Both the position numbers and the translations under genes were made by a program. Under the pieces are notes generated by a model, which saw only the letters and a program-made list of their open reading frames with translations, did no database searches and was not told the origin of the DNA. A stretch of 64,000 bases of DNA from Gordonibacter urolithinfaciens (GTDB lineage Bacteria; Actinomycetota; Coriobacteriia; Coriobacteriales; Eggerthellaceae): positions 1 through 64,000 of the forward strand of contig NZ_LT900217.1 in NCBI RefSeq assembly GCF_900199375.1, in the 5' to 3' direction. Positions 1 to 64,000 of the stretch are shown here, in pieces (positions within the stretch are counted from its first letter, which is position 1; each line of letters begins with the position of its first letter).

Positions 1-386
1 GACGCGCACGTGAGCGTGCGCGGCTACAGCGCCTCGACACGGGAGACTACGGCATCGTGCGTTTCATCGTGGACGACCCCCTGCGCGCGCTGGACGTGCT
101 CGTGGACATGGGTGCCGCCGCCACGACGACCGATGTGCTGTGCGCGCGCCTGAACGACGAGCCGGGCGAGCTCGCACGGGTCATGGGCGTCATGGCCGAC
201 TGCGGCATCAACGTCACGTACAGCTACTCGCTCATATCCACCTATATCGCGCTGTCCGTGAAGGACCTTGCGCGCGCGGAGCAGCTGCTGGCGGGCGAGC
301 CGGTGGAGCTCATCGGTCAGGACGACCTGGCGCGGGCGCTCGGCTCCGACGGCCCCAGCGCCACGGCGTGCACCGAGGGGCGGTGA
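1..386 (+). pseudogene. ACT-domain protein, 3' part, frameshifted (partial)
   Basis: The last 110 residues read as the second half of a tandem ACT-domain protein: a GDYGIVRFIVDDP segment, then VLCARLNDEPGELARVMGVM and a GINVTYSYS turn. The ACT fold binds amino acids and is often encoded beside aryl-CoA ligases, as here. At the left edge the expected upstream peptide (HVSVRGYSAS) is in frame 1, while the rest is in frame 3. The switch falls at about position 36-37, where one base (probably G in TCGGAC) appears to be missing. The 5' end lies outside the window. The GTG at 57 is therefore unlikely to be the real start. The gene overlaps the next one by GTGA. Either a recent pseudogene or a base-calling error. 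Confidence 0.75.
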
Positions 387-1758
387 GCGCCGTGGCAGAC
401 CTGACCGCGAAGGGAGCCGCTCTTGCGGCGGCCCGCGCCGGCGACTTCGCCGGCCTGCCCGTCTACGACCGCGCCAGGGAGTGCGCACCGCGCGAGGAGG
501 TGCGCGCGCTCCAGCTGGAGAAAGCTGAAGGCCCAGGTGGCTTGGACCTACGATCGCGTGGCGTGGTACCGCGAGCGCATGGACGCCCTCGGCGTGGCGC
601 CGGGAGACATCCGCTCGCTCGACGACGTGCGCAAGCTGCCGTTCACGGACAAGTCCGTGCTGCGCGACACGTTTCCCTACGGTCTGTTCGCTGTGCCGCT
701 CGACGAGGTAGTGGAGCTGCACGCCTCTTCCGGCACGACCGGCAAGCCCATCGTCGTGGGCTACAACGCGCACGACATGGACGTGTGGAGCGACTGCATC
801 GCACGCCTGGCGCAGATGGCGGGCGTCGTGCCCGGCGACCGCGTGCAGATGGCGTTTCGGCTACGGCATGTTCACCGGAGGTTTCGGCCTGCACTACGGC
901 TGCCAGAAGCTCGGCTGCATGATGATCCCCGCCGGCTCGGGCAACACCGAGCGGCACATCGCCATGATAGGGGACTACGGCACCACGGTGCTCATTGCCA
1001 CGCCCTCCTACGCCCTGCATATGTGCGAGGTGGGGGAGCGGCTGGGATTCGACTGGGAGGCGTCCACGCTGCGCGTGGGCCTGTTCGGGGGCGAGCCGTG
1101 CCCGCCGGGCCTCAAGGCCGAGATCGAGGAGCGCATGCACATCGTATGTACCGACAACTACGGCCTGACCGAGGTCATGGGCCCGGGCGTGTCGGGCGAG
1201 TGCCTGGCGGCACGCGACATGCAGCATATCGCCGAGGACCATTTCCTGTGGGAGGTCGTGGATCCCGAGACCGGCGAGCCGGTGGGCGAGGGCGAGATGG
1301 GCGAGCTCGTGCTCACGCCGCTCGACAAGCAGGCCATCCCCGTGCTGCGCTACCGCACGCACGACCTGACGCGCGTGGTATGCGAGCCTTGCGCCTGCGG
1401 CCGCACGAGCGCGCGCATGCAGAAGGTGCGCGCCCGCTGCGACGATATGCTCATCATCCGCGGCACGAACGTGTTCCCGAGCCAGGTGGAGGACGTGCTC
1501 TCCGGCATCCGGGGCGTCACGCCGCACTACCGCATCGTCGTGGAGACGGCGAACGGCCTCGACAGGATGACGGTGCACGTGGAGCTGAAGCCCGAGGCGT
1601 TCTCGGACTCGTTCGAGGAGATGGAGGGCCTGCGGCGCGCCATAGAGGAGAAGCTCAAGGGCGTGCTCCTGGTGGGCGTGCGCGTGAAGCTGGTGGAGCC
1701 GGGCGGCATCGAGCGCACCACCGGCAAGGCCAAGCACGTGGAAGACCTGAGGAAGTAG
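383..1758 (+). pseudogene. paaK: Phenylacetate-CoA ligase (PaaK family), two frameshifts
   Basis: AMP-forming aryl-CoA ligase that would activate phenylacetate or a related aryl acid with ATP and CoA. The reading frame changes twice. The start (GTG 383 or 392; ADLTAKGAALAAARAGDF) is in frame 2, residues from KAQVAWTYDRVAWYRERM are in frame 3, and FTGGFGLHYGCQKLGC to the end is in frame 1. The switches map to GAGAAAGCTG near 521-530, with one A too many, and GCGTTTCGGC near 851-858, with one T too many. The joined product is about 455 residues, normal for the family, and keeps the ATP-binding SSGTTGKP motif, the YGLTEVMGPG motif and the GTNVFPSQVED C-terminal domain. Apart from the indels nothing has decayed. 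Confidence 0.85.
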
Positions 1759-1768
1759 GGGGCACCGC

Positions 1769-2710
1769 ATGGCCGCCGCCTCGCCAACCGTCCCCGTCGT
1801 CGGGCGTTTCGCGCCGTCCCCGACCGGGAGGATGCATGCGGGCAACGTGTTCGCGGCGCTCGTCGCCTGGCTCGTGGCGAAGTCGCAGGGCGGGCGGATG
1901 GTGCTGCGCATCGAGGACCTCGACGCCGAGCGCTCCAAGCCGGCCTATATCGACGCGGTGCAGCGCGATTTCGAGGCGCTCGGCCTCACCTGGGACGAGG
2001 GGCCGTACTTCCAGCACGACCGCACGGAGGCCTATCGCGCCGCCTTCGACGGGCTGGCCGCGCGCGGGCTCGTGTACCCCTGCTTCTGCACGCGCGCCGA
2101 CCTGCACGCCGCCTCCGCGCCGCATCGGGGCGAGAAGCCGGTGTACCCGGGCACGTGCCGGGAGCTTTCCGCCGCAGAGCGCGCCTCACGTGCGCTGGAG
2201 CGCACGCCCGCCCAGCGCCTGCGGGTGCCCCATGAGGAGGTGGCGTTCACCGACCAGGTGCAGGGCCCCTATGCGCAGAACCTCGCGCAGGACTGCGGCG
2301 ACTTCCTCGTTCGCCGCTCGGACGGGGCGTACGCCTACCAGCTGGCCGTGGTGGTGGACGATGCCGAGCAGGGCGTGAGCTCGGTGGTGCGCGGCGTGGA
2401 CCTCTTGTGCTCGACGCCGCAGCAGATCTACCTGCAGAGCTTGCTGGGGCTGCCGCATCCGGACTACGCGCACGTCCCGCTGCTCGTCGCCGAGCGCGAC
2501 CGGCGCCTCTCGAAGCGGGACCGCGACGCCGCCCTCGATGCGCTGCTCGCGCGCTTCAAGACGCCCGCGGCCGTCGTCGGACACATCGCCGGCCTCACCG
2601 GCCTCGCGCCCACCTGCGACCCCGCCACCCCCGAGGAGCTGCTCGCGACGTTCGACCTCGCCGCCCTGCCGACAGCCTTCCCCGACCTCGTGCAGGTGCG
2701 CTGGGAGTAG
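1769..2710 (+). CDS. gluQ: Glutamyl-Q tRNA(Asp) synthetase
   Basis: A 313-residue paralogue of glutamyl-tRNA synthetase that lacks the anticodon-binding domain. The family transfers glutamate to queuosine in tRNA-Asp. The class I signatures are visible: GRFAPSPTGRMHAGN (HIGH-like) at residues about 12-26 and RRLSKRD (KMSKS-like) near residue 250. A zinc site is suggested by the cysteines in YPCFCTR together with YPGTC about 30 residues on. The start ATG follows GGGGGC and the gene begins 10 bases after the broken ligase gene. A truncated gltX cannot be excluded, but the length and zinc residues favour GluQ. Confidence 0.88.
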   Translation: MAAASPTVPVVGRFAPSPTGRMHAGNVFAALVAWLVAKSQGGRMVLRIEDLDAERSKPAYIDAVQRDFEALGLTWDEGPYFQHDRTEAYRAAFDGLAARGLVYPCFCTRADLHAASAPHRGEKPVYPGTCRELSAAERASRALERTPAQRLRVPHEEVAFTDQVQGPYAQNLAQDCGDFLVRRSDGAYAYQLAVVVDDAEQGVSSVVRGVDLLCSTPQQIYLQSLLGLPHPDYAHVPLLVAERDRRLSKRDRDAALDALLARFKTPAAVVGHIAGLTGLAPTCDPATPEELLATFDLAALPTAFPDLVQVRWE

Positions 2711-2719
2711 GTACTCGAC

Positions 2720-3247
2720 CTACAGCCCGGCGAACAGGATGCCCACGAGGGCGACGACGGCTATGATGGCCAGGGTGAACAGGATGGTGGCGAGGGGCAG
2801 GTGGTCGAGGCGCGCGGCGTGCGCACGGGAGGCCATGCGGGGATCTTGCGAGGAGGCGCTCTCCTTGGGACGGTCGGGCCGCTGCACGATGAAGAACCAC
2901 ACCATGGCGACAAGCAAAGCCACGAACGCCACGTTGTTGACCAGGGTGGCCGCAGAGGCGAGCAGGGCGTTGCCGGCCAGCTTCGCCCCTTCGAACGCGA
3001 GCAGCGTGGCCACGAGCACGCAGGCTGCGAGCAGCACCACGGCCATGCGCCGCCCCATCTTGCGGACGCCGCCCGCACCGGAGAGCCCGGCCGCGGACCC
3101 GACGGCGCTCTCGGCCTCCTCGACGGCTGCGGCGCCTCCCGCCACGAGGAACAGCCACTTCCCCTTCCAGAACATGAACGCTGCCAGCGCGAACGCGACG
3201 AGTGCCGCCGTGGCCGCCGCAAAGGCGGCGATAGTGGTGCCATCCAT
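2720..3247 (-). CDS. Four-helix membrane protein, DUF3784-like
   Basis: 175 residues with four predicted membrane segments (about 8-28, 70-90, 95-120 and 150-172). The first helix is followed by FWKGKWLFLVAG, which resembles the start of DUF3784 proteins; the function of that family is not known to me. The same signature and helix layout recur in the gene at 3931-4365, so the two look like paralogues standing on either side of the universal stress gene. It is transcribed towards gluQ and the two genes converge with 9 bases between stops. No signal peptide other than the first helix is visible. Confidence 0.7.
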   Translation of the reverse strand: MDGTTIAAFAAATAALVAFALAAFMFWKGKWLFLVAGGAAAVEEAESAVGSAAGLSGAGGVRKMGRRMAVVLLAACVLVATLLAFEGAKLAGNALLASAATLVNNVAFVALLVAMVWFFIVQRPDRPKESASSQDPRMASRAHAARLDHLPLATILFTLAIIAVVALVGILFAGL

Positions 3248-3440
3248 CCGAAACCTCGCAGTCTTGTATCGTATCCTTGGTTGCCTTCGGCTTGATTATA
3301 GCGCTCCTGCCGAAGGAGAGGGGTCGGCTGCCGATGGGTTCTCTGGAGATTGCGGGCATGGTAGAATGAGGGAAACGAGCAAGGTGCCTGATGGGCTGCC
3401 GGTTCGCGCAGCCTTGGACACGGGAGAAAGCGGGTTTGCT

Positions 3441-3887
3441 ATGGGTTACGGAGCGATCTTGGTCGCATACGATGGTTCGGCACCCTCGAACCGTGCACTG
3501 GCGGACGCCCTCGAGCTCGTTGAATGCGGGCTGGGCACGCGGGTGGTGGTGCTGAGCGTCAGCGATCCTCTGAAGATGGAGGATCCCGCATTCGTAGCCG
3601 CGGCGCGCGCTGCAGGCGTGCTGCTGTCGCTCGGCGGCGACGAGAAGGCGAGCCTCGAAGCCCTCGAGGAGCAGGTTGCCGACCGCATCGCGCACCACGA
3701 GGGCGCGGTCGACCTGCGCGTGGCGTTCGGGAAGCCCCAGGAGGCCATCGTCCGCGAGGCGGCTCAGGAGCCCTGCGGCCTCATCGTCATGGGCAGCCGC
3801 GGCCTGGGCGCCATCAAGGGCATGCTCGGCAGCGTGAGCACGGCCGTGCTCCACGCCTCGCCCGTGCCGGTGCTCATCACGAAGTAG
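3441..3887 (+). CDS. Universal stress protein, UspA family
   Basis: 148 residues forming a single Usp domain: ILVAYDGSAPSNRAL at the N-terminus and the nucleotide-binding glycine motif GSRGLGAIKGMLGSVS at residues about 115-131, ending in PVPVLITK. The complete G-x2-G-x9-G-S/T pattern puts it with the ATP-binding type of Usp. These cytoplasmic proteins accumulate under growth arrest and oxidative or energy stress. The start is taken at ATG 3441, where homology begins; an in-frame extension upstream to about 3366 reads as unrelated residues. It is alone on its strand, between two related membrane-protein genes. Confidence 0.88.
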   Translation: MGYGAILVAYDGSAPSNRALADALELVECGLGTRVVVLSVSDPLKMEDPAFVAAARAAGVLLSLGGDEKASLEALEEQVADRIAHHEGAVDLRVAFGKPQEAIVREAAQEPCGLIVMGSRGLGAIKGMLGSVSTAVLHASPVPVLITK

Positions 3888-3930
3888 TCGTGCAGGCAAG
3901 CCGGCGCCTACGCGTTTTGCCCGTATGCCG

Positions 3931-4365
3931 TCAGGCGAACAGCAGCGACAGGGCCGTGAGCACGATGCAGGTGGCTGCGAGGGTGACGACCAGGCGCGAA
4001 GAGCCGCCGGCGAAGTAGGGGCGGCCGTGCACCTTGCAGTGACAGGCCACGGTCCACACGATGCAGCCACCGTATGCCAGGAGCGCCACGCCGCTCACCA
4101 CGAAGCCGGCCTGCACGAACAGGGCGCTGCCCGCCAACCGCCCCATCTCGGACGCCATGAGCGTGGCGACCACCGCGAAGCAGGCGACCATGACCCAGGA
4201 GAGGCGTCGGCCCGTCTCGCGGGTGCCGGCGGGGAAGAACGTGCCCTTCCTCGTGTGCTCGGGCCGGGCCACGAGGAACTGCCAGCGACCGTTCCATAAT
4301 TGGACGGCCAGCAGGGCCGACGCGACGAGCAGCGCGATCCCCACCGCGAAACGGACGATCTCCAT
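3931..4365 (-). CDS. Four-helix membrane protein, paralogue of 2720-3247
   Basis: 144 residues, four hydrophobic segments, with LWNGRWQFLVARP after the first helix. This matches the WKGKW-FLVA signature of the gene at 2720-3247 in position and spacing. The ATG at 4365 is chosen because AGGAGG lies seven bases upstream, although the frame stays open further. No catalytic motif is visible and I do not know its function. It is followed on the same strand by nothing and preceded by menA, 62 bases away. Confidence 0.7.
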   Translation of the reverse strand: MEIVRFAVGIALLVASALLAVQLWNGRWQFLVARPEHTRKGTFFPAGTRETGRRLSWVMVACFAVVATLMASEMGRLAGSALFVQAGFVVSGVALLAYGGCIVWTVACHCKVHGRPYFAGGSSRLVVTLAATCIVLTALSLLFA

Positions 4366-4427
4366 AGCGCATCCTCCTTGCTCTGTCGCGCCTGCCCGAC
4401 GGCCGAGCGCCGGGCAGGCTGCGATCC

Positions 4428-5399
4428 CTATACGGCGAGAACGACGCCGCTCGCGAAGATGGCGGCGGCGTAGAACGCCCCGAGCGCCACGTTCACGCTG
4501 CACACCTGCGCCATGGCCCCCACGCGGGCGGGCGGCGCCAGGGGGTTCTTCAGCAGCGCGCCCACGAGCGGCCAGGCGGCCAGCAGCATGAACGGCACCA
4601 CCACGAGCCCGCCCGTGAAGAACACGGCCACGAGCGCCACGATGGCGGCGATCCACGCGAGGAGCACGGCATGGTAGAGCCGCCGCGCCCGCTCGCGGCC
4701 GAGCAGCACGGAAAGCGTGCGGCGCCCGGCCTGGACGTCCTTCTCCACGTCGCAGGTGTTGTTCGTGAACATGATGAGGCCCACGCCCAGCACGGTGGGC
4801 ACGGCCCACAGAAGCGCCCGCAGGTCGAACGAGCCCGTGAGCGCCTGGTAGCAGGCGAGCGGGATGAGGCCTCCCATGACGAGCCCGCTCACCAGCTCGC
4901 CGATGGGCAGGTAGGAGATGGGCGTCCTGCCCGCCGAGTACAGCACGACGACCACGGCGCCCACGGCGCCGATGGCGAGGGGTATCCACCCTGCAGCCCA
5001 GATGACGTAGGCGCCGAGCAGGAACGCCGCCGCGAGGAAGCCCACGGCCAGCGCGAGCGCCGCGCGCGGGTCCACGTTGTTGTACACCAGCACGGCATCG
5101 GTCGGGTCCACGTTGTCGTCCGCGGAGTCCGCGCCCTTCACGTAATCGTAGTAGTCGTTGAACGTGTTCACGGCGGACTGCATGAGCACGCAGATGGCCA
5201 GCAGCGTGAACGCCATCGTCACCGACACGCCCCCCGTCGTCGCAGCAGCGGCGGCGACGGCGACGAGCGCCGGCAGGATGGCCGCCGGCCACGTGTGAGG
5301 CGCGGCCAGCTGCAACGCCATGCGAGCGGAAAGCCGGCCGTAGGGCGCCCGCCGCCCCGCGCCTTCCTCGATGCCGCCTGCTGCCGATACCTCGCTCAT
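4428..5399 (-). CDS. menA: 1,4-dihydroxy-2-naphthoate polyprenyltransferase
   Basis: A 323-residue UbiA-superfamily membrane prenyltransferase with about nine helices. The first aspartate-rich motif is NTFNDYYDYVKGADSADD and the second is NNTCDVEKDVQAGRRTLSV; these bind the magnesium-prenyl diphosphate. The enzyme attaches the isoprenoid tail to dihydroxynaphthoate in menaquinone synthesis, which fits an anaerobe that respires through the molybdenum reductases seen elsewhere in the window. The start ATG 5399 overlaps the stop of the upstream gene (ATGA), so the two are co-translated. Confidence 0.88.
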   Translation of the reverse strand: MSEVSAAGGIEEGAGRRAPYGRLSARMALQLAAPHTWPAAILPALVAVAAAAATTGGVSVTMAFTLLAICVLMQSAVNTFNDYYDYVKGADSADDNVDPTDAVLVYNNVDPRAALALAVGFLAAAFLLGAYVIWAAGWIPLAIGAVGAVVVVLYSAGRTPISYLPIGELVSGLVMGGLIPLACYQALTGSFDLRALLWAVPTVLGVGLIMFTNNTCDVEKDVQAGRRTLSVLLGRERARRLYHAVLLAWIAAIVALVAVFFTGGLVVVPFMLLAAWPLVGALLKNPLAPPARVGAMAQVCSVNVALGAFYAAAIFASGVVLAV

Positions 5400-6625
5400 T
5401 GCCTTCGTCCTTTCCGGTCGTACGCCTCGCGCCGCCGTGCCAGCCAGGTGGACGGGGAGGGCTTGAAGCGCCTGACGGTCTCGTCTTTCAGGATGCCGCC
5501 CAAGCTGCCGAGCGTCTTCCAGATGAAGCTCTTCGTCTCGGCGTCCAGCTTCGTGCCCGAGCCCAGCAGCCGCCTCGTGTTCGCGAAAAGGCCCTCCTGG
5601 AACTCGGCCCACGTGCTGGCCTCCGTGGAGGCGAACAGCTCGTAGATGGTGTCGATGAAGCGCTCGCGCTCGGCCGGCGTCTTGCCGCGCAGCCACGCGT
5701 CCAGCGCCTCGTCGAAGAACACGGCCGCGCGGTTGAGCGCATCCTGGTACACGAAGTCGTCGCCGTCCACCTGCCAGGAGAACGGCTCGTGCTGGAACAC
5801 CGACAGCGCAGAGGACTGCACCACGCGGTAGTCGGGCCGCCGCTCCAAGATCATGCCGAACGCGGAGGACTCGGGCACCGTCTTGTGCAGCAGCGCCGCG
5901 AAGCGCCCGTCGTGGATGCGGGGCGACGGATCGTCCAGGAACGAGGGCCCGTCGTGGTTGTAGACGCCCGCGAGCCGCGCGTAGGCGCCCCCGTCGACCA
6001 CGAGCGCCGCGAACTCGGCAAGGTTGCCGCCCTTGGAGTGGCCGCAGGCCACAAGCGGCCCTTCCACGGCCGACGCCACGCCCGAGAGATAGGCGGCCGC
6101 CGCGCGCTGGGAGGGAATAACCTCCTTGAAGCAGAGGTTGAAGTCCTCCTTCCAGCCCGCGAAGCTGCCGTCGGTCCCGCGGAACGCCAGGCAGGCGAAC
6201 TCGCCTCGCCCGGCGCGCGCCCCGCAGGCTCGCCCCTCGTAGAGCGCGCCCTCCGCCTCGGCGGCGACGCGGCCGGGGACGACGAACGTCGTTGCCGAGA
6301 ACTGCTTCTCCACGGCATCCGAGCGCTCGTTGGCGTAGAAGGCCAGCTTCACATCGCGGAAGCGCCGGCTGGCCATGAGGACGCGCAGGAACGCGCGCGC
6401 GTCCTTCGCGTCCTCCAGCCAGCTCGCGCACGTGAGGGCGCGCCAGTCGGCGAGCGCCACCACGTCGTGCAGGAGCACGCGCTCGGGCGACGAGGGGTCC
6501 ACGAGCCCGCACGCCTCGTAGTTGAAGTAGCAGAGCGTGGAGAACACGAGACTGTCGACGGGGTTGAACGGTGATTCCGCGAACGTTCGCTGGTTTTCCT
6601 GGATATACGATACGATATTGCCCAT
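5396..6625 (-). CDS. Lipase-like alpha/beta hydrolase, DUF2974 (Mbeg1-like)
   Basis: 409 residues. The N-terminus MGNIVSYIQENQRTFAESPF is typical of the DUF2974/Mbeg1-like group, and the nucleophile elbow is VACGHSKGGNLAEF near residue 190. Related proteins are annotated as putative lipases; no substrate is established that I know of. There is no signal peptide, so it is probably cytoplasmic. It shares an ATGA overlap with menA downstream. Its start codon is about 40 bases from the divergent thioesterase gene, so the promoters of the two units must overlap. Confidence 0.7.
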   Translation of the reverse strand: MGNIVSYIQENQRTFAESPFNPVDSLVFSTLCYFNYEACGLVDPSSPERVLLHDVVALADWRALTCASWLEDAKDARAFLRVLMASRRFRDVKLAFYANERSDAVEKQFSATTFVVPGRVAAEAEGALYEGRACGARAGRGEFACLAFRGTDGSFAGWKEDFNLCFKEVIPSQRAAAAYLSGVASAVEGPLVACGHSKGGNLAEFAALVVDGGAYARLAGVYNHDGPSFLDDPSPRIHDGRFAALLHKTVPESSAFGMILERRPDYRVVQSSALSVFQHEPFSWQVDGDDFVYQDALNRAAVFFDEALDAWLRGKTPAERERFIDTIYELFASTEASTWAEFQEGLFANTRRLLGSGTKLDAETKSFIWKTLGSLGGILKDETVRRFKPSPSTWLARRREAYDRKGRRQ

Positions 6626-6665
6626 AGGACCATGGTATCAAAACGGAAGGGACGTGAGAGCGGCC

Positions 6666-7115
6666 ATGCGGGTTTGCACGCCAATAACCATACGCTACGG
6701 CGAGACGGACATGATGGGCGTCGTCTACCACGCCAACTACCTGCTGTACTTCGAGGACGCGCGCACGGCGTTCCTCGAGGCGCTGGGCTACCCCTACGCA
6801 CGCATCGAGGAGGCGGGGCTCATGTCGCCGGTGACGCACATGGAATGCGACTACCGCGAGCCGCTGCGCTACGGGGAGGGGGCGATCGTGCGCACGCGCG
6901 TCGTGCTGTCGCGCCCGACGAAGACCGTGTACGCCTACGAGGTGTTCAAGGAAGGGCAGGACATGGACGCCGACAAGCCGTGCTGCACGGGCCGCAGCAC
7001 GCACTGCCTGGTCGATGCCGCCACGTTCAAGCCCGTCAGCCTCAAGCGCCGCGTGCCCGAGCTGTACGAGCGCTACGCGGAGGCGCTCGAGCCGGACGAG
7101 GAGGAGGGCCGATGA
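6666..7115 (+). CDS. Acyl-CoA thioesterase, YbgC/4HBT family
   Basis: 149 residues with one hot-dog fold domain. The signature RYGETDMMGVVYHANYLLYF at residues about 9-28 carries the conserved aromatic and asparagine positions of the 4-hydroxybenzoyl-CoA/YbgC thioesterases. The family hydrolyses acyl-CoA thioesters in the cytoplasm; which acyl chain is unknown here. The start at ATG 6666 was chosen because homology begins with the next few residues. Its stop overlaps the start of the phosphatase gene (ATGA), so it is the first gene of a three-gene operon. Confidence 0.82.
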   Translation: MRVCTPITIRYGETDMMGVVYHANYLLYFEDARTAFLEALGYPYARIEEAGLMSPVTHMECDYREPLRYGEGAIVRTRVVLSRPTKTVYAYEVFKEGQDMDADKPCCTGRSTHCLVDAATFKPVSLKRRVPELYERYAEALEPDEEEGR

Positions 7116-7615
7116 CCGCGCCTTTCCGCATCCTGTTCGTCTGCCACGGCAACATCTGCCGCTCCCCGATGGCCGAGTTCGTCATGAAGGACCTCGTTGA
7201 GCGGCGCGGCCTGGACGGGTGCTTCTCCATCGCCTCGGCCGCCACGCACGACGACGAGATCGGGAGCCCCGTGCATCCCGGCACGCGCGGCGTGCTGGAG
7301 GCGCAGGGCATCGACTGCTCGGGCAAGACCGCCCGCCGCCTGGGCCGCGCCGATGCCGACAAGTGGGACCTGTTCGTGGGCATGGACGAGGCGAACATGC
7401 GCGACCTGCGCCTCCAGCTGGGGCGGGGGGCCGAGGGACGCTGCCGCAAGCTGTTGGAGTTCGCCGGCTCCGACCGCGACGTGGCGGACCCGTGGTACAC
7501 GGGCGATTTCGACGTCACCTACGACGACGTGCTCGCCGGGTGCACCGGGCTCCTATCCCTCCTCGTCGGCGATGACGCCGAGGGCCGGTGCCCCGGCGGT
7601 GCGCGGTTAGGGTAG
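7112..7615 (+). CDS. Low-molecular-weight protein tyrosine phosphatase
   Basis: 167 residues. The P-loop VCHGNICRSP (Cys 11 to Arg 17) sits at the very N-terminus as in all LMW-PTPs, and the general-acid loop DVADPWYTG is near residue 125. The enzyme removes phosphate from tyrosine residues, often on regulators of polysaccharide export. It starts inside the stop codon of the thioesterase gene and is followed eight bases later by the PAP2 gene, so translation is probably coupled along the operon. The last 20 residues are not conserved in the family as far as I can judge. Confidence 0.9.
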   Translation: MTAPFRILFVCHGNICRSPMAEFVMKDLVERRGLDGCFSIASAATHDDEIGSPVHPGTRGVLEAQGIDCSGKTARRLGRADADKWDLFVGMDEANMRDLRLQLGRGAEGRCRKLLEFAGSDRDVADPWYTGDFDVTYDDVLAGCTGLLSLLVGDDAEGRCPGGARLG

Positions 7616-7623
7616 CGCAGCGC

Positions 7624-8166
7624 ATGGACATCGCCGTCCTCGACTTCATCCAGGCGCACCTGCGCTCGCCGCTCATGGACGCGCTCATGCTCGCGGCCAC
7701 GCACCTGGGCGACCTTGCGCTCGTGTGGCTTGTCGCGGGCGCCGTGCTGGCGGCCCAGCCGCGGCACCGCCGCTACGGCGTGGCCGTGGTGCTTGCCGTG
7801 GCCGCCACGGCGGCGCTCGGCATGCTGGTGCTGAAACCGCTGTTCGGGCGGGTGAGGCCGTTCGAGGCCTACGGCTTCATGGGCCTGCTCGTCCCGCCGC
7901 CTGCCGGCGACTCGTTCCCCTCGAACCACTCGATGGTGTCGTTCGCGGCGGCCGCCGCGCTCTGCTGCGTGCCCGGCAGGGGGCGCCTGTCCGTGGCGCT
8001 CAAGGTGGCCGGCGTGGCGCTGGCGTGCCTCATCGCCTTCTCGCGCCTGTACCTGTACGTGCACTACCCGAGCGACATCCTCGTGGGCGCCGTGGTCGGC
8101 GTGGCCGTGGGCGTGCTGTCGGTCAGGCTCGTGCTGCGGCTCTGGCCCGAGAAGACGCCGTCCTGA
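7624..8166 (+). CDS. PAP2-family membrane phosphatase
   Basis: 180 residues with about five membrane helices. All three PAP2 active-site motifs are present: KPLFGRVRP (about 73-81), SFPSNHS (about 98-104) and SRLYLYVHYPSD (about 140-151). Members dephosphorylate lipid phosphates such as phosphatidic acid, phosphatidylglycerol phosphate or undecaprenyl diphosphate on the outer face of the membrane; which of these applies cannot be told from sequence. Last gene of the operon that starts at 6666. Confidence 0.87.
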   Translation: MDIAVLDFIQAHLRSPLMDALMLAATHLGDLALVWLVAGAVLAAQPRHRRYGVAVVLAVAATAALGMLVLKPLFGRVRPFEAYGFMGLLVPPPAGDSFPSNHSMVSFAAAAALCCVPGRGRLSVALKVAGVALACLIAFSRLYLYVHYPSDILVGAVVGVAVGVLSVRLVLRLWPEKTPS

Positions 8167-8351
8167 TCCCGTTCGGACCCCGCGCCGCCACCGTGCGCAA
8201 GGCCAATCGGTGAGCGGTAGATACCGTAATCCTGCATGAAACGGGGACCGCGCCCCCGGATTTCCGCATAGGCTCTGCAAGGCCTTCCAGAATTTGCGGT
8301 AAACGGTCGGTCAACACCTTTTCCGCTGGTCAGTAAATCGCCTGAAAAGTA

Positions 8352-8380
8352 TTTTGTGCAGATGCACAAAACGATATAAT
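8352..8380 (+). promoter_or_regulatory. Promoter and palindromic operator of the RidA triple-fusion gene
   Basis: A perfect dyad TTTTGTGC-AGAT-GCACAAAA occupies 8352-8371, and a consensus -10 box TATAAT lies at 8375-8380. The dyad fills the -35 and spacer region, so a bound protein would block polymerase. The resulting transcript would have a leader of about 110 bases before the ATG at 8498. The rest of the 331-base gap upstream (8167-8351) shows nothing I can name. Which regulator binds is not known. Confidence 0.65.
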
Positions 8381-8497
8381 GCAGCCCTCCCGCAAAGCGG
8401 GGGGCCTTGCAGGGCCGCATCCCCAAGGGAAGCGCGGAGCCGCACGGGCCGAACGAACGCAATCGTCAAGCGAGCACTCGAGAAAGCAGGTACCCCA

Positions 8498-9763
8498 ATG
8501 AGCGGTGACAATGTAGTCCTGGCACGGAACGTGGAGGGCGCGCCCGTAAGCCCCCTGCACGCGCAAACCGCGGCATTCTCCCATTACAACAACCTGTCGG
8601 CCCAGCTGCCCCTCGACCCGGAGACCGGCGAGCTGGTCGAAGGCGGCGCCCTGGAGCAGGCCGCCCAGTGCTTCGAGAACCTCGAGGCCGTGGCGGAGGG
8701 TATCGGCCACACGCTGGGCGACGTGGCGCGCCTCACCGTGTTCGTGCGCGACATCCGCGACCTGGACGCCGTGGACGAGGCGTTCCGGGCCTACTTCCCG
8801 ACCTACGTGCCCGCCCGCACGAACCTTGCCGTGGCGGCGCTGCCCCTGGATGCGCTCGTGCAGGTGGAGGCGCTCCTCACCAACGGCGAGGGCACCATCC
8901 CCGACGCGCCCCAGGCCGGCGACCTCGTGAAGTACGTGAACAACACGCACAACGCGCCCTACGACGCCCTGTCCTCGCAGACCGTGGCCTTCTCGCACTA
9001 CAACAACATCTCCGCCCAGCTGCCCCTCGACCCCGCGTCGAACCAGATCGTGGTCGGCGGCGTCGCGGAGCAGGCCGCCCAGTGCCTCAAGAACATCAAG
9101 GCCGTCCTCACGAGCGTCGACGTGCCCTTCGACGACATCGTCAAGATCACCGTCTTCCTGAAGGACCTGGCCGACATCGACGCCGTCGACGAGGTGTACA
9201 CGCGCTTCTTCCCGGATTCGGGCATCGCGCGCGCCGTGGGCTACCTGCCTGCCCGCACGGTCGTCGAGGTCGCCGACCTGCCGCTGCACGCGCTCGTGCA
9301 GATCGAGGCCGTCGTGTCGCACGGCGACGGCACGCCCCCGCAGGAGGTCGAGGCCCGTCACGGCCTGATCATCGAGGCGAACAACACCGACGCCGCCCCC
9401 GTGAGCGCGCTCTCCACGCAGTCCGTGGCCTTCTCGCACTACAACAACATCTCCGCCCAGCTGGGCGTCGACGCCGCGACGGGCGAGCTCGTCGCCGGCG
9501 GCGTGGCCGAGCAGGCCGAGCAGGCGTGCAAGAACATCCAGGCCATCATCGAGAACGTCGAGCACACGATGGCCGACGCCGTGAAGGTGAACGTGTACCT
9601 GCGCGACCTCGCGGACCTCGCCGCGGTCGAGGACGTGTGCGCCCGCTGCTTCCCCGGCACCCCCGCGTTCCGCGCCGTGGGCACCTCCGCCCTTCCGATG
9701 GACGCGCTCGTCATGATCGACGCCATCTTCGGCAACGCCGAGGGCACCCCGCCCGTGGCGTAA
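8498..9763 (+). CDS. Three tandem RidA (YjgF/YER057c) domains in one chain
   Basis: 421 residues made of three RidA units. The landmark FSHYNN[LI]SAQL begins near residues 27, 164 and 311. RidA proteins are normally about 130-residue homotrimers that hydrolyse reactive enamine/imine intermediates, so this chain could fold as a pseudo-trimer by itself. The active-site arginine region is PARTNLAVA in copy 1 and PARTVVEVA in copy 2, but PAFRAVGTS in copy 3, where the Arg and Glu positions are lost. The gene stands alone behind a palindrome-covered promoter and ahead of a hairpin terminator. The ATG at 8498 is used because homology starts just after it. What substrate it serves is unknown. Confidence 0.85.
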   Translation: MSGDNVVLARNVEGAPVSPLHAQTAAFSHYNNLSAQLPLDPETGELVEGGALEQAAQCFENLEAVAEGIGHTLGDVARLTVFVRDIRDLDAVDEAFRAYFPTYVPARTNLAVAALPLDALVQVEALLTNGEGTIPDAPQAGDLVKYVNNTHNAPYDALSSQTVAFSHYNNISAQLPLDPASNQIVVGGVAEQAAQCLKNIKAVLTSVDVPFDDIVKITVFLKDLADIDAVDEVYTRFFPDSGIARAVGYLPARTVVEVADLPLHALVQIEAVVSHGDGTPPQEVEARHGLIIEANNTDAAPVSALSTQSVAFSHYNNISAQLGVDAATGELVAGGVAEQAEQACKNIQAIIENVEHTMADAVKVNVYLRDLADLAAVEDVCARCFPGTPAFRAVGTSALPMDALVMIDAIFGNAEGTPPVA

Positions 9764-9799
9764 GCGCGAACCCCCTTTCGCCCCCTCTCTCTCCTCGGA

Positions 9800-9836
9800 A
9801 AGCCCCCGGATGCAGCAGCAGCCGGGGGCTTCTCTT
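9800..9836 (+). terminator. Terminator of the RidA triple-fusion gene
   Basis: Perfect 10-bp stem AAGCCCCCGG / CCGGGGGCTT (9800-9809 and 9822-9831) with a 12-base loop, followed by TCTCTTCC. The pyrimidine tail is poor in T, but the stem is strong and it lies 37 bases after the stop. Confidence 0.75.
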
Positions 9837-9900
9837 CCGCTGGGGCCGGATGCATCGGGCGACCTTGCCCGCGCTTCCCCGGCCGTGCGGCAGACGGCGG

Positions 9901-10752
9901 TCAGCCGGCGCGCTTCGCGGGGGGCTTGCGCTTCGGCTTGGGAGCCTTCCCGCCTTCGGTGCTGCTGCTCGCCTTCGCTTCTCCGGCATCCTCGCCGGTG
10001 CGGGCCTTCAGGCTGGCAGCGAGGGCGTCCATGAGGTTGATGACGTTCGCGGGCTGGGAGGCGGGCTTCTCGGGGGTCACCTGCTTGCCGGCTATCTTGT
10101 CCTGGATGAGGCCCATGAGCTTCTCTTGGTAGGCGTTCTTGAAGCGGGCGGGGTCGAAGGGCTCGGCCATGCTCTCCACCAGGCGCTTCGCCATGTCCAG
10201 CTCCGCCTCGCCCACGGCGGGGCGCTCGGCCGGCTTCGGGAGGTCGCGCACCTCGCTCTGGTAGTGCAGCGTCATCATGACCAGGTCGTCGCCGTAAGGG
10301 ATGAGCGCCAGCGGCGTCTCGGAGTTGCCCAGCACCGTGGTGCCGATGGCAGCCTTGCCCTCCTCGACCATGGCCAGGCGCAGGAGCTCGAGCGGCTTCT
10401 CGCCGCCGGGCTGGGCCATCACCTGGTAGGGCTTCTCGAAGTAGACGGGCGGCACCTCCTGCAGGTCCACGAACTGCACGATCTTCATGGCGCGGTCGGC
10501 GTCGGTCTTGATGGCGTCCAGCTCCTCGTCGCTCACCACCACGTACTTGCCCTTCTCGTACTGGTAGCCGCGCACGATGTCCTCCGGGCCCAGCTCCCGG
10601 TTGCAGTCGGGGCATGTCTTCACGTAGCGCACGCGCTGCATGCTCTCCTTCGCCAGCTGGTTGAAGCGCACGGCGTCGTCCTGGGTGGCGGGGTAGAGCT
10701 CCACCGGTATGTAGACGAGGCCGAAGGCGATCGCGCCTTTTCTTCCTGCCAT
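9901..10752 (-). CDS. ku: Ku protein, non-homologous end joining
   Basis: 283 residues. The N-terminal Ku core is clear: MAGRKGAIAFGLVYIPVELY, then RVRYVKTCPDCNRELGPEDI with a CxxC pair, and YQVMAQPGGEKPLELL. Bacterial Ku forms a homodimeric ring on DNA ends and recruits LigD; no ligD is within this window. The C-terminus is lysine- and proline-rich (PKPKRKPPAKRAG), like the extended tails that help DNA threading in other bacterial Ku proteins. It stands alone and diverges from the glycosyltransferase gene across 227 bases. Confidence 0.92.
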   Translation of the reverse strand: MAGRKGAIAFGLVYIPVELYPATQDDAVRFNQLAKESMQRVRYVKTCPDCNRELGPEDIVRGYQYEKGKYVVVSDEELDAIKTDADRAMKIVQFVDLQEVPPVYFEKPYQVMAQPGGEKPLELLRLAMVEEGKAAIGTTVLGNSETPLALIPYGDDLVMMTLHYQSEVRDLPKPAERPAVGEAELDMAKRLVESMAEPFDPARFKNAYQEKLMGLIQDKIAGKQVTPEKPASQPANVINLMDALAASLKARTGEDAGEAKASSSTEGGKAPKPKRKPPAKRAG

Positions 10753-10979
10753 GGAGCCTCCTGTCGGTCGGGAACCGGCCGGATCGCGGCCGGGCCTGCA
10801 TCGTAGCGCAGCGCGGCCCGGCCCGTGGCTTTTCCGGCCTTGCCGAGGGCGACCTGCTGCTGAAGCGGTGATGGCGCGTTGACGGATCGGTTGCGGTTGC
10901 CGACGGCCGCGCGGGCTGCGTTATGCTGGAGGCTCCGCACCGGCGCGGACGCGCCGGAACACGAGGAAGGAGCCGGGCA

Positions 10980-12044
10980 ATGCCCGCAGACGTCGTCTAT
11001 TGGATAGGCTTTGCCGTGGCGCTCGCGTTCATCGTGTTCGGCGCCGACGACCTGCTATGGGACGTGTTCGCCCTGTTCCGCCGCGTGGGCCGCAAGAAGG
11101 TTCCGCTTGCGCGCATCAACGAGAAGCCGCCCAAGATGCTGGCCGTGGTCATAGCCGCCTGGCACGAGGACGCCGTGATCGGCGAGGTGATAGACAACCT
11201 GGTGGCCTCGGCGCAGTACCCGCGCGATCTCTACCGCGTGTTCCTGGGCGTGTACCCCAACGACGGTGCCACCCTGGCCGTGGCCCGCGCGCTGGAGGCG
11301 CCCCATGGGGGCACCGTCGCGGTGGCGGTGAACAGCCGGCCCGGCCCCACGTCGAAGGCTGACAACATCAACCACACGTTAAGCCTCATTCGGGGGTACG
11401 AGCGCGACCACGACGTGCGCTTCGCCAGCGTGACCATCCACGACGCCGAGGACGTGGTGCATCCCAACGAGTTCAAGATGACCAGCTATCTCATCGACGA
11501 CTACGACGCGCTGCAGTTCCCCGTGTTCCCGCTCATCCGCATGCCCCGGCTGCGCCTGTTCCTCAAGACGCTCACGACGTCCACCTACGCCGACGAGTTC
11601 GCCGAGCACCACTTCCGCACCATGGTCATGCGCGACGAGCTGGGCTTCGTGCCGTCGGCCGGCACCGGCTTCGCCGTGGGGCGGCGCGTGCTGGACGCGT
11701 TCGGCGAGGGGGAGCTGCTGCCCGAGGACAGCCTGACCGAGGACTACCGGCTGTCGCTCACGCTGCGCATGCGGGGCTTCCGCGTGCACTACGTGCTGGA
11801 GCGGGTGCCGCGCGTCGACGCGCAGGGAAGGGCGGTATGGGACTACATCGCCACGCGCTCGCTGTTCCCCTCCGCGTTCCGGGCGGCCGTGCGCCAGAAG
11901 GCGCGCTGGGTGTACGGCATCACCATGCAGAGCGCGAGCCTGGGCGACGTGTTCGGCAAAAGCGCGCTCACGTTCGCCGAGCGCACGTTCCTGTACAAGG
12001 ACCTCAAGGCGAAGTTCGCGAACTTCGTGCTGCTTCCCGGCTAG
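10980..12044 (+). CDS. Family 2 glycosyltransferase, cut short at an in-frame TAG
   Basis: 354 residues. One N-terminal membrane helix (about 7-25) precedes a complete GT-A catalytic domain: TIHDAEDVVHP for the metal-binding acidic residues, LTEDYRLSLTLRMRG for the catalytic acid, and RQKARWVYG for the QxxRW motif. Relatives of this type (NrfB/phage N4 adsorption-like) continue with several C-terminal helices. Here the protein stops at TAG 12042 directly after KAKFANFVLLPG. The same frame then stays open to 13211 and encodes a diguanylate cyclase. GGAAGGAG is eight bases before the ATG. The gene is probably the remnant of a deletion. Confidence 0.75.
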   Translation: MPADVVYWIGFAVALAFIVFGADDLLWDVFALFRRVGRKKVPLARINEKPPKMLAVVIAAWHEDAVIGEVIDNLVASAQYPRDLYRVFLGVYPNDGATLAVARALEAPHGGTVAVAVNSRPGPTSKADNINHTLSLIRGYERDHDVRFASVTIHDAEDVVHPNEFKMTSYLIDDYDALQFPVFPLIRMPRLRLFLKTLTTSTYADEFAEHHFRTMVMRDELGFVPSAGTGFAVGRRVLDAFGEGELLPEDSLTEDYRLSLTLRMRGFRVHYVLERVPRVDAQGRAVWDYIATRSLFPSAFRAAVRQKARWVYGITMQSASLGDVFGKSALTFAERTFLYKDLKAKFANFVLLPG

Positions 12045-12083
12045 GCCTTCACGCCGCCTTACCTGAGCTACGCGAACGACTAC

Positions 12084-13211
12084 GTGCTCTCGACCATCGC
12101 GCAGCTGCAGCCCGACGGCGAGACGGTCGTGGCGAACGACCTGAAGATGGGCGACATCCAGAAGGCGGCCGCCGCCCCCGAGCGCTTCGAAGGCGGGCAG
12201 GTCATGATCTTCGACGAGGGGGGCACCGTCATAGGCAGCACCGACTCCTCCTACCTGGGCGGCAACCTGGCCGCCTCCGCCGACGAGGCCGAGGCGGCGG
12301 CCCGCGAGGCCCGCGAGGCGGCGCAGGGCGCGTTCGCGTCTGACGAGGAGCGCGCCAAGGCCGCGGGCAAGGCCGACGCGGCCGAGGCGTTCGCGGCGTT
12401 CCGGCGCGGTTTCGACGGCGGCCTCGCCGCACTCCGGGACCAGCCCGGATCGGCGCAGGCGGTGGAGCTGGACGGAGGAAGCTGGTACGCGTCCCTGCGG
12501 CAGGAGGAGGGCTACGGCTTCCTCGTCATGGCGCCGGCGCTCTCGGCCTGGGCCGCCACGGCCACCACGTGGCTCGTGCCGCTGCTGCTGGTGGAGCTGC
12601 TGCTGGTGTACGTGCTCATGCAGGCGTCCCGCTGGATGAAGAACCGCGAGCTCAAGGCCGCCTACGTGGAGCTCGGCCAGATGCAGCGCCGCCTGGAGAT
12701 AGCGCTTACCGCGGCGCAGAAGGACGCCGCGATCGACGACCTCACCGGCATGATGAACGTGCGCTCGTTCCGGAAGGCCGTCACGTCGCTGCTCGGCGAG
12801 ATGGGGGAGGGCGACCGCGGCATCTTCATCATGCTGGACGGCGACCGCTTCAAGGCCGTGAACGACACGTACGGCCACGACGCGGGCGACGAGGCCATCA
12901 AGCTGTCGGCGCAGATGATCGTGGGCCGCATCAGGACCGTCGACCTCGCGTCGCGGCTCCATGGCGACGAGTTCGCCATCTTCCTGTCGGGCACCGACGA
13001 CTACGAGGTGGCGCAGCGTCTGGTAAGGGACATCAACGACACCATCGCCCGAGAGGCCGAGCGGCGCGGCGTGCCGTCCATCAGCCTGTCTGCCGGCGCC
13101 GTGGCCGCCGCGCGCGGCGACGGCTACCTCGACCTGTCGAAGAAGGCGGACGCCGCCCTCTACCGCGCCAAGGAGGGGCACTCCGGAGGCTTTGCCCGCG
13201 CCGACGCGTAG
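12084..13211 (+). CDS. Diguanylate cyclase (GGDEF) lacking its N-terminal part
   Basis: 375 residues from GTG 12084; the frame is open from the TAG at 12042. The first 145 residues look like the back half of an extracytoplasmic sensor domain (GETVVANDLKMGDIQKA, MIFDEGGTVIGSTDSSYLGG). A single helix (about 150-180), a short coiled coil and a GGDEF domain with DDLTGMMNVRSF and MLDGDRFKAVNDTYGHDAGD follow. The signature itself reads RLHGDEFAIF, with His in place of the first Gly. The N-terminal helix that such sensors need to place the domain outside is missing, and no ribosome-binding site precedes the GTG. Activity is doubtful. Confidence 0.7.
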   Translation: MLSTIAQLQPDGETVVANDLKMGDIQKAAAAPERFEGGQVMIFDEGGTVIGSTDSSYLGGNLAASADEAEAAAREAREAAQGAFASDEERAKAAGKADAAEAFAAFRRGFDGGLAALRDQPGSAQAVELDGGSWYASLRQEEGYGFLVMAPALSAWAATATTWLVPLLLVELLLVYVLMQASRWMKNRELKAAYVELGQMQRRLEIALTAAQKDAAIDDLTGMMNVRSFRKAVTSLLGEMGEGDRGIFIMLDGDRFKAVNDTYGHDAGDEAIKLSAQMIVGRIRTVDLASRLHGDEFAIFLSGTDDYEVAQRLVRDINDTIAREAERRGVPSISLSAGAVAAARGDGYLDLSKKADAALYRAKEGHSGGFARADA

Positions 13212-13230
13212 GCGCGGGCGGGACGGGGCG

Positions 13231-14358
13231 TCAGGCCCGGCCGAACGTTTCGCGCAGGGCTGCGCGTATGCGCTCGGCGGCATGCCCGTCGCCGTAAGGG
13301 TCGGGTGCAGCCGCCATGCGCGCGTAGAGCGCGGCGTCGTCCAGCAGCGCGCCCAGCGAGCGGCGCACGCCCTCGTAGGTCGTGCCCGCGAGCAGGGCGC
13401 AGCCGGCCTCCACGGCCTCGGGGCGCTCGGTCACGTCGCGCAGCACGATCACCGGCACGTCCAGGGCCGGCGCCTCCTCCTGCACGCCGCCCGAGTCCGT
13501 GAGCATGAGGCTGCACCGCGCCATGAGGTTCGAGAAGCCGCCGTAGTCGAGCGGTTCCACCAGATGAACGCGGGGCGCCCCGCCCAGCTCGCGCTCTGCG
13601 ACCTCGCGCACGGCCGGGTTGCGGTGCACCGGGAACACCACCTCCACGTCGTCGCGCGCGGCCGCCTCGTCGCGCACGGCCGCGAGCATGCGCGCGAGGG
13701 GCGCCCCCAGGTTCTCGCGCCGATGGCAGGTGAGCCCGATGACGCGCCTGCCCGCGAAGTCGACCCGCCCCAGCTCCGGCGCGTGGAAGCGGTAGGCCGG
13801 GCCCACCACGGACAGCAGCGCGTCGATGACCGTGTTCCCCGTGACCCATACGTCGCGCGCCTCGGCGCCCTCGGCGACGAGGTTGGCGCGGTTGCGCTCG
13901 GTGGGGGCGTAGTGCCAGGTGGCGATCGTCGAGACGAGGCGACGGTTCATCTCCTCGGGGAAGGGCTCCCAGCGGCGGTGCGAGCGCAGCCCTGCCTCCA
14001 CGTGGCCGACGGGAACCTGGGCGTAGAAGGCGGCCAGCGCCACGGCGAACGTCGTGGTGGTGTCGCCGTGCACGAGCACGACGTCGGGCGGCGCGCCGCC
14101 CAGCACGTCCGCGGCGCCCTCCAGTATGCGGGCCGTGAGCCCCGGCAGCGCCTGGCGCTCGCGCATGGCGTCCAGGTCGTAGTCCACGCGCAGGCCGAAC
14201 AGGCGCGTCACCTGGTCGAGCATCTCGCGGTGCTGCGCGGTCGACAGCACGCGGACGTCGAACGCGGGGTCGGCGCCGAGGGCGCGCACGACCGGTGCCA
14301 TCTTCACGGCCTCGGGCCGCGTGCCGAACGCGACCAGGGCCCGAACGGGCTCCTCCAT
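13231..14358 (-). CDS. wecB: UDP-N-acetylglucosamine 2-epimerase (non-hydrolysing)
   Basis: 375 residues from ATG 14358, where the family start EPVRALVAFGTRPEAVKMAP begins; the frame is open further upstream but that part overlaps a terminator and another small gene. Motifs include VHGDTTTTFAVALAAFYAQV, HVEAGLRSHRRWEPFPEEMN and LTDSGGVQEEAPALDVPV. The enzyme interconverts UDP-GlcNAc and UDP-ManNAc for cell-surface polysaccharide. It converges with the cyclase gene. GGAAGGAC lies about eight bases before the start. Confidence 0.9.
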   Translation of the reverse strand: MEEPVRALVAFGTRPEAVKMAPVVRALGADPAFDVRVLSTAQHREMLDQVTRLFGLRVDYDLDAMRERQALPGLTARILEGAADVLGGAPPDVVLVHGDTTTTFAVALAAFYAQVPVGHVEAGLRSHRRWEPFPEEMNRRLVSTIATWHYAPTERNRANLVAEGAEARDVWVTGNTVIDALLSVVGPAYRFHAPELGRVDFAGRRVIGLTCHRRENLGAPLARMLAAVRDEAAARDDVEVVFPVHRNPAVREVAERELGGAPRVHLVEPLDYGGFSNLMARCSLMLTDSGGVQEEAPALDVPVIVLRDVTERPEAVEAGCALLAGTTYEGVRRSLGALLDDAALYARMAAAPDPYGDGHAAERIRAALRETFGRA

Positions 14359-14420
14359 GCCTGCCGTCCTTCCGTTCCGGGGGATCGCCCGAGCTCCCCG
14401 CGCCGCCCGGAGGCCGTCGG

Positions 14421-14455
14421 GAAAAAGAAGGGGCCGGCCCTTGCGGACCGGCCCC
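14421..14455 (-). terminator. Intrinsic terminator after the 24-residue peptide gene
   Basis: Read on the minus strand, stem GGGGCCGG (14448-14455) pairs with CCGGCCCC (14430-14437) and is followed by TTCTTTTTC. It lies 17 bases past the stop of the small gene at 14472-14546 and 60 bases before wecB, so it either ends a separate short transcript or attenuates wecB. Confidence 0.75.
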
Positions 14456-14471
14456 GTTCGTGCGCTGTGCG

Positions 14472-14546
14472 TTATGCAAGGCGCCGTATGAACGAGATGC
14501 AGAACGCGGCGCCTGCGAAGCACAGCAAGGAGATCGAGTATCCCAT
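14472..14546 (-). CDS. 24-residue hydrophobic microprotein
   Basis: A complete small gene: ATG 14546, 24 codons, TAA. A consensus AAGGAGG sits six bases upstream. The peptide begins MGYSISLLCFAGAAFCISF and ends with IRRLA, that is one membrane-spanning stretch with a positively charged C-terminus. A hairpin (AGAACC / GGTTCT at 14565-14586) lies just ahead of the ribosome-binding site, a TATAGT-like -10 box is near 14597, and a terminator follows. I do not recognise it. It could be a small membrane subunit or regulator, or a leader peptide for wecB. No codon run typical of amino-acid attenuation is present. Confidence 0.6.
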   Translation of the reverse strand: MGYSISLLCFAGAAFCISFIRRLA

Positions 14547-14664
14547 TGGTTCCTCCTTGCATCCAGAACCCTCCTTGTCAGGTTCTGCTAGCCGAACTAT
14601 AGCACGCACGCGGGAGTCCCGTTAAGCCTGCGATGCCCGCCGTAACCGTCCGGTTTTCAATCCG

Positions 14665-15660
14665 TTACGGACGGGCGTGCCCGCCGGGAGGCTGAGCCCG
14701 GGAAGGAGAGGACGGGAACTGCAGCGAAGGAAGCGCGTCGGGACCGCTGCGCGCAAGGAATTCCTCCTTGCCGAAACCCTCGCACGCCTCTTCCAGGAAG
14801 TCGATGAACGACGTGATGGCGCCGGTTTCCTTCGACCTCTTCCACACGGCCCCCGCGCAGATCTCCATGTTCTCGTCCGCAAGCGGCACGAACTCCACGT
14901 TGCCGTTTCCGAACACGCGCAGGTGGTCGAGGGCTATGGCCACGACGCCGGCCGTCACGAGCGTGGCCATCATGGCGCCCACGTCCTCGAACCCGGCCGG
15001 GCGTACCTCGGCGCCGGCGTTGCGCAGCTTCACGTGCATCTGCTCGAGCATGCTCTTGGAGCGGTTGAAATGCGGCACGACCACCCGCTCGCCGCGCAGG
15101 TCGGCGATGCATACCGACGCGCGCTTGGCAAGGCGGTGCCCCACGGGCACCGCCAGCATGTAGCGGTCCTCGTACAGGCGCCGATAGCAGAACTTCGCAC
15201 CCTGTATGCCGTCCTGGTAGATGGCGAGCCCCACGTCGATCTCGTTCTCGTTGAGCGCCTTCTGTATGTTGGCCAGCTCCATAGTGCGGAAATGGAAGTC
15301 GACGTCGGGGTGCTCTTTGCGGTAGCCGCGGCACACGAGCGGCAGGAACGAGCCGAACGAGCCTTCCAGGAAGCCGATGCGAATGACCGACGACACGCCG
15401 TCGGCGTACTGCGAAAGGTGCTCGAGCGCGCGCTCGTAGTCCTCGACGATGCGCTGGGCGTCCTTCTGGAACAGCCGGCCCGCCTCGGTGAGGCGCACCG
15501 AGTGGCGGTCGCGCACGAACAGGAGCGCGCCCAGCTCCTTCTCAAGGCTCGATATGTGCCCGGAGAGCACCGACTGCGAGATGAAGAAGCTCTTCGCCGT
15601 CTCGGTGAAGTTCAGGTTGGATGTGAGCAGCAGGAACTCGTAGAGCGTCTCGATGCGCAA
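14665..15660 (-). CDS. LysR-family transcriptional regulator
   Basis: 331 residues. The N-terminal winged helix is RIETLYEFLLLTSNLNFTET / AKSFFISQSVLSGHISSLEK, and the rest is a LysR effector-binding domain (SVIRIGFLEGSFGSFLP). The start is taken at TTG 15660, with GGGGGG seven bases upstream, since the upstream codons do not match the family. A TACAAT -10 box is at 15688-15693. It lies 130 bases after the ferredoxin and molybdenum-enzyme genes on the same strand and is a candidate for the protein that binds the large palindromes at 18507-18589. Its ligand is unknown. Confidence 0.85.
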   Translation of the reverse strand: MRIETLYEFLLLTSNLNFTETAKSFFISQSVLSGHISSLEKELGALLFVRDRHSVRLTEAGRLFQKDAQRIVEDYERALEHLSQYADGVSSVIRIGFLEGSFGSFLPLVCRGYRKEHPDVDFHFRTMELANIQKALNENEIDVGLAIYQDGIQGAKFCYRRLYEDRYMLAVPVGHRLAKRASVCIADLRGERVVVPHFNRSKSMLEQMHVKLRNAGAEVRPAGFEDVGAMMATLVTAGVVAIALDHLRVFGNGNVEFVPLADENMEICAGAVWKRSKETGAITSFIDFLEEACEGFGKEEFLARSGPDALPSLQFPSSPSRAQPPGGHARP

Positions 15661-15790
15661 GGCAAACCCCCCTTTGTCTACCCCATCATTGTAGCGTATC
15701 GGACGATGGCGGGCGACACGCGCCTGCGGCGGCGCGAGGGCGGCGCGCAAGGCGTGCTGCGCCAACCGCGCCGCCCTCGCGGGACGCCTC

Positions 15791-16114
15791 CTAGGTGAAC
15801 AGCGCCACCTTGCGCTTGTCCACCTTTGCGCCCAGCTCCTCGAGCGTGCCGTAGTGCAGGCAGCCCGCCTGGCAGTGCTGCACGCAGCTCGGCGCCTTGC
15901 CGGCCGCCTGGCGACGCGCGCAGCGGTCGCAGCGGTCGGTGGGCACGGGCACGAACTCGTACTGCCAGCGGCGCTCGTCCAGCTGGTCGGGGCCGATCTG
16001 GGTCAGCCTGATGCCGAACCGGTCGGGCGCCAGCCCGTGCTCCTGCTGGCAGGCTATCTCGCAGGTGTGGCATCCCGTGCAGAACTCGTAATCGACGGCC
16101 AGGTACTTGCGCAT
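15791..16114 (-). CDS. Two-cluster ferredoxin subunit of the molybdenum enzyme
   Basis: 107 residues with two cysteine groups, CTGCHTCEIAC near residue 12 and CDRC plus CVQHCQAGC further on, enough for two [4Fe-4S] clusters. It is shorter than DmsB (four clusters), so it is a reduced electron-transfer subunit for the catalytic protein encoded just upstream. Three possible starts (GTG 16123, ATG 16120, ATG 16114) cluster at the overlap with the upstream stop. ATG 16114 has GAGGAG at the best spacing (eight bases). Cytoplasmic; no Tat signal. Confidence 0.82.
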   Translation of the reverse strand: MRKYLAVDYEFCTGCHTCEIACQQEHGLAPDRFGIRLTQIGPDQLDERRWQYEFVPVPTDRCDRCARRQAAGKAPSCVQHCQAGCLHYGTLEELGAKVDKRKVALFT

Positions 16115-16119
16115 GGTCA

Positions 16120-18432
16120 TCACTCCTCGATCTTATCGATGCGGCACAGCTGCGACTTGTACGACGCGCCGAGCCCCGACTTGCCCGGCCGCATGGGCAC
16201 GAGCTGGTTGATGTTGCTCTCGAGCGTGCCGAACAGCGTGCCGTCCTCGGGCCCGCGCTCGGGGAACCACCAGCCGTGGTCGGCCGACACCGTGTCCTTG
16301 CGGATGCGCACGCTGGTATGGGCGCGCAGGCGGGCGGAGCCCAGGTTGTTCGAGATGGTGCACCAGTCGCCGTCGGCGATGCCGTAGGCGGCCGCCGTCT
16401 CGGGGTGCACGAGGAACTCGGGCTCGGGGTGCAGGCGCCGCATGGACGGGCTCTGGCGGTGCTCCGAGTGGAAGAAGCCCCACTTGCGCGCGCCGGTGGT
16501 CAGCACGAGCGGGTACTTCTCGGCCAGCTCGGGCGCCGACACCGGGCTCTCGGGCGGCTCCTCGTACGTGGCGAACGGCGAGAAGCCGAAGTAGGCCATC
16601 TCGGCGCAGTAGAAGTTGTAGCGCCCGGTGGACGTGGCGAAGCCGGGCGTCCCGTCGGGGCGCAGCAGCCCCTTCTCGTACTTCTTGTACTCGAACTCGG
16701 GGTAGGCCCACGCACGCTCCTTGAGCGAGTCGTAGGTGAACCCGGTGCTGCGCAGCAGGTAGTCGTAGAAGTCCTGCTCGGAATCCCACGGCCGATGGTC
16801 GCGCCCGGCGAAGCGGTCGCCCAGCTCGTAGATGATGCGCTGGTCGGACTTGCACTCGCCCAGGGGCTCCACCGCCTGCGCGATGGCGCCGAGCGCGTAG
16901 GGCTGGTGCCCGGTGATGCCGATGCGCTCCGCGAAGCACGCGGCGGGCAGCAGCACGTCGGCGCAGGCGAGCGCCGTGGGCGTGAGGAACAGGTCCACCA
17001 CCACGTTGAACTCCATCTTCTGCAGCGCGGGCAGGATGCGCTGGGGCTGGGCGCCCATGCAGGCGATGGCGTTGTTCTGCATCATGAACATGGCCTTGAT
17101 GGGGTAGGGCTCGCCCGTCTCCATGGCCTCGAGCAGGGCGTCGGGGCTGATGCCGTTCATGGCCTCGAGGGCCTTGTAGCCGCCGTGGTTCTTGCGCTCG
17201 GGGTGCGGGATGGGCTCCGAGCACTCGTCCCACACCGAGCCGCGCGGCGACCAGGTGACCGACATGCCGAAGGCGGGGTCGGCCGCGAGCATGCCGCCCG
17301 GGTTCTCGAAGTTGCCGGTGAGCGCCATGAGGTCGAAGCACGCCATGCCGGTGATGAAGCCCTCGGAGGTGTGGTCCATGGCCACGCCCCACTGCAAACA
17401 GCACGACTTCGCGCGGCCGATCTTGCGGGCCGCCTCCACGATGAGGTCCTCGGGCACGCCGCAGGTCTCGGCGGCGAAGCTCACGGGATACTGGCTCACG
17501 TGCTCGGCGAACTCGTCGAAGCCGTAGCACCAGCAGCTCACGAACTCATGGTCGTAGAGATCGTCCTTGATTATCTGATCGCAGAGCGCGAGCGCCAGCG
17601 CCGCGTCGGTGCCGGGGCGCAGCTGGAACCACACGTCGGCCTTGCCCGCGAGCCAGGTGAGCGTGGGGTCCATGACGATGAGCTTGCTGCCGCGCTTCAT
17701 GCTCTCCACCACCCAGTGCCCCAGCGTGCCGTCGGAGTTGGCCACCATCGGGTTGTTGCCCCATACGAGGATGTACTCGGGAGCCTCCCAGCGGGGGTCG
17801 TCGTAGCGGTCGGGGAAGAACTGCGAGTAGTCGCACACGAACAGCCCGCCGCTCTTGAGCGCGGTGGAGAAGATGCGCGGGCCGTAGCAGGCGATGCCCG
17901 ACAGGAAGCCGGTGCCGTAGTTGGGCGTGCCCAGGTACTGGGCCATGAGCGGGCCGTAGCCGTTGATGTCGCGGCCCGTGCCCTGCGTGACCCAGATGGC
18001 CTCGTTGCCGTACTCGTCGATGACGGCCTTCATCTCGCGCTCGATGATATCGTAGGCCTCGTCCCAGCTGATGCGCTCGAACGCATTCTTGCCGCGGTCC
18101 TCCTTCGCGCGCTTCAGGGGGTACTTCAGGCGGTCCTCATGGTAGAGCATCTCCTTGAACGCCAGGCACCTCGGGCAGAGGCGCCCCTGGTTGTAGGGGT
18201 TCTCCGGGTCGCCCTCTATCTTCTCCAGCACGCCGTCCCTCACGTACATGAGCACGCCGCAGTTGTCGTGGCATCCCGGGCCCGTGCGCGCGTTCGTGCG
18301 CAGCACCGTGCAACCGTCCTCCTCCCATTGGCAGACGCGGCCGGTCGGGTCGTCCTGCGTTCGTGCCACCGGCACGTCCCCCTCGGGTGCCGCGGCGCCT
18401 TGCGGGCCCTGCTTCTCAAGCTTCTCGGACAT
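16120..18432 (-). CDS. Molybdopterin oxidoreductase catalytic subunit (DMSO reductase family)
   Basis: 770 residues. An N-terminal [4Fe-4S] site (CHDNCGVLMYVRDGVLEKIE ... RLCPRC) is followed by the molybdopterin domains (RISWDEAYDIIE, ILVWGNNPMVANSDG, GTDAALALALC) and the C-terminal dinucleotide-binding domain (LTTGARKWGFFHSEHRQSP). There is no Tat signal, so it works in the cytoplasm. Eggerthellaceae carry many such enzymes, some of which dehydroxylate catechols; I cannot assign a substrate. The two-cluster ferredoxin gene follows with overlapping stop and start. It is transcribed from the left half of the symmetric promoter region at 18461-18632. Confidence 0.82.
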   Translation of the reverse strand: MSEKLEKQGPQGAAAPEGDVPVARTQDDPTGRVCQWEEDGCTVLRTNARTGPGCHDNCGVLMYVRDGVLEKIEGDPENPYNQGRLCPRCLAFKEMLYHEDRLKYPLKRAKEDRGKNAFERISWDEAYDIIEREMKAVIDEYGNEAIWVTQGTGRDINGYGPLMAQYLGTPNYGTGFLSGIACYGPRIFSTALKSGGLFVCDYSQFFPDRYDDPRWEAPEYILVWGNNPMVANSDGTLGHWVVESMKRGSKLIVMDPTLTWLAGKADVWFQLRPGTDAALALALCDQIIKDDLYDHEFVSCWCYGFDEFAEHVSQYPVSFAAETCGVPEDLIVEAARKIGRAKSCCLQWGVAMDHTSEGFITGMACFDLMALTGNFENPGGMLAADPAFGMSVTWSPRGSVWDECSEPIPHPERKNHGGYKALEAMNGISPDALLEAMETGEPYPIKAMFMMQNNAIACMGAQPQRILPALQKMEFNVVVDLFLTPTALACADVLLPAACFAERIGITGHQPYALGAIAQAVEPLGECKSDQRIIYELGDRFAGRDHRPWDSEQDFYDYLLRSTGFTYDSLKERAWAYPEFEYKKYEKGLLRPDGTPGFATSTGRYNFYCAEMAYFGFSPFATYEEPPESPVSAPELAEKYPLVLTTGARKWGFFHSEHRQSPSMRRLHPEPEFLVHPETAAAYGIADGDWCTISNNLGSARLRAHTSVRIRKDTVSADHGWWFPERGPEDGTLFGTLESNINQLVPMRPGKSGLGASYKSQLCRIDKIEE

Positions 18433-18506
18433 GGCTCCTCCTCGTCATGCGGATGTTCGCCGATGCCCCGATTATAGGAGCGGGAAGGCGCATGCGGGAG
18501 CCGCGT

Positions 18507-18529
18507 TTTCCCGATAGCCTATCGGGAAA
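18507..18529. repeat. Operator-like palindrome 1
   Basis: TTTCCCGATA-GCC-TATCGGGAAA: perfect 10-bp arms with a 3-base centre. It shares the core TTTCCCGAT-N5-ATCGGGAAA with palindrome 2, 57 bases away centre to centre. Closest to the left-facing promoter. Confidence 0.8.
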
Positions 18530-18560
18530 TCCGATCACCCTGATGGCAGGCCGCGTGATC

Positions 18561-18589
18561 GGTTTTCCCGATGACCCATCGGGAAAACC
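18561..18589. repeat. Operator-like palindrome 2
   Basis: Perfect 13-bp arms GGTTTTCCCGATG and CATCGGGAAAACC around ACC. Closest to the right-facing promoter. Together with palindrome 1 it suggests a dimeric activator with one site per promoter. Confidence 0.8.
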
Positions 18590-18758
18590 GCACAAGGGCC
18601 CCGCAGGGGCGCTCCTATAATCGGGGGCATCGAAGACGAACCGCACCGGACAGGTGCTGCTCCCATAACGATTTTCCGCAGGCATTCCCCGCGTGCACTA
18701 CCGCGGCTTCGGCCCCCGAAGGCCGCGTGACCATGGAAGTTGAGAGAGGAGTTCCGTC

Positions 18759-18983
18759 ATGTGCTTCAGACCACCCACCGTCGACAACGGACCCGTGAAG
18801 TGCCCCAAGTGCGGCGCCGAGGTCGACCCGAAGGCCGACGCCTGCCCGAGCTGCGGCGCCAAGGCGGCGCCGATGCCCGGGATCCCCACGCCCCCGGGCG
18901 CTCCCACCCCGCCGCCGGTCCCCGGCGTGCCCGGGGCGCCGAAGGCGCCGAGCGTGCCCAAGCCGCCCGCACCGACCGCGTAG
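18759..18983 (+). CDS. MCFRP zinc-ribbon protein with Pro/Ala tail, copy 1
   Basis: 74 residues in three parts: an N-terminal MCFRPP, a zinc ribbon with CPKCGAEVDPKADACPSCG (two CPxCG knuckles 12 residues apart), and a low-complexity tail rich in Pro, Ala and Gly ending KPPAPTA. GAGAGGAG precedes the ATG. It is the first gene of the transhydroxylase-like operon. A second protein with the same N-terminus, ribbon and tail is encoded at 27068-27298 at the end of another molybdenum-enzyme operon. I do not know its function; metal or chaperone roles for the molybdenum enzymes are possible. An 11-base C run (18999-19009) follows its stop. Confidence 0.8.
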   Translation: MCFRPPTVDNGPVKCPKCGAEVDPKADACPSCGAKAAPMPGIPTPPGAPTPPPVPGVPGAPKAPSVPKPPAPTA

Positions 18984-19057
18984 AACCGCCGGCGCCTGCC
19001 CCCCCCCCCGAGGAGGAAGCACCGGCGCCGGACATCCAGACCAGGAGAGGAGAGAGC

Positions 19058-21682
19058 ATGGGGAACAACGTGTTGGGCACGCCCATCGTGAAGGGCCTGG
19101 GCTTCAACAGCTTCGGCATCGGCACGAACGCGTGCTCGGTCGACATCGACGAGGAGAACGATAAGATACTGCGCATCCGCCCGCTGCGCTTCGACGAGCA
19201 CTACACGCCCGAGGACCTGAACGCCTGGAAGCTCGAGGCCCGCGGAAAGACCTTCGAGCCGGGCTTCAAGACGCTCATCTCGCCGCTGTCGCTGTGCTAC
19301 AAGAAGCGCGTGTACTCGAAGAACCGCATCCCCTACCCGATGAAGCGCGTGGACTGGGACCCGGAGGGCGAGCGCAACCCGCAGAACCGCGGCACGAGCG
19401 GCTACGTGCGCATCAGCTGGGACGAGGCGTGCTCGCTCATCGCCAGCGAGATCAAGCGCGTGCACGAGGCCTACGGGCCCGCGTCGATCCTCTGCGAGCT
19501 CGACGGCCACGGCGAGACGAAGTTCGTCCACGCGCCGCACGGCTGCCAGAGCCGCATGTTCGACCTTATAGGCTCCTACACGCTGCAAACCCGCCAGCCT
19601 GACAGCTGGGAGGGCTGGTACTGGGGCGCGAAGCACATGTGGGGCATGGACCCCTTGGGGCAGAACTCGCAGATGAACAACGTTATCCGCGACGTGGCGC
19701 AAAACGGCGACGCGGTGCTCTTCTGGGGCTGCGACGTGGAGACCACGCCGCTCGGCTGGGGCGGCTACCTGGCCAGCCGCCTGTGCTACTGGTTCACCGA
19801 GCTCGGCATCAAGCAGATCCACATCTCGCCGGACGTGAACTACACCAACGCCGTGCACGCCGACAAGTGGATACCGGTCAAGCCCAACACCGACGCGGCC
19901 CTGCAGCTGGCCATCGCCTACACGTGGATCAAGGAGGGCACCTACGACCAGGCCTACCTCGACACGCACGCCGTGGGCTTCGAGAACTTCAAGTACTACG
20001 TCATGGGCGGCGAGGACGGCGTGCCGAAGACGCCGAAGTGGGCCGAGGCCATCTGCGGCGTGCCCAGCTACACCATCAAGGCGTTCGCACGCTATTGGGC
20101 CAAGCACGCGGTTTCCATCGCGCACTGCAACGGCGGCTCCTACATCCGCTCCTGCTACGCGCACGAGCCGGCGCGCCTCGAGGTGGCGCTCTTGGGCATG
20201 CAGGGCCTGGGCAAGCCGGGCGCCAACCAGTTCAAGTTCATCGAGTGGACGCTCTACGGCATGGACACCGTGACGCCCTTGCCGCCGTCGGTCGAGATCC
20301 CCGACTGCAGCCCGGCCTACCGCGGCTGGTACCGCAGCTTCCCCAAGAGCTTCATCCCCAAGACCATGATCCCCGAGGCCATCATGAACCCGCCCGTCTC
20401 CTGGTACGGCCACATCGGCGCCGGGTTCCCGCGCGAGGACCAGTTCGACGGCCCCTACACGTTCCCCCTCGAGGGCAACGAGCGCCTGCACATGATCTGG
20501 TCGGACACCCCGTGCTGGGAGACGTGCTGGAACGGCGGCAACGAGATGCAGGAGGCCCTGCGCCACCCGTCCATCGAGTTCATCGTCGTGCAGCACCCCT
20601 GGATGGAGAACGACTGCTTCTTCGCCGACGTCATCCTGCCCACGAACACGAAGTTCGAGACGGAGGACATCGGCACGGACTCCGACAACGGCCAGTGGAA
20701 CCTCGTGTACTACGAGCGCCAGGCCATCAAGCCGCGCCTGGAGTCGAAGTCCGACATGGAGGCCGTGGGCGAGGTGGCCAAGGCATTGGAGAAGTTCGGC
20801 GGCATCTACGAGAACCTCTACGAGCGCTACATGGGCGGCAAGACCTGCGAGGAGTACATCCAGGCCGGCTTCGAAAACACGGGCGCAGCCAAGAAGATGG
20901 ACTTCGAGGAGTTCAAGGAGAAGCAGTACTACCCGTTCCCCACGCGCGAGGGGTGGGAGGAGATGCCGGCCGGCCTCATCCAGTTCTACGAGGATCCGGA
21001 GGGGCACCCGCTCCAGACGCCTTCCGGCAAGCTGGAATACTACTCCACGACGCTCGCCAGCCAGTTCCCCGACGATAAGGAGCGCGGGCCCATCCCGCAC
21101 TGGGTCGACGAGGGCGCGGGGCACCAGGAGCGCCAGTACCTGGAGCGCGGCCGGAAGTACCCCTTCCTGCTGGTGTCGAACCACCCGCGGTGGCGCGTGC
21201 ACGCGAACCTCGACGACGTCACCTGGTTCCGCGAGATGGAGGAGACGTGCAAGGTGACGGGCCCCGACGGCTACAAGTACGAGCCGGTGTGGGTGCATCC
21301 GAGCGACGCGGGCCTGCTGGGCCTGGAGACGGGCGACATCGTGAAGCTGTACAACGAGCGCGGCGCGGTGCTGGGCGGCGTGCGTGTGACCGAGCGCATC
21401 ATGCCGAGCGTGGTGTACCAGGACCACGGCAGCCGCGTGGACTCGGTGGTGCTCGGCCGCGGCGGTTTGGACCGCGGCGGCGCGAACAACCTCATCGCGC
21501 CCTACGCCACCACCTCGACGCACGCGTTCGGCGAGGTGACGAGCGGTTTCCTGGTGAACATCGAGAAGGTCGACGTGCTCGCGCTGGCCGCGCAGTACCC
21601 GGAGGCGTTCGGGCGCGACTACGATCCCGGCTGCGGGCTGGTGGCCACGGCGCGCGTCGTCGACGAAGGGGAAGGGGAGTAG
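19058..21682 (+). CDS. Pyrogallol hydroxytransferase-like molybdenum enzyme, large subunit
   Basis: 874 residues of the bis-MGD family. Unlike the enzymes at 16120 and 30016 it has no N-terminal cysteine cluster. That matches the large subunit of pyrogallol-phloroglucinol transhydroxylase, which carries only molybdenum. The segment QPDSWEGWYWGAKHMWGMDP (Asp 182, Ser 183) fits my recollection of the Asp-Ser pair at the molybdenum of that enzyme. Other motifs are YVRISWDEACSLI, HAPHGCQSRMFD and VSNHPRWRVHANLDD. No Tat signal. A small subunit follows two bases later. The substrate could be a pyrogallol or catechol; the catechol dehydroxylases of Eggerthellaceae are related in family, so function is inferred only. 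Confidence 0.75.
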   Translation: MGNNVLGTPIVKGLGFNSFGIGTNACSVDIDEENDKILRIRPLRFDEHYTPEDLNAWKLEARGKTFEPGFKTLISPLSLCYKKRVYSKNRIPYPMKRVDWDPEGERNPQNRGTSGYVRISWDEACSLIASEIKRVHEAYGPASILCELDGHGETKFVHAPHGCQSRMFDLIGSYTLQTRQPDSWEGWYWGAKHMWGMDPLGQNSQMNNVIRDVAQNGDAVLFWGCDVETTPLGWGGYLASRLCYWFTELGIKQIHISPDVNYTNAVHADKWIPVKPNTDAALQLAIAYTWIKEGTYDQAYLDTHAVGFENFKYYVMGGEDGVPKTPKWAEAICGVPSYTIKAFARYWAKHAVSIAHCNGGSYIRSCYAHEPARLEVALLGMQGLGKPGANQFKFIEWTLYGMDTVTPLPPSVEIPDCSPAYRGWYRSFPKSFIPKTMIPEAIMNPPVSWYGHIGAGFPREDQFDGPYTFPLEGNERLHMIWSDTPCWETCWNGGNEMQEALRHPSIEFIVVQHPWMENDCFFADVILPTNTKFETEDIGTDSDNGQWNLVYYERQAIKPRLESKSDMEAVGEVAKALEKFGGIYENLYERYMGGKTCEEYIQAGFENTGAAKKMDFEEFKEKQYYPFPTREGWEEMPAGLIQFYEDPEGHPLQTPSGKLEYYSTTLASQFPDDKERGPIPHWVDEGAGHQERQYLERGRKYPFLLVSNHPRWRVHANLDDVTWFREMEETCKVTGPDGYKYEPVWVHPSDAGLLGLETGDIVKLYNERGAVLGGVRVTERIMPSVVYQDHGSRVDSVVLGRGGLDRGGANNLIAPYATTSTHAFGEVTSGFLVNIEKVDVLALAAQYPEAFGRDYDPGCGLVATARVVDEGEGE

Positions 21683-21684
21683 CC

Positions 21685-22506
21685 ATGGGCAAGGTGTTCG
21701 TGTTCGACGTCGCCAAGTGCAACGGGTGCCGCAACTGCCAGATAGCCTGCAAGGACGAGCACGTGGACAACGACTGGTCGCCCATCGCGAGGCCGCAGCC
21801 CGACACGGGCCACTTCTGGTGCCGCATAGAGGAGCGCGTGCGCGGCCAGGTGCCGAAGGTGAGGGTGTCCTACGTCATGCACCGCTGCCAGCACTGCGCC
21901 GACGCGCCCTGCATGGCCGCGGCGCCCGAGGCGGTCTACCGCCGCGAGGACGGCCTGGTCATCGTGGACCCGGAGAAGGCGGCCGGGAGGCGCGACCTCG
22001 TGGAGGCGTGCCCCTACGGCGCGATCTTCTGGAACGGGGAGCTGGGCATCCCGCAGAAGTGCACCGGCTGCGCCCACCTCGTGGACGCCGGCGAGGTCCC
22101 GCACTGCGTGGACGTGTGCCCGCACGGCGCCCTGCGCTTCGGCGACGAGGAGGACCTCGCCGAGGAGATCGCGGCGGCGGAGGCCCTCGTGCCCGAGCGC
22201 GCCGCCGCCGACAAGCCGCGCGTATTCTACCTGAACCTGCCGAGGCGCTTCCTGGCCGGCGTCGTTGTGGACCCGGAGGCCGACGAGGTGGTGGCCGGCG
22301 CGAGGGTCACGGCCGAGAACCTGGCCACGGGCGAGGTGCTGGCGGCCGAGGCCGACGAGTTCGGCGACTTCTGGTTCCACCAGGTGGGCGCCGCCGAGTG
22401 GCGCGTGTACGCGGAGGCGGAGGGCTACCTCACCCGCGTGCTGGAGGCCTCGACCGTGGACGAGGACCGCAACATGGGCCCGGTCGAGCTGTACCGGGCA
22501 GAGTAG
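21685..22506 (+). CDS. Transhydroxylase-like iron-sulfur small subunit with Cna-type domain
   Basis: 273 residues. Residues 1-195 hold twelve ligand-type cysteines (CNGCRNCQIAC, CQHCADAPC, EACPYG, CTGCAHL ... CVDVCPHG), enough for three [4Fe-4S] clusters, not the four of DmsB; the fourth cysteine of the second group is Ala. Residues from about 200 form a separate beta-rich domain (AGVVVDPEADEVVAGARVTA, DFWFHQVGAAEWRVYAEAEG) like the Cna-type barrel at the end of the transhydroxylase small subunit. This domain plan is the strongest sign that the operon encodes a transhydroxylase relative. Translation is coupled to the large subunit. Confidence 0.8.
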   Translation: MGKVFVFDVAKCNGCRNCQIACKDEHVDNDWSPIARPQPDTGHFWCRIEERVRGQVPKVRVSYVMHRCQHCADAPCMAAAPEAVYRREDGLVIVDPEKAAGRRDLVEACPYGAIFWNGELGIPQKCTGCAHLVDAGEVPHCVDVCPHGALRFGDEEDLAEEIAAAEALVPERAAADKPRVFYLNLPRRFLAGVVVDPEADEVVAGARVTAENLATGEVLAAEADEFGDFWFHQVGAAEWRVYAEAEGYLTRVLEASTVDEDRNMGPVELYRAE

Positions 22507-22514
22507 CCGACGAA

Positions 22515-22628
22515 CCAGGGGCCGACTGTGGCCGGCCCCTGGAAGAAGAGCCTGGGAACGGCGGCCCGCCCTTGGCGGGGCCGCCGTCGAAGGGGGCTCG
22601 CATGCGCGACGTTGGCGGATGCGAGCCC
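22515..22628 (+). other. Three consecutive RNA hairpins between subunit and transporter genes
   Basis: CCAGGGGCCG / CGGCCCCTGG (22515-22542), a GGCGGCCC...GGGCCGCC type stem (about 22561-22586) and GGGCTCGCAT / ATGCGAGCCC (22594-22628). None is followed by a T run, so they look like stability or processing elements, or a staged attenuator, rather than plain terminators. A TATAAC box at about 22631 could start a separate transporter transcript. Confidence 0.6.
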
Positions 22629-22724
22629 GATATAACACGACGCGGCCGCGCTCGGGGGAAGGAGGCGGGAGGCGCGGCTTCTACAGGGGATCTGCCACGT
22701 TCTTTCTTTAAGGAGGAGAGACAA

Positions 22725-24158
22725 ATGGCACAAGAAGCGTTAACGAAGTTCTTCAGCAAAGAGGGGTTCCTGAACAAGAGGGGATTGGGCATCGTCATAG
22801 CCGTGGCCATCCTCGTGGTAGCATCGTTCGTGCCCGAGTCGCCCGACCTGTCCCACCAGGGCATCATGGCCATCGCATCGCTCTTGTTCGCCGTGTCGCT
22901 GTGGGTATGCGGCTCGTTCTCCGTGGGCGTGACGGGCATTCTGGCCCTCGTCATAGCCGTGGTCATGGGCGCGACCGACTACAAGGCCGTGTTCAGCGGG
23001 TTCGGCGTGTCGGTGGTGTTCTACGTCATCGCCATCTTCGCGCTGCCGGCGCTGCTGCTCAAGACGCAGTGGGGCGTGCGCCTCGTGGCCAAGCTGTTCA
23101 AGCTGACGGGGGAGAGCTCCGAGAAGCTCATCCTCGCGTTCATGATCGGCACGTGCCTCATCTCCACCATCATGTCCGACGTGCCTGCCGCGGTGCTGTT
23201 CATGGGTATTTCCTACGTCGTGCTCAAGGCGGCCGGCGCCCAGCCCGGCAAGTCGCGGCTCGGCAAGTGCATGATGATCGCCATCCCCATCGCTGCCGTC
23301 ATCGGCGGCGTGGTCACACCGGCCGGCAGCTCGTTCAACATGGTGGCCATGGGCGTGCTCACCGGCGCCACCGGCCAGACTATCAGCTTCCTGAACTGGA
23401 TCATCGTGGGCCTGCCCATCGCCATCCTGTGCATCCCGCTGTGTTGGTTCTCCATCGTGAAGATCCTCAAGCCCGAGCAGCTCGACTCGAGCGCCTACGA
23501 CAGCCTGCGCCAGGCGGCCGAGGACGCCGGCAAGCCCACGGGCTTCGAGGTGCGCGCGCTCGTCATGATCCTCGCGCTGCCCGTGCTATGGATCCTCGGC
23601 ACGTGGATTCCGCTGCTGAACGTCACGACCGTGGCCATCATCGGCCTGGCCATCATGATGTTCCCCGGCCTGAACCTGCTCACGTGGGACGAGTTCAGCA
23701 AGCAGGTGCCCTGGACCATCATCCTCATGATGGGCTCGGTGCTGTCGCTCGGCAACATCTTCAGCGCCTCGGGCGCCGACAAGTTCGTCACGAACCTGTT
23801 CATGAGCAGCGGCGTGGCCGACCTGAACTTCACGGTGTTCCTGTTGATCACCGTTGCGTTCATCTACCTGCTGCACACCATCGCCCCGGTGGGCGCGGCC
23901 ATCATCAGCCTGTTTTTGCCCATCCTCATCGGCATCTGCACGACGCTCGGCGTCTCCCCGGCCATCCCCACGATGCTGCTCGCCTTCATCGTGGCCGGCA
24001 ACTTCCTCTTGCCGGTGAACCCGACGCTCATCGTCACGTACGGCGAGGGGTACTACACGTTCGGCGACATGTTCAAGGCCGGTGTGATCCCCGCCATCAT
24101 CTTCTGCGTGTGCATGGTGCTCTGGGTGCCGTTCATCTGCGGCGTGCTGGGACTGTAG
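22725..24158 (+). CDS. DASS/SLC13-type anion transporter
   Basis: 477 residues with about 12 membrane helices. The paired sodium-binding signatures are recognisable as TPAGSSFNMVAMG in the first half and LLPVNPTLIVTYGEGYY in the second. The family moves di- and tricarboxylates or sulfate with sodium. Its position directly after the transhydroxylase-like subunits suggests it imports the substrate or a related anionic aromatic or organic acid. AAGGAGGAG is eight bases before the ATG, and a strong terminator follows at 24205-24235. Confidence 0.8.
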   Translation: MAQEALTKFFSKEGFLNKRGLGIVIAVAILVVASFVPESPDLSHQGIMAIASLLFAVSLWVCGSFSVGVTGILALVIAVVMGATDYKAVFSGFGVSVVFYVIAIFALPALLLKTQWGVRLVAKLFKLTGESSEKLILAFMIGTCLISTIMSDVPAAVLFMGISYVVLKAAGAQPGKSRLGKCMMIAIPIAAVIGGVVTPAGSSFNMVAMGVLTGATGQTISFLNWIIVGLPIAILCIPLCWFSIVKILKPEQLDSSAYDSLRQAAEDAGKPTGFEVRALVMILALPVLWILGTWIPLLNVTTVAIIGLAIMMFPGLNLLTWDEFSKQVPWTIILMMGSVLSLGNIFSASGADKFVTNLFMSSGVADLNFTVFLLITVAFIYLLHTIAPVGAAIISLFLPILIGICTTLGVSPAIPTMLLAFIVAGNFLLPVNPTLIVTYGEGYYTFGDMFKAGVIPAIIFCVCMVLWVPFICGVLGL

Positions 24159-24204
24159 GACTTCCCACCGCGTTTGGCGCCAGCCACCTCGGCGCCGCAC
24201 TATG

Positions 24205-24235
24205 GGCTCCCCGGCGAGATCCGGGGAGCCTTTTT
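24205..24235 (+). terminator. Intrinsic terminator after the DASS transporter
   Basis: Perfect 10-bp stem GGCTCCCCGG / CCGGGGAGCC with a six-base loop, followed by TTTTT. It closes the operon that starts at 18759. Confidence 0.92.
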
Positions 24236-24285
24236 CAACTACGACGATCCGCGGGGCGCATCCCCTGCGGCGAAGGGAGTATTTC

Positions 24286-25545
24286 GTGGATACCAGCGCT
24301 CGTCCCCGCTCCACGTACCAGAACCACGTGCTCGTGTCGGTGCTGCTCGTGCTGGCAGGCATCGCCGTGGCGCTCGGGCAGTTCAAGGTGCCCTCCATCA
24401 TGCCGGCCATCATGGAGCAGTTCGATATGGACGTGGGCTCCGCCTCCATGCTCATGTCGGTGTTCACGCTGGCGGGCATCTTCCTGTCTCTTCCCACGGG
24501 CTTCCTGGCGCGGCGCTTCGGCGCCAAGAACATGATGGTGGCCGCCGTCGTCGTCATGGTGGTCGGCACGGCTGTGGGGACGCTGGCTACCTCGGCCGCC
24601 ATCCTCGTGCTGTCGCGGGCCGTCGAAGGCGTGGCGCTCGTGTTCTGCGGCGTGAGCGCACCGCTTGCCATCAGGGCCTACGTTGCACCCGAAAAGGTGG
24701 GCTTCGCGAGCGGCATCTGGGCGCTGTGGTTCTCGCTCGGGTCGTTCGTCGGCGGGGTGCTCACGCCGACCGTGTTCGGGGCGATCGGTTTCCAGGGAAC
24801 ATGGTGCGTCATGGCAGGCATCGCGCTCGTGGCGGGCGGGCTCATGCTGCTGTTCGTGCGACCGGTTGGCGGAGGACGCTTCCTCGAGAGCGTCCTGCGG
24901 CCGCAAGATGGCGCGCCTCGCGAGAAGATGAGCATGAAAGGCCTGTTCAGCCGTAACGTGTTGCTGGTACTCGGCGGGTTCCTCATGTTCAACATGGTGC
25001 TCATCTCGTTCCTGTCTTTCAGCCCGACGTTTTTGCAGGGCGAGGGCATGGACGCGACGCTCGCCGGGTTCGCCAGCACGCTGCCCATGCTCGTCGCGGT
25101 GGCCAGCTCGCCGCTGTTCGGCGTGCTGGCCGACAAAACCGGCCGGCTCAAGGCGCTTATGGTGGCATCCATGCTGGTCATGGGTCCCTGCGCGTTCGCG
25201 CTGCTCACCACGGCCGGCCCCGCCCTCTGGGCGGCCGCGCTCGTCATGGGCATGGTGGGGCTCGGCGCCCCCACGATGTTCCTGATCGTGTACCCGTCGG
25301 TGGTGGAGAACAAGGATGCCATGCCTATCGCCATGGGATTCCTCGTGCTCACTCAGAGCCTGGGCCAGTTCCTCGGCTCTTCCCTCGTACCCGCGGTGCT
25401 CGGCGCCGGGGGATGGGCCGCCGCCGGCGCCTTCGCGCTCGTGCTGGGCCTCGTGGGCACGGGGCTGCTCGCGCTCGTGCGGCTGGAGGCGCCTGCGAAG
25501 GATGCCGTCGCCCACGGCGAGGACGCCGCGAGCACGGCCGTCTAG
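24286..25545 (+). CDS. MFS transporter
   Basis: 419 residues and 12 predicted helices. The MFS loop motif GFLARRFGAKNMMVAA is between helices 2 and 3, and its second-half copy is GVLADKTGRLKALMVA. GTG 24286 is chosen as start because GGGAG lies seven bases upstream and homology starts with TYQNHVLVSVLLVLAG; an upstream ATG at 24202 lies in the terminator. It is about 45 percent similar by eye to the MFS protein at 27388, which belongs to another molybdenum operon, so this type of carrier accompanies these enzymes. Substrate unknown. Confidence 0.82.
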   Translation: MDTSARPRSTYQNHVLVSVLLVLAGIAVALGQFKVPSIMPAIMEQFDMDVGSASMLMSVFTLAGIFLSLPTGFLARRFGAKNMMVAAVVVMVVGTAVGTLATSAAILVLSRAVEGVALVFCGVSAPLAIRAYVAPEKVGFASGIWALWFSLGSFVGGVLTPTVFGAIGFQGTWCVMAGIALVAGGLMLLFVRPVGGGRFLESVLRPQDGAPREKMSMKGLFSRNVLLVLGGFLMFNMVLISFLSFSPTFLQGEGMDATLAGFASTLPMLVAVASSPLFGVLADKTGRLKALMVASMLVMGPCAFALLTTAGPALWAAALVMGMVGLGAPTMFLIVYPSVVENKDAMPIAMGFLVLTQSLGQFLGSSLVPAVLGAGGWAAAGAFALVLGLVGTGLLALVRLEAPAKDAVAHGEDAASTAV

Positions 25546-25565
25546 GAACAGGCGAGAAGGTCTGC

Positions 25566-25606
25566 CGGATAGCCCGTATCAGAGTTGCTCTAACACGGGC
25601 TATCGT
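25566..25606. repeat. Imperfect 41-bp palindrome with TTAGAGT-type core (degenerate)
   Basis: Arms GATAGCCCGT and ACGGGCTATC flank TCAGAGTTGCTCTAA (25579-25593), two mismatches from TTAGAGTWACTCTAA. It lies between the convergent MFS and uvsE stops and could end both transcripts as a hairpin, although no T run follows. Confidence 0.6.
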
Positions 25607-25622
25607 CTTCTGCAGACGCCGC

Positions 25623-26879
25623 TCAGAGATCGAAATAATACGAATGCAGCAGGTACCCCTGCCCGTAGCGGGCAGCTAGCTTCTCCAGCCGCCGCTTCAC
25701 CGCGCCGAGGCCTGCCTGCCCGAGCTCGTAGCGTTCCATGAGCCGCGCGAACGACGCGCGCTCGCGGGCGGTGGCGAGCCCCGACACGTAGCCCCACACG
25801 TGCTGCGCCGCGTTGCGTCCGCCGCCCCGTGTGGGCGGGAGGGCGAGGGCGCCGTCGACCAGGCGGTAGAACTCCTGCACCGGATAGGCATCCTTGTCCT
25901 TCAGCAGGTTCCTCACCTGCTGGTACGCCGCCTGGTCGCGCTCGAGCACGCTGTACTTGCACGTCGCCCACGCCCGTTCGAGCGCTGCCGCCGTGCCGTG
26001 CTCGTCGAGGACGTTCAGGCACTTCAACGCCGACGCGTTCTTGTCCTTCACCTCCAGCATCACGTCGGGGGCCCGCCCTTCGAGCGACGCAGCGAAAGCA
26101 AGGAACCCGTCAAGGCCTATCGTGTCGGTGTGGCTGCCGTGCCTCCTGCCCGGCGCCTGCTGCGCGTAGTGCACCTTCTGCGGTCCGTCCTGCGGCCCCC
26201 AGGTACGCGCCGCCGCATCGAGGAGCTCGAGCTCTCCCCGGCCGCCAGGGTCGTGGTTCAGCCGATGGTGGAGCACGTCGAACACCATCGGGATGCCGCA
26301 GGCCGCGCTCGCCGCCAGCGCGTCCTCGGCCGTGAACAGGCGGTCGTCGTTCTCGACGACCAGCCGTCGGCGCACGCCCGCATCCAGTTCGCGGCAGCGT
26401 GCGACGAAGCGCCTCAAGGCGGTTTTCTTGTCGCCGTAGGCGCCGCCCACGTGCAGGACGACCTTGGCCTCGGCGCCGGTGCCCAGCGCGTCGAGGAAGG
26501 CCGCGTGGTAGGCCAGGTCCGCCACGGCGCGGCGCACGACATCGTCGTCGGGGGAGTTCAGCACCGTGTACTGCCCCGGGTGCATGCTGAGGCGCACCCG
26601 GTTCTCGGCGGCCAGCTCCCCGATGGCCGCGAGCCGCTCCCCGAACGCATGCGCCCAGTCCAGGCGGTTCGCCGGGCTCGACCCGAACGGGATGACGTCC
26701 GAGCCTATGCGGAAGAGCCGGATGCCGTTGGCTCCGCAGTAGCGGACGACCGCCTCCAGCGCCGACAGGTTGGCGCCGATGGCCTCCGCCAGCCGCTCGT
26801 CGCTCGCGTTCCGCATGACCAGGGAACGCATGCGCCCCTCGGGAAGACCGAGCGTCTTCGATGCGTACCCGATGTTCAT
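25623..26879 (-). CDS. uvsE: UV damage endonuclease UvsE/UVDE
   Basis: 418 residues with a TIM-barrel nuclease fold. Typical stretches are MNIGYASKTL at the start, RLFRIGSDVIPFGSS, LSMHPGQYTVLNSP and LVVENDDRLFTAEDAL, followed by FDVLHHRLNHD; the His, Asp and Glu residues bind the divalent metals. It nicks DNA 5' of UV photoproducts in a repair route separate from UvrABC. The C-terminal 120 residues extend beyond the core nuclease. It stands downstream of the third molybdenum operon but is unrelated to it. Confidence 0.85.
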   Translation of the reverse strand: MNIGYASKTLGLPEGRMRSLVMRNASDERLAEAIGANLSALEAVVRYCGANGIRLFRIGSDVIPFGSSPANRLDWAHAFGERLAAIGELAAENRVRLSMHPGQYTVLNSPDDDVVRRAVADLAYHAAFLDALGTGAEAKVVLHVGGAYGDKKTALRRFVARCRELDAGVRRRLVVENDDRLFTAEDALAASAACGIPMVFDVLHHRLNHDPGGRGELELLDAAARTWGPQDGPQKVHYAQQAPGRRHGSHTDTIGLDGFLAFAASLEGRAPDVMLEVKDKNASALKCLNVLDEHGTAAALERAWATCKYSVLERDQAAYQQVRNLLKDKDAYPVQEFYRLVDGALALPPTRGGGRNAAQHVWGYVSGLATARERASFARLMERYELGQAGLGAVKRRLEKLAARYGQGYLLHSYYFDL

Positions 26880-26990
26880 GGCATCGCCTGCCTTTCCGCG
26901 CCTCGCCGTCCATGCGGCCAGCATAGGCGCTCGCGGCAGGGACCCGCCGTTTCCGTTGCAGAACCGACATGCACGGCCCTTCCCACTACG

Positions 26991-27005
26991 TTAGAGTAAC
27001 TCTAA
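26991..27005. repeat. TTAGAGTAACTCTAA dyad
   Basis: Exact 15-bp palindrome (7-bp arms around A) in the 188-base gap between the zinc-ribbon gene and uvsE, about 110 bases upstream of the uvsE start. Same motif as at 40109 and 40141. Confidence 0.8.
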
Positions 27006-27067
27006 GTCGCGTTGCTGGCGGCCCGAGGGCAGGAAGGAAAGGGGCGGTTCCGGAGCGATCGCGCCGC

Positions 27068-27298
27068 TTAGGCCTTTGGGACGTTGGGGGCCTTCGGAGC
27101 CGAGGGGGAGGCAGGCGGCTTCGGGGCAGCCGGGGCTGCGGGAAGCGGCTTCTCTCCCTTCAAATAGGGGACGAGATCGCATCGGCAGTGCGGGCACCTC
27201 TTCAAGACGATGCCGCTCAGCACCTGGATATCCTGGCCGCACTCGGGGCATTTGCTCGAGCTTGCGTCTGCCGACGCATCGGCTGGTCTGAAGCACAT
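27068..27298 (-). CDS. MCFRP zinc-ribbon protein with Pro/Ala tail, copy 2
   Basis: 76 residues: MCFRPADASADASSSK, a zinc ribbon with CPECGQDIQVLSG then CPHCRCD, and a tail of Pro, Ala and Lys ending PSAPKAPNVPKA. AAGGAG is eight bases before the ATG. It matches the protein at 18759 in its first five residues, ribbon and tail composition, but the ribbon loop sequence differs. It ends the operon DmsA-like, DmsB-like, VOC, MFS. Function unknown to me; the repeated link with molybdenum-enzyme operons is the only clue. Confidence 0.8.
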   Translation of the reverse strand: MCFRPADASADASSSKCPECGQDIQVLSGIVLKRCPHCRCDLVPYLKGEKPLPAAPAAPKPPASPSAPKAPNVPKA

Positions 27299-27387
27299 GG
27301 CTACCACTCCTTTTCGAGCCCTACCCGGGCACCGCCGCGCTTTGCGGACGGCGCCCGGCCTTGAACGCTGGCTTTCCGTTGCCGTCT

Positions 27388-28572
27388 CTACCTGAACTTG
27401 CACAGGGCAAGCGCTGCGGTGCCGGCGAAGCCGATCACGCACATCACGATGCCGGTGAGCATCCACGAGGATACGTCGGGCCCGAGTAGCAGGGGGACCA
27501 GCCAGGTGCCCAGGAACTGGCCGAGGCTCTGCACCAGCATGAGCACGCCCATGCCGATGGACATGAGCTCCGGGCGGCCCAGGACGTTGATGTACGACGT
27601 CAGGCACATGACCGGTCCGCCCAAGCCCACGAGGCCCATGACGATGGCGCCGACCCACATCAAAGGGCCGGTCTGGGTGAGCAGGAGCAGCGTGCAGGGT
27701 CCCATGACGAGCATTGCGGCCAGGTACAGCGGCTTGCAGCGGCCCAGCTTGTCGGACAGAGCGCCGAACAGCGGGGACGATATGACGGCGAGCAGCATGG
27801 GAAGCGTGCTGACGAAGCCGGACAGCGTCGGGTCGACGCCCTGCTGCTGCAAGAAGGTGGGGCCGAAGCTCAGCACCGCCATCAGCGTCATGTTGAAGAC
27901 GAGGAAGGCGGCGAAGAACAGCAGGATGTTCGGCTTCACGAGCTCGCCGTAACCCACCTTCCCCTCTGTAGGAGCGTCCGCGGCCCCCTCGAGCGCCTCG
28001 CCGGGGTTCTTGACGATCACGGCGACCACGATGGCGAACACCACGGCCGCGGCGGCGTAGATCACCCACACGCCCGCGAAACCGGTGGAAGCGTACAGCG
28101 TGGGGGTCAGCACGCCGCCGACCACCGAACCGAGGCAGACCCAGAGCGCCCAGATGCCCGTCGCGGAACCGATCTTGTCGGGGGAGACGTACTTCTGCAC
28201 GGCCAGGGGGCCGCAGATGGTCACGAAGATGAACGCCACGCCCTCGATGGCGCGGGAGACGATGAGAACCATGCCGTTGCCCGCGAAGGCGCCCAGCAAC
28301 GAACCGACTGCGATGATCGCGGCAGCGGCGAGCAGCATGGTCTTCGGGCCGAACCTCTTCGCGAGCGCCCCCGTGGGAAGCGCCAGGATAATGCCCACGA
28401 ACGTGAAGATGGACATGAGCCACGAAGCGGAGCTCGCATCCATGCCCATGTTCGCCATGATGTCGCCCATGACGACGGGAACCTTGAACTGGATCGTGGC
28501 GATAGCCGTTCCGAACAGGAGCATGACGACGGCGATCAGCGCCCAGTTCCCGTATTTCTTACTGGTGCTCAT
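27388..28572 (-). CDS. MFS transporter in a molybdenum-enzyme operon
   Basis: 394 residues, 12 helices, loop motifs GALAKRFGPKTMLLAA and GALSDKLGRCKPLYLA. Very like the MFS protein at 24286 (shared QFKVP, IWALW..GS.VGGVLTPT and SLGQFLG stretches). It is probably the uptake or exchange carrier for the substrate of the enzyme encoded at 30016. GGAGGAGG is seven bases before the ATG. About 140 bases separate it from the VOC gene and hold a small TTTTCGC / GCGAAAA stem. Confidence 0.82.
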   Translation of the reverse strand: MSTSKKYGNWALIAVVMLLFGTAIATIQFKVPVVMGDIMANMGMDASSASWLMSIFTFVGIILALPTGALAKRFGPKTMLLAAAAIIAVGSLLGAFAGNGMVLIVSRAIEGVAFIFVTICGPLAVQKYVSPDKIGSATGIWALWVCLGSVVGGVLTPTLYASTGFAGVWVIYAAAAVVFAIVVAVIVKNPGEALEGAADAPTEGKVGYGELVKPNILLFFAAFLVFNMTLMAVLSFGPTFLQQQGVDPTLSGFVSTLPMLLAVISSPLFGALSDKLGRCKPLYLAAMLVMGPCTLLLLTQTGPLMWVGAIVMGLVGLGGPVMCLTSYINVLGRPELMSIGMGVLMLVQSLGQFLGTWLVPLLLGPDVSSWMLTGIVMCVIGFAGTAALALCKFR

Positions 28573-28712
28573 AAGGCACCTCCTCCTTTGGTGTTTCGCA
28601 TGCACGAACCAGGCCCTTCGCTAAAAAGGCGATACCTTCGGCATTTTTTTCGCCTCCTCGTTGCGAAAAGCCTGGAAGCGAGAGCGGGTTGGACCTTTGC
28701 TGCCCTTTCGGC

Positions 28713-29174
28713 CTACAACGCCCTTAGGTTGTCCTGCACGGCTTCGAAACGCTCGCCGCCGGGGCCGCGGAAGAACATGATCTTAAGCTGCGCACCCCCT
28801 TCGCCGCAGACGGTGAAGACGTCGGCGTCGTCGCCTGCCAGGGGACGGTCGAACTCCAAGGGCGGGTCGAACGGGCCCGCCTCGACGGCGACGCCCTTCT
28901 CGCCCAGATGCGCGACGAAGCCGTCCATGTCGTCCACGCGCAGCGCCACGTGGTTAAGGCAGTTCGCGGCGGCCTCGCACGTGCGCTTGTCCTCGCATTC
29001 CAGCAGCTCGAAGACAAGATCCCCCCTCATGGCCCATGCCATCTTGAGCGGCTTGTCGCCCTCCAAAGCGTCCGACCTGAACAGCAGCCTGCAGCCGAGC
29101 ACGTCCTCGTAGAACGTTATGGACTCCTCGATATCGCGGCAGTAGATCCCTGCATGATGAAAGACCGATTCCAT
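28713..29174 (-). CDS. VOC-superfamily (glyoxalase-like) protein
   Basis: 153 residues with two beta-alpha-beta-beta-beta units. The first metal-ligand region is HHAGIYCRDIEESITFYEDV and the second NHVALRVDDMDGFV, with a final acidic residue in the C-terminal strands. VOC proteins include dioxygenases, glyoxalases and binding proteins, so the reaction cannot be named. In this operon, between a molybdenum enzyme and a transporter, it might handle a product or bind the substrate. Confidence 0.75.
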   Translation of the reverse strand: MESVFHHAGIYCRDIEESITFYEDVLGCRLLFRSDALEGDKPLKMAWAMRGDLVFELLECEDKRTCEAAANCLNHVALRVDDMDGFVAHLGEKGVAVEAGPFDPPLEFDRPLAGDDADVFTVCGEGGAQLKIMFFRGPGGERFEAVQDNLRAL

Positions 29175-29267
29175 GGGTTCCCCCTATCGCATGCATTCGG
29201 CAAGAGGCGGGATGCGCGGCGCATGAGTTCCGGCCGCCGTGCATCCCGCGATGATGGCTCGTTGACG

Positions 29268-30014
29268 CTATCCTTGGTCGCTCGACGTGGCGGCCATGAC
29301 CTCGGCCACGGTGGCGTTCTTCATGCGCAGCTCGCGGATGCACATGACGTCGGCGCCGAACTCCGTGACGCTGTCGCAGTCGCCCGCGTACACGTCGTCG
29401 GTGGCGGTGCGGCGCTTGGTGAGCTGGACGGCCTTTTCCGCATCGTAGGGAACGAGCTGCTCCTTGGGCGGGTTCGCCTTGGCGACCCAGTTGGGCATGG
29501 TCAGCTCGGGATCGGGCATGGTCTCTATCTGGCGCACGTCGCCGTACTTCTCCACCAGCTCGTCGATGGGGCCGAAGTCCAGGGCGCGCATCGGGCAGGA
29601 GGCCACGCACAGGGGCAGCTGGCCCTTCTCCAAGCGGTCGATGCACAGGGTGCATTTGCTCATCTTGGTGCCGGGCTCGTCGCTCGCGAACTTCGGCGCA
29701 CCGTAGGGGCAGGCCTGGAAGCAGTTGCGGTCGCCCTGGCACTTGTCCTGGTCAACCAGCACGGCGCCGTACTTTTCCTCCTTGAAGATCGCGCCGTGCT
29801 CGCAGGCGGAGGCGCACACGGGGTTGTCGCAATGCCCGCAGCTGAAGGCCAGGATGCCGATGGACGTGAGCGGGAACGCGTTTTTCTCCCACATGTAGAC
29901 GCTCATCCACTTCTCGGGGCCGGGTGCGATGTCGTACCAGTCCTTGCAGGCCACCGAGCAGGCCTTGCAGCCGTAGCAGCGTCCCTGGTCGAAGAAGAAT
30001 CCGTACTGGGCCAT
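29268..30014 (-). CDS. DmsB-like four-cluster ferredoxin subunit with a Cys-to-Asp change
   Basis: 248 residues. Cysteine groups in order are CYGCKACSVAC, CGHCDNPVCASAC, CQGDRNCFQACPYG and CTLCIDRLEKG...CVASC. In the third group the second cysteine is Asp (CQGD instead of the usual CxGC). One of the four clusters may therefore be a [3Fe-4S] or Asp-ligated cluster with a shifted potential. It passes electrons to the catalytic subunit encoded immediately upstream, one base away. GGGAG is seven bases before the ATG. Cytoplasmic, since neither subunit has a Tat signal. Confidence 0.85.
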   Translation of the reverse strand: MAQYGFFFDQGRCYGCKACSVACKDWYDIAPGPEKWMSVYMWEKNAFPLTSIGILAFSCGHCDNPVCASACEHGAIFKEEKYGAVLVDQDKCQGDRNCFQACPYGAPKFASDEPGTKMSKCTLCIDRLEKGQLPLCVASCPMRALDFGPIDELVEKYGDVRQIETMPDPELTMPNWVAKANPPKEQLVPYDAEKAVQLTKRRTATDDVYAGDCDSVTEFGADVMCIRELRMKNATVAEVMAATSSDQG

Positions 30015-30015
30015 G

Positions 30016-32514
30016 TTATTCTCCCACCTTCCTGATCTCCACGAGGCCGGCCGTCAGCAGCGCGCCCACCACATGCGGCAGGTGCGTGTCGCCTATGAGG
30101 AGGTTGCAGTTGCCGGCTTCGTCGATGCCGTAGGGCATGAGCTTGGACTTCCTGACGTTGTCGAACTTGGACCATTCGCCATGCCCGATGGACACGGTGC
30201 CGGGCAGCAGCTTCGACGAGACGTACGCGGTGATCTCCACTTCGCCGAACTGGTTGTACACCAGCACGCGGTCGCCCGTCTTGATGCCGCGGTCGGCGGC
30301 GTCGGCGGGGGACATGCGCACCATATGCTCGTAGCAGTCGCCCTTGAGCCAGGGGTTCTGGTCGTTGGACGAGTGCTGGCGGTACGTGGACACCGGCGTG
30401 ACCATGGACAGCGGGAAGTTCTTCGTCCACGGGTGGTAGTAGCTGTCGTTCGCGGGCAGGTCCTGGTAGGTGGGCTGCCAGCGCGGGTAGGCGTCCATCT
30501 GCCCGCCGTAGCGGGTCTTCGTCAGGTCGTTGCCCTTCACGAAGGAGCTCTCGAACTCTATCTTGCCGGACGGCGTCTTGAAGGGGGAGCGGCCCCATTC
30601 GACCGTGTTCTTGAAGGGGTAGAACCACTCGCCGGGCTCGCCGGGAACGCGGACGATGGGCAGCTTCTGGAACTCCTCCCATGAGGGCGGCTCCACCTCG
30701 TAGTAGCCCAGAAGGCCGTTCTCGTCCTCGGCCCACTTCTCGTAGGCCGGCTTGTAGATACGCTCGATGACCTGCTCGTCCCAGTCGCGCCAGTCGGTCA
30801 CGTCGAGCATCTTCGGGCAGTACTTGTCGGCGAAGCCGAGGCGGCGGGCCAGCTCCATCCAGACCCAGTCCTTCGAACGGACCTCGCCCGGGGGGTTCAC
30901 GCCCTTGCCGGCGAACAGGAAGTAGTTCATCATGCCGGACGGCGAGTTCCAGAAGCGGTTGATGCCGAAGAAGTGCATGTCCGTGGACTCGAACTGGATG
31001 ACGGGGGAGGGCAGCACGATGTCGAGGAACTCGATGGAGGGCTGGTCGTGGAAGTACTGCCAGCCCCAGGAGAACTCCATGTCCGCGAAGCCCTGCATGC
31101 GCTTGGACACATGATGCTGGTTGTTGATGTAGTTGTTCGGGATGATGGCCATCTTCAGGTTCGGCAGCGGGCTGTCGGCCGGGCAGCCGATGCGGCGGCG
31201 GAACTCGTCCTCGGTGATCTCGCCGGCAGCGTAGAGCTTCTGGCAGTGCATGACCTCGGTCACCTTGTTGTTGTTATTGGTGATGGGGTTCACCACGTCG
31301 CCCTTGATCTGGCCGGTGTCGGGCACGGGCGCGAAGAGGCGGGGCTGGGTCACCAGGTTGGCACCGCCGCCCTCGCAGCCGCCGGGAATGGACAGGTTGC
31401 CGGTCATAGCCTGCAGGAGCATGGCCACGGCGGCGGCGTAGTCGCCCAGGTTGCGCTTGGACACGCCGTACATCTGCTGCAGGTGGACGGGCTTCATGGA
31501 CGCGTAGTAGCGGGCGAAGGCCCCGATGGTCTCGGCCGGGATGCCGGTGATCGGCTCGGCCCATTCAGGAGTGTGAGCAACGCCGTCCACCTCGCCGACG
31601 ACGTACTTGCGCCACTCCTCGAAGCCATCGGGCTCCACCCACTGCGCCACGTACTCGTGGTCGTAGAGGTCCTCGGTGTAGAGCACGTAGGCCACCGCCA
31701 GGCCGAACGCCGTGTCGGTTCCGGGGCGGATGGGTATCCACTGGGCGCCCAGGGCCTCGGCGCTCACGTTGTACACCGGGTCGATCAGGATGAACTTGCA
31801 GCCGCGCTCCTGGGCCAGCTTCATGTAGTAGGGCACGTGGCCGAACCAGGACACCATGGGATCGAAGCCCCACAGCACCACGAGCTTGGAGTTCAGCAGG
31901 TCGGGGGCCTCGAAGCCGGGGAATGCGTCGGACGTTCCCTTGATGAGGCAGTCGGTGAGGCGCACGCCCAGGTGGAAGTCCTCGGCGGCGGCGCTGCCGG
32001 AGGTCGAGTGGTCGCCCCAGCCGGTGATGGTGCCCGGCATGTAGGAGGCGAACGGGAAGTCGGAGCTCTCGAACGCCACGTAGTAGCAGTAGTACAGCCA
32101 GGGATGGTCGGGGTTCTCCTCGGCCATCTGCTTCATCTTGCCCGCGATGGTGTCGAGCGCCTCGTCCCAGGAGATGCGCTCGAAACGACCCTTGCCGGAG
32201 CCTTTCCCGCCCACGCGCTTCATGGGGTACAGCAGGCGGTTCTCCGAGTAGAGCTCCTGGCGCCACGCATGGCCCATGGGGCAGGCGCGCGCCTGGAGCA
32301 TGCCGGTCTGGACGGCGTTCTCGTCGTCGTCCTCGCGGGCGACGCCCGGGTTCACCGAGTCGTCGGGCTCAATGGCGATGATTTTGTCATCCTTAACGCT
32401 GCACTTGATCAGGCAGGTGGCGTCCCAACAACCGTTGTTGTGGCAGGTGGTGTAGAAGTAATCGACCCCCTCGTGACGCTCGCCTAGTTTCTCGACTACC
32501 GATTCCCTTGACAT
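30016..32514 (-). CDS. Molybdopterin oxidoreductase catalytic subunit, DmsA-like
   Basis: 832 residues. The N-terminal [4Fe-4S] site is CHNNGCWDATCLIKC with a later RACPMGH. The molybdenum domain carries GWGDHSTSGSAAAEDFHLG, where a serine is the likely metal ligand as in DMSO and TMAO reductases, then VVLWGFDPMVSWFG and RPGTDTAFGLAVAYV. The C-terminal dinucleotide domain ends the protein. There is no Tat signal and no DmsC-type anchor in the operon, so electrons probably come from a soluble or separate carrier. Substrate unknown; the VOC and MFS neighbours suggest a small organic substrate taken up by the MFS protein. Confidence 0.82.
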   Translation of the reverse strand: MSRESVVEKLGERHEGVDYFYTTCHNNGCWDATCLIKCSVKDDKIIAIEPDDSVNPGVAREDDDENAVQTGMLQARACPMGHAWRQELYSENRLLYPMKRVGGKGSGKGRFERISWDEALDTIAGKMKQMAEENPDHPWLYYCYYVAFESSDFPFASYMPGTITGWGDHSTSGSAAAEDFHLGVRLTDCLIKGTSDAFPGFEAPDLLNSKLVVLWGFDPMVSWFGHVPYYMKLAQERGCKFILIDPVYNVSAEALGAQWIPIRPGTDTAFGLAVAYVLYTEDLYDHEYVAQWVEPDGFEEWRKYVVGEVDGVAHTPEWAEPITGIPAETIGAFARYYASMKPVHLQQMYGVSKRNLGDYAAAVAMLLQAMTGNLSIPGGCEGGGANLVTQPRLFAPVPDTGQIKGDVVNPITNNNNKVTEVMHCQKLYAAGEITEDEFRRRIGCPADSPLPNLKMAIIPNNYINNQHHVSKRMQGFADMEFSWGWQYFHDQPSIEFLDIVLPSPVIQFESTDMHFFGINRFWNSPSGMMNYFLFAGKGVNPPGEVRSKDWVWMELARRLGFADKYCPKMLDVTDWRDWDEQVIERIYKPAYEKWAEDENGLLGYYEVEPPSWEEFQKLPIVRVPGEPGEWFYPFKNTVEWGRSPFKTPSGKIEFESSFVKGNDLTKTRYGGQMDAYPRWQPTYQDLPANDSYYHPWTKNFPLSMVTPVSTYRQHSSNDQNPWLKGDCYEHMVRMSPADAADRGIKTGDRVLVYNQFGEVEITAYVSSKLLPGTVSIGHGEWSKFDNVRKSKLMPYGIDEAGNCNLLIGDTHLPHVVGALLTAGLVEIRKVGE

Positions 32515-32716
32515 CGTGCCCCCTTTCGCATTGCTGCTCGCTCGAAAGAACGCGCTCGCGCCCGTTGGCGCAACCCGCTTGCCTCTAGGCTAGTGAGCGC
32601 GGGAAGGGGTTCGCAAGGTAGTTTCTGCTTTTAGAATATCCGGGAGTATCGCATAGCCTGAATTTTGCGGATTCCCGCCATTGCGAAGGATGGAGCGTCC
32701 CTGAATAGCCAGGTGC

Positions 32717-32737
32717 TAAAATGAACGGAGAATTCTC
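32717..32737 (+). promoter_or_regulatory. Promoter and palindrome of the Fic-like gene
   Basis: TAAAAT (-10 type) at 32717-32722 followed by the perfect palindrome GAGAATTCTC at 32728-32737, where transcription would start. The remaining parts of the 336-base divergent gap (32515-32850) show only weak imperfect dyads, for example near 32637-32653. Confidence 0.4.
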
Positions 32738-32850
32738 GGAATACAGCGCGCCGGTCGGAAAGGTCGGCGGACGCGAAAGCCGTTCGCCAGCGCGGGGGCG
32801 AGAACGGGTGATTTCCGGCCGGGAGCTTTCAGGGGAAGGACAGGGGTGAG

Positions 32851-34023
32851 ATGGGATACTCCGGCTACTCTTATTCGGCCTTGACTCAGGCAGAGTTCTA
32901 CAAGGCGGAGGCCGAGCTGATACGGTTCGGCGAACGGCTCGCGCATAGCCCCAGCGCGAAGCACCTGCAGGACACGCTGCTGGCCATCGATGCCATCTTC
33001 GCCATCCGCATGTCGCATGACATGACGCTTCCGGCCGTTCCCCTGATCACCGCGTTCGATCTGTCGAACTGGAAGTACCGTGGCGATGCCGAGCGGGGCA
33101 TACGCACGCAGAGGCCGGAGTTTCGGTTCCCCGACAACTGCTTGAACGCCGCCCTGCAGGCTATTCACTATATGCAGGCCATAGAGTGGGCTTCTGCTGT
33201 GAGCAGGCAGGATGCCGCTATCACCATGGAAACCGTTCTGCACCTTCACGAGATCCTCTTGAGCGGGAAGACGGGGGACAACCGCTACCATGGTTTCAGG
33301 AGCAACTTCCTGCCGCACAAGAAAGGATCCGACCCCACCGCCATCCCTTTGGAGGTCAGCGACCTCTGCGCTTTCGCGAGCAGCGAGGCGTACTCGCCGC
33401 TCGGGCAAGCGTCCATCATCCATTGGGCTTTCGAGAGGATCGTTCCGTTCGACACGATGATCGACCGAACGGGGCTGATCCTGGCCTTCATGCCCATGTT
33501 CAGACGCGGCCTTTTCGCGAACGGCTACATGGCGCCCATATGCTGGGGCGCCTCCATCGGGAGGGAATACCGTCGGAAGCTGAAGGACTCCTCCCGCGTC
33601 GACCGCTCGCCGGGAAAGGGGGAGGACCTAAGGGAGCACTGGGCGGTATACAATGCGCAGAACACGTACCTGTCGGTGGTCGTGGCGGACTCGTTCTTGG
33701 CCGAAGCGGAGAAGCTGAGCGCGAAGTGGAGGTCGCAGAACCTGCGCATACCGGCCCATTCGGCACTGGACAAGCTGTTGGACCTGCTTTTGGGAAACCC
33801 CGGGCTCTCCACGATACGCGCTGCCGAGCTGATCGGGAAGAGCTACGGCGCCACCAACGAGGCCATCAGGCAGCTGGCTCGGGCGGGGATCGTCCGGGAA
33901 GTGGCGGTCGACGGCAGGGAGCGCATCTTCGTGTGCGGGCAGTCTGCCGCCATGATCACGGATTTTGTGGAAAGCCTGGTCAAGAAGGGCGACGAGGCGG
34001 AATCGAGCGGGGTGCGCTGCTAG
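32851..34023 (+). CDS. Fic-fold protein with inactive motif and C-terminal winged helix
   Basis: 390 residues. The region IIHWAFERIVPFDTMIDRTG at about residues 190-209 aligns with the Fic motif IHPFxDGNGRTGR, but the catalytic His is Val and the NG pair is Ile-Asp; only the P-F and R-T-G positions remain. AMP transfer is therefore unlikely. The last 90 residues (LDLLLGNPGLSTIRAAELIG, GATNEAIRQLARAGIVREVA) form a winged-helix DNA-binding domain. The gene is divergent from the DmsA-like operon and is the obvious candidate for its regulator, with the dead Fic fold as sensor. A terminator follows. Confidence 0.75.
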   Translation: MGYSGYSYSALTQAEFYKAEAELIRFGERLAHSPSAKHLQDTLLAIDAIFAIRMSHDMTLPAVPLITAFDLSNWKYRGDAERGIRTQRPEFRFPDNCLNAALQAIHYMQAIEWASAVSRQDAAITMETVLHLHEILLSGKTGDNRYHGFRSNFLPHKKGSDPTAIPLEVSDLCAFASSEAYSPLGQASIIHWAFERIVPFDTMIDRTGLILAFMPMFRRGLFANGYMAPICWGASIGREYRRKLKDSSRVDRSPGKGEDLREHWAVYNAQNTYLSVVVADSFLAEAEKLSAKWRSQNLRIPAHSALDKLLDLLLGNPGLSTIRAAELIGKSYGATNEAIRQLARAGIVREVAVDGRERIFVCGQSAAMITDFVESLVKKGDEAESSGVRC

Positions 34024-34080
34024 GTGTGCGGCTTTGCACATGCATTGCCGCCGAGCTGGGCTGGGGCGGCATGTCTTGCC

Positions 34081-34129
34081 GCGCGCAGGACAGTCGCGAT
34101 GCTGCGGCTCTCCTGCGCGCCTTCTTTCT
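34081..34129 (+). terminator. Terminator of the Fic-like gene
   Basis: Perfect 10-bp stem GCGCGCAGGA / TCCTGCGCGC (34081-34090 and 34111-34120) followed by CTTCTTTCT. Confidence 0.8.
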
Positions 34130-34140
34130 ATGACTGAGGC

Positions 34141-34374
34141 CTACTTCGCGGCTTCCGCGGTGGTGTCGCTGTGGAAGTTGGAGAAGCCGCCGACGGCGTT
34201 TGCCACGAACCTGCCCTCGCCCTTGGAGAAGAACACCTGCGCCGCCACGAGGTCCTTCAGACTGACCCCGATCTGCGCCATAGCCTCCTTCTGGCTCATC
34301 CCCGCCTCGATGAAGACGTTGAGTTCCTCCGCCTTCTTCGGTGATTCCAGAGCCATGAACTCCTCGCGATTCAT
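34141..34374 (-). CDS. Small helical protein of unknown function
   Basis: 77 residues, mostly helical by composition, beginning MNREEFMALESPKKAEELNV. The middle part (GMSQKEAMAQIGVSLKDLV) resembles a helix-turn-helix, while the end (GEGRFVANAVGGFSNFHSD) does not. ATG 34374 is chosen because GGGAGG is six bases upstream; a GTG at 34407 is possible. A TATAAT -10 box facing this gene is at 34420-34425, and the 11-bp dyad at 34449-34481 lies upstream. I do not recognise the family. Confidence 0.65.
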   Translation of the reverse strand: MNREEFMALESPKKAEELNVFIEAGMSQKEAMAQIGVSLKDLVAAQVFFSKGEGRFVANAVGGFSNFHSDTTAEAAK

Positions 34375-34448
34375 AAGGTACCTCCCCGAAAGATCGTCGC
34401 CTGCCACCCTGTAGGCCCATTATAGGAAGGGGAGGGACGTTCCCTAAG

Positions 34449-34481
34449 AACGTTTCCGTTCAGCGCGCCGACGGAAACGTT
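34449..34481. repeat. Dyad upstream of the small helical protein
   Basis: AACGTTTCCGT (34449-34459) and ACGGAAACGTT (34471-34481) are perfect 11-bp arms with an 11-base spacer, so the two half-sites are two helical turns apart. It lies 24 bases upstream of the -10 box and overlaps the expected -35 and activator region. Confidence 0.7.
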
Positions 34482-34566
34482 TGCTCGTTGGAACCTGACG
34501 GCGAATACACACGGCGCTTATATGAGCAAAGCGGCTCCTACGCGCACTGAACAAGGACCAAACTTT

Positions 34567-34607
34567 CCAGAAACATGCCTTAGAGTAACTTTAAGGCATG
34601 TTTCTGG
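34567..34607. repeat. 41-bp palindrome with TTAGAGTAACTTTAA centre
   Basis: Left half CCAGAAACATGCCTTAGAGT, centre A, right half ACTTTAAGGCATGTTTCTGG: 20-bp arms with a single mismatch. The central 15 bases match TTAGAGTWACTCTAA except at one position. It overlaps the stop codon of the membrane-protein gene at 34591 and marks the left edge of the lower-GC island. Confidence 0.85.
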
Positions 34608-35334
34608 AACCAGTATGCACAGCTTCAGCCACGCAATGGGAGCGCTTTTCATTCTGCGGCTTGCATCCTCGCTCGATCAAAATCATAAATCCAATATCCC
34701 TTGAGAACAACTCGACGCTTTCGACGGGCATTTCATTTTTCTGGTCCGCCAAATCCCACAAGGGGCCAGCTAGAGACATGAGGACGATCATCGCGAACCC
34801 GACTATTACGAAAAGAGTCGTTGCGAAGCTCATGCAGGTGGAGTCTCCAGACGAATCTGCAAGCCTCACCAAGAAAGATACAAATACTCCCACCACCAGC
34901 GCTGCATACGCGCAATCGGTGAACATCTTGCGCGCCTCGCGCCGGGCCGACAGGAACCGCTGGGCCTCTTCTCGCATGAAACCGAGGGCGTCGGGAGTCA
35001 GACCGGTTTGGGCAACAAACTTTCGCCTTATACACTCAACCTGCTTGAATACACACCCGAGGTCGCCCAACGCGCTTTTGCGCTTGAACTTGTTGAGCAA
35101 TATCGAATAGAAAAAGGAGAGAACAAGCGTGAATGCCAAGATGGCAATTTGGACAGTAACGGCAAAATCGCTCGGCAGCAGCGTTGAAGCAACAAAGCCA
35201 AGCAGGCACAGAATCAGCACTGCCAGGAAAGCCTTCGCAAAAAACGGGGCATTGGTTGCAAAGCGCCGCCAGATCGATCCCCGCTCATCCCTCGATATTC
35301 TGCCATATTTTGAAATAATAACCGAGCATAACAA
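34591..35334 (-). CDS. Four-helix membrane protein of unknown function
   Basis: About 247 residues. Two helices near residues 35-85 (FLAVLILCLLGFVASTLLP), a soluble charged middle (KFKRKSALGDLGCVFKQVEC), and two more helices (ALVVGVFVSFLVRLA, TLFVIVGFAMIVLMSLAG) are visible. The start is uncertain: TTG 35334 is my choice, GTG 35379 is also in frame but lies in short repeats. Base composition is clearly lower in GC than the neighbours, which suggests transfer. The IS at 35392 sits about 60 bases upstream and may have removed its promoter. No family recognised. Confidence 0.6.
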   Translation of the reverse strand: MLCSVIISKYGRISRDERGSIWRRFATNAPFFAKAFLAVLILCLLGFVASTLLPSDFAVTVQIAILAFTLVLSFFYSILLNKFKRKSALGDLGCVFKQVECIRRKFVAQTGLTPDALGFMREEAQRFLSARREARKMFTDCAYAALVVGVFVSFLVRLADSSGDSTCMSFATTLFVIVGFAMIVLMSLAGPLWDLADQKNEMPVESVELFSRDIGFMILIERGCKPQNEKRSHCVAEAVHTGSRNMP

Positions 35335-35391
35335 CCCCGCACCCCGATCCCTATCAACCACCGACCGACCACCGATCACCGACCAACGTAA

Positions 35392-37105
35392 ATTGAATTC
35401 TCGTAGGTAAAAACTTCACCTCCAGTCTTGCATAAATCATGTAAATGCGGATTCCGAACCGTGGCCATGGCCGTTTGTGCTTTTCCTTCTTCCCGTAGGC
35501 GAAGGACCGACAGGAAGGAGGCCCTCATGGGGGATTCCAAGGGCGGTAGGCGCCCACTCACCTACGACGACAGGCTCGCGATAGAGCGTGGCCTGAACAG
35601 AGGGGACAGGATAGCGTGGATCGCGAGGACGATTGGCCGCGCGCCCAAGGTGGTCGCCGAGGAGGTAAAGCGCAACTGGACCGACGACCCCCAGGGAATG
35701 CTCGTGGTCCGAACCCGCAACATCTGCTCGAAGGCGGGGCTCTGCGAGGTGCGCGGGCTGTGCAAGGGCATGTGCAGGGCGCGCTGCAGCAGGTGCAAGG
35801 ACTTCCTCTGTAACTCGCTCTGTCCCGATTTCGAGGCGAAGCCGTGCGAGAAGCTGGCAAGGAGCCCGTTCTGCTGCAACGCCTGCCCGAGCAGGGTCGG
35901 CGGCGGGTGCCGTCATCCCTATAGGTACTACCAGGCGAAATGGGCCCAAGACGCAGCCGACGCCAGGCGCAGCGAGTCCAGGCAGGGGATAGACTGCGAC
36001 CCCGAGGCGTTCGAGAGCGCGATAACCCTGATATCGGACGGCCTCGCCAAAGGCCAGAGCCCGCAGCACATATTCGCCGCGAACCCCGGCGCCATACCGT
36101 TCGGCGTGCGCAGCCTCTACAACTACCTCGGCGGCGCCAAGGCGGGGGATCTGTCGAAGCTCGACCTGCCGAAGGCCGTACGCTACAAGCCCAGGTCGAA
36201 GTCGAAGTCCGCCAAATCCTCCAACATTCCGCGCGAGGTGCTCGAGGGGAGGCGGTGGACGGATTTCTGCGCCCTCGACCAGGCCGACCGCGACAACGCC
36301 GTCGAGATGGACACGGTGGTCGGGAGGCAGGGCAGGGACTCGCAGTGCATCTTGACGCTGTTCGTCAGGCGCATAGGGTTCCAGTTCTACATCCTCCTAC
36401 CGGACAAGTCGGCGACCAGCGTGGTCGAGGCGCTCGACACCCTCCAGGAGCTCTGCGGGCCCCGGTTCTCCCAGGCCTTCGGCCTGATCCTCTGCGACCG
36501 CGGAAGCGAGTTCAGCGATGCGGAGCGCATCGAGCACGGCAGGAACGGCGTGAAGCGGCTGAGCCTCTTCTACTGCGATCCGCTCCAGAGCCAGCAAAAG
36601 GGACGTTGCGAGCGCTGCCACGAGGAGCTTAGGCGGATACTGCCGAAGGGAAAAACGAACTTCGACGCCTTGACCTGCCGCGACATGGCGGCGTGCATGA
36701 GCCACGTTAACAGCTACCTTCGCGGCAAGATGGACTGGATGGCGCCCGTCGAGATGGCGCGCCTCGTGCTTCCGCAAGGGCTCCTCGACGCGTACGGGGT
36801 CGAGGAGATAGAGCCGAAGGAGGTGAACCTCACGCCGCACCTCGTGCCCCACGCGATAACCCTGATCTAGCTAGTCTGGGGCACCGCATCATATCGCCGA
36901 TTTCTTTACCTGCAGTCTTTCAAAACCAGCGACGCGGGCCTGACCTGGTGCTGTCTCAAACGGTTGCCGTCTACACATAACGGACTGCGAAGGCGGTCGA
37001 TTGAAAAAGTGCAGGTAATAGACGGAACGCCGCGACCTCGAAATTGAAAAGGTAGAGGTAAACAACCATCTGATCTGCATAAACGTTAACTTACGAGAAT
37101 TCAAT
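35392..37105 (+). mobile_element. IS30-type insertion sequence A
   Basis: 1714 bp bounded by inverted repeats ATTGAATTCTCGTAGGT (35392-35408) and its complement (37089-37105) with one mismatch. It encodes one transposase. The 235-base right end carries three subterminal copies of a TTGAAA...GCAGGTAA-like block (near 36907, 37001 and 37045), probably transposase-binding sites. A 14-bp direct repeat ATCACCGACCAACG flanks the element at 35375-35388 and 37114-37127. That is longer than the 2-3 bp duplications usual for IS30. Confidence 0.8.
35527..36870 (+). CDS. IS30-family transposase with Cys-rich insert (IS A)
   Basis: 447 residues from ATG 35527, with AAGGAGG seven bases upstream. The N-terminal helix-turn-helix is LTYDDRLAIERGLNRGDRIA / WIARTIGRAPKVVAEEVKRN. 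A long cysteine-rich segment (about 60-125, with CSKAGLC, CKGMCRARCSRC, FCCNAC) is probably zinc-binding. The DDE triad is visible as EMDTVVGRQG, LILCDRGSEFSD and QKGRCERCHEELRRILPKG. Intact and probably functional. Confidence 0.88.
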   Translation: MGDSKGGRRPLTYDDRLAIERGLNRGDRIAWIARTIGRAPKVVAEEVKRNWTDDPQGMLVVRTRNICSKAGLCEVRGLCKGMCRARCSRCKDFLCNSLCPDFEAKPCEKLARSPFCCNACPSRVGGGCRHPYRYYQAKWAQDAADARRSESRQGIDCDPEAFESAITLISDGLAKGQSPQHIFAANPGAIPFGVRSLYNYLGGAKAGDLSKLDLPKAVRYKPRSKSKSAKSSNIPREVLEGRRWTDFCALDQADRDNAVEMDTVVGRQGRDSQCILTLFVRRIGFQFYILLPDKSATSVVEALDTLQELCGPRFSQAFGLILCDRGSEFSDAERIEHGRNGVKRLSLFYCDPLQSQQKGRCERCHEELRRILPKGKTNFDALTCRDMAACMSHVNSYLRGKMDWMAPVEMARLVLPQGLLDAYGVEEIEPKEVNLTPHLVPHAITLI

Positions 37106-37149
37106 CAACCCCCATCACCGACCAACGGGCTCTCCATCATTAACTTTAC

Positions 37150-37163
37150 ATAACATATGTTAT
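37150..37163. repeat. Palindrome in the inter-IS gap
   Basis: ATAACATATGTTAT, a perfect 14-bp palindrome in the 710-base gap between the two transposase genes. The gap otherwise contains the right end of IS A, the 105-bp element at 37204 and the left end of IS B; no gene is supported there. Confidence 0.5.
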
Positions 37164-37203
37164 CAATAATTCTGTTGTACCTATGGGGAAGTGCCGGGGT
37201 TAA

Positions 37204-37308
37204 TTGACAGGGCAAAGTTTGAATGGTGTCAAGTTTCGGTGAAGTTGTTACTTCACTCTGACAATCCCACGTGAGGGGATATTCGAGGTTGTTACTTTGC
37301 TCTGTCAA
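37204..37308. mobile_element. 105-bp MITE-like element between the two IS elements
   Basis: Bounded by 15-bp inverted repeats TTGACAGGGCAAAGT and ACTTTGCTCTGTCAA with one mismatch. Internally GTTGTTACTTCACTCTGACAA-type sequence (about 37244-37264) repeats the right end imperfectly, as if ends of related elements had inserted next to each other. No coding capacity. Confidence 0.55.
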
Positions 37309-37384
37309 GCTGCGGAGACGGCCATTTTCGGGCCCTTTTTGGTCGGTTTAAGCATACGCGGATCTAAGCCCCTGTCAAACGATG

Positions 37385-38999
37385 TGTCAGACTTAAGTTT
37401 GACTTCAAGGGCCTGCATCTTCCTATTCGGTTGTGTTCCCCTCGGGCGCATCGTCGTTATTTCGCTTCTTATCGTCACGTCAGGCAAATCTATCGCTCTG
37501 AACTGGTAAAACTCCTGAGAGCCTTTCTAAGGCCCCGTTTTGGTTTCGGACGGCTTCCAGGTCGTCCTTTTCGCCGTTCTCTAGCGCAGCCCCAGCTCCT
37601 TGAGGAGGCTCGGGCGCAAAATCACGCCGTCCGGCTCGACGCGCTGGATCGCCAGGCCGTCGAGAAGGTCTTCCGGCAGCACCTGGCTGGCCAGCGCGAT
37701 CGGAGCCAAGCCGCCGAGCACGGGGCGCGCGTACGAGTTCACATGGCTGCACACGATGGAAAGCTCGTAATTGGTGAGGCCTTCCAGGGACGTTCCCTTG
37801 GGCAGGATCTTGCGCAGCTCGACGTGGTTCTTCTCGCAGCGGCCTTTCTGCCCGGACTGCAGCGGGTCGCAGTAGTAGACGCTGCAGCGCTTCCCGCCGT
37901 CTATGCTCGTCTCGATCTTCTCGGGGTCCAGGAACTCGTGGCCGCGGTCGGTGAGGATGATGCCGAAGTGCTTCCTGAACTCCTCTTTGCCGCAGAGTAT
38001 CTCGATGTGGTCGAGGACGCGGCCGACGCATTCCTGCGTTTGCGCGGGCATGAGGATCATCAGCTGGAAGCAGTACCGGCGGAACAGCAGCGTGAGGATC
38101 GCCTTCTCGTCGCTCTTCTTTCCCTCGACGCAGTCCATCTCCACGGCCGACATCTGGACGTCGCTGGGCAGCTTCTGGAAGTCCTCGTAGGTGTGTCCCT
38201 GCAGGTCGGTCTTGAAAGGCAGGGTCTTCCCGCGCTTCTTGCGGGGCTTGTAGCGCATCTTCTTGGGCAGGTTGAGGTTGCAGATGTCGAGGACGCCCAG
38301 GTTGATGTAGCGGTAGAAGGTGCGGTAGCTGACGGGGAACTCGCCGCGATGCGTCTGCCAGATGTGCTCGAGGCTCTGCCCCTTCTTGAGGAGCGGCTTG
38401 ATCACGCCCACCATCTCCTCGAGCTGCTCCGGGGTGCAGTTCACCCCTTGCCGGGAGTCCACGCTGGACCAGCGCGCCTCCTCCTCGGCGAGCCTCGCGT
38501 CGTAGAACCAGTTCGGATACTGGCAGCCTATCGCGAGGCGGGTCCTGCGGCCGTTGCAGACGTAGGGAGCCCTCTCGAGCTTCGGGCAGTCCTCGATCAT
38601 CTCGAACTTGTCGCAGAGCCTGTTGCAGACGGCGTGCGAGCACCTCGCGCACTTCGAATGGCAGTCGATCCCGCAGATGCCGATCACGTCGCAGGTCGAC
38701 TTGAACCTGCACAGGTTCTTCTCCCCGAAGCTCCTGTAATGCGGGCTGTCCTGCGTCCGGTGGCGCTTGACCTCGTCGGCGACGGTCGGCCAGCTGACTT
38801 TCAGGTGCGATGCGATGGAGTTGAGGCTCTCCCCGTCGTGGAGACGGTCCTCGATGTCCCGCCTGTCCTTCATGGTCAGGTGTCCGCCTTGTTTCTTGGG
38901 CATGCTGGAGCACCTCCTTCCGGCGCCCAAGGAGGAATACCAGCATAGCAAGCGGAAACATGGCATGGCTAGTCAGTTTTGACAGACTTAAGTTAGACA
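37385..38999 (-). mobile_element. IS30-type insertion sequence B
   Basis: About 1615 bp between ends TGTCAGACTTAAGTTTGAC (37385-37403) and GACAGACTTAAGTTAGACA (38981-38999), which are imperfect inverted repeats and each nearly palindromic around ACTTAAGT. One transposase on the minus strand. A 16-base sequence GGGGAAGTGCCGG[GA]GT occurs outside both ends (37185-37200 and 39026-39041), perhaps an older flanking repeat. Confidence 0.7.
37581..38903 (-). CDS. IS30-family transposase with Cys-rich insert (IS B)
   Basis: 440 residues from ATG 38903 with AAGGAGG nine bases upstream. It has the same plan as the transposase of IS A: HTH (LTMKDRRDIEDRLHDGESLN), cysteine-rich segment (CRFKSTCDVIGICGIDCHSK, CARCSHAVCNRLC) and DDE residues in EMDCVEGKKS, ILTDRGHEFLD and QKGRCEKNHVELRKILPKG. 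The two transposases are clearly related but far from identical, and the element ends differ, so they are separate arrivals. Intact. Confidence 0.88.
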   Translation of the reverse strand: MPKKQGGHLTMKDRRDIEDRLHDGESLNSIASHLKVSWPTVADEVKRHRTQDSPHYRSFGEKNLCRFKSTCDVIGICGIDCHSKCARCSHAVCNRLCDKFEMIEDCPKLERAPYVCNGRRTRLAIGCQYPNWFYDARLAEEEARWSSVDSRQGVNCTPEQLEEMVGVIKPLLKKGQSLEHIWQTHRGEFPVSYRTFYRYINLGVLDICNLNLPKKMRYKPRKKRGKTLPFKTDLQGHTYEDFQKLPSDVQMSAVEMDCVEGKKSDEKAILTLLFRRYCFQLMILMPAQTQECVGRVLDHIEILCGKEEFRKHFGIILTDRGHEFLDPEKIETSIDGGKRCSVYYCDPLQSGQKGRCEKNHVELRKILPKGTSLEGLTNYELSIVCSHVNSYARPVLGGLAPIALASQVLPEDLLDGLAIQRVEPDGVILRPSLLKELGLR

Positions 39000-39042
39000 A
39001 ATATACGTTCGAAATGTCAATCTTGGGGGAAGTGCCGGAGTG

Positions 39043-39489
39043 CTAGCCCCAAGTTGAGTTGCCTTTGGGGGTTGTGCCCAGGTCGGTGCCGGGTGCGAGG
39101 TTTCCGTAATCGCCGGATTCGATGGCCTCGAGCACGGCCGGGTACATGAGGTACGCGGAAACCGCGTTCAGGACCAGCGCGATACTGCATACGGCGATAC
39201 CGATTATGCAAGACCGTTTAAGTCGCTTCGCTGGCGCGGCGACATCGGTCAACCTGGTAGACAGCGCGTTCAGCTTCTTGAGCGCGATGATGGCGCACAC
39301 CAGTCCGGCGGTTGCAAGGAACACGCCTCCAATGAACAAAGATACCGGCCCGGCGATGCTTGCCACCATGACGAGGTTCTGGGCCACCTTCAGGTCGCGA
39401 ACGTCGCGTTCGTTGGGCCGCAGCCTCGGGCCTTGGTTCGGAGGTTCGGGGTATCCGGGTGGCTTGGGTGGCTGATTTTGGTCATCCAT
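39043..39489 (-). CDS. Proline-rich small membrane protein, DUF4190-like
   Basis: 148 residues. A proline-rich cytoplasmic start (QPPKPPGYPEPPNQGPRLRP) is followed by helices near residues 38-75 (SIAGPVSLFIGGVFLATAGL) and 90-115 (IIGIAVCSIALVLNAVSAYL). This layout resembles DUF4190-type proteins, whose role is not known to me. The start may be ATG 39489 or a TTG at 39513; neither has a clear ribosome-binding site. It is trapped between IS B and an IS remnant. Confidence 0.55.
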   Translation of the reverse strand: MDDQNQPPKPPGYPEPPNQGPRLRPNERDVRDLKVAQNLVMVASIAGPVSLFIGGVFLATAGLVCAIIALKKLNALSTRLTDVAAPAKRLKRSCIIGIAVCSIALVLNAVSAYLMYPAVLEAIESGDYGNLAPGTDLGTTPKGNSTWG

Positions 39490-39520
39490 AGTCGATTTCG
39501 TCCAATCTGTCAAAATATCG

Positions 39521-39626
39521 CGTCTCTGACCTGCGGTTTTATAAACGAGGCTTTGAGAGCCGTTCTAAGGCCCTATCTTGCCCTTCGACGAGTCCTAGGT
39601 CATGGAAACAGGGCGTTTTCTAGCGC
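39521..39626 (-). mobile_element. Remnant of an IS B-type 3' end
   Basis: GAGAGCCGTTCTAAGGCCC (39555-39573) and GTTTTCTAGCGC (39615-39626) match GAGAGCCTTTCTAAGGCCC (37517-37535) and GTTCTCTAGCGC (37576-37587) of IS B, with almost the same distance between them. The second block includes the transposase stop in IS B. This is a decayed end of a former copy, lying just downstream of merR. Confidence 0.65.
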
Positions 39627-39638
39627 TTCGCCCACGCA

Positions 39639-40076
39639 CTATAGCATGCCGTGTCCTTGGGAGCGTTCCGCAGCTTCCAAATCCACCGTAGCGGCATGGA
39701 GGCGTTTCAGGCTCTCGTCCAGCTCCTCGCGCTGGTACTCGAGCACGGTCTCTTGCGCCCGCAAGATCGACAGGCGTTCGGCCCGGGTGGTGCCGCCACG
39801 CTTGCAGAGGCGCACGAAGTACTGGATGCCCTCGATGGACAGGCCGCTTTTGCGAAGCGCCTCGACCAGGTGCAGTTGGGCAACGTCGGCCTCGGAGAAC
39901 GTCCGCACGCCGCGCTTGTCGCGATGAAGGTTCGGGAAGAACCCGCACTTGTCGTAATAGCGGATGGTGAAAGCCGAGATTCCCGTCAAGGCGACAACGT
40001 CGCCGATGCCGTAGATCGGATCGGCTTGCGTAGCCGGGACGTCAACGATCCGGCTATTATGTCCCTCGTCGCCCAT
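39639..40076 (-). CDS. MerR-family transcriptional regulator
   Basis: 145 residues. The DNA-binding part IYGIGDVVALTGISAFTIRYYDKCG is split here at its turn: IGDVVALTGISAFTIRYYDK carries the MerR signature, then FFPNLHRDKRGVRTFSEADV. A dimerisation coiled coil follows (RAQETVLEYQREELDESLKR). The C-terminus is short and has no obvious metal-binding cysteines; a redox or small-molecule ligand is possible. Two TTAGAGTWACTCTAA dyads lie 33 and 65 bases upstream of its start inside promoter-like spacers, so autoregulation is likely. No efflux or target gene is adjacent. Confidence 0.82.
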   Translation of the reverse strand: MGDEGHNSRIVDVPATQADPIYGIGDVVALTGISAFTIRYYDKCGFFPNLHRDKRGVRTFSEADVAQLHLVEALRKSGLSIEGIQYFVRLCKRGGTTRAERLSILRAQETVLEYQREELDESLKRLHAATVDLEAAERSQGHGML

Positions 40077-40108
40077 AGGCCTCCTCGGAAGTCGACTTGA
40101 GTACGGGC

Positions 40109-40155
40109 TTAGAGTTACTCTAACCAATAACGATTTTAACTTAGAGTAACTCTAA
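40109..40155 (-). promoter_or_regulatory. merR promoter with two TTAGAGTWACTCTAA operators
   Basis: Dyads at 40109-40123 (centre T) and 40141-40155 (centre A), 32 bases apart centre to centre, or about three helical turns. Read on the minus strand, the second dyad sits between TTGCAC and TAAAAT boxes, the arrangement known for MerR-family promoters in which the operator fills the spacer. Confidence 0.7.
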
Positions 40156-40189
40156 GTGCAATATGAAAGCCTCGACCTATCCGGAACCG

Positions 40190-40636
40190 CTATGCGCCGA
40201 TGCCGCTGCTGCCGAACCCGCCGGCGCCCCGATCGGTAGCAGGAAGATCCCCACACGAATCAAACACGGCCTCGGCCACGCGCATGATGACAAGCTGCGC
40301 GATACGGTCCCCCCGCTTGACCTCGAAAGGCTCGCGCGGGTCTAGGTTGACGAGGATGGCCTTGATCTCGCCACGGTAGTTGCTGTCGATGAGCCCCGGT
40401 GCATTCACGAGCGATACGCCGTGCCTCGCCGCCAACCCGCTGCGCGGCAGGACGAAACCAGCGTAGCCGACCGGAATGGCGACGGCAATGCCGCAGGGCA
40501 CGAGCTTGCGCTCGAACGGCTGCAGCGTCTCGTCGATCGTCGAGCGCAGGTCGACGGCAGCATCGCCCGCGTAGGCGCAGGCAGGCACCGGAAGTTCGGC
40601 ATCGAGCGCCTTGAGGGGAATCGCGAGGCGCTCCAT
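40190..40636 (-). CDS. dut: dUTP diphosphatase
   Basis: 148 residues. The trimeric dUTPase motifs are present: [30 protein letters not shown] with [24 protein letters not shown], and GDRIAQLVI, with GAGGFGSSG at the C-terminus closing the active site. It converts dUTP to dUMP, keeping uracil out of DNA. Its ATG overlaps the nrdR stop (ATGA), giving a nucleotide-pool operon. Confidence 0.93.
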
Positions 40637-41082
40637 CAGCGCAGCCCCTCGAGGGCGGCTGCGAACTCCTCTACGTTTTGGAAGTCCTTGTAGACGCTCG
40701 CGAACCGCACGTAGGCAACATCGTCGAGCTTCGCCAGACGCACGAGAACCATATCGCCAAGTTCCTTTGACCTGATCTCGTTGCAGGAGGCGTTGCGAAG
40801 CTCGGTTTCAATACTATCGACGAGCGACGCTATCTGCTCGGGTGAGATAGGCCGCTTCCCGCAGGCAATGAGCAGGCCGCGCATGAGCTTCTGGCGGTCA
40901 TAGGCTTCGGAGGACCCATCCGCCTTGATAACGATGAGCGGGTTCTCGCCCAAACGCTCGTAGGTGGTGAATCGACGGCCGCAATCAAGGCATTCGCGTC
41001 GGCGCCGGATAGCCGTGCCATCCTCGGAAGGGCGCGAGTCCACCACTTTTGATTCGGGGTTTCCGCAGGAAGGACAGCGCAT
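40636..41082 (-). CDS. nrdR: Transcriptional repressor NrdR
   Basis: 148 residues: an N-terminal zinc ribbon (Cys 3, 6, 31, 34 in [17 protein letters not shown] and [13 protein letters not shown]) and an ATP-cone domain ([20 protein letters not shown]). NrdR senses ATP/dATP and represses ribonucleotide reductase genes. The start is ATG 41082, the first residue of the ribbon; the frame stays open upstream without homology. Co-translated with dut. Confidence 0.93.
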
Positions 41083-41159
41083 GAAAGGCTCCTTTGCTCG
41101 ATTTTGGATCAGCCTAGCATACAAGATATTGTGCTTCAATCCGCATTGTCGATCCCTGC

Positions 41160-41191
41160 AAAAAAACCGCCCCCTGCGGAAAGGAGGCGGT
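41160..41191 (-). terminator. Intrinsic terminator of the ABC-F gene
   Basis: On the minus strand, ACCGCCTCC pairs with GGGGGCGGT (one mismatch) around TTTCCGCA and is followed by seven Ts (A run at 41160-41166 on the plus strand). It lies 53 bases after the ABC-F stop and ahead of nrdR. Confidence 0.85.
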
Positions 41192-41243
41192 CCGAAGCGG
41201 GTGTGGATCTCGGCTTCACCGGTGTTCGACCACGGGGAAAAGG

Positions 41244-42752
41244 TCAAAGCTCCACCCTTACATGGGTGTCGCCGAGCCCTCTCCCTTCGGCACGGCCAAC
41301 GTCGAACACCCATCGTGTTGCGGTGAGCGCGTCGAGGAAGCGCTCGTCGTGGGACACGAGCATCAGGGCGCAGGGACAATCGGCCAGCACGTCCTGCAAG
41401 GCTTCGACAGAGCGTATATCCAGGTGGTTCGTCGGCTCGTCCATGACGATGAGATGCGGTCGTCCTGTCAGGCCCTGCGCCAACAGGAGCTTGCGCACCT
41501 CGCCGGGGCTCAAGTCGTCTCCCTCCAAGATGCGTGCCGGCGGCGAATCGAGCCGGGCGACAATGGAGAGCAGGCGCCCGCGCTCTGCCGGCGCGAGAGC
41601 CTTCACCGAGGCGAGAAGGGCGCGCGCCCGGTCACTTCCTATCTCTTGCGGGACGTACACCATGCCCTCTTCCGGCATTTGCCGCAGCACTTCGGCAAGC
41701 AGCGTCGATTTGCCTGCACCGTTCCTGCCCACCAGGCCGATGCGGTCGGTGTTGCCCACGTACAGCTGCGGATGGTGCAGCATGCGCCCCTCGCCCAGCG
41801 TCAGGGACCCGGCCTCGCATCGGACGAGCACCGTGCGCGCGGCGGGCTCGGCTTCCAGGTCGAGCGCACCCTCGTACACCTTGGCGACGCGAACCTCGGC
41901 CATGCGCTTCTCTGCACGCTCGACTTTCTTCCCCATCTGCGACGAGAGCCGCCCGGTCTTGCCATCCTGGCCGGAATAGATGGCCAGCTTGATCTTCGCG
42001 CGCCCGTCATGGTCGTGCCGGTCGAGATGCCGAGCCGAGCGCCGTGCAGCCGAACGCGCCGCCACCCCGTCTCGACGATTGCTCTCCGTCTTGAGGCGCG
42101 CCAGTTCGCGACGGGCATGGGACCGCTCCTCTACGGCAGTCTGGCGGCGTAGGTCTAGCTGCTCCTTCGCCTGAGAGTACGTGCCGGGCACGGTCACAGC
42201 ACGCCCTCGATCCACGAACACGCACGAGCTCACCAGCCCGTCGAGCAACGCGCGGTCGTGCGAGACGAGAAGGCCCGTCCCGCGATACTCGGCAAGCGCA
42301 CGCGCCACCAGTTCGCGGGTTTCGGCGTCGAGGTGGTTTGTGGGCTCGTCGAGTGCAAGCAGCACAGGATCGGCTGCGAGGGCACATGCTATCTGGATAC
42401 GCTTGCACTCGCCATGTGACAGGGTGTCGTAGCGCCATAGCCATGCGTCGTCGATGCCGAGCAGGTAGCGCAGGCGCACGGCCTCGGGGCGGTAGTCGTA
42501 GGAGAACTCCTCGAGCCCCGTTGGCGCGACATCGGTCGACTGGGCGCAGAACGATCCTGCGACCTGCGGAGAAACGCTTCCTTTCTGGGGCTCGAGCATC
42601 CCGCATACGATCTTGAGCAACGTGCTCTTGCCGGCTCCGTTCGGGCCGACCACGCCGGTCCAGCCGGGCGCGAACACGGCGGATGCGTCATCGAGCGCCA
42701 AGGCATCGGCGCCGTCGTAGGTATAGGTAAGATGGCGGGCTGAAACGAACAC
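41244..42752 (-). CDS. ABC-F ribosome-associated ATPase
   Basis: 502 residues with two ABC domains and no membrane part. Walker A motifs are GPNGAGKST (about residue 37) and GRNGAGKST (about 337). Signature motifs are LSHGECKR and LSPGEVRKL, and the Walker B regions are ALDEPTNHLD and VMDEPTNHLD. The inter-domain linker is rich in Arg and Lys, as in ABC-F proteins that enter the ribosomal E site. Members either rescue stalled ribosomes or protect them from antibiotics; a structured leader upstream would fit the latter. Confidence 0.85.
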   Translation of the reverse strand: MFVSARHLTYTYDGADALALDDASAVFAPGWTGVVGPNGAGKSTLLKIVCGMLEPQKGSVSPQVAGSFCAQSTDVAPTGLEEFSYDYRPEAVRLRYLLGIDDAWLWRYDTLSHGECKRIQIACALAADPVLLALDEPTNHLDAETRELVARALAEYRGTGLLVSHDRALLDGLVSSCVFVDRGRAVTVPGTYSQAKEQLDLRRQTAVEERSHARRELARLKTESNRRDGVAARSAARRSARHLDRHDHDGRAKIKLAIYSGQDGKTGRLSSQMGKKVERAEKRMAEVRVAKVYEGALDLEAEPAARTVLVRCEAGSLTLGEGRMLHHPQLYVGNTDRIGLVGRNGAGKSTLLAEVLRQMPEEGMVYVPQEIGSDRARALLASVKALAPAERGRLLSIVARLDSPPARILEGDDLSPGEVRKLLLAQGLTGRPHLIVMDEPTNHLDIRSVEALQDVLADCPCALMLVSHDERFLDALTATRWVFDVGRAEGRGLGDTHVRVEL

Positions 42753-42958
42753 GGAAGGGCCTCCCTTCGAGAGGCACCGGATTCAATGCTTTTCGCGCTG
42801 GCAACCTGGCGCCGATGAGACGGCGAGGCTAGGGATAGGAACATCAAGGAACAGCAACGAAAGCGCACCCGGTGCGGAGCTTGCATGACCTGGCGGGTGC
42901 CCGAAGGCTTTCGTTAGAACTTCATGTTCCTTGTCTCCTTCTCGAAGGCCGCATTCAC
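42753..42958 (-). promoter_or_regulatory. Structured leader of the ABC-F gene with possible leader peptide
   Basis: On the minus strand AACGAAAGC (42907-42915) can pair with GCTTTCGTT (42856-42864), and GGGTGC / GCACCC pairs inside the loop allow alternative folds. A short frame ending in MKF and TAA at 42914 (ATG 42925, or an in-frame GTG at 42958 or ATG 43060) stops exactly where the first stem begins. This is the layout of leader-peptide attenuators of antibiotic-resistance ABC-F genes. The 365-base gap 42753-43118 otherwise shows no clear gene. Confidence 0.4.
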
Positions 42959-43118
42959 AGCAGCCTGTCTGGGATTTCGGTTCAAAAGGCAGTCTACCAC
43001 ATGGACCTGCAAGGAGGAAGGGTCCTGCGGGGTGGAAAGGCGATGGAACGGCAGCGCCATGGTGGCGAGGATGCCGCGCAGTCACAGAAATGCAGTATCC
43101 ATGGGCGTTCCGAAGTCG

Positions 43119-43445
43119 CTAGAAGCTGATGAAAATGCTGAGGAAGGCGAAAACGGAGAAGACGCATCCGGCAAGAGCGCCTTGCCACGGCCTCACACGG
43201 CCGTAAGCGCGACCTGCCGCACTGCCATGACGAAGAACCCGCGCCATCTCCGTAGCGCCAAGTCTGCGAGCACGGCACGCAGCAGACGGTACCTGACGCG
43301 CGTGCGAATGCTGCAGCGGCGCGCAAGCACCTTGGGAACCGCTCCCTGGAAACTCGATGATAGCCCCGGCTGCGGATACACGGTTGAACTCCGGCTGCAG
43401 GGCCGACGTGCCATCGAAGGGGCACCGCATCTCGAAATTCTTCAT
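43119..43445 (-). CDS. SOS-controlled small protein divergent from lexA, possibly frameshifted
   Basis: 108 residues from ATG 43445, with AGGAGG seven bases upstream. The start (MKNFEMRCPFDGTSALQPEF) and the end (GALAGCVFSVFAFLSIFISF, a membrane helix) look natural, but residues about 35-90 are Arg/Ala/Gly-rich as in an off-frame reading. Over that stretch the neighbouring minus frame reads RVRYRLLRAVLADLALRRWR then GFFVMAV, which looks like real protein. Two compensating indels are therefore possible. The promoter is a near-consensus TTGACA-17-TATTAT with a LexA box in the spacer. Position and control suggest a damage-induced division inhibitor; the sequence does not prove it. Confidence 0.5.
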   Translation of the reverse strand: MKNFEMRCPFDGTSALQPEFNRVSAAGAIIEFPGSGSQGACAPLQHSHARQVPSAACRARRLGATEMARVLRHGSAAGRAYGRVRPWQGALAGCVFSVFAFLSIFISF

Positions 43446-43463
43446 CTTTCTGCCTCCTAGGCC

Positions 43464-43539
43464 TTGCGTAGAACCTTTGTTCGCATATATAATAGAACGA
43501 ACAAAAGTTCATGTCAATACGTATTTAAAACATTTGTTC
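43464..43539. promoter_or_regulatory. Divergent SOS promoter region with three LexA boxes
   Basis: LexA boxes of the form GAAC-N4-GTTC: GAACCTTTGTTC (43471-43482), GAACAAAAGTTC (43499-43510) and a near-match AAACATTTGTTC (43528-43539). The leftward promoter is TTGACA (43512-43517) and TATTAT (43489-43494) on the minus strand with a 17-bp spacer. The rightward lexA promoter is TTGCGT (43464-43469) and TATAAT (43488-43493). The boxes overlap both promoters. Confidence 0.85.
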
Positions 43540-43561
43540 GTTCAAGGGAAAGGAACGGGGC

Positions 43562-44200
43562 ATGTCCGACAAAGTGACGAAACGCCAGAAGGCGGTGCTC
43601 GACTGCATCGAGGAGTGCATCCGCGAGAAGGGCTACGGTCCCACGGTGCGCGAGGTCTGCCAAAGCTTGGGCCTTTCCTCCCCTTCGACAGTCCACGTGC
43701 ACCTCAAAGCACTCGAGGACAAGGGGCTCATCAAGCGCGATCCCCTCAAGTCGCGTTCCATCGCGCTCACCTATCCGCTTGGCGATGCAGAGAGCACTTC
43801 CAACGTCATCAAGCCCAGCTTCAACAAGGTGGTGAACGTGCCGCTCGTGGGCAATGTGGCGGCCGGCTCCCCCATCCTCGCCGAGGAGAACATCACCGAC
43901 ACCATCTCGCTTCCCACCGACATCGTGGGCGATGCACCGTCGTTCCTGCTGTCGGTACGGGGCGAATCGATGATCGAGGCGGGCATCAACGACGGCGACT
44001 ACGTGGTGGTGAAAGAACAGCCCGTCGCCAACAACGGCGACATCGTCGTGGCCATCATCGACGACGGCGCGACGGTCAAGCGCTTCTACAAGGAATCCGA
44101 CCATATCCGCCTGCAGCCGGAGAACTCCACGATGGAGCCCATCATCACCACCGACTGCTCCATCGCGGGCAAGGTAGTGGCGGTGTTCCGTCGCCTGTAG
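43562..44200 (+). CDS. lexA: SOS repressor LexA
   Basis: 212 residues. The N-terminal winged helix is KRQKAVLDCIEECIREKGYG / PTVREVCQSLGLSSPSTVHV. The self-cleavage site is Ala 101-Gly 102 in NVAAGSP, with catalytic Ser 136 (RGESMIEAG) and Lys 173 (GATVKRFY). RecA-stimulated autocleavage derepresses the SOS genes. Three LexA boxes in its own promoter region show autoregulation, shared with the divergent gene at 43119. Confidence 0.95.
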   Translation: MSDKVTKRQKAVLDCIEECIREKGYGPTVREVCQSLGLSSPSTVHVHLKALEDKGLIKRDPLKSRSIALTYPLGDAESTSNVIKPSFNKVVNVPLVGNVAAGSPILAEENITDTISLPTDIVGDAPSFLLSVRGESMIEAGINDGDYVVVKEQPVANNGDIVVAIIDDGATVKRFYKESDHIRLQPENSTMEPIITTDCSIAGKVVAVFRRL

Positions 44201-44340
44201 GCGACGCCTTGCGGGGCCCTGCCGAAGGAGCGAGACGCCCTGTTGGATTACGGCCCCTGCAGGAGAAACGCCGGCCTTGGGATGAGGGGCGCTCGTTCGT
44301 CCCGAGACCGACCGGTGATCCGAGATCGCGTCATCCGGTC

Positions 44341-44381
44341 GCAAACTACTTGGTTAGAGTTACTCTAACCAAGTAGTTTGC
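44341..44381. repeat. Perfect 41-bp palindrome centred on TTAGAGTTACTCTAA
   Basis: Left half GCAAACTACTTGGTTAGAGT, centre T, right half ACTCTAACCAAGTAGTTTGC: 20-bp arms without a mismatch. It lies between the convergent lexA and hflX stops. The 15-base centre is the same as at 40109-40123. As RNA it is a hairpin, but no T run follows on either strand. Confidence 0.9.
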
Positions 44382-44402
44382 AGCTTTCTGAAAGGGACGT
44401 GC

Positions 44403-45722
44403 CTAACGGTCCTTCTCCGCCACGTAGGGGCGAAACAGGCCGGCAAAGGACGGAGCAGCCAACATGACGAGGTGCGTACCGTCCTCCTCGTGCTTTTCCG
44501 ACAGGATATGGCAACGCTCGTGCGCGAGGGAGACGAGATCTCCCCGGTTGTAGGGAATCACTATGGCGAGATGCTCGTCCTGCGCCGAGGCGACACGGGC
44601 GATATGCCCGACAAGCTCGCTTATGCCCTCCCCTGTTGCCGCCGATACGAATTGGGCCTGTGGATGACGCGCCTTGAGAGCATCGAAATGTTCCTTGTCG
44701 AGCAGGTCGCATTTGTTGAATACGAGCACGCGAAGCAAGTCTTGAGCTTCGATCTGCCCGAGCACGTCCTCCACCGCAGCGATCTGCGCCTCGTACTCGT
44801 CCGACGACGCATCCACCACATGCAGCACGAGATCGGCTCCCGTGATCTCGTCGAGCGTGGACTTGAACGCCTCGATGAGCGTGGTCGGCAGCTTCTGGAT
44901 GAACCCGACCGTGTCGGTGACGGTGATCTCGCGCCCTTCGGGCAGCTCGAACTTGCGCGTAGTGGAGTCCAGCGTGGCGAACAGCTTGTCGTAGGCCAGC
45001 ACGTCCGCGTTCGTCAAGCGGTTGAGCAGGCTCGACTTTCCGGCGTTCGTGTAACCGGCCAGCGCCACTTTGAACATGCCGCTCTCGTAGCGGCTCTCGC
45101 GCTGGATGGCGCGTACCTCGGCCAGGTGCTTGAGCTCGCGCTTGATGGACGTGATGCGCTTGCGCACCATGCGACGGTCGACCTCGAGCTGGCTCTCGCC
45201 CTCGCCGAAGCGCGAGCCCACGCCGCCGCCCATGCGGTTCGAGGCCAAGTGGGCCCACATGCCGCGCAAACGCGGCAGCAGGTACTCGTTCTGGGCGAGC
45301 CGCACCTGCAGGCGGCCCTCCTTGCTGGTGGCATGCAGCGCGAAGATGTCGAGGATGAGCGCCGTGCGGTCGATGACCTTCACTTCCTTGCCGACTACCT
45401 TCTCGAGGTTCGACTGCTGCGAGGGCGTGAGCTCGTCGTCGAACACCACGAGATCGGCCGCGTGGGCGCGTGCCAGCTCGGCAACCTCCTCGGCCTTGCC
45501 CGAGCCGACGAACGTGCGCGGGTTCGGCGCGTCGAGCTTTTGCGTGGTGACGGCCGCAACGTCGGCGCCCGCCGTGTCCACGAGACGCTCGAGCTCGGCA
45601 AGCGACGAGGCCAGCGGCCAGGAGGCGCCGGGGCGGTCGACGCCCACCAGCACGGCCTTCTCGCGGCGCTCTTCGGAAACGGGGATCGCGCCCCGCGTGA
45701 TTACGGATTCAAATTCAGACAT
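44403..45722 (-). CDS. hflX: GTPase HflX
   Basis: 439 residues. An N-terminal HflX domain (RTFVGSGKAEEVAELARAHA, NLEKVVGKEVKVIDRTALIL) precedes the G domain with GYTNAGKSSLLN (G1), DTVGFIQKLP (G3) and NKCDLLD (G4). HflX binds 50S/70S ribosomes and splits stalled ones. The start is taken at ATG 45722 (MSEFESVITRGAIPVSEERR), where homology begins; the longer frame upstream is not conserved in composition. Confidence 0.92.
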   Translation of the reverse strand: MSEFESVITRGAIPVSEERREKAVLVGVDRPGASWPLASSLAELERLVDTAGADVAAVTTQKLDAPNPRTFVGSGKAEEVAELARAHAADLVVFDDELTPSQQSNLEKVVGKEVKVIDRTALILDIFALHATSKEGRLQVRLAQNEYLLPRLRGMWAHLASNRMGGGVGSRFGEGESQLEVDRRMVRKRITSIKRELKHLAEVRAIQRESRYESGMFKVALAGYTNAGKSSLLNRLTNADVLAYDKLFATLDSTTRKFELPEGREITVTDTVGFIQKLPTTLIEAFKSTLDEITGADLVLHVVDASSDEYEAQIAAVEDVLGQIEAQDLLRVLVFNKCDLLDKEHFDALKARHPQAQFVSAATGEGISELVGHIARVASAQDEHLAIVIPYNRGDLVSLAHERCHILSEKHEEDGTHLVMLAAPSFAGLFRPYVAEKDR

Positions 45723-45913
45723 GGAGCCAACCTTTCGAAGCAAGAAGGGACACGCCGGCGCGGATGGCGGCGTGCGGAGACAGTCGGGCGCGGTCGCAAC
45801 CGCTAGAGAAACGCGTGTGCTGTCTGCATGATAGGTGCTCCGATCTTGAAGGCTCGGCAGGGTCGGCCTGCAGAACCGTATCATACTACAAGCTCGCCCT
45901 GCTGCGGAAACGC

Positions 45914-46849
45914 TCAGGCAACGACGCCTCCCACCAAGGAAAGCGCCTCGGCTGCCTGGGCCGCGGGGTCAGGGTCGGTTGCATCTATCCAGCGGATGCG
46001 CCGGTCCTTGCGGAACCAAGTGCGCTGCCGCTTCGCGTAGCGGTGCGTGGCCGTCTTGATGCACGACGCAGCTTCCTCCATCGTCGTCTCCCCCTCGAGG
46101 GCGGCGACGACCTCCTTGTACCCGATAGCCTGGGGAGCCGTGATGCCGTCCCGGAATCCGCTCTGCAGTAAACGCGCCACCTCGTCCACGAGCCCGGCGT
46201 CGAACATGGCGTCGACGCGCGCGTCGATGCGCGCGTTGAGCGCCGCCGGATCCACGGACAGCCCTATGAAGCATGCCGGCACCAGCTGTGGGATGCTCGC
46301 CAGCTTCGCGCGCTGCTCGGCCAGGCTTGTGCCGTCCTCCAACAGCTCGAAGGCGCGCACGACGCGCTTGACGTCGGCGGCGGGCACGATGGCGGCGCTC
46401 GCGGGATCGCGCTCGCGCAGCAGCTCCCACAGGGCGTCGGCGCCTTGCTCGCCGGCAAGGCGGTTGTAATACTCGCGCACAGGATTGCCCGTTTGCTCCC
46501 CCTTCGGGAACTCGTAGGCGTCGATGGCCGCGCGCACGTACAGGCCGGTGCCGCCGCACAGCACGGCGCGCCTCCCGCGCGCGGCGATGTCCTCGAAGCA
46601 GGCGCGGGCGTATTCCTGGAAGAGGGCCGCCGAGTACGGCTCGCCGGGGTCGGCGAGATCGAGGCCGTGGTGGGGCACAAGCCGCTCGTCGGGGGCGAGC
46701 TTGCCCGTGCCGATGTCCATGCCGCGGTACACCTGCATGGAATCGGCGCTCACCACCTCGCCATCGAGCGCGAGGGCGACGGCCTGCGCAAGGGCGGACT
46801 TGCCCGAGGCTGTGGGGCCGACGATGCAGACGACGGGGTCAGCGCCCAT
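45914..46849 (-). CDS. miaA: tRNA dimethylallyltransferase
   Basis: 311 residues. The P-loop GPTASGKSALAQ is at residues 11-22, followed by SADSMQVYRGMDIGTGK, PHHGLD, CGGTGLYVRAA and the C-terminal RYAKRQRTWFRKD. MiaA adds the dimethylallyl group to A37 of tRNAs reading UNN codons, the step before MiaB. ATG 46849 lies 11 bases inside the end of miaB, so the two are translationally coupled. Confidence 0.94.
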   Translation of the reverse strand: MGADPVVCIVGPTASGKSALAQAVALALDGEVVSADSMQVYRGMDIGTGKLAPDERLVPHHGLDLADPGEPYSAALFQEYARACFEDIAARGRRAVLCGGTGLYVRAAIDAYEFPKGEQTGNPVREYYNRLAGEQGADALWELLRERDPASAAIVPAADVKRVVRAFELLEDGTSLAEQRAKLASIPQLVPACFIGLSVDPAALNARIDARVDAMFDAGLVDEVARLLQSGFRDGITAPQAIGYKEVVAALEGETTMEEAASCIKTATHRYAKRQRTWFRKDRRIRWIDATDPDPAAQAAEALSLVGGVVA

Positions 46850-48236
46850 CCGCCGCCTCCGCGGGCGGCACGGCACCGCCCGCCACCTCGCCTGCCAGGT
46901 ACCACGTCTTCGCCTCGTCGATGCGCACGCGCACCGTGGTACCGGCCAGCTCCTCGATCGAGGCGCCTTCGGGCAGCGGCGCATGCACGGTCTGGTTCTT
47001 CGGGCTCTTGCCCGCGAGCAGGCCCGCATCGCGCTTGGAAGCGCCCTCCACCAGCACGTCGACCGTGCTCCCCAGGTCGACCTGGTTCGCCTCGAAGGCC
47101 CGCTTCTGCACGAGATCGACCAGACGGTCGAACCGCCCCTGGATCACGTCGCGCGGCGTGGGATCGTCGACCGAGGCGGCAGGCGTGCCCTCGCGCTTGG
47201 AGTAGATGAACGTGAACACCTGGTGGTAGCCCACCTCGTCCACAAGGCGGTACGTGTCCTCGAAGTCCTTCGCCGTCTCGCCGGGGAACCCCACGATGAT
47301 GTCGGTGGAGAGCGCGATCTCCGGCAGCGCCTCGCGCAGCTTGCGCACGAGCTCCAGGTAATGGGCGCGCGTGTAGCGGCGGTTCATGGCGGCGAGCACG
47401 GCATCGGAGCCGGACTGCACGGGCAGGTGCAGCGCCGGCATGAGCGAGCGCAGCGTGCCGAACCTGCCGATGACCTCGTCGGTGAGGTCCTTCGGATGGC
47501 TCGTCGCGAAGCGCAGGCGCTCGATGCCCGTGGCGTCGAGCGCATCGAGCACGGCCGCGAAGCGGGGCGAGCCGTACAGGTCGCGGCCGTAGGAGTTCAC
47601 GTTCTGGCCCAGAAGGGTGATCTCCTTCACGCCGGCGGCCACGTAGCCCTCCGCCTCGGCTACGATATCCTCGAGCGGGCGCGACTTCTCTCGGCCGCGC
47701 ACGTAGGGCACGATGCAGTACGAGCAGAAGTTGTTGCAACCCTGCGCGATGGGAAGCCAAGCGGCCCACGCGTGCTCGCGCGCCGTCGGCAGCTCCGAGG
47801 CAAACGACGAGCCGGCGTCGAGCACCTCCACGTGATGGCCCCCCTCGTCGAGCGCCTCTTCCAGCAGTCGCGGAAGCGAGCCCAGGTTGTGCGTGCCGAA
47901 CACCACGTCCAGGTGCGGCAGCTCATCGACGAGCTTCTGCCCGTCGCGCTGCCCGATGCAGCCGCCCACGGCCACGACGCGCTTGGACAGGGGGGTGCCG
48001 GCGCGCAGCGGAGTGTTCTTGAGCGAGGCCACCTGACCGTAGAGGCGCGTGTCGGCGGCTTCGCGCACGCAGCACGTCATGAACACAACGAGGTCGGCAT
48101 CCTCGATGGCATCGACGGGCAGCGCGCCCAGGCCTTCGAGCATGCCGGCGACGCGCTCGGAATCGTGCTTGTTCATCTGGCAGCCGAACGTGCGGATGCA
48201 GAACGCGAGGTTCGTGAACGGGGTATGCGTGTGCAT
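46839..48236 (-). CDS. miaB: tRNA methylthiotransferase MiaB
   Basis: 465 residues, three domains. The UPF0004 part has Cys 19 (RTFGCQMNKHDSERVAGM), Cys 55 (VFMTCCVREAADT) and a GGCIGQRDG cysteine. The radical-SAM CxxxCxxC motif is GCNNFCSYCIVPYVRGREKS, and a TRAM domain closes the protein. The QMNKHDSE sequence distinguishes MiaB from RimO. It methylthiolates i6A37 made by MiaA, encoded next. The usual N of NTC is Met here. A spoVS gene lies nine bases upstream. Confidence 0.93.
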   Translation of the reverse strand: MHTHTPFTNLAFCIRTFGCQMNKHDSERVAGMLEGLGALPVDAIEDADLVVFMTCCVREAADTRLYGQVASLKNTPLRAGTPLSKRVVAVGGCIGQRDGQKLVDELPHLDVVFGTHNLGSLPRLLEEALDEGGHHVEVLDAGSSFASELPTAREHAWAAWLPIAQGCNNFCSYCIVPYVRGREKSRPLEDIVAEAEGYVAAGVKEITLLGQNVNSYGRDLYGSPRFAAVLDALDATGIERLRFATSHPKDLTDEVIGRFGTLRSLMPALHLPVQSGSDAVLAAMNRRYTRAHYLELVRKLREALPEIALSTDIIVGFPGETAKDFEDTYRLVDEVGYHQVFTFIYSKREGTPAASVDDPTPRDVIQGRFDRLVDLVQKRAFEANQVDLGSTVDVLVEGASKRDAGLLAGKSPKNQTVHAPLPEGASIEELAGTTVRVRIDEAKTWYLAGEVAGGAVPPAEAADGR

Positions 48237-48244
48237 GGCGATCC

Positions 48245-48601
48245 TCAGTGCGCAGGGGCGGACGGGGCGGCTTCCGCTTCCCCGCCGGCAGCGGGCATGG
48301 AGACGCCGCGCGTGTAGCGCGGTTCGACTGCGAAGCGAATGGCCGTGCGGTACTCGCCGTCGATAACGATGTCCGCAAAGGAGGGCACGCAGGCGATCTC
48401 GATGCCCACGGGCGACAGGAAACCGCGCGAGATGGCGATGGCCTTCACGGCTTGGTTCACCGCTCCGGCCCCGACGGCCTGTATCTCCACGCCGACGCCG
48501 TCCTTCACCATGCCGGCGATGGCTCCGGCCACGGAAGCGGGCGACGATTTCGATGAAACCTTCAGGCAGCCGATGTCCGGCTTGTGCTCGGGTGCGGTCA
48601 T
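48245..48601 (-). CDS. spoVS: Stage V sporulation protein S family (SpoVS)
   Basis: 118 residues. The conserved Alba-like core reads LKVSSKSSPASVAGAIAGMV, GVGVEIQAVGAGAVNQAVKA and IAISRGFLSPVGIEIACVPS, followed by an Ala/Pro-rich tail. SpoVS is widespread in non-sporulating bacteria, where its role is not settled; nucleic-acid binding is the usual suggestion. It lies in the usual neighbourhood of rny and miaB. Confidence 0.9.
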   Translation of the reverse strand: MTAPEHKPDIGCLKVSSKSSPASVAGAIAGMVKDGVGVEIQAVGAGAVNQAVKAIAISRGFLSPVGIEIACVPSFADIVIDGEYRTAIRFAVEPRYTRGVSMPAAGGEAEAAPSAPAH

Positions 48602-48773
48602 GCATATCCTTCGTCGTTTGAGTACGTTGCTCGTGCGTTTGGCGTGCGTTCAATATGCGTGCGGCGCCCGCGCGCCGCTTTTTCACGGTACCGTTATTCT
48701 AGCTATTAATGGTATGGCGTGCAACCTGCGGATATGGCCGTTCGCCGACCAGGCGGCGCAGCTTATGTGGAAC

Positions 48774-49859
48774 TTAGCGGAGCTTGCTCACGGGGATATG
48801 GATGCGGATGCCGTCCTTGCCCACGCGCACCTCGGGCTGCACGTCGGGCTCCAAGTAGTAGCGTTGCGCGACGTCGCGGTACGCGGCGGCCACCTGGCCC
48901 GCGAAGTCGTCCAGATCCTCGCGGGCCAGCTTGAGACCCCGCGCGTCTTCGGAGGCGGACGGGGCTGCGGTGCGCGGGGCTGCAGGCTCGGGAGCGTCGT
49001 TGCCGATGCGCACGCGGTCGAGCAGAGGGGACAGCGGCGCTATCTCGCCGTCCAGCACGCGGCGCGCCGAACGCTCGGACAGGGCGAGCCCCAGCGACCC
49101 GGCTATGCCCGCGAGCTCCGCCGGGTCTGCGGCGAGGGCCAGGCGCTTGCACACGGGCAGCTCGTCGGCATGCCCAAACGCACGCGATGCCGCCGTGAGC
49201 GACGAGAGGCCGAACGCGTAGAGCGTGGCCACGACGTCGGTCACGGAGCCCAGGTAGACGGTGCAGTCGCGGCGGCACTCGAGAGCGAACTCGCACACGG
49301 TGCGCAGAATGTTCTTCGGCCCCCGCACGGCCACGGTCCCCGCGTCGGTGCGCTCGAAGACGGGAAAGCTGGACTGGTCGGCCTTCTCCCCCACGCGTGC
49401 CAGGTCTGTCTCCACGATGAACGAGGAACCCAGACCTGCATCCGAGGCGGCTATGCGCGCCGTCTCGGCGTTCACGGCGATGGAGTACAGGGCCATGCCG
49501 CGGCCGTGCACGCCCCACTTGTCCAAGTGCATGGTATCGAGCTTGGAGGTGACGCGCGGCTCGAACACCCGCTCGTGCAGAGCGGGCGGAACGCCGTCGC
49601 CGTCGTCCACCATGACGATGCGCCGGCGGCCGCCCTCGCGGGACACGGCCGCGAACACGCTCTTGGCATGGGCGTCGCGCGCGTTGCGCAGCATCTCGAT
49701 GACGATGTCCTCCGTGGAGCGGATGTCGTGGGCGGCTTGCCGCCGCTCGGCCTCCGCGCTCCTCAAACGGACGAAACCATCCCCGAGGTCTGCCTCGACC
49801 CGGAGATGGCTGTCGCCGCTGACGTTCTCTATGAAGGCTTCCAGCGAGCCGTCGGCCAT
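48774..49859 (-). CDS. GHKL-type ATP-binding protein
   Basis: 361 residues. The Bergerat ATP site is readable: N box VIEMLRNARDAHAKSVF, G1 VMVDDGDGVPPALHERVFEP and G2 DKWGVHGRGMALYSIAV. The rest has no recognised domain and lacks the MutL, gyrase and histidine-kinase signatures. The C-terminal 60 residues (DFAGQVAAAYRDVAQRYYLE) end in a short beta segment. It is 12 bases downstream of rny and may be co-transcribed with it. The function is unknown to me. Confidence 0.7.
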   Translation of the reverse strand: MADGSLEAFIENVSGDSHLRVEADLGDGFVRLRSAEAERRQAAHDIRSTEDIVIEMLRNARDAHAKSVFAAVSREGGRRRIVMVDDGDGVPPALHERVFEPRVTSKLDTMHLDKWGVHGRGMALYSIAVNAETARIAASDAGLGSSFIVETDLARVGEKADQSSFPVFERTDAGTVAVRGPKNILRTVCEFALECRRDCTVYLGSVTDVVATLYAFGLSSLTAASRAFGHADELPVCKRLALAADPAELAGIAGSLGLALSERSARRVLDGEIAPLSPLLDRVRIGNDAPEPAAPRTAAPSASEDARGLKLAREDLDDFAGQVAAAYRDVAQRYYLEPDVQPEVRVGKDGIRIHIPVSKLR

Positions 49860-49871
49860 GCCGGGGTCGCC

Positions 49872-51404
49872 TTACTTCGCGACGCCGACCGCGCGGCTCT
49901 CGCGGATGACCACAACCTTCACCTGGCCGGGGTACTGCATCTCGTTCTCTATGCGGTGCGCGATGTCGTGGGCGAGCACGGTCGTGGCGGCCTCGTCCAC
50001 CACCTCGGGCTCCACCATCACGCGCACTTCGCGACCGGCCTGGATAGCGTAGGTGCGCTCCACGCCCTTGTAGGAGTTCGCGATCTCCTCGAGCTTCTCG
50101 AGGCGCTTGATGTAGGCGTCGAGCGTCTCCTTGCGGGCTCCGGGGCGGGCGGCCGACACGGCGTCGGCGGCCTGCACGAGCACGGCGAGCACGCTCGAGG
50201 GCTCCACGTCGTTGTGGTGCGCCTCGATGGCATGGACGATGTCCTGCTTCTCGCCGAAGCGGCGCGCCAGGTCGGCGCCGATGACGGCATGGCTGCCCTC
50301 GACCTCGTGGTCGACGGCCTTGCCCAGGTCGTGCAAGAGCCCTGCGCGCTTGGCCGGGATGGGGTCGAGCCCCAGCTCCGCAGCCATAACGCCCGAGAGG
50401 TAGGCCACCTCGAGCGAGTGGTTCAGCACGTTCTGGCCGTAGGAGGTGCGGTAGCGCAGGCGGCCGAGCGTGCGCACGAGCTCGGGATGCAGGTCGTGGA
50501 TACCGGTGTCGAAGGCGGCCTGCTCGCCCGCCTCCTGCACGCGCTGGTTCACGAACGCCTCGGCCTTGCCGAACATCTCCTCGATGCGCGCCGGATGGAT
50601 GCGCCCGTCGGCCACGAGGTTCTCCATGGTCACGCGGCCTATCTCGCGGCGCACCGGGTCGAAGCACGAGATGGTCACGCACTCCGGGGTGTCGTCGATG
50701 ATGAGGTTCGTGCCGGTGAGCTGCTCGAACGAGCGGATGTTGCGGCCCTCGCGCCCGATGATGCGGCCCTTGAGGTCATCCGACGGGATATGGATGGCGC
50801 TCACCGTGTTCTCGGCGGAGTGGTCGGCCGCCACGCGCTGGATGGCCAGGCTCAGGATGGAGCGGGCCTTCTTGTCGGCCTCGGCCTTCGTGCGGGCCTC
50901 GGAGTCGCGGATGATGGCGGCGGACTCGTGCACGACCTCGTCCTTGAGGGTGTCGAGCAGCTCGGCTTTCGCCTCCTCCGGCGTCATGCCGGCCACGCGC
51001 TCCAGGCGGCGGTCGATCTCCCGGGCAGCTTCCTCGAGGTCGCGCTCGCGACGGTCGAGCTGGCCCTGCTGGGACGATATCTGATGCTCGCGGGCGTCGA
51101 GCGACTCCACGCGGCGATCGAGCGACTCCTCGCGCTGCGACACGCGGTTCTCCGCGGCGCGCACCTCGCGCATGCGCTCCTTGTTCTCGGCCTGGGCCTC
51201 CTGCTTCAGCTTCAGGACCTCGTCCTTGGCTTCGACGATGGCCTCGCGACGCAGTGTTTCGGCTTGTCGTTTCGCGTCGGCAACCACGGTCTCGGCCTCT
51301 TGCGCCGCACGTTTCGCGGACGAGCTGGCCAGGAAGCGGGCACCGACGAAGCCGAGGGCGATGCCTATCACGGCACCGATGAGCAGCCAGATGATCTCGG
51401 GCAT
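49872..51404 (-). CDS. rny: Ribonuclease Y
   Basis: 510 residues in the usual order: an N-terminal membrane anchor ([20 protein letters not shown]), a long coiled coil (about 30-200), a KH domain ([20 protein letters not shown]) and an HD domain ([20 protein letters not shown]). It begins mRNA decay at the membrane. RNase J is encoded at the right end of the window. A terminator on the same strand lies 57 bases ahead of its start. Confidence 0.95.
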
Positions 51405-51460
51405 GCCTCCCCCTTTCGTTTTGGTTTCTGATATGCGTTGTTCACATTGCTCGGTTTACA

Positions 51461-51485
51461 TAAAAAGGCCGGTTCCACGAACCGG
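51461..51485 (-). terminator. Minus-strand terminator upstream of rny
   Basis: CCGGTTC-GTG-GAACCGG followed by CC and TTTTT when read on the minus strand. It ends either the toxin-antitoxin transcript or a short RNA from the 238-base stretch 51486-51722. That stretch holds promoter-like boxes (TATCAT and TATAGC near 51573-51585) and a TACCC / GGGTA stem but no supported gene. Confidence 0.8.
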
Positions 51486-51722
51486 GCATGAGCGAAGAGC
51501 ACGCAATACGGGGGCGATCATATGGAATTGTATCTATATGAAATACCCTATCGGGTACGTCTCACTCAAGCTATACCACATGATAAGGCTTGTTCCCCAT
51601 TTGGTGAAGTCCTGTCAGAAAAATAGCGGAAAACGAGGTCGGTGGGCGGTTTTGAGCTCTGCGTACCGCGCTGCATGCGCACAATGCAGGCAATCATCAC
51701 TGCAGTGTCGGATTTTGGGATT

Positions 51723-52025
51723 TTAGATGGTCAAAGGGATGGTCTTGTCGGGCCATTCAGCGCTGATAACGAGCTTACCACCAAGGCTCGAAATGTAGCG
51801 CGACAGTGTATCGACGCGCATCGTGGCGAGCCGACCGGCCTCGAGCTCCGATACGCGGCATTGGGAGACGCCCATCTTGGCTGCTACCTCACTTTGAGTC
51901 AGATCGCGCTCCTTGCGCGCCTGGCTAAGGTCGTACGCATCGACCTTAGCCTGCGTAGCACGGCGAGCTTGATCGCGCATTTCCTGGGTGACACCGCGCT
52001 TGATAGCATACTCGTGAATGTCCAT
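51723..52025 (-). CDS. XRE-type antitoxin (HigA-like)
   Basis: 100 residues with a helix-turn-helix: ARKERDLTQSEVAAKMGVSQ / CRVSELEAGRLATMRVDTLS. The N-terminal 35 residues are a separate helical part. It follows a RelE/HigB-type gene by three bases, the toxin-first order of higBA modules. It would neutralise the toxin and repress the operon through the dyad near 52426-52441. Confidence 0.85.
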   Translation of the reverse strand: MDIHEYAIKRGVTQEMRDQARRATQAKVDAYDLSQARKERDLTQSEVAAKMGVSQCRVSELEAGRLATMRVDTLSRYISSLGGKLVISAEWPDKTIPLTI

Positions 52026-52028
52026 CGT

Positions 52029-52394
52029 TCACTCCAATCGTCCTAGATGCTCGCGATAGCGTTTTTCCGCCAAGGGAATGGCCGATCGGTACCATCCGTT
52101 CCATTTCTCGCGGCTTCTCCCTCCGGACGATTTGTCGCCGGCGAAAAGCATGATCGCATGTCTTTTCGGATCGAAGGCAAACAAAATGCGGACTTCCGAT
52201 CTCCCGGGCGATGCAGGACGGAGCTCCTTCATATTGCAAAACTCGGAGTCCTTGATGTGATCAACCAGCGGCCTGCCGAGACTCGGGCCCTTCCGTTCAA
52301 GTTCCTCGATCGCAGCTTCTATGCAGGAAACCGTGACGAGATCTTGGGTATCGAGCCAAGGCTTGATCAAGTCGATATCAACATGCCAGCCCAT
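52029..52394 (-). CDS. RelE/HigB-type toxin
   Basis: 121 residues. Features of the Gp49/HigB group are LERKGPSLGRPLVDHIKDSE, FCNMKELRPASPGRSEVRIL and FAFDPKRHAIMLFAGDKSSG; basic and aromatic residues at these places act in ribosome-dependent mRNA cleavage in characterised members. CGGAGG precedes the ATG. Toxin gene first, antitoxin second. Confidence 0.82.
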   Translation of the reverse strand: MGWHVDIDLIKPWLDTQDLVTVSCIEAAIEELERKGPSLGRPLVDHIKDSEFCNMKELRPASPGRSEVRILFAFDPKRHAIMLFAGDKSSGGRSREKWNGWYRSAIPLAEKRYREHLGRLE

Positions 52395-52423
52395 CGATCC
52401 TCCGTATAAGATTAGACTTAATA

Positions 52424-52441
52424 TTATAAGGTATTCCTTAT
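52424..52441 (-). promoter_or_regulatory. Toxin-antitoxin promoter with operator dyad
   Basis: ATAAGG-TATT-CCTTAT (52426-52441) overlaps a minus-strand TATAAT box (52424-52429) 30 bases ahead of the toxin start. It is a likely site of autorepression by the antitoxin. Confidence 0.6.
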
Positions 52442-52475
52442 GATGTCAAGTGTGAAAGCGCAAGCGATGCCGTCG

Positions 52476-53282
52476 CTACTGGCACTCCTCCCCCTCGCTC
52501 CAAACACGGGCGGCGGTGGAAGCCACCGACGCCCCGAAGCCCTTCTGGACAAGGCGGCGGAACGCGGCGTCGCGCCTGTTCTTCGCGCGGGGAGGCTTGC
52601 GGTCGAGCAGGGCGAGCGCGCGCTCCACCTCGCTCTCGTGGTCGACGGCGAACTCTTCGGGCCAACCGGGCACGACGGACGCGTCGATGCCCAGGGCGTC
52701 GAGCTCGGCCGCGATCCCCTGGGCCCCGCGGCCCTGGGACAGGCGGCTGCGCACCAGCACCTCGGCATAGCGGGCGTCGTCAACGAGCCCGCAGGAGAGA
52801 GCGCGGTCCACCGCGGCGTCCGCCGCCTCGGGCGCGAAGCCCTCGCGCGCGAGGCGCGCCCGCAGCGCGGCCGAGGCTTGCTCGCGCGCGAGGGCGAGGC
52901 GCTCGATCTTGCGGAAGGCGCGCTCGGCTTCGTCGGCAGCGGAGGCTCCGGTTCGCGCCGCCAGCGGGACACGGCCCCCGCTCGAGTCTGCGGGGCTGCC
53001 GGCTGCGGCGCCCAGGCCGTCACCCTCCTGCGAGAACCCAGGCACCAAGCGGCCAAGGCAGTCGGCTGCATCGCGAAGGGCTCGGACACCCGTGCAGGAA
53101 GAGCGGGAAGCCCTGCGGAAAGCCCCGGCGCCCTCATCGGGGGTGCAGAACCCCTCGGAGACCTCCGCCTCCCGATAGGGGCCGACGGCCCCGTGGGAGG
53201 CGCTGTCCTTGCAGGCGGGCGACGATCCCTCGATGGCGGCTATCTGGGCACGCAGGCGCGCCTTCACCTCGGCGTCGGACAT
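52476..53282 (-). CDS. recX: RecX regulatory protein with long N-terminal extension
   Basis: 268 residues. The RecX core starts near residue 115 (ADEAERAFRKIERLALAREQ, then AALRARLAREGFAPEAADAA, VDDARYAEVLVRSRLSQGRG and AFRRLVQKGFGASV). The first 110 residues are low in conserved character and rich in Ser, Ala and Gly; standard RecX proteins lack them. The ATG is one base after the recA stop, so translation is coupled. RecX inhibits RecA filaments. An assembly of fragments is unlikely, because the frame is clean. Confidence 0.85.
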   Translation of the reverse strand: MSDAEVKARLRAQIAAIEGSSPACKDSASHGAVGPYREAEVSEGFCTPDEGAGAFRRASRSSCTGVRALRDAADCLGRLVPGFSQEGDGLGAAAGSPADSSGGRVPLAARTGASAADEAERAFRKIERLALAREQASAALRARLAREGFAPEAADAAVDRALSCGLVDDARYAEVLVRSRLSQGRGAQGIAAELDALGIDASVVPGWPEEFAVDHESEVERALALLDRKPPRAKNRRDAAFRRLVQKGFGASVASTAARVWSEGEECQ

Positions 53283-53283
53283 G

Positions 53284-54342
53284 CTACTTCTTTTTGGCAG
53301 GCTTCGCCACGGGAGACAGCGCGTCGGCCTCGTCGGCGGTGCGGGTGATAACGGGGATCTCGAAGGCCTCGCGTACCTTGAGCTCAATCTCCTCGCGCAG
53401 GTCGGGATTCTCCTTGAGCGTCTGCTTCGCCGCCTCGCGGCCCTGGCCCAGGCGTTCCTCGCCGTAGGTGTACCACGCGCCGCTCTTCTTGGCCACGCCG
53501 GCCTCCACCGCCATGTCGACGATGCAGCCTTCTCGCGAGATGCCCTCTCCGTACATGAGGTCGAACTCGGCCTGCTTGAACGGCGGCGCCACCTTGTTCT
53601 TCACAACCTTGGCGCGCACGCGGTTGCCCGTGATCTCGCCGTCCTTCTTGATGGAGTCGATACGGCGGATGTCGATGCGCACGCTGGAGAAGAACTTGAG
53701 GGCGCGGCCGCCCGTGGTGGTCTCGGGGTTGCCGAACATGACGCCGATCTTCTCGCGCAGCTGGTTGATGAAGATGCAGGTGGTGTTCGACTTGGAGAGC
53801 GAGCCCGCCAGCTTGCGCAGGGCCTGCGACATGAGGCGCGCCTGCAGGCCTACCGTGGTGTCGCCGATCTCCCCCTCGATCTCGGCACGGGGCACGAGCG
53901 CGGCCACGGAGTCCACGACCACCGCGTCGATGGCGCCGGAGCGCACGAGCATGTCGCAGATCTCGAGGGCCTGCTCGCCGGTGTCGGGCTGGGAGATGAG
54001 CACCTCGTCGATATCCACGCCCAGGCGCGCCGCGTACACCGGGTCGAGCGCGTGCTCGGCATCGATGAACGCCACGATGCCGCCCATGGCCTGCGCCTCC
54101 GCGAGGATCTGCAGCGCGAGCGTGGTCTTGCCGCTCGACTCGGGGCCGTACACCTCGATGATGCGGCCCCGCGGCACGCCGCCGATACCGAGCGCGGCAT
54201 CGAGCGGCAGCGCGCCCGTGGGGATCACGCCGATGTTGAGCTCCTTGCCGTCCTCGCCGAGCTTCATGATGGATCCCTGCCCGAACTTCGACTCGATCTG
54301 GTCGGTCGTGAGCTTGAGCATCTTCGCTTTTTCGTCGTTCAT
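53284..54342 (-). CDS. recA: Recombinase RecA
   Basis: 352 residues. MAW-type Walker [14 protein letters not shown] (residues about 66-78), [10 protein letters not shown], Walker B region [20 protein letters not shown], and loop L2 region [20 protein letters not shown] are intact. The C-terminus is short and basic (PAKKK) rather than acidic. RecA drives strand exchange and LexA cleavage. The promoter at 54385-54412 contains a degenerate LexA box. Confidence 0.97.
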
Positions 54343-54384
54343 GGTCCTTCTTCCCCCGGCGTAGCGGCTTTTCGTCATTCCTCT

Positions 54385-54412
54385 ATTATGCGTACATTTG
54401 TTTGTCTGTCAA
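54385..54412 (-). promoter_or_regulatory. recA promoter with degenerate LexA box
   Basis: On the minus strand TTGACA (54407-54412), a 16-base spacer and CATAAT (54385-54390). The spacer contains AAACAAATGTAC (54392-54403), two mismatches from GAAC-N4-GTTC. A weak LexA site here would give a high basal level of RecA. Confidence 0.75.
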
Positions 54413-54454
54413 GACGTGCAGCCCGATTCGCTGCTGGAAAAGCATACTGCCGCA

Positions 54455-54571
54455 ACCTTGCACGGCAACCGGAGAAAAGCCGTCGGGGAGCCGCCGAAAC
54501 CTTGCGCGGACCACGCGCGGCGACCGTGCAGACCTTGCAGGAACCTTGCCCGCTCACCGTGCGGACCTTGC
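54455..54571. repeat. Helically phased ACCTTGC repeats upstream of recA
   Basis: The heptamer ACCTTGC starts at 54455, 54499, 54532, 54543 and 54565. The distances are 44, 33, 11 and 22 bases, all multiples of 11. A variant ACCGTGC occurs at 54523 and 54556, 33 bases apart. Together they occupy most of the 285-base gap between recA and the pgsA-cinA gene, upstream of the recA promoter. Confidence 0.75.
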
Positions 54572-54627
54572 CCGTTTCCAGTGCGAGTCCAGCGGAAATG
54601 CAACGAGGCCCGCAGCGGCGCGGAGCA

Positions 54628-55899
54628 TCATTTGCCAGCGCCCTCCAAGGCCTCTTCCAGCCGCTCCAGCGCGGCGCGCACGGTCAGCAGGCGCACCTGG
54701 CCGCGATCACCCGGGAACTCGTGCAGGCGCGCCTCGGCGCCCTCCGCATCGGCCAGCCCGATCCACACCGTGCCCACCGGCTTCCCCGGCTCGGCCCCGC
54801 CCGGCCCGGCTATGCCCGTGACGGATACCGCCACGTCGGCATCCAGATCGCGCCGCGCGCCCTGGGCCATGGCGCGCGCCGTTTCCGCGCTCACCGCGCC
54901 GTGCCGCTCGAGCGTCTCGCGCGGCACGCCCAGAACCTCGTGCTTCACGTCGTCCACGTAGCTCACCACGCCGCCGCGCACCGTCTCCGAGCTGCCCGGC
55001 ACGCCGGTGAGCACGGCGGCTATCAGGCCCCCGGTGAGGCTCTCGGCCGTGCCGAGCCGCACCCCGGCCCGCCGTGCGGACCCGAGCACCCTGCGCGCCA
55101 GGGCGTCGAGCGCCTCGGGCTCGATGGAGGCCGCCTCGGCATCCGTGATCGGCCGGGACTTCCCTGCCGCGCCCGCAACGGCCGCGCCCTCCAAGGGAAC
55201 TGGCCCGTCGGCCGGCGCGCCGTTCCCGGAGTCGCCCGCAGGCGCGTCCTTGGGCTTGCGCCCGAACCCTATGAGATGGCGCGCCTTCGCGATGTAGTCG
55301 AGCATGGACACCACGGTCAGCACGAGCGCGACGATCATCACGCCCCAGCTCAGCACCCACAGCCAGTCGTTGAAAGCCGCGTTCAGGCTGCCCACCATGT
55401 AGGAGTCCTTCACGCAGAACAGCACGATGGCGACCATCTGGAACACGGTCTTGAACTTGCCGTACCAGCTGGCCGCGATGACCACGCCCTCGCTGGCGGC
55501 CACCATGCGCACGCCCGACACGATGAACTCGCGCGCCAGGATGACGAGCGCGACCCAGCTGGGCAGCGACCCCAGCTCGATGAGCGCGAGCAGCGCCGCG
55601 GCCACGAGTATCTTGTCGGCCAGCGGGTCCATGAACTTGCCGAAGTCCGTGACCTCGCCGCGGCTGCGGGCCAGGTAGCCGTCGAGCCAGTCGGTGCACG
55701 ATATGAGGATGAAGATGCCGGCCGCGATGAGGCTCTTCGCATCGTCGGCCACCTGCGGCAGCCCCAGCCACTGCGGCCACGGGCTGATGAGCACGACCAC
55801 GAACACCGGCACGAGGCAGATGCGCGCGAGCGTGACGATGTTGGCGGGCGTCCACAGCTTGTCGGTCGAAGCCGGCCTCGCCTGGTCGGTTGGGGCCAT
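54628..55899 (-). CDS. pgsA: PgsA-CinA fusion: phosphatidylglycerophosphate synthase plus NMN amidase-type domain
   Basis: 423 residues. Residues about 15-200 are a CDP-alcohol phosphatidyltransferase with five or six helices and the catalytic motif CTDWLDGYLARSRGEVTDFG then KFMDPLADK (D-x2-D-G-x2-A-R-x8-G-x3-D-x3-D). A linker of about 50 residues is followed by a CinA C-terminal domain (about 255-420) with GTAESLTGGLIAAVLTGVPG and SVTGIAGPGGAEPGKPVGTV, the nicotinamide-nucleotide amidase fold. The two activities, membrane phospholipid synthesis and NMN recycling, are usually on separate proteins. In many bacteria pgsA, cinA and recA are neighbours, so the fusion probably arose from adjacent genes. 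Confidence 0.9.
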   Translation of the reverse strand: MAPTDQARPASTDKLWTPANIVTLARICLVPVFVVVLISPWPQWLGLPQVADDAKSLIAAGIFILISCTDWLDGYLARSRGEVTDFGKFMDPLADKILVAAALLALIELGSLPSWVALVILAREFIVSGVRMVAASEGVVIAASWYGKFKTVFQMVAIVLFCVKDSYMVGSLNAAFNDWLWVLSWGVMIVALVLTVVSMLDYIAKARHLIGFGRKPKDAPAGDSGNGAPADGPVPLEGAAVAGAAGKSRPITDAEAASIEPEALDALARRVLGSARRAGVRLGTAESLTGGLIAAVLTGVPGSSETVRGGVVSYVDDVKHEVLGVPRETLERHGAVSAETARAMAQGARRDLDADVAVSVTGIAGPGGAEPGKPVGTVWIGLADAEGAEARLHEFPGDRGQVRLLTVRAALERLEEALEGAGK

Positions 55900-55908
55900 G
55901 GGCCTGGA

Positions 55909-57237
55909 TCACGCCCCTTCCATCTCGTAGAGCAGCGTGTCCCCTATCGTCACGCGCACGACCTGCCCCACCTCGCCGGCCTCGAGGTAGGTGACGCCGT
56001 CGACCTCGGGAGCCTGGCACATGGCGCGGCCGAACAGCTGCCCGTCCTCCTCGCGGCCCTCCACGAGCACATCGAGCTCGCGGCCGATACGCTCGGCAAC
56101 GCGCGGCGCGCACACGGCGTCCGCCACGTCGCGCAGGCGCTGGGCCCGGTCGGCTTTCTCGTCATCGTCCACCTGGCCTGGCAGGTCGAACGCGCGCGTG
56201 CCCTCCTCGCGCGAGTAGGGGAACACGCCCACGTAGTCGAAGCCGGCATCCTCCGCGAAAGCGCAGAGATCCTCGAACTGGTCGTCCGTCTCGCCGGGGA
56301 ACCCCGCGATGAGCGTCGTGCGCAGCGTGGCGTCCGGGATGCGGCGACGCACGCGCGCGAGCAGCGCCTCGAACTCGTCGCGCGACCCTGTGCGGTTCAT
56401 GGCGCGCAGGATCCCCGCGTCAACGTGCTGCAATGGGATGTCGAAGTAGTCGCACACGTTGGCATGTGCCGCCACGGCCTCGAGGTACTCGTCGGTCAGC
56501 CCCTCGGGTTGCAGGTACATGACGCGGAACCACGTGCCGGGATGCTCCTCGGCCAGCGTGCCCACGAGCGCGGCCAGCGTCGAGGGCTCCTCGAAGTCCG
56601 CGCCCCAGCGGCCCGTGTCCTGGGCGATGAGCACGATCTCGCGCACGCCGGCCGCCACCTTGGCCGCCACCTCGGAACGCACGTCGTCGAGCGGGAAGCT
56701 GCGATAGCGTCCGCGGATGTACGGGATGGTGCAGTACGAGCAGAAACGGTCGCAGCCGTCCGATATCTTCACGTAGGCCGACACAGGGCCGCGCTCCTCC
56801 GCCCCGGCGCCCGCGTCCTCCAGGCTCTCCGCCCCGGGCGACGCCTCGCCGATGACGCCGGCCAGCACGAGCGCGATGTCGTCCTCGCGCGAGCAGGGCA
56901 CGAAGGCGCCCGCCTCGGTCAGCTCGGCCTTGAGATCCTCGCCGTAGCGCGCCGGCATGCAGCCGGCCACGACGAGCGCGGCCCCGCCGTCACGCACGTT
57001 CGGCAGGTCGGCCGCCTCGAAGATCGCCTCGAGGCTCTCCTCGGTGGCCGCCTGTATGAACGAGCACGTGTTCACCACGATGGCGTCGGCCGTCTCGGGG
57101 TCGTCCGTCAGCGCGTAGCCTGCCCCGGTCGCCCGGGCGCGCATGTGCTCGGTGTCCACCTCGTTCTTGGCGCATCCCAGCGTGACGAACGCCACGGACT
57201 TCCGGCCCTCGCCCCCGCGCGCCCTCTCGTTGCCCAC
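55909..57237 (-). CDS. rimO: Ribosomal protein S12 methylthiotransferase RimO
   Basis: About 442 residues from GTG 57237; a GTG at 57195 directly before AFVTLGCAKNEVDTEHM is an alternative with the better GGGGGCGAGGG upstream. LGCAKNEVD, VNTCSFIQAA and VVAGCMPARYG hold the first cluster cysteines. The radical-SAM motif is GCDRFCSYCTIPYIRGRYRS, and a TRAM domain ends the protein. The KNEVDTE sequence marks RimO rather than MiaB. It methylthiolates Asp 89 (E. coli numbering 88-89) of S12. It lies between yajQ and the pgsA-cinA fusion, all on one strand. Confidence 0.92.
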   Translation of the reverse strand: MGNERARGGEGRKSVAFVTLGCAKNEVDTEHMRARATGAGYALTDDPETADAIVVNTCSFIQAATEESLEAIFEAADLPNVRDGGAALVVAGCMPARYGEDLKAELTEAGAFVPCSREDDIALVLAGVIGEASPGAESLEDAGAGAEERGPVSAYVKISDGCDRFCSYCTIPYIRGRYRSFPLDDVRSEVAAKVAAGVREIVLIAQDTGRWGADFEEPSTLAALVGTLAEEHPGTWFRVMYLQPEGLTDEYLEAVAAHANVCDYFDIPLQHVDAGILRAMNRTGSRDEFEALLARVRRRIPDATLRTTLIAGFPGETDDQFEDLCAFAEDAGFDYVGVFPYSREEGTRAFDLPGQVDDDEKADRAQRLRDVADAVCAPRVAERIGRELDVLVEGREEDGQLFGRAMCQAPEVDGVTYLEAGEVGQVVRVTIGDTLLYEMEGA

Positions 57238-57245
57238 CGCGCGGC

Positions 57246-57743
57246 CTAGCGGTAGTTGACGTACTGGAGCGGCTGGCCGTAGTCCTGGCCCTTCAGGAAG
57301 GCGATAACCTCCTGGAGCGTGTCGCGGGAGGTGCTCGACACGCGCAGCTTGTCGCCCTCGATCTGCACCTTCACCTTGAGCTTCGTGGCCTTGATGTCCT
57401 TGTTGATCTTGCCGGCCGTGTCCTTGTCGATGCCCTCGACGACGTTGGCCGTCTGGCGCACGCTCTGCCCGGCCGCCGGCTGCACCTCGCCCCACTTCAC
57501 GGCGCCCAAATCGATGCCGCGCTTCACGAGCTTCGAGGCGATGACGTCGATGACCTGCTTGGCCACGAACTCCGCCGGGGCGGCCACCGTGATGGCCTTG
57601 TTCGCCTTGTCGAGCGTGATCTCCGCGCCGGAATCCTTCAGGTCGTAGCGCTGCGCGAGCTCCTTCTTCGCCTGCTGGAACGCGTTGTCGACCTCCTGCA
57701 TGTCCACCGTGGACACGACGTCGAAGCTGCACTCTTTCGCCAT
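57246..57743 (-). CDS. yajQ: YajQ-family nucleotide-binding protein
   Basis: 165 residues with the family start ECSFDVVSTVDMQEVDNAFQ, the middle QRYDLKDSGAEITLDKANKA and KWGEVQPAAGQSVRQTANVV, and the end KGQDYGQPLQYVNYR. YajQ proteins bind nucleotides; some bind cyclic di-GMP and act with LysR regulators. That may matter because a diguanylate cyclase gene is in the window, but this is only a thought. The start is ATG 57743, matching the family. Confidence 0.92.
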   Translation of the reverse strand: MAKECSFDVVSTVDMQEVDNAFQQAKKELAQRYDLKDSGAEITLDKANKAITVAAPAEFVAKQVIDVIASKLVKRGIDLGAVKWGEVQPAAGQSVRQTANVVEGIDKDTAGKINKDIKATKLKVKVQIEGDKLRVSSTSRDTLQEVIAFLKGQDYGQPLQYVNYR

Positions 57744-57845
57744 GGGTGCTCCCTTCCTCATCGGCCCGCCAAGCGCGCGGGCCGTCTCGTTTTTTCGTTT
57801 CCGACCAGCATACCGCATTTCGTCCCGCCCGCGCCGTGATTGCAG

Positions 57846-58010
57846 GCGAGTTACACAGAGCTCGAAGGGAACGGGACGAGACGGCTCTTCTTCGTCAGCG
57901 AGCCTAAGGGTGCGAAGGAAAAGGGACGGCGAGCGGCTTTTTCTTTACCAGCCGGCGAGTTTCGCAAGGTGCGAAGGGAGGGGCCGAGGCGTTCTTCTCC
58001 AACAGCGGCC
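57846..58010. repeat. Three imperfect 52-57 bp direct repeats in an intergenic gap
   Basis: Units begin with GCGAG at 57846, 57898 and 57955. Each contains a TGCGAAGG-type block, a GGGACGG-type block and a TTCTTCT-type pyrimidine block. They lie in the 421-base gap between yajQ and the RodZ-like gene, both on the minus strand. Frames through the repeats exist on both strands but none has a start with a ribosome-binding site, so I call no gene. The rest of the gap (58011-58164) shows nothing further. Confidence 0.6.
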
Positions 58011-58164
58011 GAGAGCATGCGCGCAAAAATGGCCGTCCCGGGCGCGCGGCAACCTCGGAGGCTGGCCGGATGCGCCGGGGCGGCCGGCATCGAACGCGCG
58101 TCCTCGGCCAGCCGAGTCAGGGAGGCAGCCCGAACATGCACGTAGGCGATCAGCCGACGAAGGG

Positions 58165-59295
58165 CTAGGCGGCCGGCGTGCTCGCGCCGTCCGTCGTGCC
58201 AGAGCCGGACGAGCCCGTTCCCGCTGTGCCGGCTGTTCCCGCCGTGCCGGCGGTCGGATGGTCGGCCTTCCACTGCTCGAGGATGGCCGGGAAGTCCACG
58301 CTGAAGGAATAGATGCCGGTGCTCTCGTCGCCCGTCGACTCGAGCTTCGTCCCGTCTACGGTGACGGTCACGCCGCCAGGGTTCGAAGTGACGATCTTGA
58401 ACGTGCCGGTGACGTCGAACTCCTTCTTGGCAGGTCCGTCGACGGTGCCGCCCGAGGTGATGTTTCCGTCCTCGTAGATGTCCATGTACACCGACTCCCC
58501 CGACGCCACCTCGTACACGACCTTGGCGCTCGTGGGCGCCACCGGCGCAGGCGGCGCGACGGGTTCCTGGGAGCCCTCGTCCCCCTCGCCCTGGGTGGTG
58601 TCGTCGATGCCCGTCACGGGCACGGTCGGCAGGTCCTCCTCGCCGCCGCCCTTGCCCCCGAACGCGAACACGAGCACGACGACCAGCACCACGAGGATAA
58701 CCGCTCCCGCAATGAGGAACGGGAGCTTCGACTGCACCCCGCTCGGGGCCTTGGGCCCCGCGTAGAAGTTCGTGTACTGGCCGTTCGGCAGCGCCGAATG
58801 GCGGCTCGTGTGCGTGCGGCCCTCGGAGTAGACGCGCCCCCCGGCTGCCGGAGCCGCACTGCGGCCGTAGTCGGAGCGCGTGTAGGCGGTGCGATCGTCG
58901 TAGAGCGTGCGCCCGAACGCGTTCTGGCGCGGCACCCGCTCCTCGGGCTCCTCGGGCGGGACCGGACGCGCGGCGCCGGAGCGCTTCGTGCGCGATGTGC
59001 CGCCCATGTCGAAGCCGCTCGGCCGTACATCCGATCGCGCGCGGCCCACCTGGTAGGCGTAGGCCTCGTCCAGGTACATGCGGGTGATCTCGGTGGGGTT
59101 AAGCCCTAGAAGGCGCGCGTAGGCGTTCACCATGTTGCGCGTGTAGCCGCGTGGGGGCATGCGCGCGAAGTCGTCTTCCTCGATGGATCGCAGGATATCG
59201 GGCCTGATGCGCAGGCGCCGGGCCGCCGTGGACAGATCCATGCCCTTCCGTTCGCGGGCTTCCTGCAAAACCGTTCCGAATGTCACCTGTGCCAC
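58165..59295 (-). CDS. RodZ-like helix-turn-helix membrane protein
   Basis: 376 residues. An N-terminal HTH_25 domain (FGTVLQEARERKGMDLSTAA, RRLRIRPDILRSIEEDDFAR then MPPRGYTRNMVNAYARLLG), a charged linker of about 100 residues, one helix (about 190-215), and a beta-rich DUF4115-type external domain (EVASGESVYMDIYEDGNITS) are seen. It ends in GTAGTAGTAG repeats. RodZ links MreB to the cell-wall elongation machinery in rods. The gene starts four bases after the ftsK stop. Confidence 0.82.
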   Translation of the reverse strand: MAQVTFGTVLQEARERKGMDLSTAARRLRIRPDILRSIEEDDFARMPPRGYTRNMVNAYARLLGLNPTEITRMYLDEAYAYQVGRARSDVRPSGFDMGGTSRTKRSGAARPVPPEEPEERVPRQNAFGRTLYDDRTAYTRSDYGRSAAPAAGGRVYSEGRTHTSRHSALPNGQYTNFYAGPKAPSGVQSKLPFLIAGAVILVVLVVVLVFAFGGKGGGEEDLPTVPVTGIDDTTQGEGDEGSQEPVAPPAPVAPTSAKVVYEVASGESVYMDIYEDGNITSGGTVDGPAKKEFDVTGTFKIVTSNPGGVTVTVDGTKLESTGDESTGIYSFSVDFPAILEQWKADHPTAGTAGTAGTAGTGSSGSGTTDGASTPAA

Positions 59296-59299
59296 GTCG

Positions 59300-61855
59300 C
59301 TACTCCTCGCATGAGTCCTGCGCCTCGAACGCCTTCAACGTTTCCAACTCCATGGCGTCCACCAGGACCTCACGGGGCTTGCTGCCGTTCGGCGGCCCCA
59401 CGACGCCCTTTTCCTCGAGCATGTCCATTATACGCCCGGCGCGCGAATAGCCAACTTTCAGGCGCCGCTGTATGTTCGACGTCGAGCCGAGGCCGCTCGA
59501 CACCACGATCTCGGCCGCCTCCCACACAAGGGGGTCGTCCGAGGTGCACGAGCCGCCGCTGCCGTCCGGCTGCGACGCGCCCAGCGTGATGAGGTTCGTC
59601 TGGAGGATCTCCGAGTGGTACTCGGGCTCGCCCTGCGCCTTGAGCAGCTCCACCACGGCGTTGATCTCGTCTTCGGACACGTAGCAGCCCTGGATGCGCT
59701 GGGGCTTGGCGTATTCGGGCTTCGACAGCAGGAGATCGCCCAGGCCGATGAGGCGCTCGGCGCCCGGCGTGTCGAGCACGACGCGGCTGTCGATGCCGCT
59801 GGCCACGTTGAACGCGATGCGGTTCGTGATGTTCGCCTTGATAAGGCCCGTGACCACGTTCGTGGACGGGCGCTGGGTGGCCACGATGAGGTGGATGCCG
59901 GCCGCGCGCGCGAGCTGCGCGATGCGGCTGATGGAGAACTCAACCTCCTTGCCCACGTTCATCATGAGGTCGGCCAGCTCGTCGATGATGATGACGATGT
60001 AGGGCAGCTCGTCGCCCAGCTCCGCGGACGGCGGCTCCTTGCCCTCCTCCACGGCCTTCTCGATGGCGGCCTGCTCGGCCTGCACCTTGGCGTTGTACTG
60101 GCCGATGTTGCGGGCGCCCACCTTCGAGAACACCTTCAGGCGCCGCTCCATCTCCGCCACGCCCCACGACAGGGCGCTCGCCGCCTCGCGGGCCTCGGTG
60201 ACCACCGGCACGTAGAGGTGCGGGATGCCGTTGTAGGGCGTGAACTCCACGCGCTTCGGGTCGATCATGATGAAGCGCACCTCGGCGGGCGTGGCGCGCA
60301 TGAGGATGGACATGATCATGGCGTTCACGGACACCGACTTGCCGGAGCCCGTGGTGCCGCCGATGAGCAGGTGGGGCATCTTGGCCAGGTCCGACACGAT
60401 GGAGCGCCCCTCCACGTCCTTGCCGATGGCCACCTGCAAGGGGCCGGCCGGGGCGTCCTTCAGCACGTCGCCCAAGAGCACGGTCTGGCGCGTGCGGTTG
60501 GGCACCTCGATGCCCACGTAATTCGTACCGGGGATGGGCGCGAAGATGCGCACGCCGGGCGCGGCGAGCGCGAGCGCGATGTCCTGCTCGAGTGCCGTGA
60601 TGCGGCTCACGCGCACGCCGGCGGGCAGGTCCACCTTGAAGAGCGTCACCGTGGGGCCGGCCACCCAGCCCACGACCTCGGCCATGATGGCGAAGCTCTC
60701 GAGCGTCTCCTGGAGGCAGGCCGCCGTCTCGGTCAGCTCGGCGTCGGTGGCCTTGTCCTTCTTGGCAGACGTGCTGGTGGCCAGGATGTCGAAGGGGGGC
60801 AGCTCGAAGCCGTCCGCCGGGCGGGGGGTGGCAAGCGGCGTGGCCGAGGAGGACGGCGCCTTGGGAGAGGAGGCCTTCTTCTCGGCGTCGGCTGCGGCCC
60901 GCGCGCGGCCGAGCTTGCGCGTCAGGGGCTGCTCCACGGCGTCGGGCGCGTCGAAGGGCGCGCGCCGCCCGCCGATGACCTGCGTGTCGAGCGAGGACGA
61001 GGGATGCTTCGGCTTGCCCTTCGCCTCCTCGCCGGCCGCGGCGCCTTCGCCCCGGCGCCCCTTCCTGGCACGTGGCAGCACGCTCGTGGGCGCGGCGCCC
61101 TCTCCTGCCGTGAGCGGCACGAAGCCGCCCGCCTCCCCGGCCTTCTTCACGCGGGCGTAGGCCGGTGCTCCCAGCACGTCCCCATCCCCCTCGGCCTCGG
61201 CGCGCCTGTCCTGCACGCGCTCGATGAGCTTCGAGAGCGAGAAACCGATGACCACGAATCCGGCCGCCATGACGCCGAACATGATGATGCACGAAATGAC
61301 CTGCCCGAACAGCGTAAAGCCCACCCAGGCGACGCCGGCGCCCACGTAACCGCCGCGTGCGGAGAGCTGCACGGGGTCGAAGAGCGCCGCCGGCGCCCCC
61401 TCCTCGCCGGGAACCAGCGGCGTGAACAGCGCCAGCAGCACGAGCACGGCGGCCAGTATCATAACGAGGCCCACCGACACGCGCGCCGGAACGCGCTCGC
61501 GGTCGAAGCGAATGAGGAAGCTCGCGCCGATGACGAGCAGGAAGAACGGCAGCAGGTAGGCGCCCAGGCCGAGCGTCAGGTGCAGTGCCGTCGAGACGAA
61601 CGACGTGACCACGGCATTCGTGGGCATGACGGCTGCCACGAACAGCACGACGGCCGCCACGGCGAACGCGACGCCCGTGATGTCGCGGCGCGTGCGATCG
61701 TCGATGAGATGCCCGTCTGGGGCAGGGGCGGCCTTCGCGGCCTTGCCGCCGCCCTTGCGGGCGCTCTTCTCGGCGGGCGAGGCCGCCTTGCCCTTCGGCT
61801 TGGCGCCGGGGGACGGTTTCGACTTGTTCGATGCGGGTGCTGACTGACGGGCCAC
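59300..61855 (-). CDS. ftsK: DNA translocase FtsK/SpoIIIE
   Basis: 851 residues from GTG 61855 (AAGGAG seven bases upstream). A Lys/Ala-rich start, four N-terminal helices (about 60-215), a variable linker, then the motor: DILATSTSAKKDKATDAELT leads into the alpha domain. Walker A GGTTGSGKSVSVNAM is near residue 500, Walker B VIIIDELADLMMNV follows, and a winged-helix gamma domain with VSSGLGSTSNIQRRLKVGYS closes the protein. It pumps chromosomal DNA through the division septum. The linker is shorter than in E. coli FtsK, as in SpoIIIE. Confidence 0.93.
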   Translation of the reverse strand: MARQSAPASNKSKPSPGAKPKGKAASPAEKSARKGGGKAAKAAPAPDGHLIDDRTRRDITGVAFAVAAVVLFVAAVMPTNAVVTSFVSTALHLTLGLGAYLLPFFLLVIGASFLIRFDRERVPARVSVGLVMILAAVLVLLALFTPLVPGEEGAPAALFDPVQLSARGGYVGAGVAWVGFTLFGQVISCIIMFGVMAAGFVVIGFSLSKLIERVQDRRAEAEGDGDVLGAPAYARVKKAGEAGGFVPLTAGEGAAPTSVLPRARKGRRGEGAAAGEEAKGKPKHPSSSLDTQVIGGRRAPFDAPDAVEQPLTRKLGRARAAADAEKKASSPKAPSSSATPLATPRPADGFELPPFDILATSTSAKKDKATDAELTETAACLQETLESFAIMAEVVGWVAGPTVTLFKVDLPAGVRVSRITALEQDIALALAAPGVRIFAPIPGTNYVGIEVPNRTRQTVLLGDVLKDAPAGPLQVAIGKDVEGRSIVSDLAKMPHLLIGGTTGSGKSVSVNAMIMSILMRATPAEVRFIMIDPKRVEFTPYNGIPHLYVPVVTEAREAASALSWGVAEMERRLKVFSKVGARNIGQYNAKVQAEQAAIEKAVEEGKEPPSAELGDELPYIVIIIDELADLMMNVGKEVEFSISRIAQLARAAGIHLIVATQRPSTNVVTGLIKANITNRIAFNVASGIDSRVVLDTPGAERLIGLGDLLLSKPEYAKPQRIQGCYVSEDEINAVVELLKAQGEPEYHSEILQTNLITLGASQPDGSGGSCTSDDPLVWEAAEIVVSSGLGSTSNIQRRLKVGYSRAGRIMDMLEEKGVVGPPNGSKPREVLVDAMELETLKAFEAQDSCEE

Positions 61856-61949
61856 GGCCCAGCTCCTTTTGCTGCGTTTAGAGTGCGTTTCTGGTTCGGT
61901 TGCGCGGCCGGAGAGCCGCATGCGCGCGGACGCATGCGGCCATTATAGC

Positions 61950-63851
61950 CTAAACTTCCAGCAAGTTCACGATGGCCATGGGGCGCTGCTTCGTGCGCTC
62001 CCACAGAAGCGAGAGCAGCGCGTCGCGGGCGGCCTTCTTGAGCTCCTTCTGGCCGCCTCCCTTGCCCAGCTGGCGCTTGAGGGCGTTCTTCACCGTGGTG
62101 CGCGCCTCGCGCACGAGGTAGTCGTCGTCGCCTCCCGTGATGCCGTGCATCTCCACCTGCACCTCGCCCACCACGTCCTTGCGCTTGGACGAGATGGCGG
62201 CCGCCACCGAGGCGAAGCCCTGCGAGCCGAGCGCGTTGCGCTCGTCGAGCACGTCCTGCGACGTGTCGCCCACCGACAGGCCGTCCACGAACACGATGCC
62301 GCTTTGCACGGTCTCGCCGCGCTTCACGCCCCTGCTCGAAAGCTCCAGGCCCTCGCCGTTCTCGCAGATGAACACGTTCTCGGCGGGCACTCCTGTCGCC
62401 TCGGCCAGCTTGGCATGGGCGCGCAGGTGCGTGGCCTCGCCGTGCACGGGCATGAACGCGTTCGGCTGCACGATGGACAGCACCAGCTTCAGCTCCTCGG
62501 CGCCGGCGTGGCCGGACACGTGCACCATGGCGCGCTTCTTGTCGTAGACGTCGGCGCCTATCTTCGCCAGCGAGTTGATGACGCGGGTGACGGCCTTCTC
62601 GTTGCCGGGCACCGGCGTGGCCGAGATGATGACGGTGTCGCCCTGCTCCAGGTCGATGGTCTTGTGCTCGCCGTTCGCGATGCGGGCCAGCGCCGAGAGC
62701 GGCTCGCCCTGGCTGCCCGTGCACATGATGACCACCTGCTCGGGCGGGATGCCCTTGAGGTCGTAGGCGTCCACGATGTCCTCGTCGGGGATGTTCAGGT
62801 AGCCCAGGCGGCGCGCGATATCGGTGTTCTGGATCATGGAGCGGCCCGTGACCACGACCTTGCGGCCGTTGTCGCGCGCGGCGTCGCAGATCTGCTGCAT
62901 GCGGTGGATGTGGCTGGCGAACGAGGCGATGATGACGCGGCCGCGCGCTTGGGAGATGATCTTGCGCAGCTCCTTGCCCACCTCGGCCTCCGAGGGCGTG
63001 AAGCTGGGGTTCTGGGCGTTCGTGGAGTCGCTCATCATAAGGTCGACGCCCGCCTTGGAGAACTTCGCAAGCGCGCCGAAGTCGGTGGTCACGCCGTCGA
63101 TGGGCGTCTGGTCCAGCTTGAAGTCGCCCGTATGCAGCACGTTCCCGGCCGGGCTCTGGAAGAACACGCCCACGGCGCCCGGGATGGAGTGGTTCACGGC
63201 GAAGAACTCGGCCGTGAAGCAGCCGAGCTTCACCTGGTCGCCCGGCTTGATCTCGATGAGCTTGGCGTTCTTGATCTTGTGCTCGGCGAACTTGCCCTCG
63301 ATGAGGCCGAGCGTCATCTTCGTGCCGTAGATGGGCACTTGGCGGTCGAGGTCCTTCATGAGGTACGGCAGCGTGCCGGTGTGGTCCTCGTGGCCGTGCG
63401 TGATGATGATGCCGCGCAGCTTGTCGGCGTTCTCCAGCACGTAGGTGTAGTCGGGCAGGATGAGGTCGATGCCCGGATGATCGTCGTCGGGGAACATGAG
63501 GCCCGCGTCGTCCAGGATCATGTCGCCCTTGCACTCGAACACGGTCATGTTCTTGCCGATGGCGTCGAGGCCGCCGAGCGGGATGATCTTGAGCGTGGCG
63601 TTCGGGTCCTTCTTCGGCGAGTTGAAGTTGGCGCGGCGCGCATTCTGCTGGCCGCCCTGCTTCTGCTGGCCCTGCCCCGCCTTAGAAAGCTGGGGACGGC
63701 GATGCTCGAGCTGCACGTGCTTGTAGGAGCGCGTCTTCTTCTCGGCGCCGCGCGCGGCTCCCTTGGCGCCGTTGCCGTTGCCCCCGCCGCGGCCGTTGCG
63801 GGACTGCTCCTGCGAACGGCGCTCGGAGCGCTGGTTGTTCTGCTGTTCCAT
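61950..63851 (-). CDS. rnj: Ribonuclease J
   Basis: 633 residues. The first 80 are a disordered Gln/Arg/Gly-rich extension (RNGRGGGNGNGAKGAARGAE) followed by an RRPQLSKAG segment. The metallo-beta-lactamase core carries HGHEDHTGTLPYL near residue 150, and the beta-CASP part has VSGHAGAEELKL and PVHGEATHLRAH. RNase J has endo- and 5'-exonuclease activity in mRNA decay and rRNA maturation. The basic N-terminal extension is found in actinobacterial RNase J and probably binds RNA. Confidence 0.94.
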   Translation of the reverse strand: MEQQNNQRSERRSQEQSRNGRGGGNGNGAKGAARGAEKKTRSYKHVQLEHRRPQLSKAGQGQQKQGGQQNARRANFNSPKKDPNATLKIIPLGGLDAIGKNMTVFECKGDMILDDAGLMFPDDDHPGIDLILPDYTYVLENADKLRGIIITHGHEDHTGTLPYLMKDLDRQVPIYGTKMTLGLIEGKFAEHKIKNAKLIEIKPGDQVKLGCFTAEFFAVNHSIPGAVGVFFQSPAGNVLHTGDFKLDQTPIDGVTTDFGALAKFSKAGVDLMMSDSTNAQNPSFTPSEAEVGKELRKIISQARGRVIIASFASHIHRMQQICDAARDNGRKVVVTGRSMIQNTDIARRLGYLNIPDEDIVDAYDLKGIPPEQVVIMCTGSQGEPLSALARIANGEHKTIDLEQGDTVIISATPVPGNEKAVTRVINSLAKIGADVYDKKRAMVHVSGHAGAEELKLVLSIVQPNAFMPVHGEATHLRAHAKLAEATGVPAENVFICENGEGLELSSRGVKRGETVQSGIVFVDGLSVGDTSQDVLDERNALGSQGFASVAAAISSKRKDVVGEVQVEMHGITGGDDDYLVREARTTVKNALKRQLGKGGGQKELKKAARDALLSLLWERTKQRPMAIVNLLEV

Positions 63852-64000
63852 AAGTACCTTGTCTTTCCGGTCTTGCGCGATCGGGTGCGCATAGACGAAG
63901 AGCCGGGATTCCCGGCTTCGCCTCGGCTCCGCTACCGCCGCAGCCGCCCGTTCGGGCGATCCTGCGGGCAGGGCGCTCCGATAGGAGGCGCGCCCGCTCG
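63852..64000. other. Right-hand edge, non-coding upstream of rnj
   Basis: Contains a perfect AGCCGGGA-T-TCCCGGCT palindrome (63901-63917) flanked by GAAG and TCGC. No T run follows on either strand. It may end the gene to the right, which is outside the window. No coding sequence supported here. Confidence 0.4.

Follow-up and report, generated by a model that had tools for sequence, protein, structure and literature searches.

The window, meaning the whole 64,000-nucleotide stretch of the Gordonibacter urolithinfaciens genome analysed here, carries two small genes whose products begin with the pentapeptide MCFRP, each within its own molybdenum (Mo) enzyme operon. Copy 1 (18759-18983) has an ATG start with a GGAG-type Shine-Dalgarno sequence and a ribbon of the form CPKC...CPSC. 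Judged by gene order in the window, it is the first gene of an operon on the plus strand (18759-24158) that runs MCFRP, Mo subunit, Fe-S subunit and DASS-type transporter. Copy 2 is the last gene of an operon lying entirely on the minus strand, in the order Mo subunit, Fe-S subunit, VOC protein, MFS transporter and MCFRP (27068-32514). Both ORFs and both gene orders confirmed the original prediction, which had described an MCFRP start, a double CPxC ribbon and a Pro/Ala tail in the product of 18759-18983 and in a second protein, and had assigned the two copies to different Mo operons, one as the first gene and the other as the last. Between the two operons lies a minus-strand gene (25623-26879) whose product combines a UvdE (UV endonuclease) domain with DUF1722. 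A PLSDB search for plasmid carriage of copy 1 returned 0 matches.

Table 1 Features of the two molybdenum operons in the window and of two Sporomusa fusion genes.
Feature	Coordinates	Strand	Remarks
MCFRP copy 1, 74 aa	18759..18983	+	MCFRP, double CPxC zinc ribbon, Pro/Ala/Gly tail
Mo catalytic subunit	19058..21682	+	PF00384, PF01568, AhtL-like PF21423; no Tat signal seen
[4Fe-4S] subunit, 273 aa	21685..22506	+	Fer4_11 and CarboxypepD_reg
DASS/CitMHS-type transporter	22725..24158	+	
Divergent Mo subunit, 770 aa	16120..18432	-	No Tat signal seen
[4Fe-4S] subunit, 107 aa	15791..16114	-	Adjoins divergent Mo subunit 16120-18432
MCFRP copy 2, 76 aa	27068..27298	-	Ribbon CPEC...CPHC
MFS transporter	27388..28572	-	
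VOC/glyoxalase-fold protein	28713..29174	-	
[4Fe-4S] subunit, 248 aa	29268..30014	-	
Mo catalytic subunit, 832 aa	30016..32514	-	No Tat signal seen
MCFRP, ribbon and two VOC/glyoxalase domains	L144:4412-5269	+	Sporomusa silvacetica; Mo and Fe-S genes precede
MCFRP, ribbon and two VOC/glyoxalase domains	L161:6908-7765	-	Sporomusa sp. KB1

The catalytic subunit encoded behind copy 1 (19058-21682) scored 39.9 against AhtL-like domain 1 (PF21423), above the cut-off of 27, and its closest solved relative was the large subunit of pyrogallol hydroxytransferase (4v4c, E = 4.8e-120), marking it by domain and structure match as a candidate pyrogallol hydroxytransferase-like enzyme. For the divergent subunit (16120-18432), the closest solved relative was acetylene hydratase (2e7z, E = 3.7e-85). 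The cluster spanning 15791-24158 has a genomic duplicate at approximately 2453996-2463784, with identities of 84-93% for the Mo and Fe-S genes and 68% for the transporters. Between the MCFRP ORF at 18759 and its duplicate at 2460423, only 3 of 225 bases are different (about 99% identical), although their flanks are unlike; the small ORF has likely undergone gene conversion within the duplicated cluster.

Profile comparisons identified the ribbon and little else. Copy 1 reached 29.9 bits against Zn_Ribbon_1 (PF13240; cut-off 25 bits) and copy 2 remained below it at 11.5, while among 52 members compared at E <= 0.001, 38 matched DZR (PF12773) and 35 matched Zn_Ribbon_1. The ribbon domain itself is thus common to these families and the MCFRP proteins, whereas the MCFRP start, the tail and the genomic link fall outside the DZR and Zn_Ribbon_1 models, which have 45 and 23 positions, respectively. 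HypA (PF01155) gave 16.8 and 15.6 bits for the window copies, below its cut-off of 28.9, and matched two of the 52 members at E <= 0.001. HypA combines a short N-terminal metal-binding motif with a double-CPxC ribbon, and in HypC the N-terminal Cys2 is essential. A motif placed N-terminally on a ribbon and an essential Cys2 serve here purely as a working analogy, as the partner of HypA and HypC is a hydrogenase and that of MCFRP is a Mo enzyme. In NCBIfam, no model scored above its cut-off for the two window copies or 10 further members, and the best E-value across the 52 members was 2.4e-7, to ribosomal L40e. The best 60 of 153 matches in a PDB profile search were to ribbons, to zinc fingers, to collagen-like repeats and, at chance level, to a few other proteins. 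The curated libraries returned generic zinc ribbons and unrelated matches only, and no description of the family was found in a literature search whose coverage excluded most subscription papers and all supplements; the word "zinc" was absent from the main text of the papers that were term-searched. The MCFRP proteins therefore apparently constitute an undescribed family, no curated family in the libraries searched covering their plan, as had been suspected from the sequence.

The start pattern ATGTGYTTYMGNCC had 18 matches in the 3.29-Mb genome and 0 in the reversed control, so the matches are not due to chance. Inclusion of a GTG-start VCFRP copy (411276) and an MCYRP copy (2426191) brings the family to 20 members in this genome, all of which begin with [M/V]-Cys-[Phe/Tyr]-Arg-Pro, followed by a linker of variable length, and 19 of which have the four ribbon cysteines. 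A ribbonless MCFRP protein with a Pro/Gly/Ala tail is encoded at 591801-592013; because intact ribbonless counterparts with 84% and 87% identity occur in two further Gordonibacter genomes, it is no local accident. At one G. pamelaeae 7-10-1-b locus, one protein was identical to that encoded at 1785353 and another differed by one residue from that at 1785708.

To describe the distribution of the family, we combined profile searches with a pattern scan. In the same taxonomic family, 56 of 60 genomes had a match at E <= 0.001, with up to 30 per genome, although this loose threshold probably also catches other ribbons. At E <= 1e-9, matches were found in 29 of 296 genomes of the class and in 3 of 396 genomes of a phylum sample, the window genome being included in both counts; tailless members could be missed at this threshold because the profile includes the tail. 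The scan of named genomes, confined to the small gene and requiring MCFRP and the first cysteine pair, yielded at least 120 stretches, and the 120 listed correspond to 123 ORFs of at least 30 aa from 118 loci. Three of the 123 (L138, L148:432 and L176) are by eye chance matches in which the ribbon is not in frame. Since the pentapeptide and the first cysteine pair were themselves search criteria, its constancy in this set partly reflects selection and is not independent evidence.

Outside the class, the matches listed came from Sporomusa, Peptococcaceae, Gracilibacteraceae and Ca. Formimonas, as well as from Desulfosarcina, Desulfuromonas, Desulfuromusa and another deltaproteobacterium. Members from the Coriobacteriia carry long flexible tails. 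Among the 17 Sporomusa and Peptococcaceae ORFs listed, 13 are only 38-54 aa long and tailless, two have a second CxxC ribbon (74 aa) and two (286 aa) have two VOC domains behind the ribbon. The listed deltaproteobacterial members vary, with a Pro-rich tail in L095 and L155 and none in L117 and L166. That the tail is a working part, which the original prediction had offered as one possibility, is unlikely, given that most of the 17 are so short and that the others carry a second ribbon or VOC domains instead. We accordingly rejected the tail and the ribbon as essential parts, the short Bacillota members being tailless and the protein ending at 592013 ribbonless. MCFRP itself looks like the core, as the tail is missing from most Sporomusa and Peptococcaceae members and the ribbonless copy has been kept in three Gordonibacter genomes. 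The Sporomusa fusions, together with the separate VOC gene in the copy 2 operon, make a functional connection of MCFRP with VOC proteins possible. A further fusion was seen in Raoultibacter timonensis (L078:1602-3254, minus strand), in which MCFRP and the ribbon are joined to FMN_bind and to a FAD_binding_2 part without its first third.

We then quantified the association with Mo enzymes. The window genome contains 69 PF00384 matches, which merge to 65 ORFs; that a single 3.29-Mb genome holds about 65 such ORFs is an observation in its own right. Of its 20 MCFRP genes, 10 have a PF00384 gene within 0.5 kb, 12 within 1 kb, 16 within 2.5 kb and 19 within 5 kb; for random positions the corresponding shares are 7.0, 8.7, 13.4 and 20.1% (p = 9.5e-13 for the 5-kb distance). 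In 18 of the 19 cases, MCFRP shares its strand with the nearest Mo gene. In a genome of a second genus (G050), 12 of the 14 MCFRP copies listed had a PF00384 match no more than 3 kb away, against an expectation of 14.3%; here 16 MCFRP ORFs were counted inside Mo neighbourhoods and 19 by profile search at E <= 0.001, and 59 of 62 PF00384 matches were counted, three being pieces of the same ORFs. Among the named loci, a Mo-enzyme match was present in the same locus for 95 of the 123 ORFs listed (94 of 120 without the chance matches, as L176 belongs to the 95), and the nearest such match was on the same strand in 87 of these 95. Chance backgrounds for proximity apply to the window genome and G050, not to the named loci. 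The remaining 28 of the 123 listed ORFs had no Mo match in their locus, which locus ends explain in part but not entirely: L078, L088, L098, L111, L114, L149 and L150 either sit at the end of a locus or are accompanied by an Fe-S match, and L089, L107, L110, L120 and L147 have no Mo match in the few kb covered. Two gene orders recur, as in the window, with MCFRP either ahead of the Mo and Fe-S genes or behind both.

Collectively, these counts establish a solid genomic link between MCFRP genes and Mo enzymes, and homologues do not occur mainly away from such enzymes, an outcome that the original prediction had named as one that would refute it. An incidental neighbourhood, in which a small housekeeping protein hitch-hikes with recently expanded clusters, would be consistent with the recent duplication of one MCFRP-containing cluster and with the copy at 735208-735447, which lies near ribosomal-protein genes, more than 5 kb from any Mo gene, and is matched by a similarly placed counterpart in Ca. 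Gordonibacter avicola (L089). Yet the link recurs outside the class, for example in Sporomusa and Desulfuromusa, where 18 of the 25 listed non-coriobacterial family ORFs have a Mo match (11 of 14 from the first 80 loci and 7 of 11 from the other 40), and MCFRP is absent beside Tat enzymes in two genera, as detailed below. Conservation across groups already disfavours this explanation, which we regard as very improbable.

In these two genomes of different genera, the association is restricted to enzymes that lack a Tat signal. None of the 17 Tat Mo enzymes in the window genome has an MCFRP gene within 5 kb, compared with 24 of the 48 non-Tat ones (p = 9.3e-5); the figures for G050 are 0 of 21 and 18 of 38, respectively (p = 6.6e-5). 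The rows are not fully independent, since several Mo genes can share one MCFRP gene. Tat calls followed our own motif and hydrophobicity rule, which varied somewhat between the window-genome, the Mantel and named-locus, and the G050 and G003 counts. By eye, 725578 was recoded from Tat to non-Tat because its likely N-terminus has no Tat signal; 1061359 was counted as Tat; and 255296, 1553177, 1554864, 140720, 2445701 and 696193, with doubtful N-termini or frames, were kept as non-Tat among the 65 and excluded from the tree described below. Among the named loci listed, none of the 80 nearest Mo partners with an uncut N-terminus had a Tat motif. Genome G003, which serves as a natural control, yielded no MCFRP match in a profile search even at E <= 0.001, and of the 35 Mo enzymes counted in it, 29 belong to the Tat type (35 of 37 PF00384 matches were counted, two being pieces); by eye, the six non-Tat ones comprise three that resemble formate dehydrogenase or other classic types, two cut matches and one other type. 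We therefore rejected a link to Mo enzymes in general, as neither G003, with its 35 PF00384 enzymes, nor Tat enzymes are accompanied by MCFRP. The proposed tie to Mo enzymes thus stood for 19 of 20 copies but narrowed from Mo enzymes at large to the non-Tat ones.

In a tree of 59 Mo enzymes, those linked to MCFRP were spread over several lineages; examples are a transhydroxylase-like group, the 30016/300903 pair, a large group resembling acetylene hydratase, and 1690631, whose partner in the tree is the Tat enzyme 1708105. A phylogeny-controlled version of the Tat comparison had only four supported contrasts, of which three agreed, none disagreed and one was neutral (p = 0.25), a number too small to reach significance. 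Since 24 of the 48 non-Tat Mo enzymes in the window genome have no MCFRP gene within 5 kb, MCFRP is not needed in cis by all of them, and the helpers could act in trans or be dispensable for some enzymes. No MCFRP start was found at a cluster near 3.0 Mb formed by two of these 24 (3005375 and 3015622, flanking amidohydrolase 3013838), which, from what is available of PMC12771579, may be the ellagic-acid cluster of that report. Other small Cys-rich, ribbon-like proteins without MCFRP are encoded near non-Tat Mo enzymes at 2426509-2426841, 2403812-2404048 and 1693545-1693823.

TorD-type chaperones displayed the opposite distribution. Like MCFRP genes, those for TorD/DmsD/NarJ proteins (PF02613) adjoin individual Mo enzymes, but TorD accompanies the exported Tat enzymes whereas MCFRP accompanies the non-Tat ones: in the window genome, 13 of the 17 Tat enzymes and 4 of the 48 non-Tat ones had a PF02613 gene no more than 5 kb away. 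Few MCFRP genes are near a TorD gene (0 of 20 within 2.5 kb and 1 of 20 within 5 kb); the copy at 3160067, a point against a clean division, lies together with both a Mo enzyme and a TorD gene. The MCFRP proteins themselves gave no PF02613 match among the 20 families matched by copy 2 at E <= 1, the best 25 of 38 families matched by copy 1 or the 21 families to which the 52 members gave matches at E <= 0.001. For the exported Dadh of E. lenta, the available text of PMC11887054 describes dadhD-H as indispensable and the TorD-type DadhF of the dadh cluster as needed for Dadh activity. Catechol dehydroxylases of the cytosolic G. pamelaeae type belong to the same class as the MCFRP partners, with no Tat signal, a small Fe-S protein and MFS neighbours according to the accessible parts of PMC7028382 and PMC12771579, in which the small MCFRP gene is not mentioned.

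With Cys at position 2, the initiator Met is probably removed, which would leave the MCFRP proteins with a free N-terminal Cys. On our best reading, whose biochemical side is inferred, the MCFRP proteins would be accessory factors, probably for enzyme maturation. The absence of MCFRP from Tat enzymes, which mostly have TorD, suggests that the two fill corresponding roles. Our leading reading, tentative and held with slightly less than even confidence, is that they are accessory factors for cytosolic, non-Tat bis-MGD enzymes whose N-terminus docks during cofactor or Fe-S loading. Their clients would be members of the DMSO-reductase (bis-MGD) superfamily, for example catechol-dehydroxylase-like, transhydroxylase-like and acetylene-hydratase-like enzymes. 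The Cys-Phe-Arg-Pro N-terminus exposed after Met removal, usually borne on a small zinc ribbon, may form the contact point; the common target may be the immature Mo subunit or the cofactor-delivery machinery; and the factor would act while cofactor or Fe-S clusters are loaded, the stage at which exported enzymes would rely on TorD-type chaperones. The Pro/Ala tail would then be a flexible linker or tether only. A more far-reaching version, which we consider possible but doubtful, is a dedicated cytosolic maturation system for Mo/W bis-MGD enzymes, the counterpart of TorD, in which the free Cys-Phe-Arg-Pro would guide or retain the cofactor, or else a ligand of the active site, during loading. 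The conserved active element would in that case be the free peptide, borne by a ribbon, by a tail or by the two together.

Whether each MCFRP protein is matched to its own partner bears on these readings. In the window genome, ribbon and partner distances correlated weakly in a Mantel comparison (r = 0.19, p = 0.03), and removal of the recent duplicate abolished this (r = 0.01, p = 0.45), so that one-to-one partner specificity was rejected. The correlation over 52 named pairs among the loci listed (r = 0.32, p = 0.001) could arise from common descent. The within-genome null fits a factor with a common target and fits a generic regulator equally well. It speaks against MCFRP being a small subunit with a structural or electron-transfer role in the mature cytosolic Mo complex, with the CxxC pairs holding Zn or rubredoxin-type Fe. 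That idea draws on the adjacency of MCFRP genes to those for the catalytic and Fe-S subunits and on a weak match of copy 1 to RUBY_RBDX; rubrerythrin-type rubredoxin domains also have the CxxC-x(9-14)-CxxC spacing in common with these ribbons. The match, at 14.7 bits, is nevertheless under the rubredoxin-like cut-off of 26.5, copy 2 was not among the matches listed, and one conserved member has no ribbon. Twenty copies for 48 non-Tat enzymes, a varying place in the operon and the missing within-genome co-variation are more readily explained by a helper acting on a common target than by a subunit. The published Gp Hcdh also has only two subunits, as far as the available text of PMC11585353 describes it, and we judge a subunit role unlikely.

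Zinc ribbons often bind nucleic acid, and the best 60 of 153 PDB profile neighbours include ribosomal and RNA-polymerase ribbons, so MCFRP could alternatively be an operon-linked regulator or a substrate-responsive zinc-ribbon protein acting on RNA or DNA, a position ahead of the Mo gene in some operons being consistent with this. Against it, many operons have MCFRP behind the Mo and Fe-S genes, the ribbon can be missing, and such clusters often have regulators of their own, including LysR-like genes recognized by eye and a LuxR type (PMC12771579, available portion). We consider such a role quite unlikely. Still less probable, in our view, is a tether, in which the MCFRP peptide and the Pro/Ala tail would join cytosolic enzymes with one another or with importers: MFS or DASS transporter genes do adjoin the enzymes and Coriobacteriia members have long flexible tails, but 13 of the 17 Sporomusa and Peptococcaceae ORFs listed are short and have no tail of this kind. 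An accessory factor for cytosolic Mo enzymes remains the reading we favour.

Cytosolic Mo enzymes of the Gordonibacter type convert dietary polyphenols, as in steps from ellagic acid to urolithins (PMC12771579, in part), and work on catechol dehydroxylases has been hindered by the missing heterologous expression system, according to the accessible text of PMC11887054. A candidate accessory gene for the cytosolic type, present in 20 copies in one genome, makes enzyme maturation directly testable, and the candidate factor may help the expression of cytosolic catechol dehydroxylases and of transhydroxylase- and acetylene-hydratase-like enzymes. Intracellular Mo enzymes may thus have in this tiny protein, present in many copies in some gut bacteria and in other anaerobes, a helper that had been missing.

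The codons of the start region are themselves biased. Arg4 is encoded by AGA in 19 of the 20 copies in the window genome and by AGG in one (window sites 18759-18773 and 27284-27298), whereas across 127 other called genes AGA makes up 1.0% of all Arg codons and 6 of the 30 at codons 2-6. Among named loci with GC >0.57, Arg4 was AGA or AGG in 56 of 57 cases from the first 80 loci listed and in 78 of 80 from all 120 listed, one of the exceptions being a chance match. Pro5 is CCA in 12 of 20 copies, compared with a background of 3.5%. When CGC was substituted at codon 4, the start region folded more stably in 50 of 57 cases. The simplest reading of the bias is selection for an open start region, but it is larger than the bias in other genes.
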